Of a stretch of DNA of 64,000 nucleotides, positions 1 through 64,000 are shown piece by piece (within the stretch, counting starts at the first letter, position 1; each line of letters opens with the position of its first letter). The stretch spans positions 24,552-88,551 of the forward strand of contig JAEEZX010000032.1 in the NCBI GenBank assembly GCA_016292045.1, in the 5' to 3' direction. The DNA comes from Bacteroidaceae bacterium (lineage in GTDB: Bacteria > Bacteroidota > Bacteroidia > Bacteroidales > Bacteroidaceae). Made by a program: the position numbers and the translations under genes. A model generated the notes under the pieces. The model did no database searches and was not told the origin of the DNA. It saw nothing but the letters and a program-made list of their open reading frames with translations.

Positions 1-3000
1 CGCAGGTTGACAAAGGAACTCTCCTGTCGGGGCATCTTACTGTCAACGCCATAGAGCTCCGTTTTTCTATAATCATAATATCCATACGAACCACCGAAGA
101 TGGTGTCCACACGACCTTGGAGATATTCTACATACGACGCGCCCTTCAACAGGTAGTCGTGCTTACCCTCGGTATAGCCGTGCAGCTGTTCCTTCACAGT
201 GGCATAATTCTGTACACGGGCTGTGGCATCGAAGCCATCCTCGTAGGCACCATGGATTTCACCGCCGAAGTCGTTACCGCCATAAACGATATCACGTATC
301 CATGGGAAGCCATTTTTATAGCCGCTGCTGCCGTTGGGCTGGCGACCGATGACAACCTCCGTATGTCCCAGGATGTCGGCATCGCTGGCACCTCCGAAAG
401 CGTCGTAGATGCGTCCGTTGCCCAAGTTGACGTATGTGTTGCCGCAGACATTGCCCTCGTTACCGCCGCCATAGATATATTCTGTCTCGGCCAGGTCTTC
501 TGCCGTACCTTCATGTGAATAGATGGGCGACGCTCCGTTCAGGTTCACTGTGCTGCTGAAGGCCGGATCGAAGTAGTATTCCTTACCTGTGACCTGACCG
601 TGTTCGTCCGTCACATCACGCGGTTTGCCAACCACGCCCTGCTCACCGCCACCGAAAATCTGGAAGGCGTAGCCGTTGTTGTGGTTCACTGTGGTGCTGC
701 CCCATATCTCTGTTTCTTTACCATAGCCGGCACCGAACACCGCCAAGGCAACGGCCATCAGGTCGTCGCGCTGGTCTTCGACCTCTACGCCGGAAGCAGG
801 ATTGCCAAAGACACCTTCACCTGTTCCAAAGACCTTATCCTTATTCAGCAACTCCTCGTTGATATTGATAACCACATTACCGTTCACGTGACCGCTCTCA
901 TAGCAGCCGCCATAGACGTTACCGCCCAGCAGACGAATATTTTTATCGGACGGATTTCTTGCTACTTCAACAAAGCCGCCCTTTTCATAGAAATGGTCAT
1001 TTTCACCTACTATGATGCTTGTGCCTGTTACAGTTTGCTCTGTATAAACTCCTGCTGCTTCAGTATAATATTTCTCACCGACCGCCAGCTCCGTACCTGC
1101 CTCTATCTTGAAGTAAGCATTATTATCCCACTTGTTCGTGTTCCAAAGAAGCTGGGTCTTGGTATCATTCCAGCGGAGCGGCGTGATGGTCATGTTCTCA
1201 AGGTTGATTTCAATACGGTCCTTGATTTTGCCGCCTTCCATATATCCGCCTTCTGCCCGTTCGCCCGCAGTACCGATAACGCCGCCCTCGTATGCAGCAT
1301 TGTACGTGCCTGCTGCCACGTAAGCATTGTTACAGCCACCTACGAACTTCTCGTATATGTTCACACCTTCGTCAATGGTGAAGGTCTCTTTGCCCTCGAT
1401 GGTCATACTACCCACATTACCACCGCAATAGAAGGAACCGATAAAACTCGAGAAGGGCACATACGATGCGGGATCACCTCGACTGACTTTATCAAACACA
1501 ATGCTGGGTTTCAGATTCATGGCAACACCGTCCATATACCTGGAAAATACGCTGGCATCCTTCAGGTTCAAGGAGCTGAAACTATCGTCGTAATATTTCT
1601 CCAGATAGGTCTCATTAATCATACCGACACCATTGTTGCCCAGGAACACAGTGTCAGCAATCACATAAGAACCAATTTTCAGCTCCACCATCGGATCCTT
1701 CTTCTTGGTGACCAGCGATGCACAGTTACCACCCAAATAAACGGAGCCCTGGATGATGGTATAGTCAGGTCTTTCTCCTTCAGATACAGGTGCATTACCT
1801 TTCAAACGGATAGACACCTGCTCGGCATTCGGACGGAAGGCATTGAGGGCTTCCGTAGAACTGGAGATACCTGCATCGGCCATGAACCCAGAATAGTTGA
1901 AGTCGCCATAAGTAGCATCATCCGCCATACCTTCGTTATCCGAATAGGGATAGTTTCCGTTACCACTGCCATACACATCGCCATATACGGTAGTATAGAT
2001 ACCGACAGCATTACCGCCATACACCGTACCGGTCACGTCGTTACCGCCATAGACATTGTTGATATGTCCGCCGCGCACCAAGGTTCGGGCCGCCAGTTCG
2101 TCCGGGAATTTATATATCAGATTACCCTCACCGTCCTTATCCTGAAGATTCGTACAAGCAACATATACACCGTTCACCGTCGGCATCACGTCCGCCATAC
2201 GGCAACCGCCATACAGGTTGTCGACGATGAGGGTCGAGTAGTCCTTGATTTCAAGGAGCAGGCCCTCCGGACTGGTCATAGCACCGCTATTACCACCGCT
2301 GTAGAGGTTACGTATCTTACCCGCCAGCAGATTCCACGTGGGACGGATATGCATCTCGGCCTTGTTGTTACCGCCAAAGAAGCGGCCCACCTGGTACGCA
2401 CCGCTGCTGGGCTGCGAGAAGGTGGTGTTGATGCCCATCTCCAGGAAACGGTCGTCGTCCAGCAAGTCAATAGCGCCTTCTGTGCCTTCAGCAACTTCTT
2501 CGCCAACATTATTGGTCCAAATATGGTTCACCACCGCACTGGGGTTGTCGAAGTGGATGATGTTCTGGGTCTTCACCGTGGCGTTGTTGCCGCCGCCGTA
2601 GCCATAGACGATAGAGCCGCCCAGCACCTCCAGATAGGTCTTGTCGGTCTCGGGCAACTGGAACCCCACATCACCTGCGTCGGTGGTTACCTGTGCAACA
2701 GGATACAAATGATTCTTGTCACTCCTGTTGTAGATGGTATGGGTTATTTTATCACCCGCTACAGCCTCCTGCACATAGTCATAGTCACCGTTACCGCCGG
2801 CAAAGAGTTGTCCGATATATATTTTCTTGGCAGTAGGATCGGGCTTGTCATCTACACCCGGAGTCTTGGCATAGGCCGGATGATCTTCGTTATCCCCGGC
2901 CTCATCAATATCACCCTGCGTATATTTCCCAATCGGCGCCTTCGTGCTGACACGCACATAGCTGTTGAACGTGTTGTCGACGCTGTTGCGGCGTGGATTG

Positions 3001-3413
3001 TCGGTATCTTCTGAATGGCCTGTGCGCTTGATAGCAGTCAGAGAGTCTTCAGGTACTTTTATTCCCAAAGCCTGGGCCGTACCGATTTGTCCTGCGATAT
3101 CATTACCGCCATAGACCTGGTTTGCAAGGATATAGCCGGTGGCATGCTCACCGTCGATATGTACGTAGGAGTAGCCTCCGACGTTTGCCATACGGGCTCC
3201 GCCGAACACCTTACCCTTAGGATTTTCCAGCGGTCGTGTTGCATCCGGGTCGAGAATAGCACCGATGTCGCCGGCCTTCACCGTGACGCTTGTGGTGCCC
3301 TTCACCTGAGCCTGGTTGCCACCGCCATATACGTTACCACCAATTCGGATCTGCCCCTGTGCTATGATTGTGCTCAGGAGTGCAAATGTCAATATGGTAA
3401 TAACGCGTCTCAT
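1..3413 (-). CDS. Large YGG-repeat secreted/surface protein, partial (C-terminus beyond left edge), >=1137 aa; last gene of fimbrial operon
   Basis: Reverse-strand frame from ATG at 3413 (MRRVITILTFALLSTIIAQGQIRIGGNVYGGGNQAQVKGTTSVTV...) with signal peptide. Recurrent [IV]YGG[GN] motifs. I read both ends in frame without a stop (ends ...GRVDTIFGGSYGYYDYRKTELYGVDSKMPRQESSFVNL). Absent from ORF track because it has no stop in the window. Confidence 0.85.
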   Translation of the reverse strand, partial: MRRVITILTFALLSTIIAQGQIRIGGNVYGGGNQAQVKGTTSVTVKAGDIGAILDPDATRPLENPKGKVFGGARMANVGGYSYVHIDGEHATGYILANQVYGGNDIAGQIGTAQALGIKVPEDSLTAIKRTGHSEDTDNPRRNSVDNTFNSYVRVSTKAPIGKYTQGDIDEAGDNEDHPAYAKTPGVDDKPDPTAKKIYIGQLFAGGNGDYDYVQEAVAGDKITHTIYNRSDKNHLYPVAQVTTDAGDVGFQLPETDKTYLEVLGGSIVYGYGGGNNATVKTQNIIHFDNPSAVVNHIWTNNVGEEVAEGTEGAIDLLDDDRFLEMGINTTFSQPSSGAYQVGRFFGGNNKAEMHIRPTWNLLAGKIRNLYSGGNSGAMTSPEGLLLEIKDYSTLIVDNLYGGCRMADVMPTVNGVYVACTNLQDKDGEGNLIYKFPDELAARTLVRGGHINNVYGGNDVTGTVYGGNAVGIYTTVYGDVYGSGNGNYPYSDNEGMADDATYGDFNYSGFMADAGISSSTEALNAFRPNAEQVSIRLKGNAPVSEGERPDYTIIQGSVYLGGNCASLVTKKKDPMVELKIGSYVIADTVFLGNNGVGMINETYLEKYYDDSFSSLNLKDASVFSRYMDGVAMNLKPSIVFDKVSRGDPASYVPFSSFIGSFYCGGNVGSMTIEGKETFTIDEGVNIYEKFVGGCNNAYVAAGTYNAAYEGGVIGTAGERAEGGYMEGGKIKDRIEINLENMTITPLRWNDTKTQLLWNTNKWDNNAYFKIEAGTELAVGEKYYTEAAGVYTEQTVTGTSIIVGENDHFYEKGGFVEVARNPSDKNIRLLGGNVYGGCYESGHVNGNVVININEELLNKDKVFGTGEGVFGNPASGVEVEDQRDDLMAVALAVFGAGYGKETEIWGSTTVNHNNGYAFQIFGGGEQGVVGKPRDVTDEHGQVTGKEYYFDPAFSSTVNLNGASPIYSHEGTAEDLAETEYIYGGGNEGNVCGNTYVNLGNGRIYDAFGGASDADILGHTEVVIGRQPNGSSGYKNGFPWIRDIVYGGNDFGGEIHGAYEDGFDATARVQNYATVKEQLHGYTEGKHDYLLKGASYVEYLQGRVDTIFGGSYGYYDYRKTELYGVDSKMPRQESSFVNL

Positions 3414-3448
3414 TCTCAATTATCAATTGTCAATTCTCAATTCTCAAT
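3414..3448. repeat. Heptamer tandem array (TCTCAAT TATCAAT TGTCAAT TCTCAAT TCTCAAT)
   Basis: Five 7-bp units filling the junction of two fimbrial genes. Confidence 0.95.
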
Positions 3449-4793
3449 CAACAACCATCGTCGGGTTATCAAGATCCGGATCCGACAGCACATACAAGTA
3501 TGTTGGCACGACGGTCATTTTGATGGCGTATTTCCAGCCGCGCTGCACACCCAGGAAGTGGGATATGATGTCCGACAGTCGGATGGTGTTGGTTGCCTTG
3601 CAGTCCTTGCGTAGCAGGTTGTTTTTCTTGTCGTAAACGTCGTACGTGCAGGTGATAACGACCTTCGTCACATCTTCGATGGGCAGGAAGTGGCTCAGGA
3701 ACGACTGGTAGCTGGTGGTCAGCGTCAGTCCTTCGTCCGACTGATATACCTCGGTGCCATCACCCACTGCGGGTACAGCGCCCGTCGGGGTGTAACTCAA
3801 GCTCGAGATTGGACTGGTGCCCGTATTGTTTGCCGCCAATTCCACCACCACGTTGGCCTTCACATTCATCAGACCGGTTTCCGTAGCCGTCTGGAGCGCC
3901 AGCTTTTTCAGTTTGATAGTGCGCAGGACATTGTAGTCACCGTCCACCTTGATACCGATGCTCAGCGCCGAGCCGAGATGGTCGAAGAGCAGGTAGAGGT
4001 AGTTCTTGACTTTATTTTCTTCTGCAACTTCAGGTCCATCGACCGTCTTCTTAAGGTAGAGTTTGAAGTCACCGGCCACCAGACGGTTGGTCCTGATATC
4101 GGTTCCTTCGTCGTAGCTGCCATTGGTATTCGTGTCGGTATATCCACCGTCGTGATCTATGTCGAAGCCCTCTCTCGCCCCGATGATGGCGCAGGCATCG
4201 TAGCCCGCCGTGTGCAGTCCCGTGATAGTCAGTCTGGCACCATTCTTATAGTCGTCCCCGGAAAGTTTGGCAATGGTGGCATCATCAGCGGCATTGCCGG
4301 GAATGAAGCCATAGACGTAGTAGTTGCCATACTGAATCGTATCTGTCTTAACCTTTCTGATGGACAGACGCCATTTATTGGTTGAAGTCATGTAGCGCAG
4401 TCGGGCGTGATAGGGGTAGAAAGCGGATGCGGAAGCCGCTGGTTCTTCTCCGGTAGCGCGCGTGAAGAAGGCATCGATGCTCTTGTTCCTCAGGTCGACA
4501 TCGGTAAAATTGACATAGCGGTTGCCGTGGTCGTCATAGAGGTCATCATAGAGGTAGTAGCCGGATGGCGGAGCCCAGGCTTTGGTAATCACTTCCCGGG
4601 CGCCATTCTGGTCATCTCCTGCATTCTCAGCATCCACAAAGTCTGGAGCCGAGGCCGACAAGTCAATCGTCATCCCCTTCTCCTCCTCAGTCGAATCCGG
4701 AATGACCGGCGTCAGTTCATTACTGTCGTCTGAACAACCTGCAAGCAGCACGATTGCCATCAACCCGATAATATGTTTCGCTATCCTATCCAA
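3444..4793 (-). CDS. Fimbrillin-like lipoprotein (TTG start)
   Basis: 449 aa, lipobox LLAGC followed by SDDS; organisation like the other fimbrillin family proteins in the operon. Confidence 0.75.
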   Translation of the reverse strand: MDRIAKHIIGLMAIVLLAGCSDDSNELTPVIPDSTEEEKGMTIDLSASAPDFVDAENAGDDQNGAREVITKAWAPPSGYYLYDDLYDDHGNRYVNFTDVDLRNKSIDAFFTRATGEEPAASASAFYPYHARLRYMTSTNKWRLSIRKVKTDTIQYGNYYVYGFIPGNAADDATIAKLSGDDYKNGARLTITGLHTAGYDACAIIGAREGFDIDHDGGYTDTNTNGSYDEGTDIRTNRLVAGDFKLYLKKTVDGPEVAEENKVKNYLYLLFDHLGSALSIGIKVDGDYNVLRTIKLKKLALQTATETGLMNVKANVVVELAANNTGTSPISSLSYTPTGAVPAVGDGTEVYQSDEGLTLTTSYQSFLSHFLPIEDVTKVVITCTYDVYDKKNNLLRKDCKATNTIRLSDIISHFLGVQRGWKYAIKMTVVPTYLYVLSDPDLDNPTMVVD

Positions 4794-4839
4794 TTCTCAA
4801 TTGTCAATTATCAATTATCAACTATCAACTACCAATTAT
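4791..4839. repeat. Heptamer tandem array (CAATTCT CAATTGT CAATTAT CAATTAT CAACTAT CAACTAC CAATTAT)
   Basis: Seven units; contain a TAG stop and the TTG start of adjacent genes. Confidence 0.95.
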
Positions 4840-6112
4840 AGACGTCACGTATTCCGGAACCGCCATCAATCCACGGTGTAAAGGCCGACTGCACCACCTC
4901 GATATCCAGACCGCCTGTGGACGGTGTCAACTTCAGTCCCAGCGTGTATTTTGTATTGCCTTCGAAGTTTCGCTTAATCGTTCCTACTGCAATCAGCGGA
5001 TCGGAGTCAGTATCAATCGTGTAGGTTACGGTCACCTTCAGTCCGGGGTCAGAGACATGGTTGCGCGGAATGATGAGCAGTCCGTGACCGAGCAGGTTGA
5101 CGGGATCCGTCTCCCTGGGAGGTGTCAGTTTCGTATTAATCTCAAACTGTTTGTGTTCAAGATCGGTGCTGTCTTCTGCATTTGAAAGTCTGACTCTCAT
5201 GTCTCCGGCGCGCTCGTCCCAAATGGGTTTCTCCGACTCCGATGCGGTAGGACTGCTCAGGCTCAGCAGGCCGCGGGTATATAGGTTTCCTATCTCGATG
5301 CTTTTTATGGTCACTTTGTCGCAGCCCGGGTCGGCAATGACGGAGCAGGTGAACATCAGACACGACATGCCGTGATGGAAGAACCAGTCGATGGTGCCGT
5401 TGCGCGTCTCGCCTGCATTGGCCAAGCGGTAGGTGCCGCTCATCTGGTAGGTGATGTTATCGTATAGATTACCGTAGGTCGTTCCCACGTCGTATTCGCC
5501 GCTGGGCAGCACCAGTCGTCCCGTGCCCCACAGCGGGTCGTGCTGCGTACCGTTGTGGTAATCATCCTTGTCCACCACAATAGGCAGTTGCGGCATACCG
5601 TGCACGTCGGTCATCACATAGCTGGTATAGGGTGCGTAGGCTCGCAGCGTCAGCAGTTCCTCCTGGTTGATGGGCCAGTATTTCTTCGGGGTGTAGGTCC
5701 ATTTGCTGCCAGTGCCGTCCCACTCCACCTTCTGGTTGTTCATCAGCATGCTTCCGGTGGCGCCCAGATAGTCCTTGATATGCGTGTTGGGAGCATTGAA
5801 AGCGGGGTCGAAGGAGTTCGAACCCGTGTACCAGCAGAACACACCGAATCCGCACGCTTTCAGCATGGCATTGTCACTGGCATCGGAATACTCGCCATCA
5901 CCCACAGCTTTCGTCGTCGGCTCGGCAAAGTTGCACGTGAAGCCCATCTCGCGCTCTACCGCCGTCGGCTGTTCGGGCTCAGACGGCTGATTGGGAGTAG
6001 GCAGCGGACCCACGGGAAGGTCACCGTTGTCGCCTGAACAAGCTGCAAGAATGACTGCCGCCATGAAGGCGACCATCAGCAGGCTTGCATAGTATCGTAG
6101 AATCGCTAACAC
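4829..6112 (-). CDS. Fimbrillin family lipoprotein (GTG start)
   Basis: 427 aa, lipobox ILAAC; KKYWPINQEELLTLRAYAPYTS motif typical of Bacteroidales fimbrillins. Confidence 0.85.
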   Translation of the reverse strand: MLAILRYYASLLMVAFMAAVILAACSGDNGDLPVGPLPTPNQPSEPEQPTAVEREMGFTCNFAEPTTKAVGDGEYSDASDNAMLKACGFGVFCWYTGSNSFDPAFNAPNTHIKDYLGATGSMLMNNQKVEWDGTGSKWTYTPKKYWPINQEELLTLRAYAPYTSYVMTDVHGMPQLPIVVDKDDYHNGTQHDPLWGTGRLVLPSGEYDVGTTYGNLYDNITYQMSGTYRLANAGETRNGTIDWFFHHGMSCLMFTCSVIADPGCDKVTIKSIEIGNLYTRGLLSLSSPTASESEKPIWDERAGDMRVRLSNAEDSTDLEHKQFEINTKLTPPRETDPVNLLGHGLLIIPRNHVSDPGLKVTVTYTIDTDSDPLIAVGTIKRNFEGNTKYTLGLKLTPSTGGLDIEVVQSAFTPWIDGGSGIRDVYNW

Positions 6113-6116
6113 GTTA

Positions 6117-6158
6117 TCTCAATTATCAATTGTCAATTGTCAATTATCAATTATCACC
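6117..6158. repeat. Heptamer tandem array (TCTCAAT TATCAAT TGTCAAT TGTCAAT TATCAAT TATCACC)
   Basis: Six units in fimbrillin-fimbrillin gap. Confidence 0.95.
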
Positions 6159-6162
6159 AGTC

Positions 6163-7359
6163 TTACGGTTCTTCAATTTCTATATCATTTATCTCGACAA
6201 CAGCGCCCCACTCCACCACCTGTCCGGTGAATTCGATGGCGTTGGCACCGATGCGGATGTAGTACACATAGTGATGGTTGGGCTCCCACTCCGTCAGCGG
6301 GGTGTCTGTGCCCGTTCGCTTCATTGTGTTAAGCTGTATCGAGGCGTTGTTGTGGTACGTATAGTCCTCGTCGGCTACCAGCGTACCGATGAGCGCGGGG
6401 GTGGTCTCACCAGCCCTACTGCCGTAGTAGTGGTAGCTCGTGCCATCGCTCTTGAAGGTGACATCGTAGTCGATGCTCAGCATGACACCGTCGCCCAGCG
6501 TCTGCGGCATCATCAGATAGCCCGTCAGCGTCTTCAGAGGGAAACTGAAGGCCGGAGCCGTGCCGTGCTTGGCGGTCTGTTCGCTCCAAGCATATGTTGT
6601 CTCGCCTGCACTGTAGCTGGGCGTCAGCTTTCCGTCCTTGTAGAGATTGCTCACGCTCAGGCTGTTCAGCTTGAAGTGGGATATATCCTCGCGCACCTCT
6701 GGCGATGCAACAATGCGGAACTCCACCTTCGATGTCATGTGGTGGAACAGGAAGCGCACGCGGTCGGTCACCGTCAAGTCGCTGCGGTCGGCAGCATTGC
6801 TGGGCCACACGGCGCTGGTGCCGTTGGGCAGATTGGGCAGGAGCTCCGACACCAGGAAATCGACTTGATTTTCAGCCGTCTCTTTCACGGTGAAGCGGAA
6901 TGTGGGCAGACCCGTTTCATTGTTGGCAATCAGGGGTGTGAGGCCAGTTTTCTGCGGAGATTCCGGATTTTCAGGATTTACCGCATCCACATCAGTATAT
7001 GGGAAATATGCCATGAACGACAACTTGTCTTCCGACTCGTTGGGCCAGTATTTCAGGGGTGAATAGTTGAAGTTGCCGCCCTTCTCCAGGCAGGTGGCCT
7101 GCTGGTTCCACATGAAGTTGGGCGCAGCCTCGTCGCTCCACGTCGAGTTGTCGTGATAATAGGCATACACGCCGATGCTCTGACCTGCACCGATGCCCTG
7201 CTCTGCCGAGTACGCCGCACTGACACGCGTAGGCTGAGCGGTATAGGCATCTGCGAAGGCGATGGGCCTCATCTGGCTCGTCGTCAGAGTCGTCACAGGC
7301 TCATCGCCCGAACAAGCCATCAGGCAGATAATTCCTATTATCGTTATTATATATTTCAC
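6163..7359 (-). CDS. Fimbrillin family lipoprotein
   Basis: 398 aa, lipobox LMAC; SPLKYWPNESEDKLSFMAYFPYTD motif. Confidence 0.85.
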   Translation of the reverse strand: MKYIITIIGIICLMACSGDEPVTTLTTSQMRPIAFADAYTAQPTRVSAAYSAEQGIGAGQSIGVYAYYHDNSTWSDEAAPNFMWNQQATCLEKGGNFNYSPLKYWPNESEDKLSFMAYFPYTDVDAVNPENPESPQKTGLTPLIANNETGLPTFRFTVKETAENQVDFLVSELLPNLPNGTSAVWPSNAADRSDLTVTDRVRFLFHHMTSKVEFRIVASPEVREDISHFKLNSLSVSNLYKDGKLTPSYSAGETTYAWSEQTAKHGTAPAFSFPLKTLTGYLMMPQTLGDGVMLSIDYDVTFKSDGTSYHYYGSRAGETTPALIGTLVADEDYTYHNNASIQLNTMKRTGTDTPLTEWEPNHHYVYYIRIGANAIEFTGQVVEWGAVVEINDIEIEEP

Positions 7360-7384
7360 TTCACTTCCGCTTGTTCCTTTTTAG

Positions 7385-7779
7385 ACAAAAACCGAGAAAA
7401 CCCCTCTGTGAGTGTCATCAGGCTACGCCCATTGTTCTCACTTTGTGCCTGTGCGCCTGAAAACAAGCTTTCGCGCCCATTCCCAAAGCAAAACAGTTTC
7501 TGCGAAACAATGACACTCCCCGAGGAAAAAACCTCGCTATCGCTAAAAAACCATTTCACATTTGACATTTGACATTTAACATTTTGCAATGCAAAGATTG
7601 TTTTTCTAGTGAGTGCAACGAACGTGTTTTTGCCTTCTGTAGGCTTATACCGCATTGCGGTTGTGACGAGTGCCGTGGCTATGACGGGAAAGCTTGTTTT
7701 CCAAGGCAGAGCAATGGTGCTTGGCACAAATGCTCTGAAGGAGCTTAAAGCCAACAGAAGGGGTTTTCTATGTTTTTGT
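7385..7779. repeat. Imperfect inverted-repeat element (MITE-like or invertible candidate)
   Basis: Outer arms 7385..7409 / 7754..7779 (ACAAAAAC..AGAAAACCCCTCTGT / ACAGAAGGGGTTTTCT..GTTTTTGT); perfect 14-bp inner arms GAAAACAAGCTTTC 7459..7472 / GAAAGCTTGTTTTC 7688..7701. Confidence 0.7.
7552..7586. repeat. Heptamer tandem array (CATTTCA CATTTGA CATTTGA CATTTAA CATTTTG)
   Basis: Five units inside the inverted-repeat element. Confidence 0.9.
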
Positions 7780-7789
7780 TTATATATCA

Positions 7790-7810
7790 TCAATGCTCAA
7801 TGCTCACTTA
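7790..7810. repeat. Short heptamer array (TCAATGC TCAATGC TCACTTA)
   Basis: Three units near the fimbrillin 3' end. Confidence 0.6.
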
Positions 7811-7830
7811 TATATCACTCAGCTTCAAAC

Positions 7831-9057
7831 TCAAGGTGCAGGGGTAAGGTCCAGCTTCAGGTTCAACGTATATGTCTTGTTACCCAGGAGTTTCGGATTT
7901 GGCTCCTCCAAGGTCGGTTGTGGGATGCGCAGGGTGGACGCTGTCGTAGTCTTGATACCCACCACATCGCTTTCTGATGTCATCTTATGGTATTTCACCG
8001 ACAGCGTCAGACTCAGCGTCGTCTGCGGAATCAGATAGATGTAGCCCTTTCTGTCGCCTGTGTTCAGGGCGTTCTGGAAGCCCTTGTCCTCTGCTTCCGC
8101 GTCGTATGCTTTCAGTCCTGCGGGCTGCCAGCCATACGGCAGTCCCGGTATATATCGCACCTGATTTTCTATGATACCATAGCTCAGGGGGTCGTTGTCT
8201 ACGTTAGTAATTTGGAAACTGTGGTCGATGTCATCACCGCCTCCATTCTTGTCGTATACCTGGTTGGACCAGTCTGGGTAGTATTTCTTGTCCACACCGC
8301 TACCCTCGGTTGTCTGACTGCTCAATGACAGTCGTCCCGTCTTGGCCATCTTGCCTGTCAGGGTTATCTTTTCTATCAGTACCTTCGTGCCGGAAGCCGG
8401 TGCTGTTGCCAGCGCCACCTGTATTTCCAGTCGCGCCAAAGCGTGGTGCATCTTCATTGCCAGCGTACCGGCCTCATTCAGTGCCGTTGCTGCCGGAATG
8501 GCTGACGGCTTTTCATAGTACCACAGCAGGTCCACCACCTCACTGGGCTTTTCGCAGCGTCGGTAGTCGATATAGGGCGCCTCGTTGTTTGCAGAGATAC
8601 CGATGATGCCGGTCTCCTTCTCTAAGTCTTCCTCTGAAAGCCCCGCTAAAGCCGCTAAATCGTCAGGACTCATATAGGGAGCATATGCGCTGATGTAGCA
8701 ATCTGTCAGGTCTGTAGGCCAGTACTTCTTAGGAGCATAACTCCAATATCCCTTTTTGGGGTCATCCAGATCGCCCACGAGGGTGAACGCCACCTCCTGG
8801 TTGTACATCAGAGTCGGCTTCTTGTCAGCAGTCACACTGGCCATTGCACCGAATCCTGTGGTGTGCAGGTCCTCGGTGTTCATCGCTCCTTCGTGTCCTG
8901 CCTTCGTTATATAAACGCCTTCGTCATCGTAGTTGCAGCTGAATGATATGGCAACGGCGTCCTTTGATGTGATCTCCTCTATGACCACATCGTCGGCAGA
9001 GCACCCTGTCATCAAGAGCATTGCTCCCGCCATTATTATGCCATACATCTCACGCAT
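7831..9057 (-). CDS. Fimbrillin family lipoprotein
   Basis: 408 aa, lipobox LMTGC; APKKYWPTDLTDCYISAYAPYMS motif. Confidence 0.85.
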   Translation of the reverse strand: MREMYGIIMAGAMLLMTGCSADDVVIEEITSKDAVAISFSCNYDDEGVYITKAGHEGAMNTEDLHTTGFGAMASVTADKKPTLMYNQEVAFTLVGDLDDPKKGYWSYAPKKYWPTDLTDCYISAYAPYMSPDDLAALAGLSEEDLEKETGIIGISANNEAPYIDYRRCEKPSEVVDLLWYYEKPSAIPAATALNEAGTLAMKMHHALARLEIQVALATAPASGTKVLIEKITLTGKMAKTGRLSLSSQTTEGSGVDKKYYPDWSNQVYDKNGGGDDIDHSFQITNVDNDPLSYGIIENQVRYIPGLPYGWQPAGLKAYDAEAEDKGFQNALNTGDRKGYIYLIPQTTLSLTLSVKYHKMTSESDVVGIKTTTASTLRIPQPTLEEPNPKLLGNKTYTLNLKLDLTPAP

Positions 9058-9100
9058 ATCTACGCGCGTACATTATTTTTATTTTTTTATTTTTTTTTGT

Positions 9101-9140
9101 ATTCATGAGGCGGCGGCGTTTCCGCCACCACCTCATGAAT
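9101..9140 (-). promoter_or_regulatory. Intercistronic RNA hairpin, 18-bp stem with GAAA tetraloop (minus-strand RNA)
   Basis: AUUCAUGAGGUGGUGGCG-GAAA-CGCCGCCGCCUCAUGAAU; both noncanonical pairs are G-U on the minus strand but C-A mismatches on the plus strand. Confidence 0.8.
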
Positions 9141-9216
9141 TGGATGTGTTTCTCAGTCAGGGAGTTCGCCCCGCGAAGGGCGTTTCCCTTAACTGTACAT
9201 ATAAGCTACACTGAGA

Positions 9217-11085
9217 TTACTCACCAGCGTTCTGGGGCAGGTCAACCTGGCTGTTGGCAACCTTCCAGTCGTCAACCTCAGCCTCGATCTTAACAGATGT
9301 CAGACCCAGTACGAGGTTCAGGTTGTAGCTCTTACCGTTAGCAAGGCTGGGGAGAACAACAGTCTTCGTGACAACGTTCTTTGTCTGAGTGCGACCGCCA
9401 TTAACTTTGCTATCCTCTGTAGTGATGTAGTACTCAATCTGTACTGTGATTGTACGCAGAGCTTCTTCATTTGCGGCAGCAGCAGCGTTCTTAGCCACAT
9501 TGTTCGTAGGAACTACATAGAGGTAGTTGCGCTCTGCCTCATAGATATCGCCAGTGTAGGCGAAGGGGATATCAGAAGCGATAGCCTTCGTTGCTTTTAC
9601 TGTGTAATAATGGTTAGTCCCATTCCATGTGGGAGATGCAACATACGTATAAACATCACCAGACTTAGAATAGAACGTACCACTTCCAGGATCAGCAGTG
9701 AAATCACCAGTTTGCTCAAGCATGTAGTACGTATTGGTGGTTGCTATAGCAGGGAAGTCAGGAGCTGTCTCTGTTCCACTGACTTTCTGCACATAATGAT
9801 CTGTTTCAAGTGTGTAGAACTTAGATGTGCCAGTGAATTCATAAGTTGCGTGTACCTCAGTACCATTTTCATTAACATACTTCTTACCAGGATTGTAAGC
9901 AGGAGCAGCAGCCAACTTGTTGAACCACTTGGTAGAAGGATCAAGCAGATCCTGCTTAGCAGTAGTTACACCAACAACACTTTGCGGTGAATAAGAACCA
10001 AAGGTGTGTACACCGGCATATTTGAGATTATCTGCAATCTGAGAGCTAACAGTAATAACCTTATCAGAAGTCAGATCATCTGTTGTACCATTGATTGTTT
10101 CATCAGCTGCACCACCTGTCATCTTTGTCCAGTTAGCAATATTTGCATTAACACCATTGTTCAGATTCAACTCACCTCCAGTACCGAAAGGACCAGTAAT
10201 CTTAAACGAGTTGACGGTAATCTTGGTGTTGGGATCAAGCTTGCCGCCAGGAGCAACCTGGTCGATAGCAGCTACTACAGTGACACCAAAGCGAGCCAGA
10301 GCGTGCTGGAAGAGGAACTTCATGCTGGTGTTCACGTTAGGCTTAATCATGTTGAGCAGAGGAGTTCCTTCGTTACGAGTAACAGTCCAACCGTTAACTG
10401 CGGTATAGCTCAAGCCACCTGAGGGAGCAACACCCCAAAGGAGGTCAACACCCTTGTTAGGATCGAAGTCGGTGGTAGGAGTCGTACTTGCTACCCAAGC
10501 AATGGTGGGATCACCAACAGCGACAGAATTTAACTTACCTGCATTATCTGTAATATAGGTGATACCTGTACCAGAACCATCGTCAGCAGCCACATAAGGA
10601 GCATAAGCGAAGAAGGTCAGACGATCGAGATGTTTGGGCGAACTACTATTTTCCATATAAGCAGGAGTAGTCTGCGAGTCGTTGTCCGTCTCATTAGGCC
10701 AGTACTTCAAGGGGCTATAGTACCATCCCAGACTCGTGCTGTTCCAGAGGATTTTCTCGTTAACCATAAAGTTAGGTGCTCCACCAGCATAAGCCGTTGC
10801 ATTAACACCATCACCAGCAGCAGGTACATCATCCTCTGTCAGATAGGCATAAACACCGAAGCCACCGCCGTTAGCCTCTGAGCGCTGCATGCGGTTGGTG
10901 GTCATGGTGCCTTCCAGACCGGCTTTGGTTACATTAGTTGCCTGCTGGGTGTAGACATCGAAGCCTACAGCATCAGAAGCACCCAGTTGAGGCAGCGAGC
11001 CGCCACCCTGAACGATGTCGTCCTCGCTAGAGCAAGCTGACAGCACAAGGGCTGCAGTTGCAAACATAAATAAAAGCTTTTTCAT
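9217..11085 (-). CDS. Fimbrillin family lipoprotein, probably the major subunit
   Basis: 622 aa, lipobox LSAC-SSEDD; SPLKYWPNETDND...LTFFAYAPYVA motif; first fimbrillin in the operon. Confidence 0.85.
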   Translation of the reverse strand: MKKLLFMFATAALVLSACSSEDDIVQGGGSLPQLGASDAVGFDVYTQQATNVTKAGLEGTMTTNRMQRSEANGGGFGVYAYLTEDDVPAAGDGVNATAYAGGAPNFMVNEKILWNSTSLGWYYSPLKYWPNETDNDSQTTPAYMENSSSPKHLDRLTFFAYAPYVAADDGSGTGITYITDNAGKLNSVAVGDPTIAWVASTTPTTDFDPNKGVDLLWGVAPSGGLSYTAVNGWTVTRNEGTPLLNMIKPNVNTSMKFLFQHALARFGVTVVAAIDQVAPGGKLDPNTKITVNSFKITGPFGTGGELNLNNGVNANIANWTKMTGGAADETINGTTDDLTSDKVITVSSQIADNLKYAGVHTFGSYSPQSVVGVTTAKQDLLDPSTKWFNKLAAAPAYNPGKKYVNENGTEVHATYEFTGTSKFYTLETDHYVQKVSGTETAPDFPAIATTNTYYMLEQTGDFTADPGSGTFYSKSGDVYTYVASPTWNGTNHYYTVKATKAIASDIPFAYTGDIYEAERNYLYVVPTNNVAKNAAAAANEEALRTITVQIEYYITTEDSKVNGGRTQTKNVVTKTVVLPSLANGKSYNLNLVLGLTSVKIEAEVDDWKVANSQVDLPQNAGE

Positions 11086-11197
11086 AACTGTAAAGTTTTA
11101 AAAAGTTAATAAATAAAGTTAATTAAAAAAGTTAATTTTTTTTGGTTAAACATTTAGTTAGCTCTCTCTCAATATATATACATATCTATATATTCAA

Positions 11198-11225
11198 CAT
11201 CTTACATCATACCTCTTCCATCACA
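11198..11225. repeat. Heptamer tandem array (CATCTTA CATCATA CCTCTTC CATCACA)
   Basis: Four units containing the DUF5119 gene stop codon. Confidence 0.8.
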
Positions 11226-12345
11226 TCGGTACATCCACATTCTCATCGTCGCCCCAGGGCTCCACCTCGGCATCGAACTGTCCCGAGCCTTCGGGCTGAG
11301 CATAAGGCAGAATGGGCACTTCATCGTCATTATAGAACGGGGCATCAATGACCAGGTTGAGCACCAAGCGCACATCAGGCGTTTTAAAAACATCCAGCTC
11401 TCCGTTGTCGTTCACATAGCGGACGTTCGTGCCCACATAGTAGGCGAAATCCTTCGTCTTTCCGTCAATGAGCGTGAAGTGGAGCACAATATAGTTAGAC
11501 TCCTTCGTTCTCCATTTCACCAGCTCGCGTCCGTGAGGCAGTCCGAAGGTCGCCACCTTACAGGTCATCCATCCCACATTGGTGTCCTCCTCAGAAGCAG
11601 CGGCACGACGGGCTTGGGCGCTCGGGTCACGCTTCCATCCCACCAGTTTCAACGTGCCCACTTCGCTGGTGCGCCATGTCTGGTTCAAATAGAAACCGTC
11701 GGCCATACCCGTGACATAGCCTTCCATAGAACTCATATAGCTGATGCCACGAACCTTGACAATCACATTGAGGGTGGTGGTCATCGGCCAGACGGTCACG
11801 TTTCGTTTGATATGGATGTCGTTGGCATCTTGATAGTCGCGCCAATAGTAGAACTCCAGGTCGTCAATCGTCTTGGGCACATCGAAGGTGTCCACACCGA
11901 TGCCTATATCCTCCGGCTCTTCCATATAGAGACGCTCGTTGTCCCAAAGCGTCGCGTCATTTATGTAATAGGTCTTCGACCGGGCACAGGCATTATGATG
12001 ACTGTTGCGGTTGACAAAGCTGAAGGTGCTGTATTCGCCAAACGACTTGTTCATCACGGTAAACAGGTAATGGCCGGACTCAAGGCGCAGGTCAGTGGTG
12101 GCATCCACGTTGTGGGTGGCAGGGTAAATGGTGACTTTATCGCCGTTACGCGCCGCCATATACGTCAGGCCATCGGGCTTATAGCCGTAGCGACTCTGGA
12201 ACGCACTCCAGTCGTAGACGATATTCAGATCGGCCTTGCCGTCATTATAGAGCTCCACCTCGTAGCGATCGCAGGAGGTCATAAGTCCCATAGTAGCTAT
12301 GGTAACTACAGTGCCTATCAGAGCTATCATCATCCTCTTAATCAT
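11221..12345 (-). CDS. DUF5119 domain lipoprotein
   Basis: 374 aa, MTSCDRYEVELYNDGKADLNIVYDW...; position between OmpA-like gene and fimbrillins is typical of DUF5119. Confidence 0.8.
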   Translation of the reverse strand: MIKRMMIALIGTVVTIATMGLMTSCDRYEVELYNDGKADLNIVYDWSAFQSRYGYKPDGLTYMAARNGDKVTIYPATHNVDATTDLRLESGHYLFTVMNKSFGEYSTFSFVNRNSHHNACARSKTYYINDATLWDNERLYMEEPEDIGIGVDTFDVPKTIDDLEFYYWRDYQDANDIHIKRNVTVWPMTTTLNVIVKVRGISYMSSMEGYVTGMADGFYLNQTWRTSEVGTLKLVGWKRDPSAQARRAAASEEDTNVGWMTCKVATFGLPHGRELVKWRTKESNYIVLHFTLIDGKTKDFAYYVGTNVRYVNDNGELDVFKTPDVRLVLNLVIDAPFYNDDEVPILPYAQPEGSGQFDAEVEPWGDDENVDVPM

Positions 12346-14129
12346 TTGGCACCTCCTTTCTTACCAATGACATACACCAGCGAGAGCTTCAGCTTGGTGG
12401 GAAGAAACCAGCTCTTCCAATCGTCGTCGCTGCGATAGATGAGACGTGCATCGTCGAACTCGTTCTCGTAGTGCACCTTAGGTCCGCCGACATAGCCGAC
12501 TGCAGCGGAGAGCTCCAGATTCCAGTGGCGGGCAATCGGCCATGAATAGCCGGCAGAGATGCCGACGCTGAAGAACTCGCCCTGATCGCCCTTTCCGTCA
12601 CGTCCCAGGTCGTACTTGCCGCCAGCCACATAGAGGCCCACGAAGGGACCGGTGAGCACGGGCACAGCCTCCGGACAACGGCCCGGGAACCAGTAGCGCA
12701 GCTCAGCACCTACGGTGAGCAGCTGGTAAGCGATGCGCGTGGGACGCTGGTCGGAACGGTAGTACTTGTTGACATCACCGGCAGCATTATGGTCGAAGCG
12801 CCACCAGGGGCACCACACCTCGGCCATCGCGCTCCAGCGTCTCTTCGTGCCAAACGGCACCTCAATCTCCACATTGGGAGCAAGCAGAGCTTCGAAGAGC
12901 AGGTTTGTCTTCACGGCCAGCAGCGGACGGAACGTCTTATAACGCTCACCCTCAACGATTTCCGGCGCCGGCTGAACCAACGTATCTGTGCGCAGGCAGT
13001 AGACGGTGTCGGTATGTACGGCACCGGCGGTGCGCGTCACGCTCTTCTGCGTGTAACTGATCTGGTAGTCGGTGTGACGCAGGAGCGGGAACGCAATGGC
13101 ATCCAGCGTCTTATAGTCCTCGGGATGATTCTTGACGATGCGGCTCAGCTTTTCATCCGGCTCGCCGTCGCTGTCGATAATGCGGAGCATGGCATCACGG
13201 TTGGTGAGCAGGGAGGTGCTGTCAACAAAGTTGCGCAGGCCTACCCAGTCTTCCGGCTCGTAAGCCGTGTGGAACAGCATGGGCGACACATTGGTGTGCT
13301 CGATGATATAGCGCGTGAGACTGCTGGTGCGCTCACGGGCGAGGCGGTCGTTGTTGGCATATTTACCCTCGGGCGATGCAAAGCCCTTGATTTCAATGCG
13401 TACGACCTCGATGGTGGTGTCGTTGCTCACGCTGTCGATAGTATGGCGCAGACGCTCCAGCTCGACCTCATTATTGTGGAAGTCGGGACGTACCTCACTC
13501 CTGTTGACGGGGAACGATACATAGGCGCTGCCTTGTAAGGTGCTGACTTCCTCGTGTTTTATGTCCTCCTCGCGATATACCTTATATTCGGGCGTGGGTG
13601 CGCGTAAAATAAAAGCATCGCTGCTAAGAATATCACCACAACCGTTGGTGCGCTCCACCTGGAAACTGAGTGTGGCAAGCTGCATCCAGTCGGCAACTGC
13701 CAGACGTCCGCTGTAGTGGCGGTAGTCGCGTACGTTCTTTGCACGATAGCGAAGACCAGTAGGAGGAACACCACTGCGCACCTGATGATAATAAGCCCAC
13801 TGTCCGTCGATCTCAACGGGCGGGAAGGACACAACGCTGTCACCGCTGGTAAGCTGCGGACGGATAACGATATGCTCCTTGCGCGGCAGCTTATCGCCCA
13901 TCACAACAAAGCGGAACTGCAAGCCATAGTCGTTAGCACCGGGAAGCGAGGTGAAATAGACGCTGTCGATGCAAACCGTCAGCTTGTCGTTCTTGGCACC
14001 CGGCAAAGGTATGATATGCTGAGCCTGGACAGACGAAACGATGAAGAGCAGCAAGGCCGAAAGAATCTTCGTCAGCCATGCTCCTGCTGTCGTTCCTCGA
14101 GTCAATTTATGGTTGCCGTCCAATCTCAT
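12342..14129 (-). CDS. DUF3868-OmpA-DUF3575 fimbrial outer-membrane protein
   Basis: 595 aa; OmpA-like core (IKGFASPEGKYANNDRLARERTSSLTRYI) and C-terminal FRPLLAVKTNLLFEALLAPNVEIEVPFG (DUF3575-like). Overlaps downstream gene by 4 bp. Confidence 0.85.
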   Translation of the reverse strand: MRLDGNHKLTRGTTAGAWLTKILSALLLFIVSSVQAQHIIPLPGAKNDKLTVCIDSVYFTSLPGANDYGLQFRFVVMGDKLPRKEHIVIRPQLTSGDSVVSFPPVEIDGQWAYYHQVRSGVPPTGLRYRAKNVRDYRHYSGRLAVADWMQLATLSFQVERTNGCGDILSSDAFILRAPTPEYKVYREEDIKHEEVSTLQGSAYVSFPVNRSEVRPDFHNNEVELERLRHTIDSVSNDTTIEVVRIEIKGFASPEGKYANNDRLARERTSSLTRYIIEHTNVSPMLFHTAYEPEDWVGLRNFVDSTSLLTNRDAMLRIIDSDGEPDEKLSRIVKNHPEDYKTLDAIAFPLLRHTDYQISYTQKSVTRTAGAVHTDTVYCLRTDTLVQPAPEIVEGERYKTFRPLLAVKTNLLFEALLAPNVEIEVPFGTKRRWSAMAEVWCPWWRFDHNAAGDVNKYYRSDQRPTRIAYQLLTVGAELRYWFPGRCPEAVPVLTGPFVGLYVAGGKYDLGRDGKGDQGEFFSVGISAGYSWPIARHWNLELSAAVGYVGGPKVHYENEFDDARLIYRSDDDWKSWFLPTKLKLSLVYVIGKKGGAK

Positions 14130-14179
14130 TTGTCAATCTTATTTGTAATGATAAGACGATTTATTATTAATTTAGTTTA

Positions 14180-14187
14180 CAAAGATA
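14180..14187 (-). promoter_or_regulatory. Candidate -7 box (TATCTTTG on minus strand) of fimbrial operon
   Basis: Matches Bacteroidetes TAnnTTTG consensus upstream of the 14129 start, with a TTG about 20 bp further upstream. Confidence 0.45.
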
Positions 14188-14365
14188 GGACATTTTTTTT
14201 TAAATAACAACTTTTTTTGCTTTTTTTTACTAAAAAAAGTACGTCCAAGTGGCATTTTTAACATTTCACGGGCAAATTTACACATTTTAAGGCCTCAATT
14301 GCCGTTTTTTTAGACAAAAAATCTCAACCTTAACCTTGACCTTTCCTTTCGCCTTGCGAATGGAC

Positions 14366-14393
14366 AAGTTCCAGGTTTCAGGTTCCAAGCAAG
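14366..14393. repeat. Heptamer tandem array (AAGTTCC AGGTTTC AGGTTCC AAGCAAG)
   Basis: Four units in intergenic region. Confidence 0.7.
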
Positions 14394-14534
14394 ATTATCA
14401 CTGATAGCATTAAAGCTCTGCAAGAGCATCTATCTCAGAAAAGAGGGTTTTTGTTGTTTTTTTCTCAATAACACCCTGTAACGTATTTTTTCGATGAAAT
14501 CGGCTATTTTCACTCTTGACAAGGTAAGAAAACA

Positions 14535-14570
14535 CCCTGAAAAACGCTGAACAACAGACGTCTTTCAGGG
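14535..14570 (-). terminator. Candidate terminator/hairpin downstream of tolC-like gene
   Basis: 8-bp inverted repeat CCCTGAAA...TTTCAGGG about 30 bp after the tolC stop; only a weak U-run follows. Confidence 0.35.
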
Positions 14571-14599
14571 CAAAAACGTTAACTGGCAAAAAGCCGAGA

Positions 14600-16024
14600 T
14601 TACTTCGAACCGCCGCCGAGGGCGATGTAGAGAGCAATGACGGCGCGTGCACCGCTGTAGAGGTTGAACGCCTCGTTGATCTGGGAGCCCAGCAGACGCT
14701 CCTGCGCCGTGAGCACCTCAAGATAATTGGCCTTGCCGGCATCCATCAGTTGGTGCGTGCCGAAATAAGCCTCGCGCAGCACCTCCACCTGACGGCGGTA
14801 GAAACCGTACTTCTGCAGGGCGTCCTGACAGTCGGCCATGGCCTCGTTGACCTCGTTGCCGGCATTGACAACCGTCTGCACGTATTTCTTCTTCAGCTCC
14901 TCCTCTGTCAGCTTGGCAACCTTGTGGGCAGCGCGTATCTTGCCGCGGGCGAAAATGGGCTGCATGAGCTGTCCGGCGAAGTTGAGCAGCAGCTTACCGG
15001 GGTCGATGACCACACCGCCGGCCGAATTGGTCCAGCCCAGCGTGCCGCTCAGTGTGACGCTCGGGAAGAATGCGGCGCGGGCCTCCTGCGTGTTGTAGAA
15101 GGCCTCCTCCATGGCGTAGTTGGCCATACGGATGTCGGGGCGCAACTCAAGCATGGTGGCGGGAACGCCTATCTTGAGGAACTCGGGGCTGAACATGCGC
15201 TGTCCGGCGTCGCCCAGAGCCTCGGGATGGTTGAGCGCAGCAGTGCCCCAGTGGGAGCGCGCAATATGGCGGGGCGTGACGCCCAGCAGGAGGCAGAGAC
15301 TGTTCTCCACGGCGCGTATCTCGCGATGAGTGTCCACAATCTGCGTCTTCACGTCGAGATAGGACGACTCAAGCTGGTTGACGGCGGTACTGTAGGCCTT
15401 GCCGTTCTCCCAGAGCGAGCGCTGCGTGTCCAGCGAAGCGCGCCAGAGGCTGTCGGTCTGCGTGAGGATGTCCAGTTCGCGGTCGAGCAGCATGAGCATG
15501 TAGTACTGCTGCGCCGTGGCGGAGATGAGGTTGACGCGGACGGCGTCACGTCGCATCTGAGCCTGCATGAGCACGGCCTTGGCAGCACGCTTCTTGTTGG
15601 TGATGGCACCGAAGAAGTCGATGTCTATCGACAACTGCAGAGGCAGGGCGTAGGTCTTCGACCACGGCAGGTCGTCGAAGCGCGTGAGATTGCCGTTGGG
15701 GGCAAATGTGAGCGAAGGCAGATAGCCCAGACGGGCGGACTTCAGCAATGCCTGACTCATCTCCACGGCGATGCGTGCGGAGTGCATGTCGGTGTTGTTG
15801 GCCAGCACGGAGTCCACAAGCTGCTGCAGCAGAGGGTCGGTGAAGAACTCGCGCCACGTCATGGCGGAGAGGGACGTGCCTCCGTAGGCCGCAGCGATGT
15901 CGTCGCCGGCACCGAAAGCCTCGGAAGGAGCCTCTACCTTCTGTTCATATTTCTTGAAAAGGCCGCAGCCCGTGAGCAGGTAGCTCACAGCCACAGCAAC
16001 GAATATATAGCTTAGTCTTTTCAT
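14600..16024 (-). CDS. TolC/NodT-like outer-membrane efflux lipoprotein
   Basis: MKRLSYIFVAVAVSYLLTGCGLFKKYE...; two OEP repeats; track ORF starts at 16048, MKRL start preferred. Confidence 0.92.
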   Translation of the reverse strand: MKRLSYIFVAVAVSYLLTGCGLFKKYEQKVEAPSEAFGAGDDIAAAYGGTSLSAMTWREFFTDPLLQQLVDSVLANNTDMHSARIAVEMSQALLKSARLGYLPSLTFAPNGNLTRFDDLPWSKTYALPLQLSIDIDFFGAITNKKRAAKAVLMQAQMRRDAVRVNLISATAQQYYMLMLLDRELDILTQTDSLWRASLDTQRSLWENGKAYSTAVNQLESSYLDVKTQIVDTHREIRAVENSLCLLLGVTPRHIARSHWGTAALNHPEALGDAGQRMFSPEFLKIGVPATMLELRPDIRMANYAMEEAFYNTQEARAAFFPSVTLSGTLGWTNSAGGVVIDPGKLLLNFAGQLMQPIFARGKIRAAHKVAKLTEEELKKKYVQTVVNAGNEVNEAMADCQDALQKYGFYRRQVEVLREAYFGTHQLMDAGKANYLEVLTAQERLLGSQINEAFNLYSGARAVIALYIALGGGSK

Positions 16025-16035
16025 AATATCTAAAC

Positions 16036-16084
16036 TGTCAATTGTCAATTATCAATTGTCAATTCTCAACTCTCAACTCTCAAC
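16036..16084. repeat. Heptamer tandem array (TGTCAAT TGTCAAT TATCAAT TGTCAAT TCTCAAC x3)
   Basis: Seven units in RND permease-tolC junction; supplies permease TGA stop. Confidence 0.95.
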
Positions 16085-19000
16085 TACTTCTCTGCCCTGG
16101 AAGCGCTCGTGCAACTTCTGGAACACGATGAAGAATGCAGGCACCACAAAGAGCAGAGCCACAGTGCCGACACTCATACCGCCGATGACACCCAGTGCCA
16201 GGGCACGGTTGCCGTTGGCACCGGCACCGCCCTCAATCACGAGGGGCACCATACCGATAATCATCGTGAGCACCGTCATCAAGATGGGACGCAGACGCTC
16301 CTTGCAGGCCTCGAAGGCAGCCTCGGCGATGCTCAGACCCTGAGCACGGCGCTCGCTGGCAAACTCAGTGATAAGGATGGCTGTCTTCGCCAGCAGACCG
16401 ATAAGCATGATGACACCCGTCTGCAGGTAGATATTGTTGTCCATGCCGGGCAGGCCGAGCAGCGAACCCAGATAGGCGAAGATGAAGGCACCCATCAGAC
16501 CGAAGGGCACGCTCAGGAGCACGGCCCACGGAGTGAACCATGAATTGTAGAGCGAAGCCAGGATGAGGTAGATGAGGACGGCGCAGATGAGATAGATGAT
16601 GACGGTGGTGTTGGAACCGGCCGTCTTCTCCACCTCACGCGACATGTCGCTGTACTCGAAGGTGGCCGTCTTGGGCATCTCCTCCTTGAACACCTCCGCA
16701 ATGACCTTGTGCGCATCGCCCTCGCTGACACCGTTGGCGGGCGTCACCTGGCAGGTGATGCTCTGGTAGAGGTTGAAATGCTCGATACCGGAGGAACCCA
16801 CTATCTCCTTCAGCGTGACAAACTCCGAAAGGGGCGACATCTTGCCGCCGGCCACCTTCACGAAGATGTTGTTGAGCGAAGAGGGTTCGAGGCGATACTC
16901 CGGTGCGGCGGCCACCATGATACGGTAGACCTTGCCGAACTGGTTGAAGTTGCCGATATAGGCACCGCTGCAGAAATTACCCAGAGTGGTGAGCACCGTC
17001 TGGGGCGACACGCCGGAGCGGTTGCACTGGGCGGCATCGACAAACACCTGATACTTCGGGAAACGCTCGGAATACGACGAGAGAGCCGAACTAATCTCGG
17101 GACGCTCGGAGAGCTTGGCGAGGAAGTGGTCGGTCTGACGGGCAAACTCGCTGATGTCGCCGTCGGTGGGGTCCTCCACCACAAGGCTCACATTACTGCT
17201 CGTACCGTAACCCGGAATCTGAGGCATCTGGAAGGGCAGCACCTGCGCATTCTTGATTTCCTTGCAGGCATAGTAGAAGCGGCCAAGGACGAGGTCTATC
17301 ATGTGGTTCATACCCGGACGGTCGTCCCAGTTCTTCAGACGGACAACGAGCGTGGCGTAGCTGGAACCGTAGCCCGATATCAGGCCGTAGCCGCACGAGG
17401 CGGCATAGCTCTCCAGCTCGGGAATCTCCTTTACCTTCTCCTCCACCTGCTTCAGCAGTTCGCTGGTCTGCTGCAGGGTGTAACCCTCGGGAGCACGCAC
17501 CTCAGCCAGGAATACGCCCTGGTCCTCCTGCGGAACAAGACCGGCAGGAAGGTTCTTCATGAAGAACACCATCAGGACGACAGCCGCTGCCAGCGTGAGC
17601 CACGCAAGAGAGGGGCGCTTGATGAACTTCTGCACGGAACCCGAGTATTTCTTAAGCACGGCGTTGTAGCCGGCTTCGTAGGCTTTCTTCGTGTAGTAGG
17701 TCAGACTGCGGCCTTCGCCTTCCTCCGATATCTTCAGCATGATGGCGCAGAGAGCCGGACAGAGCGTCAGGGCCGATACGCACGACAGACCCACAGAAGA
17801 GGCAATCGTCACACCGAACTGCGTGAAGAACGTGCCCGACGTGCCGCCCGTGAAGGTCACGGGAATGAACACGGCCATGAACACCAGCGTACACGATATG
17901 ACGGCCACCGTCACTTCGCTCATCGCCTGGCGCGTGGCTTCGCGGGCATCCTTGATACCGCCCTCCATCTTCGCCATCACGGCCTCAACCACCACAATGG
18001 CGTCGTCCACCACCGTACCGATGGCCAGCACAAGAGCGAAGAGCGTGAGGATGTTGAGCGAGAAGCCCGCCATCTGCACGACGGCAAACGTGCCCATAAG
18101 CGACACGACAATAGATATAGAGGGAATTATCGTGGCCTTGACATTCTGCAGGAACAGGAACACCACCAGCACCACAAGAATGATGGCGATGACGAGCGTC
18201 TCCACCACATTGTGGATGGCGGCAAAGAGGAAGTCGTCGGAGGTCATCATCGTGACAAACTCCATGCCGGCAGGCATCTTTGCCTTGACCTCCTCGCACA
18301 TTTCCTTGATGAGCGCGTTGACCTCCGTAGCGTTGGCACCGGGCGTCGGGAAAATCATGAGGAACGTACCCGGCTTCTCGTTGATGTCGGAGATGAAGCT
18401 GTAGCTCTGGGCACCGATTTCCACGTCGGCGATATCCTTCAGATAGAGCAGATGGCCGCCGTCGCCGGAGCGCACGACGATGTCGTTGAACTCCTCGATG
18501 CTCTTGAGCGTACCCTTGTACTCCATCGTGTACTGGTACTTGTTCGTACTCTTCTCGCCGAAGGAACCCGTCGCTGCGACGAAGCTCTGAGAGGTGATGG
18601 CCGCAAAGACATCCTCGGGAGAGAGCCCATACTGGGCCATTACATCGGGCTTCATCCATATACGCAGAGCGTAGGTGTTACCCAGCGCGAGCACATCGCC
18701 CACACCGGTGATACGCTTCATACGAGGCACCACGTTGATGTTCACGTAGTTGGAAATGAAGTCGTCGCTGTACTTGCCGTCGGTGCTCCTCAGGCCCAGA
18801 ATACAGAGGATGTTGCTCTGCTGCTTCTGCACCGTGATACCCACCTTCAGCACGTCGGCGGGCAGCGAGGCCTGACCCTTGGACACACGGTTCTGCACGT
18901 TGACAGTAGCGATGTCGGGGTCGGTGCCCTGCTCGAAGAATACATTGATGGTGACGTTGCCCGACGAAGTGGCCTTCGAAGTGATATACATCATGCCGGG

Positions 19001-19219
19001 CACACCGTTGATTTCTTCCTCAAGAGGCTGGATGACAGACTCCATGATGGTTTTCGGGTCGGCACCCGTATAGGTGGTAGCGACGCTCACCTGTGGAGGC
19101 GCGATGTCGGGATACTGCTCGACGGGCAGTGTGGACATCGAGATGAAGCCCACCAGGGCTATCACGATAGAGATGGCACACGCCATCACATACCTATCTA
19201 TAAATATATTGTTCTTCAT
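16073..19219 (-). CDS. RND (HAE1/AcrB) efflux permease
   Basis: About 1048 aa with NNIFIDRYVMACAISIVIALVGFISMSTLPVEQYPDIAPPQVSV and FSLNILTLFALVLAIGTVVDDAIVVVEAV. Confidence 0.95.
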   Translation of the reverse strand: MKNNIFIDRYVMACAISIVIALVGFISMSTLPVEQYPDIAPPQVSVATTYTGADPKTIMESVIQPLEEEINGVPGMMYITSKATSSGNVTINVFFEQGTDPDIATVNVQNRVSKGQASLPADVLKVGITVQKQQSNILCILGLRSTDGKYSDDFISNYVNINVVPRMKRITGVGDVLALGNTYALRIWMKPDVMAQYGLSPEDVFAAITSQSFVAATGSFGEKSTNKYQYTMEYKGTLKSIEEFNDIVVRSGDGGHLLYLKDIADVEIGAQSYSFISDINEKPGTFLMIFPTPGANATEVNALIKEMCEEVKAKMPAGMEFVTMMTSDDFLFAAIHNVVETLVIAIILVVLVVFLFLQNVKATIIPSISIVVSLMGTFAVVQMAGFSLNILTLFALVLAIGTVVDDAIVVVEAVMAKMEGGIKDAREATRQAMSEVTVAVISCTLVFMAVFIPVTFTGGTSGTFFTQFGVTIASSVGLSCVSALTLCPALCAIMLKISEEGEGRSLTYYTKKAYEAGYNAVLKKYSGSVQKFIKRPSLAWLTLAAAVVLMVFFMKNLPAGLVPQEDQGVFLAEVRAPEGYTLQQTSELLKQVEEKVKEIPELESYAASCGYGLISGYGSSYATLVVRLKNWDDRPGMNHMIDLVLGRFYYACKEIKNAQVLPFQMPQIPGYGTSSNVSLVVEDPTDGDISEFARQTDHFLAKLSERPEISSALSSYSERFPKYQVFVDAAQCNRSGVSPQTVLTTLGNFCSGAYIGNFNQFGKVYRIMVAAAPEYRLEPSSLNNIFVKVAGGKMSPLSEFVTLKEIVGSSGIEHFNLYQSITCQVTPANGVSEGDAHKVIAEVFKEEMPKTATFEYSDMSREVEKTAGSNTTVIIYLICAVLIYLILASLYNSWFTPWAVLLSVPFGLMGAFIFAYLGSLLGLPGMDNNIYLQTGVIMLIGLLAKTAILITEFASERRAQGLSIAEAAFEACKERLRPILMTVLTMIIGMVPLVIEGGAGANGNRALALGVIGGMSVGTVALLFVVPAFFIVFQKLHERFQGREVVES

Positions 19220-19222
19220 AAT

Positions 19223-19247
19223 TGTCAATTATCAGTCAATTGTCAAT
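19223..19247. repeat. Heptamer array (TGTCAAT TATCA-GTCAAT TGTCAAT), partly degraded
   Basis: Adaptor-permease junction. Confidence 0.8.
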
Positions 19248-20353
19248 TAGAAGAGGACCTTCTGCCCCTCCATCACATTGTTGGCACCAACGGTAACGAT
19301 GCGGTCGCCCACGGAGAGACCGCTAACGACCATGCAGTCCTGACCGTTGCCGATATCCTCCGTCGTCACCTCAATGGCCGTGACGGTGCTGTCAGGCAGC
19401 ACCTTATAGACCTGCTGACGATCCTGCAGCTTCACCACTGCCACCAAAGGAATCACCATAATATCCTTCTCAGGCATCGGGAGCACCACCGTGCCCTGCA
19501 CGCCGGAATAGAGCTGGCCGTCAGGATTGGGGAACGTGGCCTTGCAGGCCAGAGAACCCGTAGCGGCATTGACAACGCCCGTAAGACTGATGATGCGACC
19601 CTTGTGGGGATATTCCGTACCGTTTTTCATAACAAAGCTCACATCGGGAAGATTCTCGATATATTTATCCTTGTCGTCTCTGGACATGCCCGACTTCACC
19701 AAGGTCTCCACGATGTTCTCCGTCAGTGAGAACTCGGCGTTCATCTCGGTGTTGCCGCTCAGGATGGTCAGTTCCGTCATGGGCGAAACCTGATCACCGC
19801 TGCGCACGGGAATCTCACCGATGAGACCGCTCACAGGAGCCGTAATGGTGCAGAAGCCAAGGTTCACCTTCGCACGATTGACGGCAGCACGGGCCTGAGC
19901 CACAGAGGCCTGGGCACGCTTGTAGGAATTTGCGGAATTGTCAAGCATGTAGCGGCTTACAATCCTGTTCTCAAACAGATTCTTGTTTGATTCATATTCC
20001 AACTGGGCGCTGCTCTCGTTGGCCAAAGCGGCCTCCAGATTGGCCTCGGCCGACTCCAGTTCGAGCTGGGCGTTGCGCGAGTCGATGACGAAGAGCGTCT
20101 GACCCTTATTCACATGGTCGCCCTCAACCACGCATATCTGCATCAACTGTCCGCTCACCTGTGGTGTGATGGTCACGTCGGTCTTACCCTTCATCCTGGC
20201 ACTGAACTTAATAGGCAGCGTGATGTCCTGTTTATCAACCGTGAGCGTCTCAAACGACGAATTCGTCTCTTTGGGCAAATCCAAACTGCACGATACCAGA
20301 CATGCCGATATGGCAAGCATCACTGCCCATAACATAGCAATTCTCTTTTTCAT
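19247..20353 (-). CDS. RND periplasmic adaptor (MFP/HlyD family)
   Basis: Lipoprotein signal MKKRIAMLWAVMLAISACLVSCS, TPQVSGQLMQICVVEGDHVNKGQTLFVID. Track ORF from 20530 carries a spurious N-terminal extension. Confidence 0.92.
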   Translation of the reverse strand: MKKRIAMLWAVMLAISACLVSCSLDLPKETNSSFETLTVDKQDITLPIKFSARMKGKTDVTITPQVSGQLMQICVVEGDHVNKGQTLFVIDSRNAQLELESAEANLEAALANESSAQLEYESNKNLFENRIVSRYMLDNSANSYKRAQASVAQARAAVNRAKVNLGFCTITAPVSGLIGEIPVRSGDQVSPMTELTILSGNTEMNAEFSLTENIVETLVKSGMSRDDKDKYIENLPDVSFVMKNGTEYPHKGRIISLTGVVNAATGSLACKATFPNPDGQLYSGVQGTVVLPMPEKDIMVIPLVAVVKLQDRQQVYKVLPDSTVTAIEVTTEDIGNGQDCMVVSGLSVGDRIVTVGANNVMEGQKVLF

Positions 20354-20367
20354 ATTGTTTTGTTTTT

Positions 20368-20550
20368 TTAGTATTTCCAGAAATCGTATTTCATGCGCAG
20401 TTCCTGCTGCTTCTCGGGCGGAAGCGACTTGAAATAGCCGCGCCAGCTGGGACAGAAGTTTATCTGCCAGCGCCAGAAACGTCCTACGAGCGACTTGGGG
20501 TTCTTTTCGTACTGAGCACGCAGTACGCACTTTTCACATGGGTATTTCAT
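20368..20550 (-). CDS. 60-aa conserved-looking cysteine microprotein upstream of RND operon
   Basis: MKYPCEKCVLRAQYEKNPKSLVGRFWRWQINFCPSWRGYFKSLPPEKQQELRMKYDFWKY; ends 14 bp before the adaptor start, same strand. Confidence 0.65.
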   Translation of the reverse strand: MKYPCEKCVLRAQYEKNPKSLVGRFWRWQINFCPSWRGYFKSLPPEKQQELRMKYDFWKY

Positions 20551-20675
20551 TTTTTTTAATATTTTTAAACAAAAACTGCGCAAAGGTACAAAAAAAATCC
20601 TCCATATCGAGATGATACAGAGGATTAATTTTACAAATTAACGCGTTTTTAATTTGTTCCTGTAAAAACCAACGG

Positions 20676-22856
<2,181 letters not shown>

Positions 22857-23025
22857 TTATCTTGTTATTTTTCCAATCATCCCGTTGATTTTCTTTTACA
22901 TTTTTGACACATTTTGTCCAAAAACTGTTGCAAAGTTAATCATTTCCCGTAACACGAGGTGACTATTTATGGATTTATTAATATATTTGCATTCAAAACA
23001 ACATTATTTAACTATTTTACACGCC

Positions 23026-23625
23026 ATGAAACAGAAAAATGCATTCCGTGCGATTCTCTTTGCGGCCTTGCTGACAGTTCCCGTTTTTGCACAGACAATA
23101 AAAGGAAAGGCCGATAAGGTTACAAGCCTTGAAGTGTCATTCAACTACGAGAAACAGGCAGGCCCCGGCTCCAATCAGTATGCCGTGTGGATAGAGAACG
23201 AAAAGGGCGAAGTGGTGAAGACACTCTTCGTCACATCGTACACAACAAAAGGACGTGCACGCGGCGGCCAGAAAGCTACGCGAGGTTACATAGTGCGCCC
23301 GGCATGCGTACCAACGTGGGTTAAGACTGTAAAGGCAGAGGAGCAGAATGACGAACAGCTGGATGCCTTCACCGGAGCCACACCGCAGAACAGCGGCAAG
23401 CAGACATTCTCGTGGGACTTCACCGACCAGCAGGGAAAGGCCGTGCCGCAGGGCACATACAAAGTAATGGTGGAAGCCACGCTATTCTCTGCCAGCGACA
23501 TAGTGTATTCCGGCACCTTCTCCACCAAGGACAAGGCCGGCAAAATAACCATCACCTCAACGCTCACCGAACCCGACGAGAGACACAAGGACATGATAAC
23601 GGAGGTGAAGGTCGTACTGAAGTAG
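23026..23625 (+). CDS. DUF2271 domain protein
   Basis: 199 aa after choosing MKQKNAFR start; FSWDFTDQQGKAVPQGTYKVMVEATL. Confidence 0.75.
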   Translation: MKQKNAFRAILFAALLTVPVFAQTIKGKADKVTSLEVSFNYEKQAGPGSNQYAVWIENEKGEVVKTLFVTSYTTKGRARGGQKATRGYIVRPACVPTWVKTVKAEEQNDEQLDAFTGATPQNSGKQTFSWDFTDQQGKAVPQGTYKVMVEATLFSASDIVYSGTFSTKDKAGKITITSTLTEPDERHKDMITEVKVVLK

Positions 23626-23667
23626 TATTTTGAAATAAACATAGAAATAAAACCTGTAGTTACAAAA

Positions 23668-25323
23668 ATGGTTTCAATCGTTGTACTGGCAATGCTTTGC
23701 TGTATTATGCTGAACACATCGTGCGCCCGGGAGGCGCAGGCCGCAAATACGGAAGAACTCACAACACCCGGTAATCCCTATCTTCCCCTGTGGGAATATA
23801 TCCCAGACGGAGAACCCTACGTATTCGAAGATCCCGACCACCCCGGGAAGCAGCGCGTATATATCTACGGCTCACACGACACAAGAAAGACTGAATACTG
23901 CGGCCACGATCTGGTGGTGTGGTCGGCATCTGTGGATACGCTCTGGCGCTGGCGCTACGACGGCATGATACTCGCCGTGGACAAGAACGGCAAGGGAGAA
24001 CCCTTTGATGCCAAAGGAAGCGCAGATGTACTGTTCGCTCCCGACGTGACACTCATGACCGACAGCAACGGCGTAAAGACCTACTATCTCTTCCCCAACG
24101 ACCAGGCATGGGGACGCAATTCACTCATCGCCAAGAGCAGCCGTCCCGACGGGCCCTTCGAGGTGTGCAACTGGAGCGAGGAGAATCCCAACAGGGCTAC
24201 CGGCATTTTCAGTTTCGACCCCGCCGTATTTGTCGACGATGACGGACGCGTGTACGGCTACTGGGGATTCGAGCACTCGTTTGCCGCAGAGATAGACCCC
24301 AAGACGATGTGCACGGTGAAGCCCGGCACGGAGATGGTGGACGGAATGATATCCGGCTTTAGAGAGCCCGGAGTGTTCCGTTTCTTCGAAGCCTCGTCGA
24401 TACGCAAGATAAAGGATAAGTATGTGTTTATCTACAGCCGTTTCACCGAGGATGGCGAGTTCGGTCTACCCACCAGCAACTATACTCTGGCCTACTGCTA
24501 CAGCGACCATCCTCTCGGCCCCTGGACCTATGGCGGCACCATCATCGACGGCCGTGGCCGTGAGATAAACGAGAAGGGCGACACTATTGCCTCCGGAGTG
24601 GTCTCCGGCAACACGCACGGCAGCATCTGCGAGATAAACGGACAGTGGTATGTATTCTACCACCGTCAGGCCGGTCTCAACGAGTACGCCCGCCAGGCTA
24701 TGGTAGCTCCCATAGAGGTGAAGGTGGAGGAAGGTCACGGCGGCAAGGTGGAAATATCCGAAGGTGAATACAACTCCGAGGGCTTCGCACTCAACGGACT
24801 CAACCCTCTGGAGCGCCACTCCGCAGGTATCGCCTGCTGGATTACCGGTCCGAAGACAGCGGAGCACAACTGGCCCAACAACACCTACTATGGTTCGTAC
24901 GTAGAGACGACATATGGCACCCACACCAATTTCGAGGCGCCCTACGACCTGAAGAACAACACCAACCACGTGGTGAACAATACCGACGGCAGCATCGTGG
25001 GTTACAAGTACTTTAACTTCACTAACGCCAACGGCACAAAACTGTTCCCAGGCAATGACGCAAAACTACGGTTGAACCTCATACCACTCGGTGTGGACGG
25101 CACCATCGAGATATGGGCAGACCGTCCTTGGGCATCTCAGGGCGGAAAGGTGCTGGGCACCATCGAGCTGAAAGCCGACATGCCGCAGAAGTCCACCGAA
25201 CTGCGTGTCACTTTGCCCGACCTCAACCAGCTGGAATACAAACGTGCTATTTTCTTTGTATTCAAGTCGGACACCAAGGAGAAATCCCTCTGCACGCTGG
25301 AGGACTTCGTCTTCGAGAAGTAA
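23668..25323 (+). CDS. GH43 glycoside hydrolase (with C-terminal CBM6-like region)
   Basis: 551 aa lipoprotein (LNTSC); YVFEDPDHPGKQRVYIYGSHD, SADVLFAPDV, EASSIRKIKDKYVFIYS. Confidence 0.88.
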   Translation: MVSIVVLAMLCCIMLNTSCAREAQAANTEELTTPGNPYLPLWEYIPDGEPYVFEDPDHPGKQRVYIYGSHDTRKTEYCGHDLVVWSASVDTLWRWRYDGMILAVDKNGKGEPFDAKGSADVLFAPDVTLMTDSNGVKTYYLFPNDQAWGRNSLIAKSSRPDGPFEVCNWSEENPNRATGIFSFDPAVFVDDDGRVYGYWGFEHSFAAEIDPKTMCTVKPGTEMVDGMISGFREPGVFRFFEASSIRKIKDKYVFIYSRFTEDGEFGLPTSNYTLAYCYSDHPLGPWTYGGTIIDGRGREINEKGDTIASGVVSGNTHGSICEINGQWYVFYHRQAGLNEYARQAMVAPIEVKVEEGHGGKVEISEGEYNSEGFALNGLNPLERHSAGIACWITGPKTAEHNWPNNTYYGSYVETTYGTHTNFEAPYDLKNNTNHVVNNTDGSIVGYKYFNFTNANGTKLFPGNDAKLRLNLIPLGVDGTIEIWADRPWASQGGKVLGTIELKADMPQKSTELRVTLPDLNQLEYKRAIFFVFKSDTKEKSLCTLEDFVFEK

Positions 25324-25335
25324 GCCTTTCTCTTT

Positions 25336-27273
25336 TTACTGCAAGAATTTCTGGAACGGGCTCATCGGCAGCCCGTTCTTGCTATATACGTTGGCCCGGA
25401 TAGGATTGTTCTTCCAGGCGTAGCGTATGGAAACAGGATTAGCGAGCGGTGAGGTAATTACGATACGGTTGCCACTGCCCTCTGCCTTGGCATTGACATA
25501 GCGGCCATCACTGCCTGCCACCTCAAACTCAAAGAATTCACCGTCGCGAAGCAGCGGCTGCGACAGCGTGCACACCACGGCACCGTTTTCAACCGAGGCC
25601 GACACCACTTCCGGCGACAACAGAGTGCGCGGATTCCACAACAGGCGCTCGAGAGCCAAAGCCACACGCGCTGCCACTTCCTTCTTGCGCAGAGGATGAA
25701 TATCAACGGTTTCACCGAGATCTATTGTCACAACCAGTTCTGCCCGGCCATCCCCGGCAGCCACCTCGCGCTGCGCTTCGCGCACCACGGACCAACCCGT
25801 GTGCTGCGGCTTGTCGGAGGGCTCCATATAGTTGGCAAGCTGGATGATGACAAAGGGCAGCTGCGGACGCCCGAAAGCCTGACGCCAGTTGGATATAAGC
25901 AGGCGCAACATAGCAGCATACTCACGGGCCTGCGCCATATCACCGGCATTGGATTCGCCTTGATACCACAAGACACCGGCCACCGCGTAGGGAGCCATCG
26001 GACTAATCATTCCGTTGAAGAGTACGGAAGGCAGATTCTGCAAACTGATGCCGCCACCCGGACAGCGCGGCATCTCCAATCCCGGGTACAGTTTCCAGCG
26101 CTGTCCCAAAAGTTGGACATCGTCCTTGCCGAATACCAGACGATAGGGCTTCTCCTTCACGAAATAAGGTATGCCGCTTTTATTCACAAAACGCACGGCG
26201 ATAACGTTGTCTCCCTCGCGCAGCACACCCTCCGGCACCTGATAGCGGCGCGGAGGATACTGATAACCGGTGGTGCCCACCTGCACCCCGTTGATATAAG
26301 TGATATCACTGTCGTAGAGCGTGCCGAGGAGTAGTTGAGCAGCTTTGCCGGCGTGCTCCTTACTGATATTAATGTGCTGACGCAGCCACAAACTGCCTAT
26401 CCACTCGCGGCGACCGGAGAGCGGCGACGGAGAGGCCGTAAGATTATACTGGTCGACATCCGTCCAGCGGGAATCGTCGAAATCCAGGCGGGTGTACTCC
26501 CCCATTCCCGGATCACCGGCATCGAGCATCCCGCGCCAGCTCTGCTCGGCAAGAGAGCCGGCACGTTGCTGGGCCTGCACCAGTCCGTCGTTCTGATAGA
26601 GCTGCGTCTGACGGCGGAGTACGGGATAGTACTTGGTTATGGAGTCGGAGGCTATCCACGCCTCGACGGGCGTACCTCCCCACGCACTCTCTATAATACC
26701 TTGGGCCACGCCCTTCTCCCGCTGCAACTGTTTGCCCAGGAAATAACCGATAGCAGAGAAACGCCAGGCATTCTCACGGTTGAGACGCTGCCACGATGTG
26801 GGACGAAGGTCGGCGGAAGGCCCGTTGGTATCCGTCTGATACTGCACATGAAAGAGACGCACCATGTCGTTGCTGTCATTGAGTTCGTCGGGATATTGTG
26901 GCGACACACGTTCGAGGGTGGTCTCCATGTTCGACTGACCGGAACAGAGCCATACGTCTCCCACCCAAACATCATCCATCCTACATCTTACATCTTCCCT
27001 CTTACCTCTTACCTCCAGAACATACGGTCCTCCGGCCTTCATAGCAGGAAGGTCCACACGCCAATACCCGTCAGCATCAGCTGTCGCTGTACACGTCTTC
27101 TTGTTCAGGCTCACTGTCACTATTTCCCCGGGGGCGGCCTGTCCCCAAACAGGAATATCGGTGCCTCTCTGGAGCACCATACCCGACTGGAATATCTGCG
27201 GCAGACGAATTTCGGCGCTACACAAGGCTACACCGAGCATCAACATCCACAGGATAGTAATCTTTTTTCTCAT
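25336..27273 (-). CDS. Sialate O-acetylesterase-like protein
   Basis: MRKKITILWMLMLGVALCSAEIRLPQIFQSGMVLQRGTDIPVWG, VWLCSGQSNMETT, GVLWYQGESNA. Confidence 0.9.
   Translation of the reverse strand: MRKKITILWMLMLGVALCSAEIRLPQIFQSGMVLQRGTDIPVWGQAAPGEIVTVSLNKKTCTATADADGYWRVDLPAMKAGGPYVLEVRGKREDVRCRMDDVWVGDVWLCSGQSNMETTLERVSPQYPDELNDSNDMVRLFHVQYQTDTNGPSADLRPTSWQRLNRENAWRFSAIGYFLGKQLQREKGVAQGIIESAWGGTPVEAWIASDSITKYYPVLRRQTQLYQNDGLVQAQQRAGSLAEQSWRGMLDAGDPGMGEYTRLDFDDSRWTDVDQYNLTASPSPLSGRREWIGSLWLRQHINISKEHAGKAAQLLLGTLYDSDITYINGVQVGTTGYQYPPRRYQVPEGVLREGDNVIAVRFVNKSGIPYFVKEKPYRLVFGKDDVQLLGQRWKLYPGLEMPRCPGGGISLQNLPSVLFNGMISPMAPYAVAGVLWYQGESNAGDMAQAREYAAMLRLLISNWRQAFGRPQLPFVIIQLANYMEPSDKPQHTGWSVVREAQREVAAGDGRAELVVTIDLGETVDIHPLRKKEVAARVALALERLLWNPRTLLSPEVVSASVENGAVVCTLSQPLLRDGEFFEFEVAGSDGRYVNAKAEGSGNRIVITSPLANPVSIRYAWKNNPIRANVYSKNGLPMSPFQKFLQ
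26970..27018. repeat. Heptamer tandem array inside sialate O-acetylesterase-like CDS
   Basis: Coding strand CTGGAGG TAAGAGG TAAGAGG GAAGATG TAAGATG TAGGATG GATGATG, encoding LEVRGKREDVRCRMDD. Confidence 0.9.
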
Positions 27274-27377
27274 GGCACTGCAAAAATACGCATTTTTCTT
27301 TTCATAAAGCATAAAACAAAAGACAAAATTCAAAAAAAAACTTTAACTTTGTGAGGAATTTAATACCTAAAACAGTT

Positions 27378-28778
27378 ATGTCGACAGTTTCTACAGACCA
27401 AAACTCAAAAGGATTCTATAAACTATCGTGGCTTCAGCGTATCGGTTTCGGCTCGGGCGACCTTGCACAGAATCTTATCTTCCAGACAACATGTATGTAC
27501 CTGTTGTTTTTCTACACCGACATCTACGGTCTCAACGCAGTAGATGTATCGGTGATGTTTACAGTGGGCAATGTGGCCAATGTTATCTGGGACCCCATCG
27601 TGGGAGCGCTGATTGATAAGCACTCGCCGCGTCTGGGCAAGTATCGCAGCTATCTGGTGTTTGTAGGCATACCGCTGACGGGCTTTGCCATCCTCTGTTT
27701 CTGGAACGGATTTGCACCGTCGCTGCTCTACGCCTACGTCACCTATATTGCAATGACGCTGCTCTACACCTTCATCAATGTGCCGTACGGAGCGCTGAAC
27801 TCGTCGCTCACCCGTGACACCGATGAAATCACCATCCTCACCTCCGTGCGTATGTTCATGGCCAACTGCGGCGGTCTAGCTGTGGGTTCGGGACTGCCCC
27901 TGCTCATTGCCTATTTCACGAAAGAAGAGACCACAGGTCTGCCCAAAGACCCCGTAGCGTGGTTCACCACGATGACCATCTACGCCCTTGCGGGACTGGC
28001 TCTGCTCTTCTTCTGCTTCAGCCAGTGCCGGGAACGCGTGGTGATGGATGCCAGCGAGGCTGCCAACGTGAAGATAAGCGACCTGTGGATGGAGTTTTTC
28101 CACAACCGTCCCCTGCGTGTCATCGCATTCTTCTTCATCACAGCCTTTGCTATGATGTCTATCGGCAACGCAGCCGGTGCATATTTTATCAACAGTAATA
28201 TGCACGGTTCGCCCGACCAGCTCTCCATATTCATGGGATTGGGCTCGGCCCCCTCATTCATTTTCATGCCGCTGGTGCCCATGATTAAGAAGATGGTAGG
28301 CAAGAAGAATATGTTCTATCTCTTCCTCAGCATCGCCATCATCGGTATGGCATTCCTGTATGTCGTCGCCAAGATGGAGAATCCCAGCATGACTGTCGTC
28401 TATATCGCACAGTTCGTGAAATCCACCGGTGTCATCGTGGCCACGGGTTATATGTGGGCTCTCGTGCCGGAGGTTATCTCCTACGGTGAATATGTCAGCG
28501 GCAAGCGTATCGCCGGCATCGTGAACGCTCTCACCGGTATTTTCTTCAAGGCCGGTATGACACTGGGCAGTGTGGTAGCTCCCGCCGTTCTGGCATACGT
28601 GGCATATAATCCCGATGTCATTGAGCAGACACAAGAGGCTCAGGAGGGTATTCTGTGGCTCGTCTGCGTCATTCCCGCCGCTCTGCTGCTGCTGGCTATG
28701 TTTATCATTTCCAAATACGAACTCACCGATGAAAGAATCGATGAAATTAATAAAGAAATCGAATCCCGCAACTTATAA
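27378..28778 (+). CDS. GPH-family sugar:cation symporter (MFS)
   Basis: FGSGDLAQNLIFQTTCMYLLFFYTDIYGL; multi-TM. Track start 27351; MSTVSTDQ start preferred. Confidence 0.92.
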   Translation: MSTVSTDQNSKGFYKLSWLQRIGFGSGDLAQNLIFQTTCMYLLFFYTDIYGLNAVDVSVMFTVGNVANVIWDPIVGALIDKHSPRLGKYRSYLVFVGIPLTGFAILCFWNGFAPSLLYAYVTYIAMTLLYTFINVPYGALNSSLTRDTDEITILTSVRMFMANCGGLAVGSGLPLLIAYFTKEETTGLPKDPVAWFTTMTIYALAGLALLFFCFSQCRERVVMDASEAANVKISDLWMEFFHNRPLRVIAFFFITAFAMMSIGNAAGAYFINSNMHGSPDQLSIFMGLGSAPSFIFMPLVPMIKKMVGKKNMFYLFLSIAIIGMAFLYVVAKMENPSMTVVYIAQFVKSTGVIVATGYMWALVPEVISYGEYVSGKRIAGIVNALTGIFFKAGMTLGSVVAPAVLAYVAYNPDVIEQTQEAQEGILWLVCVIPAALLLLAMFIISKYELTDERIDEINKEIESRNL

Positions 28779-28796
28779 ACTTTAAACTTTAAACTA
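28776..28796. repeat. Heptamer array TAAACTT TAAACTT TAAACTA(TG)
   Basis: Runs from the TAA stop of the symporter to the ATG of GH43. Confidence 0.85.
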
Positions 28797-29827
28797 TGGC
28801 TCCCAGATATCTTTTCCCCAGTGATTATATGGCAGACCCCGCTGCCCACGTGTTCAACGGCAGATTGTATATCTACCCCTCCCACGACCGCGAGTGCGAA
28901 AACGTGTTCGACGACGACGGCGGCCATTTCCAGATGCGCGACTACCACGTACTCTCGTTTGATGATATTGAGAACGGCCCTGTGACCGACCACGGCGTGA
29001 TTCTCGACCAGGACCAGGTGGCTTGGGTGGAGAGTCAGATGTGGGACAGCGATGTGGTGGAGAAAAACGGCAAATACTATCTCATTTTTTCTGCCAAGGA
29101 CCCGAACGGCGAGTTCCACCTCGGTGTGGCTGTTGCCGAGCGTCCCGAGGGACCCTTCATTCCCGAGGAGCATCCCATACGCGGTGCCTACAGTATCGAT
29201 CCCTGCGTGTTCAAGGACGATGACGGCCAGATATACTGCTACTACGGCGGACTCTGGGGCGGCCAGCTCCAGTGGCACGTGCCCCTGAGTGTCAACCCGT
29301 TCATGCAGTCCGACAAGGAAACGGTTCCCACTGGCTACGTTGACATAGGCCACGCTCCCGACAAGAAAACCGAACTGTGGGCTTCTGGCAATGCTCCTGC
29401 CCTCTCGAGCTATGTGGCTCGCATGACAGATGACGTGAAGCAGTTCCGCGAGGCTCCGCGTTCAGTGGTTATCCTTGACAAGAACGGACAGCCCCTGCGT
29501 GCCGACGACCCGCACCGCTTCTTCGAGGCCAGTTGGATGCACAAGTACAACGGAAAATACTACTTCTCCTACTCCACCGGCGACAGCCATTTCCTGTGCT
29601 ACGCTACGGGAGACAACCCCTACGGCCCCTTCACCTATCAGGGCGTCATCCTCGAACCCGTAGTAGGTTGGACAACCCACCATTGCATAGTAGAGTTCAA
29701 AGGACAGTGGTATCTGCTGTATCACGACTGCGTGCCCTCGAACGGCATCACACATCTGCGCTCGCTGAAGGCACAGCGTCTCTTCTACAACGAGGACGGA
29801 ACCATCAAGACTGTTGTCAATGAATAG
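28796..29827 (+). CDS. GH43 beta-xylosidase/alpha-L-arabinofuranosidase
   Basis: 343 aa; MADPAAHVFNGRLYIYPSHDRE, YSIDPCVFKDDDGQIYCYYGG, FFEASWMHKYNGKYYFSYS. Confidence 0.93.
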   Translation: MAPRYLFPSDYMADPAAHVFNGRLYIYPSHDRECENVFDDDGGHFQMRDYHVLSFDDIENGPVTDHGVILDQDQVAWVESQMWDSDVVEKNGKYYLIFSAKDPNGEFHLGVAVAERPEGPFIPEEHPIRGAYSIDPCVFKDDDGQIYCYYGGLWGGQLQWHVPLSVNPFMQSDKETVPTGYVDIGHAPDKKTELWASGNAPALSSYVARMTDDVKQFREAPRSVVILDKNGQPLRADDPHRFFEASWMHKYNGKYYFSYSTGDSHFLCYATGDNPYGPFTYQGVILEPVVGWTTHHCIVEFKGQWYLLYHDCVPSNGITHLRSLKAQRLFYNEDGTIKTVVNE

Positions 29828-31601
29828 CCTTAAGAGCGCCGTCATACTGTTTCTCCTATGCCTGGCCACCGCGGCCCGGTCTGAGGACGGCAGTTGTCTG
29901 TGGCTGCGCGGCGAGATGCCCACGGACATCACTCTGCAGATAGACTCCACAATGCCCGATGACGACGGTTATCGTATCAACGGGCGCACTGTCACGGCCC
30001 GCACACAGATGGGGCTGCTCTACGGACGCTACGCTCTGCTACGCGGTGAACAAGGAGAGTCGCATCCCTTCTACCGACTGCGCATCCTGAACCACTGGGA
30101 CAATCTCGACGGCAGTATCGAACGCGGTTATGCAGGCGCCAGCATCTTCTGGGACAACTCCTCTCTCGATGCCCAACTCATTCAGCGTTACGCAGAAGCC
30201 TGCGCATCCATCGGCATCAACGGCACAGTGCTCAACAACGTGAACGCCTCGCCAAAGATGCTTACGCGCAAATACATCAAGAAGGTGAAGGAAATCGCAG
30301 ATATTCTGCGCCCCTGGGGTATCAAAGTATACCTCTCCGTAAATTTCGGTTCGCCGAAAGCTTTGGGAGAACTGAAAACTGCCGACCCGCTCGACCCACA
30401 AGTGCGTCAATGGTGGCAAAAGAAGGCAGAAGAGATATATGCAGTCATTCCCGACTTCGGCGGTTTTCTCGTAAAAGCCAACAGCGAAGGACAACCCGGT
30501 CCGTTCGACTACGGACGCACGCATGCCGACGGTGCCAACATGCTGGCAGATGCACTGAAACCCCATGGAGGTATTGTAATGTGGCGTTCGTTTGTCTATG
30601 GTGCCAAGCACCAAGGAGAGGACCGAGTGAAGCAGGCCGTGTCGGAATTTGCTGAACTTGACGGGCAATTCCGCGACAACGTAATACTGCAATCCAAAAA
30701 CGGACCGCTGGACTTCCAGCCGCGTGAGCCCTACGCACCAATCTTCGATCACATGACGAAGACTGCACAGATGGCCGAGCTGCAAATCACGCAGGAATAT
30801 CTGGGACAGAGCAAACATCTTGTCTATCTGGCTCCCATGTGGAAGGAGTTCTTCTCTTTCGTCAGTCCTGAGCGTCTGGTGGGTATTGCCGGTGTGGCGA
30901 ATATCGGCCTTGACACCAACTGGTGCGGTCATCATTTCTCACAGGCCAACTGGTATGCTTTCGGTCGCCTGGCATGGAATCCAATGCTCTCCTCAGAGCA
31001 GATAGCAGAAGAATGGCTCACGCAGACCTTCGGGAACGACAGTAATTCTCAACTGTCAATTATCAATTCTCAATTATTGGACGTGATGCTCCGCAGCCGC
31101 GAAGCCTGCGTGGATTACATGATGCCTCTCGGACTGCACCATATCTTCAAGTTCGACCATCACATGGGTCCCGATCCCGGCGGTTTTAAAGCCAACTATC
31201 CTATTGAATGGTGCCCGGTGTACTATCATCGTGCCAACAAAGACAGTATCGGCGTGGACCGCAGCAGCACAGGTACCGGTGCCACAACTCAGTATCGCGA
31301 ACCATACCGCTCACAGTACGACAATATTGACACTTGTCCCGAGCAATATCTTCTATGGTTCCATCGCGTGCCCTGGACCCGCCGTCTCAGCAGCGGTCGC
31401 ACTGTATGGGAAGAACTGCAATATCATTACAACCGCGGTGTCGAAGAGGTGGACTCCTTTGCCGTAATCTGGCAAGAAGCAAAGCCTTTCATCGACAAGC
31501 AACGCTGGCAGGAAGTGGAGGAACGTATGGAATTCCAGCAAAAAGACGCCCGTCTGTGGCGCGATGTCTGTCTGGATTATTTCGGCTCCTTCCTGAAATG
31601 A
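29820..31601 (+). CDS. GH67 alpha-glucuronidase
   Basis: GYAGASIFW, KVYLSVNFGSPKALGELKTADPLDP, GGFLVKANSEGQPGP. Starts overlapping GH43 stop (ATG 29820; track gives TTG 29814). Confidence 0.93.
   Translation: MNSLKSAVILFLLCLATAARSEDGSCLWLRGEMPTDITLQIDSTMPDDDGYRINGRTVTARTQMGLLYGRYALLRGEQGESHPFYRLRILNHWDNLDGSIERGYAGASIFWDNSSLDAQLIQRYAEACASIGINGTVLNNVNASPKMLTRKYIKKVKEIADILRPWGIKVYLSVNFGSPKALGELKTADPLDPQVRQWWQKKAEEIYAVIPDFGGFLVKANSEGQPGPFDYGRTHADGANMLADALKPHGGIVMWRSFVYGAKHQGEDRVKQAVSEFAELDGQFRDNVILQSKNGPLDFQPREPYAPIFDHMTKTAQMAELQITQEYLGQSKHLVYLAPMWKEFFSFVSPERLVGIAGVANIGLDTNWCGHHFSQANWYAFGRLAWNPMLSSEQIAEEWLTQTFGNDSNSQLSIINSQLLDVMLRSREACVDYMMPLGLHHIFKFDHHMGPDPGGFKANYPIEWCPVYYHRANKDSIGVDRSSTGTGATTQYREPYRSQYDNIDTCPEQYLLWFHRVPWTRRLSSGRTVWEELQYHYNRGVEEVDSFAVIWQEAKPFIDKQRWQEVEERMEFQQKDARLWRDVCLDYFGSFLK
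31047..31077. repeat. Heptamer tandem array inside GH67 CDS (TCTCAAC TGTCAAT TATCAAT TCTCAAT TAT)
   Basis: Encodes NSQLSIINSQLL in frame. Confidence 0.95.
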
Positions 31602-32458
31602 GTGTCGGCACGTTTGATGGCATCTTCAAGGCAGGGCTGCACCCATATGCCGTCGTGCACACCGGTGTCGATGAAAAGGGAGTAAGGTATGCCGCGCTTG
31701 CGGAAGGCCTTCACCAGGTCCATATTGCCCTCGATGGTGAAGTCGTGGTCGCCGACTGCAACCTTCCAGTCCACCGTCTTCCAGGCACTAATCTCCTCCT
31801 GCGTACCGTTCTCAATGCGTAGAATCGGATTGTTCTTGTCTATCACCCACTGACGCCAGTTTGCCGAAGTATCGTTTTTCAGGAAATCGAGCTGCTGACT
31901 GCGCAGATAGCCGCTGATGTCATACACCATAGAGAAGAGTTCGGGATGGTGTACGCCATACACAGTCGCAGCTCCGCCTCCCATCGAAAAACCGGCAATA
32001 GCACGACCGTCCTTGTCCGTGCGAACAGTGTAGGTGGTTTCTATGTATGGAATCAGTTCCTTAAAGAAGTAGTCCTCGTATTTCCAGTCGGGAGCACCAT
32101 TGTCACCCTCCGTAGCATTGAAATACATCATATTCTGCTGATTGCCTTCCGGGCACACAACTATCATTTCTTCAATAATGCCGTCTGAAAGAAGACGGTC
32201 GACAACCTGTGAGAGATGGAAATGGTGCTGATAATCCGTATGCGATCCTCCGCCGCCGTGCATCAAATAGAGCACAGGATACTTCTTTTGCGGGTTCTTG
32301 CCGTAACTGCCCGGCAAATAGATGGAATAGTCGCGCTCCGTGATACCGGTCAACAGTTTACACGGCATCTTCAGGGACAACGTGTTACCTTTGTGCACCC
32401 GCGCATCGACTGCGATACATATCAAACACAAAAGAAAAGCAAAAAAGATTTTTTTCAT
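31577..32458 (-). CDS. CE1-family esterase (feruloyl/acetyl-xylan esterase-like)
   Basis: 293 aa; KKYPVLYLMHGGGGSHTDY, AIAGFSMGGGAATVYGVHHPELF. 3' end overlaps GH67 by 25 bp. Confidence 0.88.
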   Translation of the reverse strand: MKKIFFAFLLCLICIAVDARVHKGNTLSLKMPCKLLTGITERDYSIYLPGSYGKNPQKKYPVLYLMHGGGGSHTDYQHHFHLSQVVDRLLSDGIIEEMIVVCPEGNQQNMMYFNATEGDNGAPDWKYEDYFFKELIPYIETTYTVRTDKDGRAIAGFSMGGGAATVYGVHHPELFSMVYDISGYLRSQQLDFLKNDTSANWRQWVIDKNNPILRIENGTQEEISAWKTVDWKVAVGDHDFTIEGNMDLVKAFRKRGIPYSLFIDTGVHDGIWVQPCLEDAIKRADTHFRKEPK

Positions 32459-32591
32459 ATTCTTTACCCATTAATTTGAGGGCAAAGTTATGTTTTTTCT
32501 TTATTTTATGCAATATTTATGCAAGAAACTATGCGTTCGCTGAAGAAAAATGACCGTTGGTTGATTATTTTTGTGCAGATAGCGACAAAGC

Positions 32592-32604
32592 GCTACCTTT
32601 GCAG
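32592..32604 (+). promoter_or_regulatory. Candidate promoter -7 box (TACCTTTGCAG) for DUF4353 operon
   Basis: Matches TAnnTTTG about 40 bp upstream of the ATG at 32637. Confidence 0.45.
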
Positions 32605-32636
32605 CGAAAAAAAACACATACACTTAGCAGACTACT

Positions 32637-34379
32637 ATGAAGCACGTAAATTTCTTCACAATGCTTGCATCGCTGGCAATAATGACAGCCTGCACGTCGG
32701 ATGACGACATACTGAACACTTATGTAGACAGCAACACATCAAATGCATCATCAACAATCACGGGCAAACTGAGCACCTTCGATATCAGCATCGACCAAAG
32801 CACCGCAGAACCCGCAACTGCCGCTGAAGAATACTTTCCCGAAGAGGAGGACGCGTTGGAAAGCAACGAGTTCACAAAAGAGGTGAACATTGACATGTCG
32901 AACCCCACAGCCATAACAGAAGACGGCGTGGAGGTGACGGTGGAGGACGGCCATGTAAAGGCTGATCACGGTACGACGAAGAAGGTGTGCTACGTGGTGA
33001 GCGGAACTACCACAAACGGTTCGCTGACTATCGTGGGCGAGAAGAAATATGCCGTAAAACTCAATGGCGTGAGTATCACCAATCCCGACTCCGCCGCGCT
33101 GAACCTGCTCTGTGGCAAACGTGCATTCATCATACTGGCCGAGGGTACGACAAACACTTTGAAAGACGGTACTTCGTCGAAGAACGACCACAAAGGTGCG
33201 CTCTACTGCAAGGGCAAACTGCTCTTCAACGGCAGCGGCGCACTGGCGGTGTACGGTAACTACAACAACGGCATACACTCAGCCGACTACATTGTATTCC
33301 GTACCGGCAATAATATATACGTAAAATCCACAGCCAACCACGGCATCAAAGCCAATGACGGCGTATTCATCAACGGGGGCATACTGAACATCGAAGTGTC
33401 TGCCGCAGCCGCCAAGGGTATCAACTGCGAGAACGACATAATCGTGAACGGCGGACGCGCCACGATACTGACCACCGGTGGCGGTACCTATGACACGGAA
33501 GAATACGAGGCTAAGGGCTCTGCCGGTATCAAGAGCGATGCCACACTGACGGTGAACGGCGGAGAACTGTGGCTCAAGAGCACAGGTGCAGGCGGCAAGG
33601 GTCTCAACATAGACACGGAAGGCTACTTCAACGGCGGCAAGGTATATATCGTCACCACCGGAGGACAATACAAGAGCAACAACGACACAGCATCACCGAA
33701 GGGCATCAAGGCGGACGGAAATATCAGCATCACAGAAGGCAGGATATGGGTGCGCACAGAAGGAACCAACGGCGAGGGTATCGAAACGAAAGCGGAACTC
33801 AGTATCACGGGCGGTGAAATGGCCTCGTATGCCTACGACGACGCCATTAACTCGAAGAGCACGATGACCATCAGCGGAGGCTACGTCTTTGCACAGGGCC
33901 GCAACAACGACGGACTGGATGCTAACGGCAACTGCTACATCAAGGGCGGCACCGTCTATGCCATCTGCTCCGGACAACCGGAAGTGGCCATTGATGCCAA
34001 CACAGAGGACGGCTACAAACTATACCTCACGGGCGGAACTGTGGTTGCAATCGGAGGACTGGAGAGCGGCTCCAGTCTGACACAGGCATGCTATCAGGCC
34101 TCATCGTGGTCGGCAAGTACATGGTATGCGATGAGCGTGGGAGGTAATATTTTCTCCTTCCAGACACCCACGAGCGGCGGTTCGGGTCTGGTGGTGAGCG
34201 GAGCCTCACAACCCACTCTCCTCTCAGGTGCCGGCATCAGCGGCGGCACAACGTACTTCGGTGGTATAGCTGTCAGCGGAGCCACCGTGAGCAGCGGCAC
34301 CACAGTATCGCTTTCCAGCTACACAGGCGGAAATGTAATGGGAGGAGGCGTAATGCCCGGAGGTCATTTCTTTCATTGA
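32637..34379 (+). CDS. DUF4353 carbohydrate-binding-like beta-helix lipoprotein
   Basis: 580 aa; lipobox LAIMTAC-TSDDD; repeats ..GIKADGNISITEGRIWVRTEG, ALETK/IETKAELSITGG, DDAINSKSTMTISGGYVFA. Confidence 0.85.
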   Translation: MKHVNFFTMLASLAIMTACTSDDDILNTYVDSNTSNASSTITGKLSTFDISIDQSTAEPATAAEEYFPEEEDALESNEFTKEVNIDMSNPTAITEDGVEVTVEDGHVKADHGTTKKVCYVVSGTTTNGSLTIVGEKKYAVKLNGVSITNPDSAALNLLCGKRAFIILAEGTTNTLKDGTSSKNDHKGALYCKGKLLFNGSGALAVYGNYNNGIHSADYIVFRTGNNIYVKSTANHGIKANDGVFINGGILNIEVSAAAAKGINCENDIIVNGGRATILTTGGGTYDTEEYEAKGSAGIKSDATLTVNGGELWLKSTGAGGKGLNIDTEGYFNGGKVYIVTTGGQYKSNNDTASPKGIKADGNISITEGRIWVRTEGTNGEGIETKAELSITGGEMASYAYDDAINSKSTMTISGGYVFAQGRNNDGLDANGNCYIKGGTVYAICSGQPEVAIDANTEDGYKLYLTGGTVVAIGGLESGSSLTQACYQASSWSASTWYAMSVGGNIFSFQTPTSGGSGLVVSGASQPTLLSGAGISGGTTYFGGIAVSGATVSSGTTVSLSSYTGGNVMGGGVMPGGHFFH

Positions 34380-34408
34380 ACATTGATAATGCATAATTCA
34401 TAATTATG
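34374..34408. repeat. Heptamer array CATTGAA CATTGAT AATGCAT AATTCAT AATTATG
   Basis: Contains the stop of 32637..34379 and the ATG of 34406..34798. Confidence 0.85.
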
Positions 34409-34798
34409 AAAAAGATTTTATTGACGTTGCTACTGTTTGCAGGTACGCTCTCTCTGGGGGCTGCACAGTACGACTATCTCGTGTTCACGCTAACGGACGG
34501 CACCACAAAGACCGTTGCAGCAGCAAACCTCACCATCTCGTTCAGCGACGGGAACCTCATTGCTGCGAGCGGCAGCGAGACACTGGCCACCCTACCCCTG
34601 GCACAGCTGATGCAGATGGAGTTCTCCACCGACGACCCGACGGGCATCACCACTCTCAGCACCAATACGCTGACAACCGACGAGGCCACCATCATATATG
34701 ATATGAACGGGCGTCAGATACCCGCGGGTACTTCGCTCAGGAGCGGCATGTATATCGTGAAAACAAAGAGCAGAACCGTTAAAGTGTATATCAAATGA
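34406..34798 (+). CDS. Small secreted protein with T9SS-sorting-like C-terminal tail
   Basis: 130 aa, signal peptide, C-term IIYDMNGRQIPAGTSLRSGMYIVKTKSRTVKVYIK; 4-bp overlap with next gene. Confidence 0.7.
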   Translation: MKKILLTLLLFAGTLSLGAAQYDYLVFTLTDGTTKTVAAANLTISFSDGNLIAASGSETLATLPLAQLMQMEFSTDDPTGITTLSTNTLTTDEATIIYDMNGRQIPAGTSLRSGMYIVKTKSRTVKVYIK

Positions 34799-36699
34799 AA
34801 AAGATACTTACGATAGCAGCCGCCGTGCTTGCCATGTTGAGCGCAACGGCACAGACACTCAACGTGCAGCAGGGCACCGTGATATACCAGTTTCCCTCGT
34901 CCCAGACGGGTGTCATGACCTTTGACGGAGGCACGATGACCGTCATGGGCAAGACATTCGAGACCGGCAGCATCACAGCCATGTGGACCGACGAAACGGA
35001 AGTGACAAACAATCTGGTTTCCGTGGAATATAACGGCACTACAGCTAATGTTACGGTGGCAGGCAACGTGGCACAGTATGTAGAACCCACCGTCAGCGGA
35101 GCTCACGTCAGCATTGCACAGACCAACACGGACGCCGTGGACGAAGACGAGATTACCTATCAGCTTTCCGGAGCGACCACCGACGGAGAACTGACACTCA
35201 GCGGTTCGTATAAATGCACGGTGTCGCTCGCCGGTGTGACAATAACCAATCCCAGCGGTGCCGCCATAAACATCACCAACGGGAAACGCATCCAAATCAG
35301 CGCCAAGAACGGTACGGAAAACACGTTGACCGACGGTACGGGCGGCAGTCAGAAGGGCTGTCTCTACAGCAAGGGACAAGTACAACTGCAGGGTAAGGGT
35401 ACACTCAACGTGGCCGGCAATACCAAGCATGCCATCAAGAGCGGTGACTACATTACCGTAAAGAATCTGACACTGAACATCACCAAGGCTGTGGGCGACG
35501 GTATCAGTTGCAACGAATACTTCCAGATGAAGAGCGGCACAGTGAGCATCAGCGGTGTGGGCGACGATGGTATACAATGCGACCTGGACGGCAACACCTC
35601 CACCGGTGAGACCACCGACCACGAGGACGAGGACAGCGGCAATGTCTATCTGGAGGACGGCACGCTTACCATCACCACTACGGCTGCGGCTTCGAAAGGA
35701 ATCAAGGCTGCCGGCGACATGAATATCAGCGGCGGCACGCTGAACATCACCACAACGGGCACTGCAGCCTGGGACAGCGACGACAGCGAGGTGAAGGCAT
35801 GTGCTGCGATAAGTGCCGACGGAAACATGACTGTCAGCGGAGGCACGCTGACACTGAAGAGCACAGGTGCCGGCGGTAAGGCCATCAGCGTGGACGGTAC
35901 GCTGAACATCAGCGGCGGCAGCATCTCTGCCATCACCAGCGGATATATAGCCTACTGTTCAAGCACCAGCAACACCACCATCCGCACGACTACCAGTTCG
36001 AGCACCACCGAGCGTCTGGCTGACGCACTGAAGACATCACCGAAGGCTATCAAGGCCGACGGAGCAATGACCGTCAGCGGCGGCACGACCTACGCAAAGG
36101 CCAGCTACCACGAGGCTTTGGAGACCAAAAGTACGCTCGATGTGACGGGCGGTGTCATTTATGCCTATTCGTCTGACGATGCCATCAATTCCGCCAGCAC
36201 TATGACACTCTCAGGCGGCTTCGTGGGAGGCTACTCCACCGGCAACGATGCCATCGACTCTAACGGCAACCTATACATCAAGGGTGCTACGGTATTTGCC
36301 TACACCACCAAGAGCAGCCCCGAGGTGGCTGTTGATGCGAACACCGAGGGCGGCTACAAGCTCTACGTACAGAGCGGAACGCTATATGCCTATCCGTCGC
36401 TCGAAAGCGGTTCATCGCTGACGCAGTCGTGCTACACGGCATCGCTCAGCACCAGTTATTGGTACTCGTTTACACAGAGCGGAACGGCCTTTGCGTTCAG
36501 CGTGCCCTACTCCGGCACATGGATTGTCTCAGGAGGCAACTCGCTCTACCGTGTATCGAAAAGCAGCGGCACAACCATCTTTGGCGAATACGGAGCTACC
36601 GACGCTATGGTAAGTAGCGGTTCATCAGTCACCCTCACGGCCTACACCGGCGGCGGAGGTGGTCAACCTGGCGGTGGCGGTATCCGTCCCTGGCACTGA
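34795..36699 (+). CDS. DUF4353 beta-helix protein, secreted paralogue of 32637..34379
   Basis: 634 aa; SPI-type signal MKKILTIAAAVLAMLSATAQ; extensive similarity to the 580-aa protein (DDAINSASTMTLSGGFVGGYSTGNDAIDSNGNLYIKGATVFAYTT). Confidence 0.85.
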   Translation: MKKILTIAAAVLAMLSATAQTLNVQQGTVIYQFPSSQTGVMTFDGGTMTVMGKTFETGSITAMWTDETEVTNNLVSVEYNGTTANVTVAGNVAQYVEPTVSGAHVSIAQTNTDAVDEDEITYQLSGATTDGELTLSGSYKCTVSLAGVTITNPSGAAINITNGKRIQISAKNGTENTLTDGTGGSQKGCLYSKGQVQLQGKGTLNVAGNTKHAIKSGDYITVKNLTLNITKAVGDGISCNEYFQMKSGTVSISGVGDDGIQCDLDGNTSTGETTDHEDEDSGNVYLEDGTLTITTTAAASKGIKAAGDMNISGGTLNITTTGTAAWDSDDSEVKACAAISADGNMTVSGGTLTLKSTGAGGKAISVDGTLNISGGSISAITSGYIAYCSSTSNTTIRTTTSSSTTERLADALKTSPKAIKADGAMTVSGGTTYAKASYHEALETKSTLDVTGGVIYAYSSDDAINSASTMTLSGGFVGGYSTGNDAIDSNGNLYIKGATVFAYTTKSSPEVAVDANTEGGYKLYVQSGTLYAYPSLESGSSLTQSCYTASLSTSYWYSFTQSGTAFAFSVPYSGTWIVSGGNSLYRVSKSSGTTIFGEYGATDAMVSSGSSVTLTAYTGGGGGQPGGGGIRPWH

Positions 36700-36758
36700 C
36701 CTTGACTACAACAGCTAACTACCATATCTACTCACAAAGACAATAAAACCGTACGGCT

Positions 36759-37910
36759 ATGCGTTTCATATATTGGATGAAACAACATTCGCGACAGGAG
36801 AACGTCACGTATTTGGTGATGTGGGTCATGCTGTTCATGGCCCCCGTGTTAAGTATGTATCTCAGCATCGTCGGCGGCGGGCGCGACAGTTTCGACTGGC
36901 AGAAACTATGTTTCGCATGGCAGAAGTTTGCCTTGTTCCTCGCACTATTCCTCGTTCACAATTTTCTGTTGGCTCCCCTGCTCATTAATGGGCACAGCAG
37001 AGTGCGGTACCTCTCGCTGACGCTGCCCATCATAGCATGTTTCATCATCTACCAGTGCACTACTAGACCGGCGCTCCCCGAGAGGAAGCATCCTCCCATG
37101 GAGCATCGAATGCACCCGGACGGTCCACCAGACGAACCACGTATGGAACACCCAAAAGAGCCGCCGAGAGGGCACAAACCAAGACACGAACACGTGGGAC
37201 CTCCGGCATTCATTGGCGAGCACGATATCGTGGCATCTGTAATCCTCATCCTGATGTTCGGTATGAACCTCGGTGTGAAGGGTTATTTCAAGAGCCGTGA
37301 AGACCGCAAACGAATGGCCGAACTGGAACACGAGAACTTGGAGCAGCAGTTGGAGTATCTGAAGTACCAGATAAATCCGCATTTCTTCATGAACACGCTC
37401 AACAACATCCATGCTCTCGTGGATATTGACCCGGAACAGGCAAAGGGCACTATCGTGGAACTATCGAAGATGATGCGGTTCATACTCTATGAAGGCGATA
37501 GAAACGGAGTGGTGCTCTCACGCGAGATGGAGTTCATACGCACCTACGTCACACTGATGCGTCTGCGCTACACCAATAAGGTGACAATAACGACGGATTT
37601 ACCCTCTGAGGTGCCCGACAGGACAATACCGCCGCTGATACTTATCCCGTTTGTGGAGAATGCTTTCAAACACGGTATCAGTTATCAGAAACAGTCGTTC
37701 ATTGACATCAAGGTGACGGTGCAGAACGGCAAACTGCGCTTTACCTGTCTCAACTCAAAGGCAGATAAGTCCAACGAAGAGAAAGGCGGCGTAGGTCTCA
37801 GTAATGTGCGCAAGCGTCTGGATTTGCTCTACGGACACAATTATACACTGAATATTCAAGACGAAGCAGAATCATATCGCGTTGAACTTCTTATTCCCCT
37901 CAACTCTTAA
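36759..37910 (+). CDS. LytS/YehU-type sensor histidine kinase
   Basis: 383 aa; LEYLKYQINPHFFMNTLNNIHALV and PPLILIPFVENAFKHGI; four predicted N-terminal TMs. Confidence 0.93.
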   Translation: MRFIYWMKQHSRQENVTYLVMWVMLFMAPVLSMYLSIVGGGRDSFDWQKLCFAWQKFALFLALFLVHNFLLAPLLINGHSRVRYLSLTLPIIACFIIYQCTTRPALPERKHPPMEHRMHPDGPPDEPRMEHPKEPPRGHKPRHEHVGPPAFIGEHDIVASVILILMFGMNLGVKGYFKSREDRKRMAELEHENLEQQLEYLKYQINPHFFMNTLNNIHALVDIDPEQAKGTIVELSKMMRFILYEGDRNGVVLSREMEFIRTYVTLMRLRYTNKVTITTDLPSEVPDRTIPPLILIPFVENAFKHGISYQKQSFIDIKVTVQNGKLRFTCLNSKADKSNEEKGGVGLSNVRKRLDLLYGHNYTLNIQDEAESYRVELLIPLNS

Positions 37911-37936
37911 CTTTTAATTTTTCACTCTTCACTCTC
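37902..37936. repeat. Heptamer array AACTCTT AACTTTT AATTTTT CACTCTT CACTCTC
   Basis: Contains histidine-kinase stop and abuts response-regulator ATG. Confidence 0.85.
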
Positions 37937-38662
37937 ATGATACGCTGCATGGCCATAGATGATGAACCGCTGGCTCTCCGACAGATAGTCTCGTACATCG
38001 GCAAGGTGCCTTTCCTTGAACTGGCTGTCGAGTGTCAGAGTGCCGTGGAGGCCCGTCGCTTTCTGGAACAGGACACTGTGGATGCCATCTTCTGCGACAT
38101 CAATATGCCTGACCTCAACGGTATGGATTTTATCAAGTCGCTCACGACGCCACCGCTCGTTGTATTCACTACAGCCTACGCGGAATACGCCGTGGAGGGT
38201 TTCGAGGTCAATGCCGTAGACTATCTGCTCAAACCTTTCGGTATGCAGGAGTTCCATAGAGCTGCTAACCGCCTGAAAGAGCGCATGCATAACAAATCAG
38301 ATTATTCAGAACACTCTGATTCGTTGGAACAGAATGATACTATATTCCTAAAGACCGACCACCGCATCGTAAAAGTTGCCACCCATGATATCCGTTACAT
38401 CGAGGCCATGAGCGAATACCTGAAGGTCTACCTGCGCAATGAGGCAAAACCCGTTGTCACACTACTGTCGATGAAGAAGATGGAAGAACGTCTGCCCTCC
38501 AATTTCATGAGAATTCACCGCTCGTATATCATCAATCTCAACGACATTCTGGAGGTGAATAAGAACCGCATCATAATGGATGCCGACACCTATCTGCCCA
38601 TCGGTGATATGTATCGGGATACCTTCCAGAGCTACGTCGACACGAAGTTCCTCGGAAAGTAG
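37937..38662 (+). CDS. LytTR-family response regulator
   Basis: 241 aa; MIRCMAIDDEPLALRQI, CDINMPDLNGMDF, LytTR domain FLKTDHRIVKVATHDIRYIEAMSEYLKVYL. Confidence 0.95.
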   Translation: MIRCMAIDDEPLALRQIVSYIGKVPFLELAVECQSAVEARRFLEQDTVDAIFCDINMPDLNGMDFIKSLTTPPLVVFTTAYAEYAVEGFEVNAVDYLLKPFGMQEFHRAANRLKERMHNKSDYSEHSDSLEQNDTIFLKTDHRIVKVATHDIRYIEAMSEYLKVYLRNEAKPVVTLLSMKKMEERLPSNFMRIHRSYIINLNDILEVNKNRIIMDADTYLPIGDMYRDTFQSYVDTKFLGK

Positions 38663-38667
38663 GCCCC

Positions 38668-39474
38668 TCACTCCGCTGTTTCCGTAAATCTTGCAAAGCG
38701 ACGTCCGTCGCGCTCTATTGTCTCGAAAAACATCTTCTCCGGACGTACCCAATAATGTCCCTCGCCGTATAGTGCCTGATAGACCACCATACGCTCCTGT
38801 GTCTCAGAGTCGAAAGCTGCATGAACATAGCGATATTTGCCACCTTTGAAGTGCCGGAAATATCGTGCTCTGTCTTCCGCTAAGGGGTATTGCTCCAACA
38901 TATCCTCAATCAACGGAACATACCACGCGAGAACCTCGTCAGTTGTGGGAGTGTGGGCTCCGGGAAAGTGGAACGAATGAGTGTAGTGTTCCTGAAAGAG
39001 CGGTTCGAAGCGCGCCAACGTGTCCTGCTCTCCGAAGAGTCCCCAGACCCGGTCCTTATAATAAGGATTACAGCAGTCGAACTGCACATTCTCCATCTCT
39101 GCAAACTCATCTACGAGAGCCTCATCTATCACAAACTGCTGCCTACCGTCCATGCGCGGCGACTTGTACTCGTGTTCCCCCACTCTCTGTTTCAGGAACT
39201 CCGTCATCCTGAAATGCGGATTACCGAGCAAAGCAGGAATACCCACTACGGGTGCCAACATCTGGGCGTAGAACGAACCGCAACTGTTGCCCACCAGCAG
39301 GTCGGGCTTTTCCCTGTCGATGATTTCCCTTATATGCTCCAGAGCCTCCCTGGGATGCGTTGGAATATCCGGAGAGAGCACCGTTGCCCTACCCTCCAAC
39401 GCCTGTCGTAAAGCATGTGCCGGCACACACTGTCCGCTGGCAAAGAATCCGTGAAGAAACAGTATCTTATTCAT
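38668..39474 (-). CDS. YqiA-like alpha/beta hydrolase
   Basis: 268 aa; KILFLHGFFASGQC, LLVGNSCGSFYAQML. Confidence 0.75.
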   Translation of the reverse strand: MNKILFLHGFFASGQCVPAHALRQALEGRATVLSPDIPTHPREALEHIREIIDREKPDLLVGNSCGSFYAQMLAPVVGIPALLGNPHFRMTEFLKQRVGEHEYKSPRMDGRQQFVIDEALVDEFAEMENVQFDCCNPYYKDRVWGLFGEQDTLARFEPLFQEHYTHSFHFPGAHTPTTDEVLAWYVPLIEDMLEQYPLAEDRARYFRHFKGGKYRYVHAAFDSETQERMVVYQALYGEGHYWVRPEKMFFETIERDGRRFARFTETAE

Positions 39475-39647
39475 CGTTTAGAATCCTCCAAGCGCATTGT
39501 ACAGATACGTGCCTCCAGCCTCATCACCTGTGTTTCGTATTTCACCTGTGCCTTTTCGCTGTTGTCGCTGCTGCCTCCGCATGCCGTCAGTATCACAGCG
39601 AGTGTCATTGCACCCAGCAAACGTACTTTCACGCCCATGTTGTTCAT
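39471..39647 (-). CDS. Small putative lipoprotein (58 aa)
   Basis: MNNMGVKVRLLGAMTLAVILTACGGSSDNSEKAQ...; lipobox LTAC; ATGA overlap with the hydrolase gene. Confidence 0.5.
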   Translation of the reverse strand: MNNMGVKVRLLGAMTLAVILTACGGSSDNSEKAQVKYETQVMRLEARICTMRLEDSKR

Positions 39648-39795
39648 GATATTCTTTACTTTAGGCTGCAAAAATACGAAAAAAAGTTTTATATTCAATG
39701 CATAATTCATCATGTATAACACCTAATCACCTATTATTTCAACAAAAAACCGGAAAACCTCCTAACTCAAAACACTCAACTCTGATTATTTTTAT

Positions 39796-39807
39796 TATCT
39801 TTGCAGA
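39796..39807 (+). promoter_or_regulatory. Candidate -7 box TATCTTTGCAG for GH115 gene
   Basis: Matches TAnnTTTG, about 30 bp upstream of ATG 39833. Confidence 0.4.
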
Positions 39808-39832
39808 GGTAAAACGCGAAAAAACAAAAGAA

Positions 39833-42256
39833 ATGAACACCTTGAAGAATATCATTACCATAGTTCTGACACTCGTCATCACAACGGTCGCAGGGGCCGT
39901 GGATCTGAAGCACTGCCGCATCATAGTGGGCGCACAGGATGATGCGCTGGTGAGGAAGATGGCAACGCTGCTCAGCGAGGACATCGAACGGGTAACCAGC
40001 AAGAAACCCTCCATCGGTATGCAGACCACGGGAGAAGGACCCGAGGTGGTGCTGGCTACAGTGGAGCACGCAGCGAAGATGTGCCCCGAGGCAAAGGCCG
40101 GAGAACTGCTGGGCAGCTGGGAACGATACAAGATAACGACACGCGGAAAGAGGCTCTGCATCGTGGGCAGCGACCCGAGAGGACTGGCATACGGAGTGAT
40201 GCACGTGAGCCGGAAAATCGGTGTAAACCCGTGGTACTGGTGGGCTGACGTGCCAGTGGAGCACAGGGAGAAACTCGACTACAAGGAGAACTACACATCG
40301 GCATCGCCCAGCGTGAAATACCGAGGCATATTCATCAACGACGAGGACTGGGGACTCAAGCCATGGGCAGCAAAAAACTTCGAGAAGGAACTGAACGACA
40401 TCGGACCGAAGACCTACGACAAGGTGTGCGAACTGCTGCTGCGTCTGAAGGCCAACATGCTGGCACCGGCAATGCACTCGTGCACAGGGGCCTTCTACAG
40501 TCACCCCGAGAGCCAGCGCGTGGCCGGAGAATGGGGCATCATGATAACCACAAGCCACTGCGAACCGATGCTGGTGAACAACGCAGCGCAATCCGAGTGG
40601 GACAGCAAAGTGGACGGCGAATGGAACTACCAGACGAACCGCGACAACATCTACCGCAAATTCGACAAGCGGCTGAGCGAGACGGCACAGTATGACAACA
40701 TCTACACCACCGGCATGCGAGGCCTGCACGACGCAGCGATGATAGGTCCGAAAGACCCGAAGCAGAGGGCTGTGACGCTGGAAAAGGTCATCAGCGACCA
40801 GCGCGAGATACTGGAACGCCGCAAAGGGAAACCCGCCGCAGAGATACCGCAGATATTCGTGCCCTACAAGGAGGCGCTCGACGTATATGACGCAGGGCTG
40901 AAGGTGCCGGAGGATATCACCCTCGTATGGCCCGACGATAACTACGGATACATGAAGCGAGTGAGCAACGAACAGGAGCGCAGGAGAAGCGGACACAGCG
41001 GCATATACTACCACATCAGCTATCTGGGAGCACCGCACGACAACCTGTGGATAGCCACTACGGCACCCGTTCTGATGTATGAGGAACTGAAGAAGGCCTA
41101 CGACTCGGGAGCCGACCGCTACTGGCTGCTCAACGTGGGAGACATCAAACCCATGGAACTGGAGATGCAGCAGTTCTTCGACATGGCGTGGGAACTCGGC
41201 GCATTCGACTACGAGAAGGCAAGGTTCTATCAGGCAAACTGGCTGGAGGAGTCGAAGTTCAAGGTTAAGGGTTCAAAGTTTCAGGAGATTCTTGACAAAT
41301 ACTATCAGCTGGCATGGCAGAGAAAACCGGAATTCATGGGCTACGAATGGGAATGGGACACGCCGGAGAACTCACGTCTGCACGACAGCGGTTTCTCATT
41401 CACCGACGGCACGGCACAGCAGCGACTGGCCGACTACAAGCGCATCAGCGACCAGGTGGACTCCATAGAAAAAGCCCTGCCGGAAGCATACCGGCCCGCA
41501 TTATTCGAGATGCTGGGCTACAGCGTGAAGGGAGCATACCAGATGAACCGTAAGTTCCTGATGGCGCAGCTCAACCACGAAACCGGCAGCGCAGAGGCTG
41601 CACGCGAGGCAAAGGAGGCCTACGACAGCATACAGACGCTGACTGTGCGCTACAACACGCAGCTGGACGGCAAATGGAATCAGATGATGTCACAGATACC
41701 TCCCGGCTTGCGGGCGAAATACCAGTTGATGCCCGAACTGACAGATGTTGCCACCGATGCCTATCGTCTGCCCGACTACCAGAGGTACACCACACTGCCC
41801 CGCCGCGTGGATATCTGCACCATGAAGGCAGAAGCTCCCTTCCGCATCGTGAGGGGCATCGGCACCGACTGGGTGGCCCTGCAGATGGGCGAACCGATGG
41901 ACGACGTGCAGGATCCCGGAAGCCTCTCCTCCGCACATCACGACATACCTCTCACAATGGATGCCGCCGAGGGAGACAGCGTGCAGTTGTGCATATCGGT
42001 GGTGCCCTTCTGGCCCGTAAGCAAAGAGCGTAGCAACCGTCTGGGAGTGAGTCTCGACGGCTGCGAACCCGTGGTGTGCGAGAACAGGTTCAAGGAATGG
42101 GGATTCTCGTGGAAACTGCAGGTGCTGGAAAACCGCCACGACTTCCTCGTGACGCTACCGGTGAAGAGCTCGCAGAAAGCACACACGCTGACGCTCATCA
42201 TGGGCGACCCGGGACAGATGGTGCAGGGCATCAGTTATAAGACGATAAACAAATAA
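39833..42256 (+). CDS. GH115 xylan alpha-1,2-glucuronidase
   Basis: About 807 aa; RGIFINDEDWGLKPWAAKNFEKELNDIGPKTYDKVCELLLRLKANMLAPAMH, WPDDNYGYMKR, LLNVGDIKPMELEMQQFFDMAW. Confidence 0.92.
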   Translation: MNTLKNIITIVLTLVITTVAGAVDLKHCRIIVGAQDDALVRKMATLLSEDIERVTSKKPSIGMQTTGEGPEVVLATVEHAAKMCPEAKAGELLGSWERYKITTRGKRLCIVGSDPRGLAYGVMHVSRKIGVNPWYWWADVPVEHREKLDYKENYTSASPSVKYRGIFINDEDWGLKPWAAKNFEKELNDIGPKTYDKVCELLLRLKANMLAPAMHSCTGAFYSHPESQRVAGEWGIMITTSHCEPMLVNNAAQSEWDSKVDGEWNYQTNRDNIYRKFDKRLSETAQYDNIYTTGMRGLHDAAMIGPKDPKQRAVTLEKVISDQREILERRKGKPAAEIPQIFVPYKEALDVYDAGLKVPEDITLVWPDDNYGYMKRVSNEQERRRSGHSGIYYHISYLGAPHDNLWIATTAPVLMYEELKKAYDSGADRYWLLNVGDIKPMELEMQQFFDMAWELGAFDYEKARFYQANWLEESKFKVKGSKFQEILDKYYQLAWQRKPEFMGYEWEWDTPENSRLHDSGFSFTDGTAQQRLADYKRISDQVDSIEKALPEAYRPALFEMLGYSVKGAYQMNRKFLMAQLNHETGSAEAAREAKEAYDSIQTLTVRYNTQLDGKWNQMMSQIPPGLRAKYQLMPELTDVATDAYRLPDYQRYTTLPRRVDICTMKAEAPFRIVRGIGTDWVALQMGEPMDDVQDPGSLSSAHHDIPLTMDAAEGDSVQLCISVVPFWPVSKERSNRLGVSLDGCEPVVCENRFKEWGFSWKLQVLENRHDFLVTLPVKSSQKAHTLTLIMGDPGQMVQGISYKTINK
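41255..41289. repeat. Heptamer array inside GH115 CDS (AAGTTCA AGGTTAA GGGTTCA AAGTTTC AGGAGAT)
   Basis: Encodes SKFKVKGSKFQEI in frame. Confidence 0.8.
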
Positions 42257-42269
42257 AAACGGCAAGGTT

Positions 42270-42887
42270 ATGAAAGTTCTACTCATCAACGGCAGCCCGC
42301 GGGCAAACGGCAACACACAGCTCGCACTGAGTGAAGTGGCAAAAGTGCTCAACCAGGAAGGTGTCCAAACCGAAATCATCCATATAGGGAAAGGACCCTC
42401 ACAGGGATGCATCGCCTGCGGATGGTGCGGCAGAGAAGGCAAGTGCACATTCAACGACGATGTCTACTACAGGATATGGCGCACGGTGAAGGACGGCATC
42501 GACGGACTGATAATAGGTACGCCCGTCTACTACGGAGGACCCAACGGTTCACTCTGCGCTCTGCTCGACCGCGTGTTCTACTCCATGGGCAGAGACCTTG
42601 AATACCTGCCTGCCGCCAGCATCGCCGTATGTCGCAGAGGAGGTGCCGTGGGAGCTACAGAGCGCCTCAACAGATACTTCGCGCTGATGAAGATGCCGAT
42701 TGTCAGTTCGCAATACTGGAACATAGCCTACGGACAGACACCCGGACAGGCGGCACAGGATGCCGAAGGAATGCAGACAATGAGGACGCTGGGGCAGAAC
42801 ATGGCTTGGCTCATCAAGCGCCTCGATGTGCAGAAGGAAGGGCATCCCGCAGCCGAACAGCGCGAGTGGACTAATTTCGTAAGATAA
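42270..42887 (+). CDS. NADPH-dependent FMN reductase / flavodoxin-fold protein
   Basis: 205 aa; MKVLLINGSPRANGNTQLAL, GTPVYYGGPNGSLCALLDR. Confidence 0.88.
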   Translation: MKVLLINGSPRANGNTQLALSEVAKVLNQEGVQTEIIHIGKGPSQGCIACGWCGREGKCTFNDDVYYRIWRTVKDGIDGLIIGTPVYYGGPNGSLCALLDRVFYSMGRDLEYLPAASIAVCRRGGAVGATERLNRYFALMKMPIVSSQYWNIAYGQTPGQAAQDAEGMQTMRTLGQNMAWLIKRLDVQKEGHPAAEQREWTNFVR

Positions 42888-42915
42888 AACAAAAACGCAA
42901 AAAACACTACAAGAT

Positions 42916-43293
42916 ATGAAAAAGGCAATCATAACATCGGCAGCTCCCTCTGCCATCGGTCCCTACAGTCAGGCCATAAAGGTGGGCAGCTTCGTCTACA
43001 CCTCCGGCCAGATACCCATCGACCCCGCCACGGGACAGTTCGTGGAGGGCGGCATCGAGGCACAGGCACGCCAGTCGCTGCTCAACGTGCAGGCAATACT
43101 CAAGGAAGCAGGAGCAACGATGGACAACGTGGTGAAGACCACTGTATTTCTCGCCGACATGAACGACTTCGCTGCGGTGAATGCCGTCTATGCAGAATTC
43201 TTCACAGAACCCTTCCCCGCCCGCTCTGCCGTAGCGGTGAAGAGTCTGCCAAAAGGCGCACTGATAGAGATAGAGGTAGTGGCCGAGGTCTAA
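42916..43293 (+). CDS. ridA: RidA family enamine/imine deaminase
   Basis: 125 aa; SAPSAIGPYSQAIKVGSFVYTSGQIPIDPATG, NDFAAVNAVYAEFF. Confidence 0.93.
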   Translation: MKKAIITSAAPSAIGPYSQAIKVGSFVYTSGQIPIDPATGQFVEGGIEAQARQSLLNVQAILKEAGATMDNVVKTTVFLADMNDFAAVNAVYAEFFTEPFPARSAVAVKSLPKGALIEIEVVAEV

Positions 43294-44633
43294 AGCCCCA
43301 CAGCCTGACGATAAGCCAGGAGTTTGTTATGGTAGTCGGCAAAGGCGTCGGCATATTTGTCGCACGACTGCTGATACAGCATCTGAGCCTCAAGAAGGTC
43401 GGTCATCCTTGACGTGCCAGCCCGATAGTAGTCGCGATTGAGGCGGAGATTCTCCTCTGCCTGTTCGATGCTGCTCTTCGCTATCTGGAGCTGCTGATAG
43501 GATTCCACCACATTGTTCCACGCATTCTGCATGCCTATCTTAATCATCTCCGCATTATCGGCAAGCTGTTCCTGAGCCTTTCTCTGCTCCAGTTTGCGAC
43601 GGCGGATGGCATACGAACCACCCCACCAGTCCGAAAGAGGCACGCTGACGGTGGCGTATATCATACCGAAATTATGGTCGGTGTCCAAGAGGTCGTGATA
43701 ATTGTAGCCCGCACCGACAGCCACAGTGGGAAGATTCTCTCCGATGGTCATCTTCCTCTGTAGGGAAGCGGCCTCCACCTGCTTGTTCATCAGTTTGTAC
43801 TCAGCACGTGAGAGGAGCGCCTGCTCGTGGTTCTGCTTCTCCATAAGAGGCGAGGCGACATCCGAATCGTAGGTGATGACAAAAGAGGTGTCGCGCAGTC
43901 CGCAATACTGCGAGAGAAGCTGGCGCATGAAAGAGAGATTGTTGAGCAGGGTGAGTTTATGGCTTGCCACCTCATTCTGGCGCAACTGCACCTGCAGCAT
44001 ATCGTTGCGCAGCGCCACACCGGCTCTCAGCGCCACATCCACATCCTTACGCACATCTGCCAGCAGGGCCTCCACAGCGAGAACAGTCTTGAGCTTTTCC
44101 TGCATCGTGGCCACCTGCCAGAAATACGACTCCGCCGTCCGCTCCACCTCGTTCTCCGAGAGTTCCATCTTCAGGCGGCTGACATCCTCCCCCACTCTGG
44201 CGAGGCGGTTGCCATAGACTATGCGTCCGCCGGTGAATACGGGTTGTGTAGCCATCACCGAACCCATCATACCGTTCTTGAGCATCGTCATGGTGATGGG
44301 CGTTCCCATTGCGGCGAGAGCACTTGCGGGAAGCATTTGTGCAAGAGCCATACTCATATCCGTGGGCAGCATCTCAGCAGGATTCACGGAGAGCTTGGCC
44401 ATACCGTTGTTAGTGTTGAAGATGAACCCTCCGGCACTAATACCTGGGAAATACTTCGTGAACGCCTCCTTGCGCTGTTGCCTGGCAGCCTCCATGTCGT
44501 AGCGGGCGGAGCGCACCGCAATATTGTTGCACAGAGCCGAATCCAGAACCTGCGCCAGGGAATACTGCCGCTGAGCCGTCACCGCGGCGCTGCAGCACAC
44601 CAGACAAATGATTATCGATATTGTCTTTTTCAT
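43290..44633 (-). CDS. TolC-family outer-membrane efflux protein
   Basis: 447 aa; OEP pattern, LRLNRDYYRAGTSRMTDLLEAQMLYQQ. Confidence 0.9.
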   Translation of the reverse strand: MKKTISIIICLVCCSAAVTAQRQYSLAQVLDSALCNNIAVRSARYDMEAARQQRKEAFTKYFPGISAGGFIFNTNNGMAKLSVNPAEMLPTDMSMALAQMLPASALAAMGTPITMTMLKNGMMGSVMATQPVFTGGRIVYGNRLARVGEDVSRLKMELSENEVERTAESYFWQVATMQEKLKTVLAVEALLADVRKDVDVALRAGVALRNDMLQVQLRQNEVASHKLTLLNNLSFMRQLLSQYCGLRDTSFVITYDSDVASPLMEKQNHEQALLSRAEYKLMNKQVEAASLQRKMTIGENLPTVAVGAGYNYHDLLDTDHNFGMIYATVSVPLSDWWGGSYAIRRRKLEQRKAQEQLADNAEMIKIGMQNAWNNVVESYQQLQIAKSSIEQAEENLRLNRDYYRAGTSRMTDLLEAQMLYQQSCDKYADAFADYHNKLLAYRQAVGL

Positions 44634-44635
44634 GA

Positions 44636-47600
44636 TTACTTCGTACTAACCTTCCAATAGATAACGGGGAGCATGGTCACCACCATGATGAGCGAACCGA
44701 TGCCACCCGCAAAGATTGTCACACCGACAGGCATCCAGAACGACGACTGCGCTATAATCATCGGCACCACACCGACGGCAGTAGTGGCCGTGGTGAGGAA
44801 GATGGGCACCATACGACGCTTGCCGGCTTCGTAGGCAGCCTGCTTCACGGCATTGTTGTAAGCCTCGCGGTCCACCGTCCAGTCGCCGTGCTTCGCCACA
44901 TACTTCTGTATGAGGTCGATGGCGTGCTCGAAGATGAGTATCTCGTTACGCATGATGATACCCATGAGGGTGATGAGTCCGAAGATGGATGTCAGACCCA
45001 GAGCACGGTTCATGAGACCGAGACCGATGAGAGCACCCGGCATCATCAACGAAAGAGCCGCCATGCATACCATCGTGATACCGTATTTCTTGAAATTGAA
45101 CAGCAGGAAGAAGAAGACAATAATCATGGCAATGGTGATACCAGCCACTATCTGCGGTATGGCCTCATCGCCGTATTCCATCTCGCCTCCCACCTCTGCG
45201 CGCACACCCTGCGGGATGTCTGTCTCCTCTTGCATGATACGGGCTATCTCGCGCTCGACGGGAGCCGTGTAAATGCCCTGCACGAACTCTGCCGTCACCG
45301 TGATGCAACGCTCACCGCCACGATGCACTATACGGCTTTCGCTCCACTGCGGCTGCACGGAGGCTATCTGACGCAGAGGCACGGTGGTGTTGGCACTGTG
45401 GAGACCCGCCGACAACAGCGTCGTGGGAGAAGCAATACCCAGATTCGCCACTTCGGAGAATGTCATGTCGGCATCGTCTTTAACGATGATGGGCAATTCG
45501 TAGTCGCCCTCCCATATCTGACCCACACGCAGATCTGCAGAACCGGCACTGAGAGCCAGCTGAGCCGTGGTGCGCGTGATACCGAGACGGGCAGTCTCCA
45601 CGGGATCGAGCTTCACATTGATGATGGGATACGGCTGCATGTAGTCGGTGTGCACCCACTCTAGTTCGGGCATCTGACGCATACGCTCCATAAGACGCTC
45701 TGCCACCACATGGAGGGAATCCAGATTGTCGCCATAGAAGCGGTATTCCAGTTCCGTCACCTCAAGATAATCCAGTCGCTTGAATTTAACGTAGGCATTG
45801 GGGAATGCGTCGCTCAGCATGGCCTGATACTTCGCCAGGAGGTCGAGAGTGGCATGCTGGGAACTGGTGTTGACAATGAACTGAGCGTAGTTGTCACCCG
45901 CCATCTGAGGAGCATAGACATCCATGAAACGTGGTGAGGAGCAACCTATGAAACCGGTGATATTCGTGATACGCTTATCCTCCTTCAAAGCATTGTAGAC
46001 GGAATCCGCCACAAGTTCCGTTTCCGCAAGTCCCTTGCCGTCGGGCAGATATATCTCCACGGCAAACTGCTCGCGGTCGGCATACGGGAAGAGACGCACC
46101 TTCAGGAGCGGCACTATCAGGCACGACGCCAGAATGACACAAAGTCCCAACAGCATCGTCATCCACGGACGACGGAAGGTCCAGTCGAGCACACGGTCGT
46201 AAACACGCTGCACCCACTTGGTGATGGCATTTCCGCCCGTGGTCACCTTGCCCGGTCGGATTATCATAACCTCCAGGAACGGGATTACCGACACCGCCAG
46301 CAGGAGCGACACCATCAGATTTATGGTGATGGTCCACGGGAAATCCAACAGAGCGTCGAGGAGCATACCCCTCATCGTTATCAGGAACGGGAAGAATATG
46401 GCACAGATGCAGACGGTGGCAAGCATCATCGGCATGAAATACTGCTTTGCCGAGTCGATAGCAGCCCGCTTCGGTTCGTAGCCCTTGTCGAGATACTCCA
46501 GATAGCCGTCTATCACCACAATGGAATTGTCCACTATCATACCCAGAACGACTATCAGAGCCGCGAGGGTTACGATATTCAGGTCGATACCCACGATATA
46601 CATAATGGAGACGGAGACAAACGTGCTCAGAGGTATTGTCACCGCTGCCACAATAGCAGAGCGCAGAGGGAAGAGCACCATCATCACGAGGATGATTATC
46701 AGCATGGAGATGAGCAGATCGCGCAGGAAGTCGCTGACACTCATACTCACCACCTTCGGTTTGTCGGCAATACGTGTCACCTTGACATCCTCCGGCAGTT
46801 CGTTCTTGCGGAATTCGTCAAGCACCCGGTCCACTTCCCTGCCGTACTGCACCACGTTGTTGCCGGGTGTCATTTCCATAGAGAGCAGGACACAGGGATG
46901 CCCGTCCTGTTCGATGCGGCTGGCAGTGGGTTCGTATTCCCTCACCACCTTGGCAACGTCCCTCACACGTGTCACCTTACCGGTGGCCGGGTCGGAGAAT
47001 ATTATCTGGTTGGCAATCTCCTCCTCGCTGTTTTCCGTTGTCTCCACATGAATGGGTATCTGCTGGTCATCGTCGCTGATGCCGCCGCTCATCGTAGTGA
47101 TACCCTGAGCCTGCAGACGGGAGAAAAGGAATTGCTGGCCGATACCGTAAGCCTGCAGGCGCTGACGGTCCACGTAGAGCGATATCTGTTCCTTACGGTC
47201 GCCGAAGAGTTTTACGTTGGCAACAGAGGGAATGCGACGCAGACGGTCGCTCAGGTCGTCGCTGTAGGATTTCAACTCACGGTAACTGCGCCGGTCGCTC
47301 TCGATGGCAATCAGCAATGCGGACGTATTGCCGAACTCATCGTTCACTATGACTGCCAGCACGCCAGGCGGCAGCTGCATCTTGAAGTCGTTAATTCCGT
47401 GCTTTATCTTGCTCCAGACCTCATCTTTGTTGTTCACGTCATCATTCAGTTTCACCATCACGATGCACATGCCGTTCTGAGAGGTTGTGGTGGTCTTCAC
47501 GCGGTTCACCTCCCCGAATGTGAAGAGATAGCGCTCCAGGGGACGTGCCACCTGCTGCTCCACTTCCTCTGCCGTAGCACCTGGACATACAGCCACTACA

Positions 47601-47749
47601 ACACCCTGACGTATAGTAACCTGCGGGAATTCATCCTTCGGCATATCCCACATACCGAAGATACCCAGCACGAACAGGATGCCTATGACAAGCAGCGATA
47701 TCGGGTAGTGCTCCAACGGCCATTTCAGCCAGTTCATCTTATCTCCCAT
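44636..47749 (-). CDS. RND efflux permease (second system)
   Basis: 1037 aa; VTIRQGVVVAVCPGATAEEVEQQVARPLE, VGIDLNIVTLAALIVVLGMIVDNSIVVID. Confidence 0.95.
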   Translation of the reverse strand: MGDKMNWLKWPLEHYPISLLVIGILFVLGIFGMWDMPKDEFPQVTIRQGVVVAVCPGATAEEVEQQVARPLERYLFTFGEVNRVKTTTTSQNGMCIVMVKLNDDVNNKDEVWSKIKHGINDFKMQLPPGVLAVIVNDEFGNTSALLIAIESDRRSYRELKSYSDDLSDRLRRIPSVANVKLFGDRKEQISLYVDRQRLQAYGIGQQFLFSRLQAQGITTMSGGISDDDQQIPIHVETTENSEEEIANQIIFSDPATGKVTRVRDVAKVVREYEPTASRIEQDGHPCVLLSMEMTPGNNVVQYGREVDRVLDEFRKNELPEDVKVTRIADKPKVVSMSVSDFLRDLLISMLIIILVMMVLFPLRSAIVAAVTIPLSTFVSVSIMYIVGIDLNIVTLAALIVVLGMIVDNSIVVIDGYLEYLDKGYEPKRAAIDSAKQYFMPMMLATVCICAIFFPFLITMRGMLLDALLDFPWTITINLMVSLLLAVSVIPFLEVMIIRPGKVTTGGNAITKWVQRVYDRVLDWTFRRPWMTMLLGLCVILASCLIVPLLKVRLFPYADREQFAVEIYLPDGKGLAETELVADSVYNALKEDKRITNITGFIGCSSPRFMDVYAPQMAGDNYAQFIVNTSSQHATLDLLAKYQAMLSDAFPNAYVKFKRLDYLEVTELEYRFYGDNLDSLHVVAERLMERMRQMPELEWVHTDYMQPYPIINVKLDPVETARLGITRTTAQLALSAGSADLRVGQIWEGDYELPIIVKDDADMTFSEVANLGIASPTTLLSAGLHSANTTVPLRQIASVQPQWSESRIVHRGGERCITVTAEFVQGIYTAPVEREIARIMQEETDIPQGVRAEVGGEMEYGDEAIPQIVAGITIAMIIVFFFLLFNFKKYGITMVCMAALSLMMPGALIGLGLMNRALGLTSIFGLITLMGIIMRNEILIFEHAIDLIQKYVAKHGDWTVDREAYNNAVKQAAYEAGKRRMVPIFLTTATTAVGVVPMIIAQSSFWMPVGVTIFAGGIGSLIMVVTMLPVIYWKVSTK

Positions 47750-47762
47750 CCCAACTCTAATC

Positions 47763-47797
47763 TATCAATTATCAATTCTCAATTGTCAATTCTCAAA
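47763..47797. repeat. Heptamer tandem array (TATCAAT TATCAAT TCTCAAT TGTCAAT TCTCAAA)
   Basis: RND adaptor-permease junction; supplies adaptor TGA stop. Confidence 0.95.
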
Positions 47798-48812
47798 ACA
47801 CCACCATGGTGCCTTCACTCAGTTTCTGGTAGCCCTCCACGACTATGCGCTGACCGGCATCTAGTCCGCTCTCCAGAGATACGGAATTCCCGTGCGTCGC
47901 ACCGATGGTGACTTCCGTCCGATGGGCAGTACTGTCCTTTGCCACAGTCCATACGAACAACGTACCGTCGGCCTTTCTCTGCACTGATGTCACAGGTATC
48001 AAGCATTTAGCGGCATCCCCGCCTTTATCGTCCATAAACCTGACACTCGCCACCATTCCCGGCAACAGTTTGCGTCCGCTGTTCGCCACATTGATGCGTA
48101 TGTCGTAGGTGTGAGTCAGGGCATCTGCCTGCACACCTTTTTCGATGCGCCCTCCCTGATAGCTTTCACCTACAGCATCCACCTGAATCAGCGAAGGAGT
48201 GGCAGTATTAATGTCTCTTATCTCAGTTTCCGGTACGGACACTTTCACCTTCACACTGCTGATATCGAGGATACTCACCACAGCCTGTGATGGCATTGCT
48301 GTCTCACCGGCACCGACCAGCTTACGACCTATCACACCGCCAACGGGAGCTGTAAGGCGGCAGTCTGCAAGATTCTTCTTAGCCACCTCGAGTTGCGCTG
48401 CAGCCTGAGCCACCTTGCTCTGTATCTCCACCCACTGGGCTTCTGTAAGCGAACCGCTGTCGTGGAGCATACCATAGCGCTGCAAAGCATCGTTGGCATG
48501 AGTCATCGAAGCCTCCGCACCGCTGAGCACGTTACGGGCCTGCGTATCGTCCATTTCTGCAAGCAACTGACCTTGACGCACCTCTTGTCCTTCGCTGACA
48601 TAGACGCGCTTCACCACTCCCATTCCCGTGAAACTCACTGCTGTAGCTTCACGTTCCTCCACAATACCCACATAGGTTTGGCCACTTCCATCCACACCAT
48701 GCGACACCACTTGTGTCTTCACTCTCGTCGGGGACTTGCTCCGCTGCTCCTTTCTGTCCCCACAGCTACTGATGACAAAGACCATCAGCAGCAATAAGAT
48801 GCTTCTGTTCAT
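47793..48812 (-). CDS. RND periplasmic adaptor
   Basis: MNRSILLLLMVFVISSCGDRKEQ; GVVKRVYVSEGQEVRQGQLLAEMDD. Confidence 0.9.
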   Translation of the reverse strand: MNRSILLLLMVFVISSCGDRKEQRSKSPTRVKTQVVSHGVDGSGQTYVGIVEEREATAVSFTGMGVVKRVYVSEGQEVRQGQLLAEMDDTQARNVLSGAEASMTHANDALQRYGMLHDSGSLTEAQWVEIQSKVAQAAAQLEVAKKNLADCRLTAPVGGVIGRKLVGAGETAMPSQAVVSILDISSVKVKVSVPETEIRDINTATPSLIQVDAVGESYQGGRIEKGVQADALTHTYDIRINVANSGRKLLPGMVASVRFMDDKGGDAAKCLIPVTSVQRKADGTLFVWTVAKDSTAHRTEVTIGATHGNSVSLESGLDAGQRIVVEGYQKLSEGTMVVF

Positions 48813-48908
48813 CACGGTATTATACGATTTACGGCGACAAATATACAATTATTTATTATTAAAAACGCATTTTTAATGATTATAACACAATAAAATAGAG
48901 TTTTTTCA

Positions 48909-48919
48909 TACTTTTGCAG
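48909..48919 (+). promoter_or_regulatory. Candidate -7 box TACTTTTGCAG upstream of YbaK-like gene
   Basis: Matches TAnnTTTG; start codon only a few nt downstream (very short leader). Confidence 0.45.
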
Positions 48920-48924
48920 CCGAA

Positions 48925-49422
48925 ATGACAAAAGAACACATATATAAACTCCTTAGAGAGGAGAACATAGAATTTGAGCTAACAGAGCACGAACCGCTGT
49001 TCAGTATGGACGAAGATAAAGAATGCGCCCTGCCCCACCCCGAATCGATGGCGAAAAACCTCTTCGTACGCGACAAGAAAAAGCGATGCATCGCACTTAT
49101 CACAGTGAAGGGCGACAAGAGGGTTGATCTGAACGCGTTCAGTCTACGACAAGGACTCAAAAGACTATCATTTTCAACAGCAGAGATGCTCGATGAAATC
49201 ATGCATTTAAAGCCCGGTTCCGTGACTCCTTTCGGACTGCTCAGTAAAGAGGCTGAGCGCGTAGAATTCTACTTCGACGAGGACTTTATGGGGGGAATAA
49301 TCGGAATACATCCCTGCGACAACACCGCCACCGTGTGGATGAAAACAGATGACCTCCTGCAACTGTTAGCTGCAAGAGGCCATCACGCCCATATTACGAA
49401 GATTGACAGGAAAGAAGACTAG
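48925..49422 (+). CDS. YbaK/ProX-type aminoacyl-tRNA(Pro) deacylase
   Basis: 165 aa; ESMAKNLFVRDKKKRCIALITVKGDKRVDLNAFSLRQGLKRLSFSTAEMLDEIMHLKPGSVTPFGL. Confidence 0.88.
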   Translation: MTKEHIYKLLREENIEFELTEHEPLFSMDEDKECALPHPESMAKNLFVRDKKKRCIALITVKGDKRVDLNAFSLRQGLKRLSFSTAEMLDEIMHLKPGSVTPFGLLSKEAERVEFYFDEDFMGGIIGIHPCDNTATVWMKTDDLLQLLAARGHHAHITKIDRKED

Positions 49423-50366
49423 AGAGGATAATCCTCGAAGGCGTAAAGTACTGTGGAAAGATAGCGTTCGCCTGTATCGGGAAGAAGTACGACAATCTTC
49501 TTGCCCTTATTCTCAGGACGGAGAGCCACCTGTGAAGCTGCGTAGAGAGCGGCACCGGCAGAAATACCTACAAGAACGCCTTCCTGCTGTGCTATCTCAC
49601 GACTCGTGCGGATGGCATCGTCGTTCTCCACATCAAACACCTCGTCGATAAGAGCACCATCGTAGTTCTTGGGAACAAAACCGGCACCGATACCCTGAAT
49701 CTTGTGAGGACCGCTCGGCTGGCCGTTGAGAACAGCAGAACTCTTCGGTTCCACCGCAATTGCCTGCACTTTGGGATTCTGCTCCTTGAGATACTTTGCC
49801 ACACCGGAAACCGTACCGCCCGTACCTACACCGGCTACGATGATATCCACCTTGCCGTCGGTCTGATTCCAGATTTCTGGACCTGTGGTCAAATAGTGCC
49901 TCTCGGGGTTTGCGGGATTCTCAAACTGCTGCAAGATAACACTGCCAGCGATGCTGTCGCGAAGGGACTCCGCCTCCTGAATAGCACCCTTCATGCCGTC
50001 CTTACCAGGAGTGAGACGTACCTCTGCACCGTAAGCCTTCACGAGATTGCGACGCTCCACGCTCATCGTGTCGGGCATCGTGAGAATCAAGTGATAACCC
50101 TTCACTGCGGAGACGAGAGCCAGGCCAACACCCGTATTACCACTGGTTGGCTCAATAATTGTTGCTCCGGGTTTGATGATACCTCGCTTCTCGGCATCCT
50201 CGACCATTGCGAGAGCAATCCGGTCTTTCACGCTGCCACCGGGGTTGAAATACTCTAACTTGGCAATCAAAGGAGTTTCGATACCCTTACCTTTTGAAAA
50301 TTTGTTGAGCTCCAAAACAGGTGTATTACCAATGAGCTCCGTGAGTTGTTTTGCAATCTTAGCCAT
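49419..50366 (-). CDS. cysK: Cysteine synthase
   Basis: 315 aa; LIGNTPVLELNKF, NPGGSVKDRIALAMVEDAEKRG, EPTSGNTGVGLA, GVGTGGTVSGV. Confidence 0.95.
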   Translation of the reverse strand: MAKIAKQLTELIGNTPVLELNKFSKGKGIETPLIAKLEYFNPGGSVKDRIALAMVEDAEKRGIIKPGATIIEPTSGNTGVGLALVSAVKGYHLILTMPDTMSVERRNLVKAYGAEVRLTPGKDGMKGAIQEAESLRDSIAGSVILQQFENPANPERHYLTTGPEIWNQTDGKVDIIVAGVGTGGTVSGVAKYLKEQNPKVQAIAVEPKSSAVLNGQPSGPHKIQGIGAGFVPKNYDGALIDEVFDVENDDAIRTSREIAQQEGVLVGISAGAALYAASQVALRPENKGKKIVVLLPDTGERYLSTVLYAFEDYPL

Positions 50367-50456
50367 AATTTTCTTATTTTTTAGTTTGTTGTTTTCTGTT
50401 TTACACTACAAAAATACGAAGAATTATTGTATCATTAATAAAATTCGCCGTGATAG

Positions 50457-51749
50457 TTATACTTTATCCAAGGCTTGCGCCAAATCCTCTATAATATCAT
50501 CGATATGTTCCGTACCGATACTCAGACGTACGGTAGCCGGCGTGATGTGCTGTTCGGCCAGTTCCAGCTCGCTCAGTTGTGAGTGGGTGGTGGTGTAAGG
50601 ATGTATCACGAGACTCTTCACATCAGCCACATTCGCCAACAGGGAGAATATCTGCAATGAGTCAATGAAACGCCAAGCTTCCTCCTGACCGCCCTTCACC
50701 TCGAAGGTGAATATACTTGCACCGCCATTGGGGAAATACTTCTGGTAGAGCGCGTGGTCGTGATGACTGGGGAGAGAGGGATGATTCACTCTGACCACTT
50801 TGGGATGGTTGGCGAGGAAATCCACCACCTTGAGGGTATTCTCCACGTGACGTTCCACACGGAGACTTAATGTCTCAACGCCCTGCAGGAGGATAAACGC
50901 GTTGAAAGGCGAGATAGCAGCACCGGTGTCGCGCAAGAGTACGGCACGGATGCGGGTTACATAGGCCGCAGCACCTACAGCGTCGGCAAAGACGATACCG
51001 TGATACGAGGGATCGGGCTTTGCAAGTGTGGGGAACTTTTCGGGATTAGCCTTCCAGTCGAACTTACCGCCGTCAACAATGACACCGCCGAGAGATGTGC
51101 CGTGACCGCCGAGGAACTTGGTAGCAGAATGTACCACGATGTCGGCTCCGTGCTCCAAGGGACGGATGAGATAAGGCGTGCCGAAAGTATTGTCCACAAT
51201 AAATGGGATACCGTGTTTGTGGGCCACTGCAGCTACGCCCTCAAGATTGAGAACATCGCTGTTGGGATTACCGAATGTTTCTGCATACACAACTCTCGTG
51301 TTAGGTTGGATCGCAGCTTCCAAGGCCTCGAGGTCATTCACGTTTACAATAGTGTTGGTGATGTCCTGAGTGGCCAGAGTGTGGGTAATCAGGTTATATG
51401 AACCACCATACAGATTATCGGCAGCTACAATGTGATCGCCGGCCTGCACAATATTCTGCAGGGCATAGGTGATAGCAGCGGCACCGGATGCTACGGCCAG
51501 TCCAGCCACACCACCCTCGAGAGCAGCCACACGATCCTCGAACACACTCTGAGTGGAGTTCGTCAGACGACCGTAGATATTACCTGCATCACGAAGACCG
51601 AAACGGTCGGCAGCGTGCTGGGAGTTGTGAAACACATAACTTGTGGTCTGATAAATGGGCACTGCACGGGAATCTGTTGCGGGATCTGCCTGTTCCTGTC
51701 CGACATGCAACTGCAGTGTCTCAAAGCGATAGTTGTTCTTGTTACTCAT
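50457..51749 (-). CDS. metY: O-acetylhomoserine sulfhydrylase
   Basis: 430 aa; ETLQLHVGQEQADPATDSRAVPIYQTTSYVF, VVHSATKFLGGHGTSLGGVIVD. Confidence 0.93.
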   Translation of the reverse strand: MSNKNNYRFETLQLHVGQEQADPATDSRAVPIYQTTSYVFHNSQHAADRFGLRDAGNIYGRLTNSTQSVFEDRVAALEGGVAGLAVASGAAAITYALQNIVQAGDHIVAADNLYGGSYNLITHTLATQDITNTIVNVNDLEALEAAIQPNTRVVYAETFGNPNSDVLNLEGVAAVAHKHGIPFIVDNTFGTPYLIRPLEHGADIVVHSATKFLGGHGTSLGGVIVDGGKFDWKANPEKFPTLAKPDPSYHGIVFADAVGAAAYVTRIRAVLLRDTGAAISPFNAFILLQGVETLSLRVERHVENTLKVVDFLANHPKVVRVNHPSLPSHHDHALYQKYFPNGGASIFTFEVKGGQEEAWRFIDSLQIFSLLANVADVKSLVIHPYTTTHSQLSELELAEQHITPATVRLSIGTEHIDDIIEDLAQALDKV

Positions 51750-51924
51750 AGTCTTCTATTAATTTAATTGGTTTATATTATCGATTTTTACTTTCCTTTA
51801 TTTATTATATGCTTTGTCCGAGCCGCGTTTTAGAACTTTTGACGCTGCAAAGGTACGGCAGTTTAAAATTTCTTCCAAATTTTTTGCTTATTTAAGATTT
51901 ATTTTCTACTTTTGCGGCGTAGAA

Positions 51925-51982
51925 AGAAAATCTTTCCAAGAGAGAACACGAAACCGACGTCCAACAGAAAATCTTTCCAAGA
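51925..51982 (+). promoter_or_regulatory. Two 17-bp direct repeats in leader of Lrp/AsnC gene
   Basis: AGAAAATCTTTCCAAGA at 51925..51941 and 51966..51982, 41 bp apart start to start; promoter-like TACTTTTGCGG just upstream. Confidence 0.6.
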
Positions 51983-51983
51983 A

Positions 51984-52448
51984 ATGAACGCAAATCTTGA
52001 CGAAACCGACCTGCAAATACTGAAAACACTGCAGAGAAATGCAAAATTAACCACAAAAGAACTGGCAGATGCAGTAAATTTGACCCCTACTCCCGTCTTC
52101 GAGCGACAAAAAAGGCTGGAACGGAAGGGTTATATCAGAAAATACATCGCCGTACTCGACCCCGAAAAACTGGATTTGGGACTGTTGGTATTCTGTAAGG
52201 TGAAGCTCAAACAGATAAACCACGAGATTGCGGATGCTTTCACACGACGAATCATGCACCTTCCAGAGGTGACGGAATGCTACAACACATCCGGTGCTTA
52301 CGACTACCTATTAAAAGTGCGCGCACGCGACATGAAACAATATCAGGAATTTGTACTCACAAAACTGGGAGACATCGACTCCGTGGGTTCAATAGAGAGC
52401 ACTTTTGTCATGAGCGAGATAAAAAACATACACGGTATAAACATCTAA
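51984..52448 (+). CDS. Lrp/AsnC family transcriptional regulator
   Basis: MNANLDETDLQILKTLQRNAKLTTKELADAVNLTPTPVFERQKRLERKGYI. Confidence 0.95.
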   Translation: MNANLDETDLQILKTLQRNAKLTTKELADAVNLTPTPVFERQKRLERKGYIRKYIAVLDPEKLDLGLLVFCKVKLKQINHEIADAFTRRIMHLPEVTECYNTSGAYDYLLKVRARDMKQYQEFVLTKLGDIDSVGSIESTFVMSEIKNIHGINI

Positions 52449-52459
52449 ACATAAAAACT

Positions 52460-53218
52460 ATGAAAAAGACAACATTCTGGATTCTGGCGAGCATCTTCGC
52501 AGTGGGATGCGCTCTCACCGCATGTAACGGAAACGCAGAGGAACCCCAAGAATCGGACGACAGCAGCGACTTTGTCACGATAACGGACGTAGTTCCCGAC
52601 GTAATACTGGAAATACGTTATTTCTCAACCTACAATTTCGTGGGCAAGCGCATCGACGGATATCTTCAACCCACGGCACTGCTCACCAAAAGAGCTGCCG
52701 ACAGCCTGAAAGCGGTGAGTGACGACCTCGTGCGTCACGGATATCGGCTGAAAATATACGACGCATACCGTCCTCAGTGCGCCGTTGACCATTTCGTGCG
52801 CTGGAGCAAGGATGTGAACGACACGCTGATGAAGAAATATTTCTATCCCGACCTCGACAAGAGTGTGCTGTTTCCGCAATTGTATATATGTGAACGCAGC
52901 GGACACACACGCGGTTCGACGCTGGACCTCACCCTCTTCGATATGAACAAAGAGAAGGAAGTGGATATGGGAGGCACCTTCGACTGGTTCGGAGAAGAAA
53001 GTCATCCCGACTTCTCAGGCGACCCGGAGACATTATATTTCGATCCTGAAGGAGGACTGACAAGCGAGCAGTTCTACAACCGTATGATGCTGCGCGCAGC
53101 AATGATGCGACACGGCTTCAAACCATTCCCCACGGAATGGTGGCACTTCACCCTGGAGGACGAACCCTATCCCAACACCTACTTCACCTTCCCTGTGAAG
53201 CAACTGCAGGAAAAGTAA
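52460..53218 (+). CDS. D-Ala-D-Ala dipeptidase (VanX-like) lipoprotein
   Basis: MKKTTFWILASIFAVGCALTACNG; VDHFVRWSKDVND, SGHTRGSTLDLTLFD, EWWHFTLEDEPYP. Track ORF begins at 52277 inside Lrp gene. Confidence 0.92.
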   Translation: MKKTTFWILASIFAVGCALTACNGNAEEPQESDDSSDFVTITDVVPDVILEIRYFSTYNFVGKRIDGYLQPTALLTKRAADSLKAVSDDLVRHGYRLKIYDAYRPQCAVDHFVRWSKDVNDTLMKKYFYPDLDKSVLFPQLYICERSGHTRGSTLDLTLFDMNKEKEVDMGGTFDWFGEESHPDFSGDPETLYFDPEGGLTSEQFYNRMMLRAAMMRHGFKPFPTEWWHFTLEDEPYPNTYFTFPVKQLQEK

Positions 53219-53419
53219 TCAGGCATCGAAATCCACAGGGCGGAACTGCCTCTGCTCCTCGCTGTACACGTAATCGTACTGACGGAGATACTGTTTGATG
53301 GAATCTGCGGTCTCATCGAAGTTATCGCACAGCGATTCCAAGGAGTCAAACTCCCCGTCACGCAGGAGCATATTGACGCTTGACACGAGTATTGCCGGGT
53401 CTTTGGGTAAGTAATCCAT
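53219..53419 (-). CDS. DUF4250 domain small protein
   Basis: 66 aa; MDYLPKDPAILVSSVNMLLRDGEFDSLESLCDNF. Confidence 0.75.
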   Translation of the reverse strand: MDYLPKDPAILVSSVNMLLRDGEFDSLESLCDNFDETADSIKQYLRQYDYVYSEEQRQFRPVDFDA

Positions 53420-53426
53420 AATCTTT

Positions 53427-54095
53427 TTATCCTATACTGGTGACGACATCCCTGAGTTCTGACATATCGTCGATAACATAATCCGCTCCTGCCTCCAGAA
53501 GCTGTTCCCGAGAGGAATTACCGAAATTCACGCCGCAAGTGTGAGTGCCGGCATTCCTTCCCATAAGAATGTCCACAGGCATATCACCTACGACAAGGGC
53601 ATTCTCCGCTTCCACTCCCGTTGCAGAAAGAATACGCATAACAGGTTCTGCATCCGGTTTGTGATTCACCACATCCTCACTGCCCACAATCTGCGAAAAG
53701 GGAACCGTCTCCGCCATCTCTGCAAGCAGGATATGCAGGGAACGCGACGAACGCGACGTAGCGACAGCAACATCAAGACCCTGTTCACGAAGCCACGAGA
53801 GCGTCTCCCGCACGTGAGGAAACCACGACGGCGTCAGTTTCTTGCGATTTATCTCGAAGATACGCCGGTATGTTGCCGCACATTCTTCTGCAAGCCCCTC
53901 ACCGCCCTCCGGGAATAATGCACGAAACGCATCTTCCAGCGTGAGTCCAATGACAGACGTGCATTCCGCCTCGTCCTTCACTGGAAGCCTCATCTGACGC
54001 ATCGTCTCCTGCAAAGTGTTCACAATGACGCGACACGTGTCTGCCAATGTGCCGTCGAAATCAAAAATAACAAGTTGAAGGGCTGTAACGCTCAT
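53427..54095 (-). CDS. HAD-family phosphatase (phosphoglycolate phosphatase-like)
   Basis: LQLVIFDFDGTLADTCRVIV, VATSRSSRS, VVGDMPVDILMGRNAGTHTCGV. Confidence 0.9.
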   Translation of the reverse strand: MSVTALQLVIFDFDGTLADTCRVIVNTLQETMRQMRLPVKDEAECTSVIGLTLEDAFRALFPEGGEGLAEECAATYRRIFEINRKKLTPSWFPHVRETLSWLREQGLDVAVATSRSSRSLHILLAEMAETVPFSQIVGSEDVVNHKPDAEPVMRILSATGVEAENALVVGDMPVDILMGRNAGTHTCGVNFGNSSREQLLEAGADYVIDDMSELRDVVTSIG

Positions 54096-54124
54096 GAATT
54101 GCAGTCTGATAATCACTCACGCCT

Positions 54125-54201
54125 TGGTGACCCCGATGGGACTCTAACCCATGACACTCAGAACCGGAATCTGATGCTCTATACAACTGAGCTACGGGGC
54201 C
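54125..54201 (-). tRNA. tRNA-Arg(CCG), encoded CCA
   Basis: GGCCCCG TA GCTC AGTTGTATA GAGC A TCAGA TTCCGGT TCTGA GTGTC ATGGG TTAGAGT CCCAT CGGGGTC A CCA; all four stems pair, anticodon CCG. Confidence 0.93.
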
Positions 54202-54237
54202 GTGAAGCCGGGAGAACGGGTGTCTCCCGCTATATTG

Positions 54238-56433
54238 TTACATCTGTTTGAACCAATTAGTAATCTGACGGAACAGGAAGTTGCGGGTGTTGCCGCCCGA
54301 AATACCGTGATTGCGGTTTGTGAAATCTATCTGATAGAAATCCTTGTCGGCCTGAACGAGAGCCTCCACATACTCTGCCACATTACGGTAATGGACATTG
54401 TCGTCGGCAGTGCCCTGGCAAATGAGCAGACGACCGGAAAGCTTCGAGGCACGCGAGATGGGATTATCTCCGTATCCGTCGGGATTTTCCTTGGGAGTAC
54501 GCATGAAACGCTCTGTGTAGATGGTATCATAGTAGCGATAGCATGTCACAGGAGCCACAGCCACACCGGCAGCGAAGACCGGCCTGCCCTCCGACATACT
54601 CATCAGAGTACAGTAGCCTCCATAGCTCCATCCCCATATGCCGATTCTGCTCTTATCCACATACGGTTGCTGACCCAGCCAGAGAGCCGTCTCCACCTGG
54701 TCTTTTGCCTCCAGAAGTCCGAGGTGCTGATAGGTCTGCTTTTCAAACTGCGCACCGCGACCGCCTGTGCCGCGTCCGTCAACGCAGACGCAAAGGAAAC
54801 CCTCCTGAGCAAGATACTCCTCGTAGAGACATCCCCCCATATTGCCGGCGCTCCATGAGTCAACGACCTGCTGCACACCGGGACCTGAATACTGGAACAT
54901 CACTACGGGATAGCGCTTTGAAGCAGAGAAGTCTGCGGGCTTCACCATCCATCCGTTAAGTGTCACACCCTCAGATGTGGTAAACGAGAAGAATTCTTTC
55001 TTGCCCAAACGCTGCGAAGACAGTTTGCCGACAAGGGCTGCGTTGTCCTCCAGCACTTTGAATTCCTTACCGCTGCCGCCGTCACAGAGCGTGAAGACGG
55101 GAGGTGTGTCGATATTGCTCCACTTGTTGAGGAAATACTTGTAGTTGGCAGAGAATACAGCCTTGTTGGTGCCTTCCTTCTGACTCAGTTTCTTTGCCTT
55201 TCCCTTACTGTCACTAACGAAAACAGCTTCACGCAGAGGACTTCCGTCCTTGGCAGAGTAATACGTATTGCCGGTCTTCGCATCGTAGCCGTAGAACTCC
55301 ACAATGGGCTGGTCGCCGGAAGTCAAGGCACGGGATGCACCACCGTTGATACTGCAATGATACAGCTGTGCCGTGCCGCTCTTCTCACTTTGGTAGATAA
55401 AGCCGTCATTCACCACACGGATACCCGAATAAGTCATTTCGTTGATATAAGGCTTCACCTCATCGGTGAGTATCAGACGGCACTCCGTAGAACGCGGATT
55501 GCAGACATAGACGCTGAGCTGGTCCTGATGACGGTTCTGCGTGAGACATACTATCTTCTCGGGATGCGACGTGGAAAGAATGCGGGGCACATATCCATCC
55601 GCTTCCACGGGGAGCTGCAGCTTGCGCGTCACACGGCTCTTAATATCAAAAGAATGAACAGACACCCTACTATTGGTCTCTCCTGCCATGGGATACTTGT
55701 ATTCAAAGCGTCCGGGATATGTGAGATATTCCTTGCGCTCGGAATTCATACCCTTGTACAGGGGGAAACTATAGAGAGGCACCTCGCTCTCATCGAATCG
55801 TATCCAGCAAATCATCGATGCATCGGCATTGAAGCAGAAAGCACGTGCGAAGACGAACTCCTCCTCATACACCCAATCGGGCTTGCCGTTTATGACATTG
55901 TTCATCTCGCCGTCCTTCGTAATCTGGCTCTCCGAGTTGTTGAAAAGCAGTTTCACAAGGAAAATATTACCCTCTCTCACGAATGCCACCATGTATCCGT
56001 CGGGGCTCCACAGAGGCTGCTCCTGAGCTCCTCCCTCGGAAAGGGGTGCAAGAGTCTTGTTCTTTATATTGTAGATATACCACTTTCCTTTGCCCGAACG
56101 ACGGTATATCTGCTCGTGCTCCGTCTCCAGAAGTATGTTGTCACCCTTGGGAGAAATGATATAGTTGTCTATCTTGTCAATGCGTACACGTCCCCTGACG
56201 GCATCCACATCGAAAAGAGTCTCCTGTTCCTTACCATCCTTGAAACTGCAGCGCACAATACGCTTGCCGTCCTCAACACGCGCATAGCTCTCTCCGTCCG
56301 GAAGCGGATTCACCCCCTCTATATCCTTAGCGCGGTACTTACCGGAAGTAAGGTCCTTGAGATTGAGCTGGGCCATGACGGAAGAGGTCGCAAACAGCGA
56401 CAGGAACGCAAACAGCAGACTTTTAAAACGCAT
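54238..56433 (-). CDS. Dipeptidyl peptidase IV family serine protease (S9B)
   Basis: MRFKSLLFAFLSLFATSSVMAQ; IGIWGWSYGGYCTLM (GWSYGG), GTADDNVHYRNVAEYVEALVQ, NRNHGISG. Confidence 0.93.
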   Translation of the reverse strand: MRFKSLLFAFLSLFATSSVMAQLNLKDLTSGKYRAKDIEGVNPLPDGESYARVEDGKRIVRCSFKDGKEQETLFDVDAVRGRVRIDKIDNYIISPKGDNILLETEHEQIYRRSGKGKWYIYNIKNKTLAPLSEGGAQEQPLWSPDGYMVAFVREGNIFLVKLLFNNSESQITKDGEMNNVINGKPDWVYEEEFVFARAFCFNADASMICWIRFDESEVPLYSFPLYKGMNSERKEYLTYPGRFEYKYPMAGETNSRVSVHSFDIKSRVTRKLQLPVEADGYVPRILSTSHPEKIVCLTQNRHQDQLSVYVCNPRSTECRLILTDEVKPYINEMTYSGIRVVNDGFIYQSEKSGTAQLYHCSINGGASRALTSGDQPIVEFYGYDAKTGNTYYSAKDGSPLREAVFVSDSKGKAKKLSQKEGTNKAVFSANYKYFLNKWSNIDTPPVFTLCDGGSGKEFKVLEDNAALVGKLSSQRLGKKEFFSFTTSEGVTLNGWMVKPADFSASKRYPVVMFQYSGPGVQQVVDSWSAGNMGGCLYEEYLAQEGFLCVCVDGRGTGGRGAQFEKQTYQHLGLLEAKDQVETALWLGQQPYVDKSRIGIWGWSYGGYCTLMSMSEGRPVFAAGVAVAPVTCYRYYDTIYTERFMRTPKENPDGYGDNPISRASKLSGRLLICQGTADDNVHYRNVAEYVEALVQADKDFYQIDFTNRNHGISGGNTRNFLFRQITNWFKQM

Positions 56434-56477
56434 ATTTATTCTGATTTTGGGCACAAAGGTACGAAAAATTTTTCAAA

Positions 56478-58796
56478 TTACTTTACATTCACCTTGAGAG
56501 GCTCCTTCAGAGCACGCACTTTTGCATCCAAAACGGCCTTCCACACACTCATTGTGGACACATCATAACCACTCCAGCCACTGCCGAACCAATAATTGAA
56601 GACATTACTCTTCTTCCCGGCATTCACACCGACAACATGCCCGATTCCTCCGGCAGCCTTTTCCGCGAGGGGAAGGTATTTCATTGTCACCTTGTCGGGA
56701 TAGAGACATGCCAGATACACCTGACCGTTCTGTCCGCGCGGGGTGTCCATTGCGTCAGAGTAAGCCACATAACCGTTCTTCCTGTCTATCACATAAGCAT
56801 CCGGCTGGCTCTCGTGCACCACAATACCTGACACTATCTGGCTGCCTTCCGGCATACCTTCGTAGCGCACCTCGCAAAACGCCATGTGGTCGCCCTTGTC
56901 CTGTCGTATGCCGCGCGTCTCACGCACTCCGTTCTGCTCGTACATCTTTTCCTCCACGGCAAAACGCAGCGGACCGTTCTCCAGTATCTGCACCTCCTGC
57001 CACACATCCGGCATCACGAGCGAACCGTCCTTAGCCATCAGCGCCGGAGCACCCGCACCAAGGGTCTTGCCCACTGTGTATGCATCCATACCCTGCCCCT
57101 TGTCGCGATGATAAGTATAGACATCACGGTGTATCTGTGCCCATTCGCCACCGCGTCCCTGGCGCTTCAGTCCTTCGTTCACGCCATAGGAGGTCAGCTC
57201 GTTCTGATACAACTGGTCCTGAATGGGAGCAGGCTGGTTTTTGCAGAACAGGTCAAAGCCCGTCACACCCTTGCCGTGCATCTTCGGTCCGTAGAAACGC
57301 CATGCGTTCCTGTCTGTTTCCCAGGTGAGGTCGTCCTCCCTGTTGGGATACACGCGACCGTTGGCATCCAGACGGTAGTATTTGGGTTCGCCCGTCACGA
57401 TGCGGAATGTCTGAGTGCTGCGGGGAGCCACCTTTACATACACAAGAATCTGGTCAAACTGACGTTCGCTGTCGTAAGTGATCTGATAGGGCTGCTCCAC
57501 TCCGTCGCCGTCCAGCACGATGAACTGACGGCCGCCGCCTATACCCAGGCGTGCAAATACTGTTTCTGCATCAAGACTCACAACTTCCTCGCGGTTGTCC
57601 GCCGTGGTATTTTCCACGGAGAAGGACATCTCGCGTGGAGAAACTGCCAGACGCGGTGCTCCCGGACGCTTTTCCTGTGATGCTGTACCGTCCACGTAGC
57701 GCACTCTCTCACAGGCAGCCAGAAGCCATGCACCCGTACCGAACGGAGCCTGGGATTTTGCATCCACTATACGCGTAGGATCAGGTTTTTCGCCTATCGG
57801 CTGCACATAGCCGACGCTGCCGTCTTCCTGAAGTGCTGTGCCGCGCAGGTATTTCCATGCCTTCTCAATGACATCCGAATACTTTGCCCTGTCGAGATAG
57901 CCGTGATTCACGCCCCACTCCAGTCCGTAGCAGAAGAATGCCGTGCCGGATGTCTCCGGACCGGGAGCATCGCCCTCGCACAGCATCGAACGGCTCCAGT
58001 AGCCGTCAGGACGCTGGCAGCGTGCCACACCTTCCGCCAACTGCTGGAAGCGCTTCACGAAGAAATCCTTGTGTTCCCAGTCGGCCGGCACATCGGCCAG
58101 CACCTTGGCCAGTCCGGCCAGCACCCAGCCGTCTCCGCGTGCCCAGAAGCTCTTTCCGCCGTCGCACGAGGTCTTCACCTTGGGCCATATATACTTGCCG
58201 TCCCTGTAATAGAGCTGCGCCTCCGCATCCCACATCAGGGAGTCGCTCCAGAGGAAATTGGCGTAGAGCTTGTCCAGATAGCGCTGCTCTCCGGTGAGAC
58301 GGTACATCTTGGTCATCACGGGCATCACCATATAGAGAGCGTCCGCCCACCACCAGAACTTATCATCCTGCGAGTCGCACTCGTAGCCCATCACCTCCTT
58401 GGCACGCGCCACTTTGTATTCTGCCGGCACCAGATGGTACATATCCACGTAGGTCTGGAAACATATCTGCCAGTCGCCGAAAAGCACGAAATCGTCCCCT
58501 TCGCCATACCACTGGTATTTCCACTGCGTCTTGTCGTTGCTTTTCGCGCCCTTCCACTGATTGTGTCGGCACCATTGGTCCGAATACTGATACCACTCGG
58601 CACGGCCCGTCATCCTATAAGCCTCCATATTACCTGTGAAATAGGCTGCATTGTCCCAGAAACCGCGACAATACGGAGTGTTGTGCGACTGCCAATAGGT
58701 CTGCACCTTGCTGATGAGCGACAGGATTTCGCTGCTCTCACCTGCCACCGACGAGAGTGATGTGATAAGGGAAAGTAAGATGAAAATTTTCTTCAT
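56478..58796 (-). CDS. GH105/GH88-like hydrolase fused to DUF4861 domain
   Basis: 772 aa; N-terminal alpha/alpha-barrel region (FWARGDGWVLAGLAKVLADVP, GTAFFCYGLEWGVNHG, GTGAWLLAACE), C-terminal GPKMHGKGVTGFDLFCK (DUF4861-like). Confidence 0.85.
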   Translation of the reverse strand: MKKIFILLSLITSLSSVAGESSEILSLISKVQTYWQSHNTPYCRGFWDNAAYFTGNMEAYRMTGRAEWYQYSDQWCRHNQWKGAKSNDKTQWKYQWYGEGDDFVLFGDWQICFQTYVDMYHLVPAEYKVARAKEVMGYECDSQDDKFWWWADALYMVMPVMTKMYRLTGEQRYLDKLYANFLWSDSLMWDAEAQLYYRDGKYIWPKVKTSCDGGKSFWARGDGWVLAGLAKVLADVPADWEHKDFFVKRFQQLAEGVARCQRPDGYWSRSMLCEGDAPGPETSGTAFFCYGLEWGVNHGYLDRAKYSDVIEKAWKYLRGTALQEDGSVGYVQPIGEKPDPTRIVDAKSQAPFGTGAWLLAACERVRYVDGTASQEKRPGAPRLAVSPREMSFSVENTTADNREEVVSLDAETVFARLGIGGGRQFIVLDGDGVEQPYQITYDSERQFDQILVYVKVAPRSTQTFRIVTGEPKYYRLDANGRVYPNREDDLTWETDRNAWRFYGPKMHGKGVTGFDLFCKNQPAPIQDQLYQNELTSYGVNEGLKRQGRGGEWAQIHRDVYTYHRDKGQGMDAYTVGKTLGAGAPALMAKDGSLVMPDVWQEVQILENGPLRFAVEEKMYEQNGVRETRGIRQDKGDHMAFCEVRYEGMPEGSQIVSGIVVHESQPDAYVIDRKNGYVAYSDAMDTPRGQNGQVYLACLYPDKVTMKYLPLAEKAAGGIGHVVGVNAGKKSNVFNYWFGSGWSGYDVSTMSVWKAVLDAKVRALKEPLKVNVK

Positions 58797-58887
58797 GGTA
58801 TGTGTTATATAATTTATTTTCTTGGCAAATATACAAAAAAAGTAAACAGCGGCGAGATAATTGAGGGATTTTTAGAGCGTTTTTTCA

Positions 58888-58898
58888 TACTTTTGCAG
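58888..58898 (+). promoter_or_regulatory. Candidate -7 box TACTTTTGCAG for FecCD gene
   Basis: Matches TAnnTTTG, about 20 bp upstream of GTG start. Confidence 0.45.
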
Positions 58899-58915
58899 AT
58901 GAAAACACTCTGCCG

Positions 58916-59926
58916 GTGAAGACCAACACATTTTTCGTCACCCATTTTGCGCTTTTTGCGCTACTGCTGTTTGCCAACATCCTGTGGGGCTCTCTCTCCA
59001 TTCCCATTGATGCCACGTGGCACATACTTTGCGGTGAGGCCGTCGAGGGTCATCCCTCGTGGAGCGCCATCATCTGGGAGGGGCGTGTTCCCCAGGCTGT
59101 CACCGCCGCACTCTGCGGAGCATCGCTCTCATGCTGCGGTCTCCTGCTGCAGACGCTTTTCCGCAATCCGCTGGCCGGCCCTTCCATCCTCGGCATCGAT
59201 TCCGGAGCGAATCTCGGCGTGGCTCTCGTGATGCTCACCGGCACGGGGATTTTCCTGCACGCCTCGACGTTCGTACTCGTCGTCACCGCCGCCATGACGG
59301 GAGCGCTTGTCACCATGATGCTCCTTCTCGTCATGAACCGTGTGCTGCGCAACGACATCATGCTCCTCATCACGGGCGTCATCATCAGCAGTGTGACGGG
59401 TAGCCTGATACAGCTTCTCAACTTCAGCGCAACAGAAGAGGGCGTGCACAATTTCATCATCTGGGGCATGGGTAATTTCTCTGCGGTCAGCATGGACCGC
59501 CTGCCTCTCTTCGTCGTGCTGTCCGTCTGCGGACTGCTGGGCGCCACACTCCTGGTGAAACCCCTCGACACCTTGTTGCTGGGAGAGACCTACGCCACAA
59601 ACCTCGGCACGAATGTCAACCGCGTGCGCACCACGTTGCTCATCGTCACGGGTCTGCTCACCGCCACCACCGTTGCTTTCTGCGGCCCCGTCTCTTTCCT
59701 CGGACTTGCCGTGCCCCACATCGCACGCCTTGCCCTCAGGTCGTCGTCCCACCGCATTCTCCTGCCGGCCACGATGCTCGTGGGAGCCTGCCTCACTCTC
59801 CTGTGCAATCTGGTGTCCACACTGCCCACCTCCGGCGGTGTGATACCCATCAACGTGCTGACGCCCATCATCGGTGCGCCCGTGATACTCTACGTCATCT
59901 TCCGTCACAACAACATTGCATCCTGA
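58916..59926 (+). CDS. FecCD-family ABC transporter permease (GTG start)
   Basis: 336 aa; LCGASLSCCGLLLQTLFRNPLAGPSILGIDSGANLGVALVM, GPVSFLGLAVPHIAR, ISSVTGSLIQLLNF. Confidence 0.93.
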   Translation: MKTNTFFVTHFALFALLLFANILWGSLSIPIDATWHILCGEAVEGHPSWSAIIWEGRVPQAVTAALCGASLSCCGLLLQTLFRNPLAGPSILGIDSGANLGVALVMLTGTGIFLHASTFVLVVTAAMTGALVTMMLLLVMNRVLRNDIMLLITGVIISSVTGSLIQLLNFSATEEGVHNFIIWGMGNFSAVSMDRLPLFVVLSVCGLLGATLLVKPLDTLLLGETYATNLGTNVNRVRTTLLIVTGLLTATTVAFCGPVSFLGLAVPHIARLALRSSSHRILLPATMLVGACLTLLCNLVSTLPTSGGVIPINVLTPIIGAPVILYVIFRHNNIAS

Positions 59927-59932
59927 ACACAC

Positions 59933-60301
59933 ATGAATAGATACACGCTTTCAATACTCCTGCTGCTTGTCATCACCGCTCTGTCGCTCTATCCCAGTAC
60001 GGAATTCCCTGAGACAGATATGGCCTTTGCCGACAAGTGGGCCCACTGGCTGATGTACGGCACACTCTCTTTCGTCCTGCTGTGGGACCACAGCCGCAAC
60101 AGAGAAAGAAGAAGCGCCGGACAGGAGTTGTGTCTGACGCTCTTCTCTATGTTCTGGGGAGGACTTATGGAGCTTGCCCAGGTTTATCTCACCACCACCC
60201 GCAGCGGCGAATGGCTTGACTTTGCCGCCAACTGCTTCGGGACTATCTGCGGCCTCCTGCTTTTCTGTGCAGCGAGGAAAGCCATGTCTCGCAAAGCGTA
60301 G
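59933..60301 (+). CDS. VanZ-like family protein
   Basis: 122 aa; FADKWAHWLMYGTLSFVLLWDHSR, GGLMELAQVYLTTTRSGEWLDFAANCFGTICG. Confidence 0.85.
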   Translation: MNRYTLSILLLLVITALSLYPSTEFPETDMAFADKWAHWLMYGTLSFVLLWDHSRNRERRSAGQELCLTLFSMFWGGLMELAQVYLTTTRSGEWLDFAANCFGTICGLLLFCAARKAMSRKA

Positions 60302-62075
60302 GCCATATCCTTCCTGCTCCGCGACGCATTCCGTATCCGTGACCTCCGCGCGGCAGATAGTGCAGCTCTACGGGAGCACCGGCCTTCTGCATCGCCGGCA
60401 CGAATGTCATGCACGAGGGACCTGAATATAGTTTGTCGTCCTCCGTGCCGAAGACAAATACGGGAGGTGTGTCGGCCGTGACACGCAGTTCGGGAGTGAG
60501 CGTCCCGCCTTCGCCCTCATCCAGATAAGCGGGATAGATAAGTATGCCGAAATCCGGACGGCACGACAGCATGTCGGCATCGTCCTCGGGAGCGTAGGTC
60601 TGCTCGTCCCATCGCGTGCATGCTCTTGCTGTGAGCGAACCGCCGGCAGAGAATCCTATCACACCCACTTCCTCTGCGCCCTTCTGACGGGCCAGACGGA
60701 TGGCACGCTGCACGTCGCGCAAAGCCTGCTCTCTGTTGTTTGGCACTGTATAAGCCAGCACATAGGCGTCATACCCCATACGCTGCAGCCACATTGCCAC
60801 TTCCTGGCCCTCCTTTTCATAGGCCAGAATGCTGTAGGCTCCGCCCGGGCACACTATCACGGCGCGGCGTGCGCTGCCCTGCTCTGCGCCGTCTCTCCCG
60901 CCCTGTGCAAGAGCCGGGAACGGTTCCATTGTGGGTATCTGCACCCTGTTGAAGCGGTTTCCGTCATCCTTGCGCTCCATCCAGTCGGACGAGGCGATGC
61001 GGCAGTCCTCCGGAGCCGAAGGCCACACGGCAAAGGGTTCGTTCATGTATGGAGCCATCCCGCTCTTCATATCTTCCAGGACGGGCCATCCGTCCTCAAA
61101 CTTCATTTCTTTCATCACCAAATAACTCTCTCCTTCAAATTCTTTACTGTATCCGTGACAGATGAATATCTCCCTGCCGTCCGGCATCCTGTATGCTGCA
61201 GAATGTCCGCCGGCACTGTATTTCTCATCACCCTTATACACCAGTGTGCCGCCTCCCTGCGTCAGAGGTGTTCCGTTCCGGTCCAGGTAAGGACCCTCCA
61301 CATTCTTCGAGCGTCCCACCATCACCTTGTAGTTGCTGCGCAGGCCGCGACAGCAGTAATCCCACGACACAAACAGATAATACCATCCCTCGCGCTTATA
61401 TATAAAAGGTGCCTCGATGGCCTTGCTGCCGGGAGCCACCGGAGCCAGAGTGTCACGCGGCGTGTTCTTCGGACGGGATGCTATCGTCTGCTGCTTGAAC
61501 GTCTTGTCCACCGTCGCCATGTCGGCCTTGAGGCGTATCAGCTGTATACCGTCCCAGAACGAACCGAACGACATCCATGCCCTGCCCTCATCGTCAATCA
61601 CCACCGCCGGGTCTATTGCATTGAAACGGTCTTTCCTGCTGCTCTCAACCACCATACCGGTATCCTTCCAGTCGCCCTTTTCCAAAGATGTGCACCACGC
61701 ATGGCCGATAGCGCTGTTGTTGCTTCCGAACGATGAACAGCTGTAGTACATATGCCAGTTGCCGTCCTTTCCCTTTATGATGTCGGGTGCCCAGGTGTGT
61801 CCGCGGTATCCTTTGACAGTCTTCAGCGCCCACTCCGGAGCCTCTTTCAAGGCAGGGGGGCAGTATTTCCACTGGCGCATGTCGGTGGATGTCATCTGCT
61901 GTATGTTGTTACCCGTTGAATACAGGTAACACACACCGTCTTCCCATGCCATCACGGGATCGTGCGTCAGCACCTCGGAGGTATACCCTTGCCGCCGCGC
62001 GCGCTGCCATTGCTGTGCCATCACGGTCTGAACGGTGCACAGCAAAAGTAGAGAGAAAAAAACAGTCTTCTTCAT
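60243..62075 (-). CDS. GH43 (arabinanase-like) fused to alpha/beta-hydrolase esterase
   Basis: 610 aa; GH43: LTHDPVMAWEDGVCYLYSTG, GHTWAPDIIKGKDGNWHMYYS, NAIDPAVVIDDEGRAWMSFGSFWDGIQL; esterase: IVCPGGAYSIL, GVIGFSAGGSL, LPRGGHGYG. Confidence 0.88.
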   Translation of the reverse strand: MKKTVFFSLLLLCTVQTVMAQQWQRARRQGYTSEVLTHDPVMAWEDGVCYLYSTGNNIQQMTSTDMRQWKYCPPALKEAPEWALKTVKGYRGHTWAPDIIKGKDGNWHMYYSCSSFGSNNSAIGHAWCTSLEKGDWKDTGMVVESSRKDRFNAIDPAVVIDDEGRAWMSFGSFWDGIQLIRLKADMATVDKTFKQQTIASRPKNTPRDTLAPVAPGSKAIEAPFIYKREGWYYLFVSWDYCCRGLRSNYKVMVGRSKNVEGPYLDRNGTPLTQGGGTLVYKGDEKYSAGGHSAAYRMPDGREIFICHGYSKEFEGESYLVMKEMKFEDGWPVLEDMKSGMAPYMNEPFAVWPSAPEDCRIASSDWMERKDDGNRFNRVQIPTMEPFPALAQGGRDGAEQGSARRAVIVCPGGAYSILAYEKEGQEVAMWLQRMGYDAYVLAYTVPNNREQALRDVQRAIRLARQKGAEEVGVIGFSAGGSLTARACTRWDEQTYAPEDDADMLSCRPDFGILIYPAYLDEGEGGTLTPELRVTADTPPVFVFGTEDDKLYSGPSCMTFVPAMQKAGAPVELHYLPRGGHGYGMRRGAGRIWPTLCETWLSSLHRKAGGRR

Positions 62076-62120
62076 AGTATCAAAGGTTTAACACCGCAAA
62101 GATACGAAATTTTGTTTAAA

Positions 62121-62160
62121 GTTGACGAGTTGACAAGTAAACAAGTGGACAAGTTGTTAC
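62121..62160. repeat. Octamer tandem array (GTTGACGA GTTGACAA GTAAACAA GTGGACAA GTTGTTAC)
   Basis: Five 8-bp units upstream of the GH43-esterase gene. Confidence 0.85.
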
Positions 62161-62280
62161 TTTTGCATACAAAATTTTGAACTTTGGCTATTTCAGTGCG
62201 TATTTTATGGAAAATGTGCTAAAATGCTTACAAATTCACGTTAAACTCTACAAATCTTATCGTTAATTGAAAAAAAATTG

Positions 62281-62303
62281 TACCTTTGCAGCCGAAAGGC
62301 TGC
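62281..62303 (+). promoter_or_regulatory. Candidate -7 box TACCTTTG overlapping a GCAGCC-GAAA-GGCTGC hairpin
   Basis: Consensus -7 match; perfect 6-bp inverted repeat with GAAA loop at 62288..62303. Confidence 0.45.
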
Positions 62304-62442
62304 GAAACTGCTCACGCTCGGCAATTGATGCAAGTATCATTGCTCTCGCTTAACCACAGTTGTGCGGCGGGGACGGTGACAGACACGAAGAAACAAACAT
62401 TTACAATTAAAAATAAGTTTAACACTTTTAAAAAAAAAGCGT

Positions 62443-64000
62443 ATGAAACAGAAATTACTTTCAATTCTCGCCCTGCTGCTGATGGCAGTGACGAGCGCGT
62501 GGGCTGACACCACCGTCACGTGGACTGAAAATGATATGTCAGAATTATTTATCGACTTCGAGAGTGGCACGGCAATGAACAACACCATCAAAGGCATCAC
62601 TGCCACCGCAAGCGACGGAGGCTGGGGTGAATGGTATGGAGACGATATCAATAACGATTCGGAGGGCAGTACCACGATTACATTCACTTCCTCGGTGGGA
62701 AATATCAAGTCTATAGCGATAAAGGCAGAAGATATTTATGTTTATTCGAATCCCCCCGGAGGATGGACTCTCTCTGGTGATAATCAAAAGCTTTCTTGGA
62801 GCGGTGACGCATCGTCTACCGTTTCTTTGCTTTTATCAGCCGGGGAAGATTTCAATGGTATTTCAGAAATCGTGTTCACCATTGAGTCGGCCGCAGCCAT
62901 CTTCGCCATCGACACCGACGGCACCACTCAGGACTTCGGCAGCGTGGAGGTCGGTGCCACGGCTCAGAAGACCTTCACCATTACAAACAGCGGCAACAAG
63001 TCCTTGTATGTAAACATCAGCAATCCAGAAGGCTTTACCGCTGAAATGACGCAAAACGCGAATGTCTACTTCGCGGATGCGCTGGGCTGGGGTGATATCC
63101 ATGTTTACTATTGGCCAAATGGTCTCGATTGGCCTGGAGCGGCTATGACCGAACTCTACACGAATGAACTCGGCCAGAAGGTTTACTGTTATGAACTGCC
63201 TGCTGACGTTGAAGGTGTCATTTTCAATGGAAATGGCAACCAGACTGGAGATATTTACGAACCGATAGGTAAGGCCTATTACATTAAGGATGATAACACC
63301 GTAGGAACTTGGTCTTACGACAACTGTGTTCCTGCTGACATGTCAAGAGTGTTGACAGTGACCATGAACACCGCTACTCTCGGCTCGAAGAGCGGCAACA
63401 TCACCCTCTCGTTCGATGCCAAGAATGCCACGAGTTTCACCATTCCCTGCACGGGCGAGGTCGCAGCCCCCACTACCTACATCGTTGCAGGTAACTATTC
63501 AGAAATCTTCGGACTCCCTTGGTACGGAACTTACGAGGCCAACAAGATGACGAAGGGTGACGATGGAAAGTACACTAAGACTTACAACGTTGAAGATGCC
63601 TTCAGCGACATCCAGCTCAAGGTTGTGAAGGATGGTGTGGATTGGATTGGCGACGAGACGGGAGACAACGTTACCTTCAGTATGAAACAGGCTGGCTCGT
63701 TTACAGTTACATTAGATCCCAATGCCAACCCTGTTTATGTAACAGTAACGGGCGACAATGTGGTGTTTCCCGATACAGAATATGCTATCAATTACGCTGC
63801 TGGCATGCAGAACGGTACCGTTACCGGTCCTGATACTGCCAAGGAGGACGACGAGGTTACGCTCACCATCACCCCCGCTGCAGGCTACGTACTTGAAAGC
63901 ATATCGGTTACCGGCGTAACTACAGAAAATGCGGTTGAGGTAACTGACGGCAAGTTCACCATGCCTGCTGAGGACGTAAACGTAATTGCTACGTTCAAAT
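62443..64000 (+). CDS. Secreted modular protein, partial at right edge: choice-of-anchor-D-like domain with internal CBM26-like module, carbohydrate-binding-like and InlB-type repeat regions
   Basis: MKQKLLSILALLLMAVTSAWADTTVTW...; open to the window end, absent from track for lack of a stop. VYFADALGWGDIHVYYWPNG..WPGAAM..VIFNGNGNQTGDI (CBM26-like). Confidence 0.85.
   Translation, partial: MKQKLLSILALLLMAVTSAWADTTVTWTENDMSELFIDFESGTAMNNTIKGITATASDGGWGEWYGDDINNDSEGSTTITFTSSVGNIKSIAIKAEDIYVYSNPPGGWTLSGDNQKLSWSGDASSTVSLLLSAGEDFNGISEIVFTIESAAAIFAIDTDGTTQDFGSVEVGATAQKTFTITNSGNKSLYVNISNPEGFTAEMTQNANVYFADALGWGDIHVYYWPNGLDWPGAAMTELYTNELGQKVYCYELPADVEGVIFNGNGNQTGDIYEPIGKAYYIKDDNTVGTWSYDNCVPADMSRVLTVTMNTATLGSKSGNITLSFDAKNATSFTIPCTGEVAAPTTYIVAGNYSEIFGLPWYGTYEANKMTKGDDGKYTKTYNVEDAFSDIQLKVVKDGVDWIGDETGDNVTFSMKQAGSFTVTLDPNANPVYVTVTGDNVVFPDTEYAINYAAGMQNGTVTGPDTAKEDDEVTLTITPAAGYVLESISVTGVTTENAVEVTDGKFTMPAEDVNVIATFK

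Follow-up and report, generated by a model that had tools for sequence, protein, structure and literature searches.

A heptamer array within a carbohydrate esterase gene is a probable member of a dispersed repeat family in the rumen Prevotella group

The heptamer array located inside the esterase gene analyzed here is probably an in-frame member, tolerated at a surface hairpin of the enzyme, of a genome-wide family of dispersed, degenerate 7-base repeats with fast turnover. Period-7 arrays are a genus-wide feature of the rumen Prevotella group; most of them are intergenic, and some are located in open reading frames. The array, its host gene, and the adjacent conserved block occupy the following positions of the window, that is, of the whole 64,000-nucleotide stretch of DNA that was analyzed.

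26970..27018, minus strand: heptamer array of seven degenerate units (TAAGAGG/TAAGATG family), in frame, coding for residues 86-101 (LEVRGKREDVRCRMDD)
25336..27273, minus strand: host gene, sialate O-acetylesterase-like (SASA) carbohydrate esterase, 645 aa (PF03629, E=1.8e-23)
26927..26961, approximate place, minus strand: conserved GDVWLCSGQSN block with the presumed catalytic serine, directly downstream of the array

The esterase array and its reading frame

On the coding strand (the reverse complement), positions 26970-27018 read CTGGAGG TAAGAGG TAAGAGG GAAGATG TAAGATG TAGGATG GATGATG, which is translated from the codons CTG GAG GTA AGA GGT AAG AGG GAA GAT GTA AGA TGT AGG ATG GAT GAT. Three units, those at offsets 0, 21, and 42, lie in frame, with CTG, GAA, and GAT as their respective first triplets; the units at offsets 7, 14, 28, and 35 are out of frame and start with TAA, TAA, TAA, and TAG. 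Periods of 7 and 21 were detected by TRF. At lag 7 the segment matches itself with a score of 21, compared with at most 5 at other lags tested, and none of 2000 codon shuffles reached this score (p=0.0005, the floor of the test). The preliminary description of an array with stop triplets only out of frame agrees with the sequence, the ORF, TRF, and codon shuffling.

The host protein has an N-terminal hydrophobic leader (MRKKITILWMLMLGVALCSA) and belongs to the SASA family: GQSN and DIHP (525-528) are invariant in the esterase alignment. Its solved relatives in PDB are 9h4u, 9ega, and 7kmm. The catalytic serine is presumably the one in the GDVWLCSGQSN block, an assignment that we take from general knowledge of the SGNH/SASA families. 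Overall pLDDT is poor in the AF2 models (56-58). In that of the esterase (numbering one above that of the 645-aa protein), the array is placed at the turn between strands 82-90 and 96-106, with a local pLDDT of about 62-69. The AF2 model of the orthologue L051 has the insertion as a low-confidence loop between the same two strands, and in the comparison of L054 with L053 the extra block takes the place of a two-residue turn there. The array is therefore predicted to lie in the turn that joins the final strand of the N-terminal beta domain to the one running into GDVWLCSGQSN, and the insertion is most likely an exposed hairpin extension, presumed neutral for the enzyme.

The absence of stops from the in-frame units had been ascribed to selection or filtering. 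In non-coding arrays of the TAAGANG family, 48 units start with TAA (35), GAA (8), GAT (2), TAT (2), or AAA (1), so that about 27% of units outside genes are stop-less, and about 7% of arrays would have two stop-less in-frame units by chance. Zero in-frame stops in the gene are forced by the open frame itself. Since stop-less units are common outside genes, filtering of those arrays that fit is enough, and it is a simpler account than selection on single units. Thus, the filtering part of the proposal stands, with the same signature recurring in GltD and in one GalE, and selection is borne out only partly. Mutational loss of stops in place, considered separately, is not needed, as stop-less units already occur in non-coding arrays.

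The insertion site in orthologous esterases

A search of the genus and of named genomes yielded 18 close orthologues, this gene included, with 64-89% identity to this protein; more distant ones were also retrieved. Ten of the 18 contain a period-7 array at the esterase turn that is significant by codon shuffling, with differing unit sequences and lengths. Three are empty (L048, L050, and L053), and in L032, L035, and L049 the heptamer pattern of the segment has been lost or is unclear. The p value of 0.0045 for the array-free homologue L005, which has a score of only 6, is best read as chance among the 22 tests run. The insertion site is common to close species, with presence, unit sequence, length, and number of arms varying.

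The spacing between GGPY and GDVW is 17 aa in the array-free L004, L005, L048, L050, and L053, 23 aa in this gene, and 22 to 46 aa in the filled or non-empty close orthologues. The extra length relative to array-free orthologues is +15, +18, +24, +36, +42, +54, +66, +72, or +87 nt. These data uphold the earlier view that an array was captured into the ORF before GDVWLCSGQSN, as the extra segment is non-conserved; conservation of LEVRGKREDVRCRMDD in distant homologues was looked for and not found. Three expectations of the same description have to be revised. The net gain in this gene is about 6 aa rather than 10-16 aa; the insertion is not lineage-specific, since most close species hold arrays with other units at the site; and heptads do not come in threes, as the lengths are divisible by 3 nt, which the frame forces, but mostly not by 21 nt.

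The site is occupied by TAAGAGG units in this gene, AACTCTC in the sister species (L031) and in L051, GACTCTC in L002, GTTAGAG in L033, AATTCAA followed by CAATTCT in L036, CAACTTT in L037, and ACCTCTC in L054; mixed arms are observed in L034 and L003. Filled and empty esterases interleave on the phylogenetic tree, from which the variable segment was left out. The proteins of the filled L051 (35 aa) and the empty L053 (17 aa) are 88% identical. Most of the genomes compared are metagenome assemblies, the exception being that of the cultured Prevotella communis E15-14 (L054), whose record is titled complete genome. It has an array at the esterase site, so the feature is not a metagenome artefact. 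Elsewhere in the esterase of another species, a GC-rich 7/21-bp array is located in the C-terminal part (L049 2831-2895).

Heptamer arrays across the genome

A stretch of 354 kb from this genome contains 27 arrays with a score of at least 16 at lag 7, and its shuffled copy contains none; other lags yield 0-5 arrays, except for the harmonics 14 (16 arrays) and 21 (8 arrays). Unit families AATTGAN, AACTCTN, TAAGANG, and AAGAGTG recur at many loci of one genome and across species. Triplets of AATTGAN, the commonest unit of this genome, have 115 matches here and 13-115 per genome in the nine genus genomes searched; in 296 other genomes sampled from the phylum they are scarce or missing, with no more than 24 matches. 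For TAAGANG triplets like those of the esterase, 37 pattern matches were found in this genome, in both intergenic and coding places, versus 0 for the reversed control. Arrays between tandem genes are sense in 37 cases versus 13, lie at most 13 nt from the upstream stop in 36 of 50 cases, and have a median distance of 23 nt to the next start, counts that depend on crude ORF calls and on the fact that a stop-rich array ends any frame entering it.

Two further arrays of the window can be compared with the sister species G122. One intergenic gap contains TAAACTT units here (window 28776-28795) versus AACCATT there (G122 C1 13675-13720), and the array at window 31049-31075 does not differ between the two genomes.

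The recurrence of the same families makes it unlikely that the esterase array arose independently of other arrays of the genome, by ordinary slippage of replication that began at random seeds in a tolerant loop. Slippage combined with mutation does fit the replacement of units within a fixed 7-base register, and heptanucleotides are the most abundant class of long simple repeats in most prokaryotic genomes, according to Mrazek (2007) as cited in PMC4679880. However, a few unit families shared across loci and species would not be expected from independent random seeds, and only period 7 stands out.

Two-armed arrays

In the esterases L034, L003, L037, and L051, the segment comprises a purine-rich arm of heptamers and, after it, a pyrimidine-rich arm. 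Between this gene (L001) and the left arm of L034, the array is identical at 25 of 28 positions, and the array of the sister species (L031) resembles the right arm. By appearance, only the left (purine) arm is present in this gene and only the right one in the sister species. The left parts of L003 and L037, about 80 bp, are 100% identical, and their right-arm units differ. Hairpin folding of the two arms is significant only in some orthologues (L037, z -4.5; L034, z -2.9); it is not significant in L003, L051, and L001, and z-scores are mostly near 0. Hairpin folding was accordingly rejected as a general feature of the esterase segment.

Such an architecture could be produced by a mobile palindromic element, similar to those of Rickettsia or to a MITE: a discrete inverted-repeat element with heptamer arms, carried by a transposase and inserted in frame. 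The same two-arm layout is present in GltD, whose site is also taken by unrelated palindromes in L106 and L109, and among inverted neighbour arrays the purine-then-pyrimidine order occurs 8 times and the other order twice. Still, this origin is unlikely: units differ by locus and species, with neither a shared element sequence nor a fixed length, many arrays are single-armed, and no target-site duplication is recognizable in L051/L053 or L054/L053, pairs whose flanks are too diverged. Neither a target-site duplication nor an enzyme for array spread was identified for the arrays in general. As a separate observation, inverted TAATAGA-type heptamer arrays are located on both sides of a 370-bp stretch (L057 3189-3238 and 3607-3664).

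Arrays inside other genes

Coding ORFs contain 12, 6, and 8 lag-7 arrays in genome samples of G000, G122, and P. communis, respectively, and 0.0 after codon shuffling. Such arrays were found, among others, in GltD, in a GH2 enzyme that has two of them, and in a GLUG-motif protein; in P. communis their hosts, as named from Pfam matches, include GalK, GalE, QueA, and a glycosyltransferase-like protein. In GltD, the array AATTGAT AATGGAA AATTGAC AATTGAC AATTGCC has two in-frame units without TGA; similarly, the in-frame AATTGA unit of one GalE is AATGGA. The GalE and QueA arrays occur at recurrent positions across the genus, and the GltD site is occupied by heptamer arms, GC-rich palindromes, or 9-nt repeats, depending on the species.

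The 12 stop-bearing in-ORF arrays contain 45 stop triplets, all of them out of frame. A natural question is whether the esterase array acts as a phase-variation switch, in which the gain or loss of one unit shifts the frame and the out-of-frame TAA/TAG stop translation, turning the esterase on or off. The unit length is not a multiple of 3, there are stops in every shifted frame (frame counts 0, 2, 3), and the near-perfect units of the orthologues L002 and L051 could slip. Nevertheless, a switch is improbable, as the degenerate units of this gene lower slippage, every array-bearing esterase orthologue is in the open state, and arrays are also found in the housekeeping GltD, GalE, and QueA, unlike typical contingency genes. 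It is very improbable that the segment has been selected for a function in the enzyme, for instance as a hairpin that binds a substrate or surface and undergoes diversifying selection: it adjoins the GQSN block and varies strongly among close species, but it is absent from the three close orthologues with 17-aa spacing (L048, L050, and L053), and its peptides, dictated by the DNA unit (AACTCTC gives NSQLSTL), also turn up in unrelated proteins.

Several individual loci are of interest in their own right. GltD (glutamate synthase small subunit; L068 2059-3459 and L087-L116) has a hypervariable site, whose variants include the palindromes SPLPTSPKGEG...LPLGGGWEG and the 9-nt repeats NSEYSEYSEY. 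At query position about 140, where L148, L152, and L160 have heptamer arrays, GalE of G059 (L151) contains an unrelated repeat, TGTCATTCTGAGCAAAGCGAAGAATC, that includes a TAG in frame. An unrelated protein of this genome (L066 4690-4715) has an in-frame array (EVRGKREE) that is almost the same as that of the esterase, its stop-less GAA unit being in the corresponding place. In another reading frame of this genome (L208 around 1501-1521), TAAGAGG TAAGATG GATGATG precedes a pyrimidine arm. Arrays also lie in frame some 43 aa upstream of the C-terminus in L058 2208-3722, L065 369-2795, L066 1191-4820, L084 94-2514 and 8139-10568, and L126 1928-6598, in the linker before a tail like YDLxGR..GFY..GK. 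Perhaps these hosts are secretion-tail proteins; a scan of five proteins gave no supporting NCBIfam family match.

Comparison with known repeats

TAACTGA heptamer repeats have been described in marine Beggiatoaceae, Cyanobacteria, and some Bacteroidetes (MacGregor 2015, PMC4679880). Like them, the Prevotella repeats are 7-base tandem arrays, mainly intergenic near gene boundaries and with a minority in ORFs, whose forward sense has stops in all three frames. This placement, intergenic and in forward sense, is characteristic of the arrays of this genome as a class; the esterase array itself is inside a gene. The units are different, TAAGAGG/TAAGATG in the esterase and most commonly AATTGAN in the genome. 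In the TAACTGA system one unit dominates and related heptamers are rarely repeated, whereas the Prevotella group has several coexisting degenerate families (AATTGAN, AACTCTN, and TAAGANG). Repeats in BOGUAY ORFs are mostly in the reverse sense, which is free of stops, or at protein ends (PMC4679880); in Prevotella, stop-bearing forward arms are also found inside core genes, where they turn over at particular sites from species to species.

Rickettsia palindromic elements form families of recognizable sequence, 105-146 bp long, with terminal inverted repeats (Ogata 2000; reviewed in PMC2229807 and PMC2996958). The likeness lies in in-frame repeats at tolerant places of conserved genes, here the esterase, GltD, GalE, QueA, and GH2, and in inverted arms at some loci. 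Unlike these elements, Prevotella arrays keep the 7-base register alone: there is no common element sequence with terminal inverted repeats, units differ by species, unit sequence and length vary, and two arms are present only in some arrays. The arrays also share period 7 and likely slippage with the heptanucleotide long simple sequence repeats of prokaryotes, as those are presented in the citation of Mrazek (2007) in PMC4679880, but their units are degenerate and belong to dispersed families common to several loci. The esterase array is closest to TAACTGA repeats in its register and gene-boundary habit, and to coding palindromes such as the Rickettsia elements in being a tolerated in-frame repeat. 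We found no earlier account of Prevotella heptamer arrays of this kind in the open-access literature, which was the scope of the search.

Discussion

For a dispersed heptamer family tolerated at the esterase hairpin, we infer the following scenario of spread and turnover. An ancestral two-armed array would have entered the esterase turn, and lineages would then have lost one or both arms. Slippage, or exchange with arrays elsewhere in the genome, may have replaced the units. The persisting versions would be only those that preserve the reading frame and whose in-frame units contain no stop.

A further-reaching proposal, possible but doubtful, is that a process in rumen Prevotella actively seeds 7-base arrays, copies them between loci, and rewrites them, continually adding in-frame hairpin peptides to core enzymes. 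If true, such a process would be a source of protein-loop diversity without a conventional transposon.

The finding connects heptamer arrays between genes with the in-frame insertion of repeats into core genes, both of which are poorly explained. Many natural filled/empty pairs are available within one genus, a cultured species with a complete genome among them, which makes origin, mobility, and protein tolerance testable. Peptides such as NSQLSTLNSQL or RVKSEELRVKSEE in Prevotella proteins should be regarded as repeat DNA and not as conserved motifs.
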